From contig JAFZQP010000131.1 in assembly GCA_017620345.1 (NCBI GenBank), positions 1 through 8,048 of the forward strand: a DNA stretch of 8,048 bases. The letters run 5' to 3'. A model generated the notes under the pieces. It ran no database searches, was not told the origin of the DNA, and saw nothing but the letters and a program-made list of their open reading frames with translations. The translations under genes were made by a program, and so were the position numbers. This document shows positions 1-8,048 of this stretch, one piece after another; the stretch's first letter is position 1; each line of letters starts with the position of its first letter. Source of the DNA: Lachnospiraceae bacterium. GTDB lineage: Bacteria; Bacillota_A; Clostridia; Lachnospirales; Lachnospiraceae.

Positions 1-881
1 ACCGCAAGTATGATGAGCTGCGGCATATCATCGTTTAAGAATGGCTTGATAAAATTGGACGGTACCATATTTACGAACAGATCCTTTATCGACAGCGCGG
101 CGCTCGCACTCTGTTCGGAAGACGCTTCTACAGCCGCAGCCGCGGATGATACTTCACCCGGCTTAAGAAGATAAAAGACACCGATACCGACCGATACGGA
201 AACAATTGTCGTGATCAGATACAGCGTGAACGTCTTGCCGCCTATCTTTCCGAGTTCCCTCAGATTCGAAAATCCTCCGATACATGATACGATCGAAAAA
301 AACACCACCGGCGCCACAACCATTTTCAGAATGTTGATATATATCGTCTTAAGAGGTGTCAGAACATACTCGTCAAGACCCAGGCAAAATGCTTCGGGTG
401 CCAGTGTTGTGAGTGCAATGCCCGCAACGATCGCTGCAAGAAGAGAAAGCAGCGTCATATAAAGAAATGCTCTTTTGTTTTTTATAAGTACCATCCGGAT
501 GGAGTTATATCCGTCCTTATGGCGGTATTTGACATCCTCCGCGATAGATCTGAGCAGTATGTTCCGGATGACATCCTGCATATCACGTCCGACATCATCA
601 TCGGTTGAGATCGATGCGGAAGACATGTTTTCCAAAAGCGGGTATTCCGTTCCAAGTGCTGTCATTTCTATGGTAACGTTTGTCAGTGTTTTTCTGACAG
701 TAAGCTCAAGTACGGCATCATCCGCTGCATGGGCCGCAAGACTTCCGATAGCCTCCTCCGCAAGAAGTGTCCCTTTGAGTGCTTCCTTCTTTTTTATCCC
801 GCATTCTTCAAGGCTGTCCTGAACAAATTGCGAAGCTTTGCCGATCTCGCCGCTTAATTTGAATTTTGCGATTTTTCTCAT
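1..881 (-). CDS. Sodium:dicarboxylate/amino-acid symporter with degenerate anti-sigma-factor-like N-terminal domain (3' end outside window)
   Basis: The first 293 codons are visible; the rest lies beyond base 1. Residues about 140-293 match the N-terminal half of the DAACS (SDF, GltP/DctA-like) symporter family, which takes up glutamate, aspartate or C4-dicarboxylates with Na+ or H+. The diagnostic segment is ILKMVVAPVVFFSIVSCIGG (184-203), with further helices at about 140-160 and 216-238, then LFVNMVPSNFIKPF (268-281), the family's PSN segment. The substrate- and sodium-binding half is not visible, so specificity cannot be judged. Ahead of the transporter is an extra soluble domain (1-135) resembling RsbW/SpoIIAB-type GHKL proteins: LLAEEAIGSLAAHA (39-52) fits the N-box helix and the stretch around 108-130 (ILLRSIAEDVKYRHKDGYN) fits the family's last helix and strand. 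The ATP-binding residues are replaced (Ser47 for Asn, Ala75 for Asp, no GLGL), suggesting a pseudo-ATPase used for regulation. The symporter call is firm; the N-domain assignment is by pattern only. Confidence 0.88.
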   Translation of the reverse strand, partial: MRKIAKFKLSGEIGKASQFVQDSLEECGIKKKEALKGTLLAEEAIGSLAAHAADDAVLELTVRKTLTNVTIEMTALGTEYPLLENMSSASISTDDDVGRDMQDVIRNILLRSIAEDVKYRHKDGYNSIRMVLIKNKRAFLYMTLLSLLAAIVAGIALTTLAPEAFCLGLDEYVLTPLKTIYINILKMVVAPVVFFSIVSCIGGFSNLRELGKIGGKTFTLYLITTIVSVSVGIGVFYLLKPGEVSSAAAAVEASSEQSASAALSIKDLFVNMVPSNFIKPFLNDDMPQLIILA

Positions 882-886
882 GAGCT

Positions 887-891
887 CTCCT
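887..891 (-). promoter_or_regulatory. Ribosome-binding site for the symporter gene
   Basis: AGGAG lies five bases before the ATG at 881-879 and begins two bases after the TAA stop of the MATE gene (896-894). This supports the start and a coupled translation of the two transporters. Confidence 0.8.
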
Positions 892-893
892 TT

Positions 894-2261
894 TTACGTC
901 TGTTTATAATCCTGAAGATTTTTCCAAAACGGGATCAGGCAAATGATCGCAACTATCATGGAAACGATATCCGCAACGGGCGTTGCCCATGCTATTCCTT
1001 CGATCCCGACAAAACCGTTAAGAAGTATCATTGCAGGTATATCAACCCCGCCTTTTCTGAGTACCGATAGTATCAAAGGTATAACCTTACTGCCTGCGGA
1101 CTGGAACATGGTTATTATAACCATCGAGACAGGTATCAATGGCCCGGTCAGGCATATGATCCGCTGGAACTGCCTGCCGTATGACACCGTCCGGGGATCG
1201 TCTATGAAAGCCTTTACTATAAATCCGGCTCCTGTCAGAAGGAATGCGGTACTTATAACCGCAACCGATATCGCAAGGACAAATGTCGTCTTTAACGCCG
1301 ACATCATACGTTTGTAATTTTTCGCAGAGTAATTGTATCCGATCAGCGGGATAACGCCCTGGGACATTCCCGTGGCAATGGCATAGTTGAGGAGATCCAC
1401 CTTCTTTGCGATCCCTATCCCGGCAACAGCCTCATCATTGTAGGATACCATAAGGCGGTTCATAAATATGTTTGACAGAACTCCCGATATGTTCATGATG
1501 GCGCTCGGCAGTCCGACGAGCACCACTTCGTACGGGATACGATCTTTCAGCGTGTAGTTTCGCGGATCGAGTGATAATACCATACTCTCCCGCTTCCTTG
1601 CGATCAAAATGATAAAATAGACGCTCGCCGCAAGATTTGACAGCATGGTGGCGATCGCAGCTCCTTTTATCTCCATGCCGAATGCAAAGATGAATATCGG
1701 GTCGAGGATGATATTCAGTATACCGCCCATGCCGACTCCGAAACTTGCCTGCCTCGAGTATCCTTCGGCCCTGACCAGATGAGCAAACGCTGCGGAAAGA
1801 ACGGTAGGGACGGCTCCGATAGTGATGACCCAGAATGAATATTGACAGCAAAAATCATATGTCGCACTGTCGCTTCCGACTGCCGGATATACGAAAGCGC
1901 GACAGATATAAATCAGTATTCCGTATATAAGTGCGGTAGCGCAGGCTGACCATATGCAAAAAGCGGACGTCTTTGCGGCATGATCCTGATCGCCTTTTCC
2001 GAGTGAGCGGGATATAAGACTGGCTCCTCCGATACCGAACAGATTGGCCATGCCCGTCAGCAGCATGAATACCGGCAGACATACGGATGCCGCAGCAACC
2101 TGGTTCGGATCACCTACCTGTCCAACGAAGAACGTATCGGCCATGTTGTATGCGACCGTTATAAGCTGGCTTATGACAGTCGGAACTTCCAATGCCACGA
2201 CCGCTTTCAATATCGGTGTTTCTTCAAACAGCTGCCTGTTGCTATCCTTACTTGATGCCAT
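894..2261 (-). CDS. MATE-family efflux transporter (MepA/NorM-like)
   Basis: Complete 455-residue polytopic membrane protein, the usual length for MATE antiporters, which export organic cations, drugs or metabolites in exchange for Na+ or H+. About twelve membrane helices in two related halves are visible. Family motifs are clear: NMADTFFVGQVGD (39-51) in the first helix region, RAEGYSR (164-170) followed by the NIILDPIFIF and GAAIAT segments (183-205), and PLIGYNYSAKNYKRM (305-319) in the second half. An Asp in the first helix (D42) lies within the conserved motif. The start has a good GAAGGA site. It lies between a hybrid kinase and an anion symporter on the same strand with 22- and 12-base gaps, so it is probably in the same operon; its substrate may be connected with what the kinases sense, but that is inference. 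The substrate cannot be read from sequence. It belongs to the clostridial MATE proteins usually annotated as MepA-like; it is not a polysaccharide flippase, because the N..DT.FVG motif is specific to MATE. Confidence 0.95.
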   Translation of the reverse strand: MASSKDSNRQLFEETPILKAVVALEVPTVISQLITVAYNMADTFFVGQVGDPNQVAAASVCLPVFMLLTGMANLFGIGGASLISRSLGKGDQDHAAKTSAFCIWSACATALIYGILIYICRAFVYPAVGSDSATYDFCCQYSFWVITIGAVPTVLSAAFAHLVRAEGYSRQASFGVGMGGILNIILDPIFIFAFGMEIKGAAIATMLSNLAASVYFIILIARKRESMVLSLDPRNYTLKDRIPYEVVLVGLPSAIMNISGVLSNIFMNRLMVSYNDEAVAGIGIAKKVDLLNYAIATGMSQGVIPLIGYNYSAKNYKRMMSALKTTFVLAISVAVISTAFLLTGAGFIVKAFIDDPRTVSYGRQFQRIICLTGPLIPVSMVIITMFQSAGSKVIPLILSVLRKGGVDIPAMILLNGFVGIEGIAWATPVADIVSMIVAIICLIPFWKNLQDYKQT

Positions 2262-2266
2262 ATCAA

Positions 2267-2272
2267 TCCTTC
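2267..2272 (-). promoter_or_regulatory. Ribosome-binding site for the MATE transporter gene
   Basis: GAAGGA lies five bases before the ATG at 2261-2259, inside the 22-base gap after the kinase stop codon. It supports that ATG as the start of the transporter. Confidence 0.75.
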
Positions 2273-2283
2273 ATGTTTTCCGA

Positions 2284-4464
2284 TCACTTCAAACGCATAC
2301 AGACATCACGATACGCTTCAATGAATGATTCCGAGTCGGATCTGATAAAATCGATATCACGGCCGGTTGCAGCATTTTCATGCTTTTTGGCTCTTTCACT
2401 CAAGTCATTCAAACCCAATGATGCCATGAGTCCTTTGATAGAATGCGTCACCAGTTCGTATCCTTCCCAGTCTTCCGACAGGATACAGTTTCGCATTCGT
2501 TCGATCTTTTCTTCGCTTTCCGACGCTATGATACCGACCGTGTCCTTCAAAAGGTCTTCATGACCACCCGCGTATTTTAAAGCCGTTTCGTAATCAAGAC
2601 CGTCTATTTTCTTCAGTTTATCACGCAAAGAATCCAAATCCGGCTCCTGTTCGAAGGAAGCGCTATTAGCCGTAAATACAATAACATCCGAAGGATCATC
2701 GCCTTTTCCGACCGGAAGAATCTTATCGGCAGGCAGGTATTTCTTCACTGTCTGCTCCAAAAGTGATGCATCGAGAGGTTTCGTTAAATAACCGGCAAAC
2801 CCGGCATCCGAATAGATCTTGTCGCTTCCCGCGAGTGCGTTCGCGGTAAGTACGACCGCAGGCGTCTCTTTGTTTTTCGAATCCGGATCACTTCTTATGA
2901 CCTCAAGCGTTTTTATACCGTCCGGATCCGGCATCCTGTGATCCAAAAGAAGAAGGTCATATTTCTTATTTTTGCAAAGATCGATCGCACCCGTACCGCT
3001 TTTACAAAGCTCGGGCGCAATTCCAACACGCTTTAAGAACAGGCTTACTATCCGAAGATTTGCACTGTTGTCGTCTACGGCAAGTACCGAAGCCTCCGGG
3101 GCGGTGTAGTCATTTTCAACGCTTTCGGCAACCACTGCCTCGACCTGTTTCTCATAATCTTCTTCAAGGGGAGTCCTGTCAAAAACCCCGACAGGGATCT
3201 GTACGGTAAACTCCGAACCCTCTCCGCGTTTACTGCTGACCGCTATCTGTCCGCACATGGAATCCAGTATTCTTTTAACAATGGCAAGACCCAGTCCGGT
3301 TCCCTCAATACTCCTGTTCTCTTTCAGATCGGCACGGGAGAACGCTTCAAACAGATGATTCTGAGCCTCTTCGCTGATACCGCGTCCGGTATCCTTAACG
3401 CTCATGATAAGATTGAATTTATCATCTCCTATATACTCTCCGCCGAGTATCAGTTCGACCCACCCCGAATCTGTATACTTGATCGCATTGTTCAACAGAT
3501 TGATCAGGACCTGCCTGATGCGGAATTCGTCGGAAACGATACCGTTCGGGACTTCGTCCTCCAGCCTGATATCGAGCATCAGGCTCTTTTCTCCGGCGCG
3601 CTCCTGCAGCATCGGCATAATATTGTGAAGGAGATACGCCATTATAAACTCGGAGTCATGGATCTCCATCTTTCCTGCTTCTATCTTGGAAAAATCAAGC
3701 ACATCATTTACGAGCATCAGAAGCATCTGCCCGGAATTCTTCACACTCTCCGCATACTCTTCTATCACGGGATCCCTGTTCTCCCGAAGTATCATCTCGT
3801 TCATTCCGAGTATGGCATTGATAGGTGTTCGTATCTCATGTGACATACTTGCAAGAAAGCCGGTCTTTGCTTCCGACAGCTCCCGGGCCTCCTCTGCATG
3901 CTTGATCTCGAAGAGCACGCTCTTATGATAACTGTACATACTGATCAGAACTATCGCCCCGTTAAAAAAGAACAGCAAAGGGTAGCGGCTCATTGCGATC
4001 TCCGAATAGTGCGACTCCACAAGCTTTCTCGCGGGCGTATAAAACAGGATGATAAGGAATATCTGGAAATATGCCGTGATGATAAACCCCACCTTTACGG
4101 AAAACAGGTAACAGTAGCTGATAGGGATCAACATTGTCCACAGATATGCGAATCCGTTATCCGAAAAGAGCATCATTGCCGTCAGTGAAATGGTTGCGAT
4201 CGGAATGATGATCGCCCTGAGGGCAAGACGGCTTTTGTATTTAATGGCAAAGATAAGGTCCAGGATACCCCCTATAATAAAGATCGCGGGGTAGACTGCA
4301 ATATTATACGCTCCATGTACAACATTAATGGCTGAAATGACGATTCCCAGCACTATAAGGAAGACGCCCGTTATAACGGTATTTCTCAGATCGTTGTCCG
4401 CACGCTCTCCAACGCTGATGCTCATGTCAAGTGTACGTTTGATCTCTCGTATCTTTTCGATCAT
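2284..4464 (-). CDS. Hybrid sensor histidine kinase with receiver and HPt domains
   Basis: Predicted 726-residue membrane protein starting at the ATG at 4464. About six hydrophobic helices (28-47, 55-74, 80-100, 105-122, 124-143, 161-178) with short loops form the sensor; no PAS, HAMP or large extracellular domain is visible. A charged helix follows. HisKA carries phospho-His H209 in SHEIRTP. The ATPase domain has N-box Asn N326, DTGRGI (358-363) and GTGLGL (388-393). The receiver (about 457-577) has D464/D465, acceptor D508 in LDHRMPDPDG, T540 and K562. The C-terminal HPt has H674 in THSIKGLMASLG. All phosphotransfer residues are intact, so it can run a His-Asp-His relay like ArcB/BarA-type kinases. 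The final phosphate acceptor, probably a DNA-binding regulator, is not in this window. It is a paralogue of the kinase part of the gene before it: both have NEMILRE after the His box, with 17 identical bases there. The downstream transporter genes start 22 bases after its TGA stop, so they are probably co-transcribed. The ligand is unknown. Confidence 0.93.
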   Translation of the reverse strand: MIEKIREIKRTLDMSISVGERADNDLRNTVITGVFLIVLGIVISAINVVHGAYNIAVYPAIFIIGGILDLIFAIKYKSRLALRAIIIPIATISLTAMMLFSDNGFAYLWTMLIPISYCYLFSVKVGFIITAYFQIFLIILFYTPARKLVESHYSEIAMSRYPLLFFFNGAIVLISMYSYHKSVLFEIKHAEEARELSEAKTGFLASMSHEIRTPINAILGMNEMILRENRDPVIEEYAESVKNSGQMLLMLVNDVLDFSKIEAGKMEIHDSEFIMAYLLHNIMPMLQERAGEKSLMLDIRLEDEVPNGIVSDEFRIRQVLINLLNNAIKYTDSGWVELILGGEYIGDDKFNLIMSVKDTGRGISEEAQNHLFEAFSRADLKENRSIEGTGLGLAIVKRILDSMCGQIAVSSKRGEGSEFTVQIPVGVFDRTPLEEDYEKQVEAVVAESVENDYTAPEASVLAVDDNSANLRIVSLFLKRVGIAPELCKSGTGAIDLCKNKKYDLLLLDHRMPDPDGIKTLEVIRSDPDSKNKETPAVVLTANALAGSDKIYSDAGFAGYLTKPLDASLLEQTVKKYLPADKILPVGKGDDPSDVIVFTANSASFEQEPDLDSLRDKLKKIDGLDYETALKYAGGHEDLLKDTVGIIASESEEKIERMRNCILSEDWEGYELVTHSIKGLMASLGLNDLSERAKKHENAATGRDIDFIRSDSESFIEAYRDVCMRLK

Positions 4465-4474
4465 CTGAATGGTT

Positions 4475-4480
4475 TCCTTT
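4475..4480 (-). promoter_or_regulatory. Ribosome-binding site that decides the start of the second hybrid kinase
   Basis: AAAGGA lies directly after the TAG stop of the kinase-DegV gene and ten bases before the ATG at 4464-4462. The reading frame also offers an ATG at 4506, but that start would overlap the previous gene by 26 bases, and the extra 14 residues look non-native (basic, unlike the rest). The ATG at 4464 is preferred, although ten bases is on the long side. Confidence 0.6.
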
Positions 4481-7210
4481 CTAAATTTCCTGGAACAAAA
4501 GACCAAATGTGCCCGGTCCGCAGTTAACGGCTATGGCAGGTGAAGCCTCCTGGAAATAAACCGTATCAAAACTTACCCTCTTCTCCACCTCAGCTTTGAT
4601 ATAATCAAGTTCTTTGGCGGTCAGTCCTACGTATGTTACAAACAGTATCCTTCTGTCTATCTTATGCGGCTGTTTCAATGCGAGCGAGATATACGTCTCC
4701 CACGCCTTTTCCCTTGATTCGAACAATATCCTTGCAAGAGTGATCTTGCCGTTCTTCATCCTTATGATCGGTCTTGCGGAAAGCGATCCCAGTATGCTTG
4801 CCACTCTTATGGACACCTGCCCCGTTCCCGCCAGGAAATCGGTGCTGTCTACAATGAAGCTTGTGTGAACCTTTTCCCTGAACACGTTCAGTTTCTCTAC
4901 GATCTTATCTACGCTCATCCCGGCGTTTGCCAGGCGGCAGGCCTCGAGGACCACAAGTCCGGTTCCGCTTGACAGATGCATTGTATCTATAACGATAACA
5001 TCATCAAACGCCTGAGCCGCCTCACTTGCTATGAGATGTCCGCTCCTTCTGACCTTTTCGGAAACCGTCAGGTGTATAAGGTTCTTGGCACGTCCGAGTT
5101 CGCCCGCAAAAAATTCTTCATGCTCTTCAACCCCCGGAGATGCCGATGTGAATGAACCTCCGTTACCGAGCACATATGTCAGAAGTCCTCTCTGGTCTAT
5201 CTCCAGCGTATCTTTAAACGTTCCTTCATCAGTATGTATCTTATGATACAGTATGCCGATATCATATGCTTTGATCAGATCAAGAGGAAGATCGGCAACG
5301 CTTTCCGTGGATATCGCAAGATGTTTTCTTGTCTTTGCCGTGCTGAGCCAGAATTCATTCCTGCCCTGCCGTTCGCCATCTTCGTCGGGAACAATGACGA
5401 GTGATTCCGGAAGCTGCATGAACAGCTCCTTTTCAAGCTGCAGACCGTCCAGCGGTTTTTCAAGATATCCGTCAAAACCTTCCTTTTCGTAATAAAGCCG
5501 CTTATCATTTCCGACCTTTGCCGTGCATGCGATCACTTTTGAATCCCCGCACAGTCCCCCGGGCTGTGTGCGCAGCTTATGAAGCGTTTCCACACCGCTC
5601 ATCTCGGGCATCAGGTCATCCAAAAGTATCACGTCATAATGATCATCCAGTGCGGCAGACAGAGCCTCGGCTCCGCTCGTGGCTCTTCTGATCTGGACTT
5701 TGGTATCGCGCAGGAGCTTTTCCAGCACCATGAGATTCGGTACATTATCATCGACTATCAGTACCTTAGCTTCAGGCGCCTCAAAACTCCTGGTATATGT
5801 TCGTTTGTGTTTTTCCTTCTGACCGGCCTTGATATCAAATACGCCGACTTCCTCTTTACCGATCCTCTTCTGTGGTATCTCTATGACAAAAGTCGTACCA
5901 TGTCCCGCTATGCTGTTCACGGCTATATTGCCGCCCATCTGATCAACAAGACCTTTAACTATCGAAAGGCCGAGCCCTGTTCCCTCGATCTTACGATTAT
6001 TCTCCGAATCTACCCTCTTAAACGCATCAAACAGATACGGCATGTTCTCTTTCTTAACACCGATACCGGTATCCGAAACGGAATAAATAACATTCACGAT
6101 GTCATCACTTTCTTCCCTGCATTCCACCTGAAGTGAAACAGAGCCTTCCTTCGTGTACTTTACGGCATTTCCGAGCACATTGATAAGTATCTGGCGTATC
6201 CTTACATCATCGGCTTCAAGTGTCGCGGGAAGAGACGACGATATTTCGACCAAAAACTGAAGTCCGCTCTTTTCTGTCATCTCGCGGAACAGTCCTACCA
6301 CCTCGGATATCATATCCATGCTCTTATATGTCACGGGCGTGATCTGCATCTGTCCCGATTCAAGTTGTGACAGGTCAAGTATATCGTTCACGAGCTGGAG
6401 CAGTATCTTGCCGGCTGCTCTTACACTCTCCGCGTCTTCCGCCACCTCATCGGATATATCCTCACGAAGTATCATCTCGTTAAGTCCCACTATCGTATTG
6501 ACAGGAGTCCTTATTTCATGACTCATATTGGAGAAGAAGTGATTCTGTGCATCAAGGAGATATTCCAGGTCTTCTTTCTGTTTTTCGATCTCCATGCTGT
6601 TTCTGATCTGTCTCCTTCTGATGACGATGTATGACAGTCCGATGAAGAACTGAACAACAAAGAAGATCGCATGATAATAAAATCTCTCATCAGGCAGACC
6701 CGTTCTTGAAGTACAATATGCCATTATCCTGAAAAATCCGATGCATCCGGCAACATCGAGTATCACATATACTCCCGGTGACAGACAGTGGCACAAAGGT
6801 ATGGACATCGCCACGATCATGATAAGGCTCGGTGTGACTTTATCGACAAGTCCCGCGTCAAAATAAGTCACGATAAGTGCCCACAGTATCGCGAGCGTTG
6901 CCGAGATATCGCATGTGATTATATATATCCTGTATCTGTCGCCAGCATTCTTCTTCGTCCAAAAAACGACCGCAAGAACGATCAATGCCAGCGCAGCCAT
7001 CAGGATATACATAATACCGTAGCCAAACTCCATACCCGTATAGAGTTTCTGATCGGAACCCAGATAGATAAAGAGGATACAGTCGACAAATAAAACGGAA
7101 GCCCACAGTATTGTCATGACGTGAAAAGTCGTTTCGCACAACCTCACCGTAAATCCACGGAAATGATCATCCAACCCTATATTAAAAGCGTTCTTAAGGA
7201 ACTTCTTCAT
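4481..7210 (-). CDS. Hybrid sensor histidine kinase-receiver-DegV fusion protein
   Basis: Complete 909-residue protein. About six membrane helices (roughly 31-50, 62-84, 95-116, 126-145, 147-165, 180-197) with only short outside loops form the sensor. A charged signalling helix (198-222) leads to HisKA with phospho-His H231 in SHEIRTP. The ATPase domain has the N-box Asn N348, DTGIG (380-384) and GTGLGL (410-415), so the kinase should be active. The receiver (481-600) has D487/D488, acceptor D531, T563 and K585. From about 630 to the end is a full-length DegV/EDD domain, normally a separate fatty-acid-binding protein (FakB type): ISTESVADLP near its start, FTSASPG (687-693), VIDTMHLSSGTGL (740-752), FIVDSTDFL (785-793) and the closing CGPGTFGL (897-904). 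There is no HPt, unlike both neighbours. I infer that DegV either senses a lipid or related ligand for the kinase or is a phosphorylation-controlled output. The frame is continuous, so this is not a sequencing fusion of two genes. An internal start before DegV is listed separately. Confidence 0.93.
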   Translation of the reverse strand: MKKFLKNAFNIGLDDHFRGFTVRLCETTFHVMTILWASVLFVDCILFIYLGSDQKLYTGMEFGYGIMYILMAALALIVLAVVFWTKKNAGDRYRIYIITCDISATLAILWALIVTYFDAGLVDKVTPSLIMIVAMSIPLCHCLSPGVYVILDVAGCIGFFRIMAYCTSRTGLPDERFYYHAIFFVVQFFIGLSYIVIRRRQIRNSMEIEKQKEDLEYLLDAQNHFFSNMSHEIRTPVNTIVGLNEMILREDISDEVAEDAESVRAAGKILLQLVNDILDLSQLESGQMQITPVTYKSMDMISEVVGLFREMTEKSGLQFLVEISSSLPATLEADDVRIRQILINVLGNAVKYTKEGSVSLQVECREESDDIVNVIYSVSDTGIGVKKENMPYLFDAFKRVDSENNRKIEGTGLGLSIVKGLVDQMGGNIAVNSIAGHGTTFVIEIPQKRIGKEEVGVFDIKAGQKEKHKRTYTRSFEAPEAKVLIVDDNVPNLMVLEKLLRDTKVQIRRATSGAEALSAALDDHYDVILLDDLMPEMSGVETLHKLRTQPGGLCGDSKVIACTAKVGNDKRLYYEKEGFDGYLEKPLDGLQLEKELFMQLPESLVIVPDEDGERQGRNEFWLSTAKTRKHLAISTESVADLPLDLIKAYDIGILYHKIHTDEGTFKDTLEIDQRGLLTYVLGNGGSFTSASPGVEEHEEFFAGELGRAKNLIHLTVSEKVRRSGHLIASEAAQAFDDVIVIDTMHLSSGTGLVVLEACRLANAGMSVDKIVEKLNVFREKVHTSFIVDSTDFLAGTGQVSIRVASILGSLSARPIIRMKNGKITLARILFESREKAWETYISLALKQPHKIDRRILFVTYVGLTAKELDYIKAEVEKRVSFDTVYFQEASPAIAVNCGPGTFGLLFQEI
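5417..5431 (-). promoter_or_regulatory. Candidate internal in-frame ribosome-binding site and ATG before the DegV domain
   Basis: AAGGAG (5431-5426, within AAAAGGAG) lies six bases before an in-frame ATG (5419-5417) encoding Met598 of the kinase-DegV fusion, at the end of the receiver domain. Initiation here would give a free 312-residue DegV protein, made of the complete domain plus about 32 leading residues. The site is as good as or better than those of the genuine genes in the window. It could still be a coincidence of the Lys-Glu-Leu-Phe-Met codons, so it is a candidate only. Confidence 0.4.
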
Positions 7211-7216
7211 AACTTC

Positions 7217-7223
7217 TCACCTC
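7217..7223 (-). promoter_or_regulatory. Ribosome-binding site for the kinase-DegV gene
   Basis: GAGGTGA, a seven-base match to the 16S anti-Shine-Dalgarno, lies six bases before the ATG at 7210-7208. It shares two bases with the upstream TGA stop (7224-7222). This fixes the start and suggests that translation of the kinase-DegV gene is coupled to the gene before it. Confidence 0.8.
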
Positions 7224-8048
7224 ATATTTTGGCCGAGAAACGGAATATCTCGCCATCCCCGTCGCTGTCATAGGGCTGCTCCTCCGGCTCTTTCGTCATT
7301 ATGGCTTTCGATATCGCATCCGAAAGATTCAGATAATCATCGATAAACCCGGTGTATGTCGCATCATCAGGAAGAGATCCTCCTTCGGCTGCATTCTCAA
7401 GTGCTCTTGCTTCCTCCGAGACAGACATTCCACCGATCATCTTCGACGAACTCTTTATACCGTGCACGATTATCTCGAAATTCTTAATATCTCCCGCCGC
7501 TATCGCCCTGTCCATAGCGGCCTTCTTATCCGGAGTCTCTGATACATACTGTGAAAGGAGCGTTCTGTAGAACTCCATATCTCCTCTTGCATATTTAAGC
7601 CCCGCGTCAACATCGATACCCTTTATCGTCAGTTCGCCGGCCTTGCCGGTATCCGCAGTATCTTTTACGCTGTTGTCCGGTGTACTCATTGCGGTAAAGA
7701 CAAGTACTTCTTCCTCATTATCCACGTACTCGATCTTCTTATCCGGGATCACGTTCTTCATGACTCTCTCGAGTTCCGCAAGGTTTATTGGCTTACTTAC
7801 AAATCCGTCAAAACCTTCGGCTGCGAACATTTCCCTTGCGGTGCTCATGGTATTTGCCGTAAGCGCCACGATGGGCAGGTGCGTACCCTTAGGATCGCGC
7901 GAAGCCCTGATCTTCTTCATCGCCTCAACACCGTCCATACCGGGCATCATATGATCCATGAACACGATATCGTATTCGTTGTCACGGCACATCTGGATCG
8001 ATTCAAAGCCGGATGCGGCCGTGGTGACATTTATACCGTAGTATGAAA
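7222..8048 (-). CDS. Hybrid sensor histidine kinase, C-terminal receiver-HPt part (5' end outside window)
   Basis: Open reading frame entering from the right edge without a start; 274 residues are visible before the TGA stop. Residues 1 to about 100 are most of a receiver domain: the phospho-acceptor Asp is D31 in FMDHMMPGMDG, followed by the conserved Thr (T63, VALTAN) and Lys (K85, SKP). The acidic N-terminal pocket of the receiver lies off the window. After an acidic linker comes an HPt domain (about 140-235) with the phospho-His H195 in VHGIKSSS. An acidic tail ends in IFRFSAKI. The missing upstream part presumably carries a membrane sensor and kinase core, as in the two downstream paralogues, but that is inference; it could be a simpler receiver-HPt protein. 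The HPt would pass phosphate from its own or a neighbouring receiver to another response regulator. The gene ends 11 bases before the next start, and its stop codon lies against the next gene's ribosome-binding site, indicating an operon. A Met at 7990-7992 lies inside the receiver fold and is not the start. Confidence 0.9.
   Translation of the reverse strand, partial: SYYGINVTTAASGFESIQMCRDNEYDIVFMDHMMPGMDGVEAMKKIRASRDPKGTHLPIVALTANTMSTAREMFAAEGFDGFVSKPINLAELERVMKNVIPDKKIEYVDNEEEVLVFTAMSTPDNSVKDTADTGKAGELTIKGIDVDAGLKYARGDMEFYRTLLSQYVSETPDKKAAMDRAIAAGDIKNFEIIVHGIKSSSKMIGGMSVSEEARALENAAEGGSLPDDATYTGFIDDYLNLSDAISKAIMTKEPEEQPYDSDGDGEIFRFSAKI

What the first reader, a model, noticed from the sequence alone, without database searches (positions are those of the whole stretch)
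4484..5323. Full DegV (FakB-like, lipid-binding) domain fused to the receiver end of a hybrid histidine kinase
Seen: one uninterrupted 909-residue frame with membrane sensor, intact HisKA/HATPase, intact receiver, then about 280 residues with the DegV/EDD motifs through to its closing GPG segment. Known: DegV proteins are normally free-standing; FakB members present fatty acids to FakA kinase for phosphorylation. Inference: the fusion could make phosphorelay state control lipid handling, or let bound lipid feed back on the kinase. Either would directly link two-component signalling with exogenous fatty-acid use or membrane state. It is the only kinase in the window whose C-terminal HPt is replaced by another domain.
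Basis: partly seen in the sequence, partly recalled or inferred. Interest (0 to 1): 0.8.

Follow-up and report, generated by a model that had tools for sequence, protein, structure and literature searches.

The report
Lipid-carrier domain repurposed inside kinase pair
A signalling protein from a probable gut or rumen bacterium really does end in a fatty-acid-carrier (DegV) domain, and it belongs to a large, apparently undescribed family in which a reshaped version of that domain sits in one of two neighbouring kinases that together carry a single phosphate-transfer domain.

Summary
Window 4481-7210 (-) encodes one 909-aa protein: membrane helices, HisKA, HATPase, receiver, complete DegV domain (Pfam E 3.5e-37; fold matches FakB2, TM 0.85/0.89). 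It is not a lone oddity: 28 of 150 genomes drawn from one family (centre genome included) carry such fusions, 43 copies. The FakA inference is not supported: FakA-docking Arg, catalytic Arg and ligand-network His are Phe, Gln and Asn here; no fakA lies in 65 neighbourhoods; related genomes keep separate canonical DegVs. Fused DegVs form one side of a branch (99/98), with Asn for His in 56 of 60 scorable copies. Two stand-alone relatives directly follow an HK-REC-HPt gene. In 56 of 61 fused copies with a visible upstream gene, an adjacent co-directional hybrid kinase precedes it; all 55 pairs readable at both C-termini hold exactly one HPt, on the partner (44) or behind DegV (11). Of 51 pairs with a complete partner, 26 share a gene run with c-di-GMP enzymes, 7 with chemosensory genes. 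Best reading: DegV is a ligand-sensing regulator of a two-kinase phosphorelay. Ligand and direction of control are unproven.

The parts
4481..7210 (-). HK-REC-DegV hybrid histidine kinase, 909 aa (with stop codon)
6611..7210 (-). N-terminal membrane region, residues 1-200, predicted mostly helical; varies freely in the family (mean 14% identity to 58 distant members)
6353..6547 (-). HisKA dimerisation/phospho-acceptor domain, residues 222-286, His231
5867..6211 (-). HATPase_c domain, residues 334-448; N and G box residues present
5429..5764 (-). Receiver domain, residues 483-594, Asp531, Lys585
4493..5320 (-). DegV/EDD domain, residues 631-906
4817..4819 (-). Codon of Gln798, at the position of FakB2 R170
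4523..4525 (-). Codon of Asn896, at the position of FakB2 H266; hallmark of the signalling DegV clade
7222..8046 (-). Partner hybrid kinase, C-terminal part only (REC plus HPt), cut by the window end; ends 11 nt before the DegV kinase
7345..7560 (-). HPt domain of the partner, the only HPt seen in the pair
2284..4464 (-). Third hybrid kinase HK-REC-HPt downstream, with an HPt of its own; also in L001 and L002, and cut by the contig end in L003

Best explanation
The protein is the DegV-bearing half of a two-kinase phosphorelay whose pair holds one HPt. SHOWN by sequence: kinase and receiver catalytic residues are present on both sides of nearly all pairs; the pair is adjacent and co-inherited; each pair readable at both C-termini has exactly one HPt; the DegV is a distinct clade with a reshaped head-group site and, with 2 exceptions in 62, no FakA-docking arginine. 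INFERRED: DegV no longer hands fatty acid to FakA but binds an acyl chain or other lipid-like ligand inside the cell, and its loaded or empty state gates phosphate flow between the two receivers and the HPt, which passes phosphate to response regulators, often c-di-GMP enzymes (HD-GYP/GGDEF) or chemosensory components. For the window's own system the likely output is a receiver plus a receiver-HD-GYP protein, as in relatives L001 and L003. It would be a carrier subunit turned sensor, as recalled for DhaQ, a DhaK paralogue of the same broader fold.
Against: No ligand has been shown; nothing here proves the pocket is filled. In the window R170 is Gln and S93 appears lost, so head-group binding may be weaker or different. 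The HPt switch is only one or two evolutionary events, so 55 pairs are not 55 independent tests. In 12 of 56 pair loci, the window's among them, the same gene run holds a further HPt protein (my count from the rows), so the pair's HPt need not be the only route. Two solitary members (L118, L119) have no partner and no detected receiver; L024 has an unrelated gene upstream, L093 only a receiver before its contig ends, and in L091 the partner is split. Six of 51 pairs show no receiver in the run and 12 only receivers, some of them inside further hybrid kinases. No control with unrelated hybrid kinases was run for the c-di-GMP linkage. A constant DegV beside a variable membrane part also fits an output role.
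Confidence: 0.53

Rival explanations
1. DegV is the output: the phosphorylated receiver switches a DegV domain that sequesters or delivers a lipid or docks on another protein.
For: DegV and receiver are adjacent and equally conserved while the membrane part varies, the usual pattern for a fixed output. Stand-alone DegV directly after HK-REC-HPt in L120 and L121 could be an effector.
Against: In 12 copies DegV sits between receiver and HPt, an odd place for a terminal output; 33 of 51 gene runs encode c-di-GMP or chemosensory proteins that look like outputs.
Confidence: 0.21
2. Inert scaffold: DegV is kept only as a spacer or dimerisation module without ligand.
For: Loss of several ligand-site residues in many fused copies; no ligand evidence.
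Against: Low dN/dS; N896, G898, G900 and TFG 901-903 invariant in 69 aligned relatives; L121-type stand-alone DegVs keep T61 and S93.
Confidence: 0.13
3. One reading: a FakB-type fatty-acid carrier working with FakA, its loading controlled by the phosphorelay.
For: True DegV fold closest to FakB2 and other fatty-acid binders; a FakA match in 8 of 8 related genomes, over the cut-off in 7.
Against: Positions of the FakA-docking and catalytic arginines and of the network His changed; no FakA in 65 neighbourhoods; in 4 of 8 genomes a free DegV lies within about 3 kb of a FakA match (coordinates).
Confidence: 0.07
4. Assembly or prediction artefact: a DegV gene joined to a kinase by chimera or frameshift.
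For: The window's own whole genome is not held, so reads could not be checked.
Against: Ten relatives of the same length with the same domains at 81-87% identity over DegV; three relatives aligned end to end, dN/dS 0.06-0.10 in DegV.
Confidence: 0.01

Closest known systems
FakB / DegV fatty-acid-binding proteins (PF02645; e.g. FakB2 4x9x, T. thermophilus 2dt8)
   Different: Fused behind a receiver; R170, R202, H266 replaced by Gln, Phe, Asn; not next to FakA; separate branch of the tree
Tripartite hybrid kinases of BarA/TorS/ArcB type (HK-REC-HPt)
   Same: HisKA, HATPase and REC with catalytic residues present
   Different: DegV in place of HPt; HPt on an adjacent partner kinase, or after DegV in a minority; TorS, BarA and ArcB models score far below their cut-offs
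DhaQ, DhaK-like co-activator of the dha operon (2iu4; function recalled, no paper read here)
   Different: Free-standing, acts on a TetR-type regulator, binds dihydroxyacetone, not in a phosphorelay (all recalled)
Fak-dependent SaeRS control in S. aureus (PMC5539427; search listing and start of abstract only)
   Same: Intracellular fatty acids linked to a two-component system
   Different: Fak enzyme and kinase are separate; no carrier domain in the kinase (recalled)

Membership tests
DegV family (PF02645 / TIGR00762) | Profile score over curated cut-off across the whole domain | tested here: met
   128.7 vs 27 bits, profile 2-277 of 280; 138.6 vs 99.7
DegV family (PF02645 / TIGR00762) | DegV/EDD fold | tested here: met
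FakB (FakA-dependent acyl carrier) | Catalytic/latch Arg (FakB2 R170, FakB1 R173) | tested here: not met
   Gln798 here; Gln in 68 of 69 rows of A1, the window included; Arg kept in 22 of 62 fused copies overall and 21 of 21 free
FakB (FakA-dependent acyl carrier) | FakA-docking Arg (FakB2 R202, FakB1 R205) | tested here: not met
   Phe830 here; Arg in 2 of 62 fused, 19 of 21 free, the other two Lys (my reading of the strings printed)
FakB (FakA-dependent acyl carrier) | Carboxylate-network His (FakB2 H266) | tested here: not met
   Asn896; Asn 56 of 60 scorable fused, His 2 of 60; free His 20 of 21
FakB (FakA-dependent acyl carrier) | Thr61/Ser93 hydroxyls at the ligand head | tested here: inconclusive
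   T61 is Ser689 (conservative); S93 aligns to Arg721 but the local alignment is uncertain
FakB (FakA-dependent acyl carrier) | Binds fatty acid and supports FakA phosphorylation | not testable with these tools
   needs protein and assay
Hybrid histidine kinase | HisKA His, ATPase N and G boxes, receiver Asp and Lys | tested here: met
HK-REC-HPt tripartite kinase (BarA/TorS/ArcB type) | C-terminal HPt in the same chain | tested here: not met
   DegV instead; HPt on the neighbouring kinase
Kinase pair holding one HPt (grouping proposed here) | Adjacent co-directional hybrid kinase and exactly one HPt in the pair | tested here: met
   Window partner is REC-HPt at 7222-8046, 11 nt gap; its N-terminal part is outside the window, and a third kinase downstream has an HPt of its own

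The most novel reading that the evidence does not exclude
A new class of bacterial signalling module concentrated in Lachnospiraceae: a FakB-fold lipid carrier, first recruited as a stand-alone protein beside an HK-REC-HPt kinase and then fused to a second kinase, acts as an intracellular lipid sensor that gates a two-kinase phosphorelay with one HPt per pair, tying fatty-acid or membrane state directly to c-di-GMP and chemosensory outputs.
Probability: 0.4. Interest if true: 0.82.

Novelty: new variant of a known kind. Interest (0 to 1): 0.62.

Why it matters
If right, Lachnospiraceae have a built-in route from intracellular lipid state to phosphorelay and c-di-GMP signalling, and a large group of proteins filed only as 'DegV family' gets a testable job. 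The HPt accounting gives a clean biochemical prediction (phosphate exchange between two neighbouring kinases), and the His-to-Asn mark separates signalling DegVs from true FakBs, so that genomes with many DegVs are not all read as fatty-acid users.

Tried and rejected
Artefact (chimera, frameshift): rejected by independent relatives. FakA-dependent role: rejected on residues and neighbourhood. My first reading that all fused DegVs have lost R170 was wrong: it holds for the 69 rows nearest the window, but 22 of 62 in the wider set keep Arg. The alignment put R202 one column off; I read that position from the strings printed. In one search that column is off too, so I claim nothing about R202 for the L121-type. 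The 141-151 aa stretch between ATPase and receiver, measured in 51 partners, was tested as a degenerate receiver: hhalign probability 3%, unresolved. The HPt anticorrelation could not reach significance once relatedness is counted (one or two independent pairs). The phylum census scored at most 7 candidates per genome; fused frames in 3 of 348 genomes, one of them the centre itself, so absences there are soft. In the family census one further match (G053, open frame 601 aa, E 9.7e-38) was not counted as fused. One of the nine loci (L009) matched only the kinase part and was dropped. DegV rows dropped before the tree: the fragment L028 and a cut second copy in L120. The full-length model (pTM 0.44) is too uncertain to place DegV against the receiver. 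Paper searches (open-licence library only) listed no paper that I could see describing DegV-kinase fusions; I read listings only, plus passages of PMC3146951, PMC12688256 and PMC8892158. The JBC 2016 paper on FakB2 residues is not held: its five-residue list is recalled, though the letters at those numbers fit; the role of the two arginines comes from PMC8892158. While checking this report I lowered the main confidence from 0.55 to 0.53 because 12 of 56 pair loci hold a further HPt protein in the same gene run.

Full report

It is a family. A protein search with words from the DegV part, restricted by length to 0.55-1.75 times the query, gave 680 proteins at E <= 0.001, of which the best 120 are listed: all 120 carry DegV and a receiver in the precomputed Pfam column, and 116 also HATPase and HisKA. 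A genome search gave nine loci, eight of them with the whole gene, all eight titled Lachnospiraceae, three of them rumen or jejunum MAGs by title. Those eight genomes hold 55 DegV matches: 23 fused, 30 full-length free-standing and 2 fragments, one to five fused copies per genome. In a draw of 150 genomes from the family of G001 (the genome of L001, itself in the draw), 66 have a match at E <= 1e-35 and 28 hold at least one fused frame of more than 780 aa, 43 copies in all (counted by me from the rows; at most 16 candidates per genome scored). In a draw of 348 from the phylum, 3 do, G001 among them (at most 7 candidates scored). So the family is concentrated in Lachnospiraceae; some names are others (Ruminococcaceae, Clostridiales, Eubacterium), as their sources wrote them.

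The pair. I took 62 fused copies (the window, 23 from the eight genomes, 38 from the census) and read the gene upstream. One has no upstream sequence. Of the other 61, 56 have a same-strand hybrid kinase directly upstream. The five exceptions are L024 (unrelated gene), L091 (partner split in two frames), L093 (a receiver, then the contig ends) and L118 and L119 (solitary, no receiver found). Gaps to an upstream receiver-bearing gene run from -80 to +33 nt. Of the 56 pairs, 44 have HPt on the partner and DegV at the end; 11 have no HPt on the partner and an HPt after DegV; one DegV protein is cut by its contig end and its partner lacks HPt. All 55 pairs readable at both C-termini thus hold exactly one HPt (five of the 56 partners are cut at their N-terminal end). 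On the DegV tree this is only one or two switches, and 12 of the 56 loci, the window's included, have a further HPt protein in the same run of genes (my count), so the pattern is consistent with, not proof of, a shared HPt. Catalytic residues: phospho-acceptor His in 59 of 59 readable DegV kinases (2 of 61 have a gap there) and 55 of 55 upstream kinases, receiver Asp in 60 of 60 and 57 of 57, HPt His in 12 of 12 and 45 of 46 (upstream sets include the two operonic loci). Kinase cores of DegV kinases (59) and partners (53) are each one side of a branch, SH-aLRT 99 and 100, quick method, no bootstrap. Distances correlate: partner HK with DegV r 0.75 (at most 0.107 in 1000 shuffles), partner HK with DegV-kinase HK r 0.60, n 53. 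The pair is an old unit inherited together.

A different DegV. Positions known from FakB were mapped through the 4x9x alignment. In the window T61 is Ser689, R170 is Gln798, R202 is Phe830 and H266 is Asn896; S93 is uncertain. Among the 69 aligned rows nearest the window no Arg remains at R170 (Gln 68) or R202 (Phe 62), and all 69 have Asn at H266. In the wider set of 62 fused copies Asn stands at H266 in 56 of 60 scorable (His 2), Arg at R202 in 2, Arg at R170 in 22; among 21 free DegVs, 20 of them from the eight genomes, the canonical residue stands in 20, 19 (two Lys) and 21. I fetched 20 of the 30 free copies. PMC8892158 (passages) states that the two arginines are completely conserved in FakB, one required in the catalytic mechanism and one key for FakA binding. 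A FakA match is in 8 of 8 genomes (7 over the cut-off), but one FakA query found nothing in 554 frames of 65 loci, 62 of which hold fused genes (many loci are cut by contig ends). In 4 of 8 genomes a free DegV lies within about 3 kb of a FakA match (coordinates). So the domain is very unlikely to serve FakA.

Origin. In a tree of 86 DegV domains (careful method) the 62 fused ones are one side of a branch (99/98), and 64 with the two operonic ones against 22 free are 100/99. The two operonic DegVs (L120, L121) are stand-alone genes directly downstream of an HK-REC-HPt gene and lie next to the fused clade when the free ones are taken as outgroup. A search with L121 gave 272 proteins at E <= 0.001, the 120 listed being 282-321 aa, with Asn at H266 in 119, T61 in 119, S93 in 117 and R170 in 94 of 120; gene neighbourhoods were read for these two loci only. 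The likely order is a signalling DegV beside a kinase first, fusion afterwards (inference).

Constraint and output. Over 58 distant members the mean identity of the window protein is 14% in the membrane part, 60% in HK, 53% in REC and 52% in DegV; dN/dS in DegV against three relatives is 0.06-0.10. Of 51 pairs whose partner is complete, 26 have a GGDEF or HD-GYP gene in the same run of genes, 7 a CheA/CheW/MCP-type set, 12 only receivers (some inside further hybrid kinases) and 6 none (Pfam checks of examples). HD-GYP is upstream in 18 and downstream in 1, GGDEF in 11 and 2. Upstream and downstream runs were not equally long, and no control with unrelated hybrid kinases was run. In L026 and L027 the pair stands beside flagellar genes (FlgN, FlgK and FliW confirmed in L026 only). 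In L001 and L003 a receiver and a receiver-HD-GYP protein precede the pair; in the window that stretch is not held.

Mechanism. Shown: kinase and receiver residues present, a conserved pair, one HPt per readable pair, and a distinct, constrained DegV unfit for FakA. Inferred: the domain binds an acyl or lipid-like ligand in the cytoplasm and its state tunes phosphate flow to the HPt. For: the retained fold, T61/S93 kept in the L121-type, strong constraint, and the position between receiver and HPt in 12 longer copies. Against: no ligand evidence, head-site residues variable in fused copies, further HPt proteins nearby in 12 of 56 loci, and a fixed DegV beside a variable membrane part would also suit an output. 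DhaQ is a recalled precedent of a carrier subunit turned regulator.

Novelty. The parts are known; the combination, the pairing rule and the reshaped DegV clade appear undescribed in the library searched (open-licence papers only, listings read). Public records already name some of these proteins 'DegV family EDD domain-containing protein', so the sequences are known though I found no discussion of them. I rate it a new variant of a known kind.

Noticed in passing
window 3-881 (-): Sodium:dicarboxylate symporter gene (cut by the window end) with an N-terminal stretch of about 140 aa that weakly resembles HATPase_c_2 (20.4 bits, under the cut-off of 27.4).
   Followed up: partly
window 894-2261 (-): MATE-family transporter gene downstream of the kinase cluster.
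   Followed up: no
window 2284-4464 (-): Third kinase carries a membrane part resembling MASE6 just under the cut-off (26 vs 27.4 bits).
   Followed up: no
L001 6339-8933 and 50 other partner kinases: Partners have a conserved-length 141-151 aa stretch between ATPase and receiver; it might be a degenerate receiver, but hhalign gave only 3% probability.
   Followed up: partly
L118 7951-10560, L119 7790-10375: Solitary kinase-DegV proteins without a detected receiver or partner; Pfam finds no HisKA in L118 at E <= 0.001.
   Followed up: partly
L018, L020, L025: Runs of four hybrid kinases in a row (the outermost cut by the stretch) ending in the DegV-HPt protein, followed by a 507-aa gene, a sodium:alanine symporter in L018, with a similar start and the same length in the others.
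   Followed up: no
G379 (L123 1483-3537), G403 (L122): Fused DegV kinases in two of the 348 genomes drawn from the phylum besides the centre genome; their taxonomy is not told.
   Followed up: no
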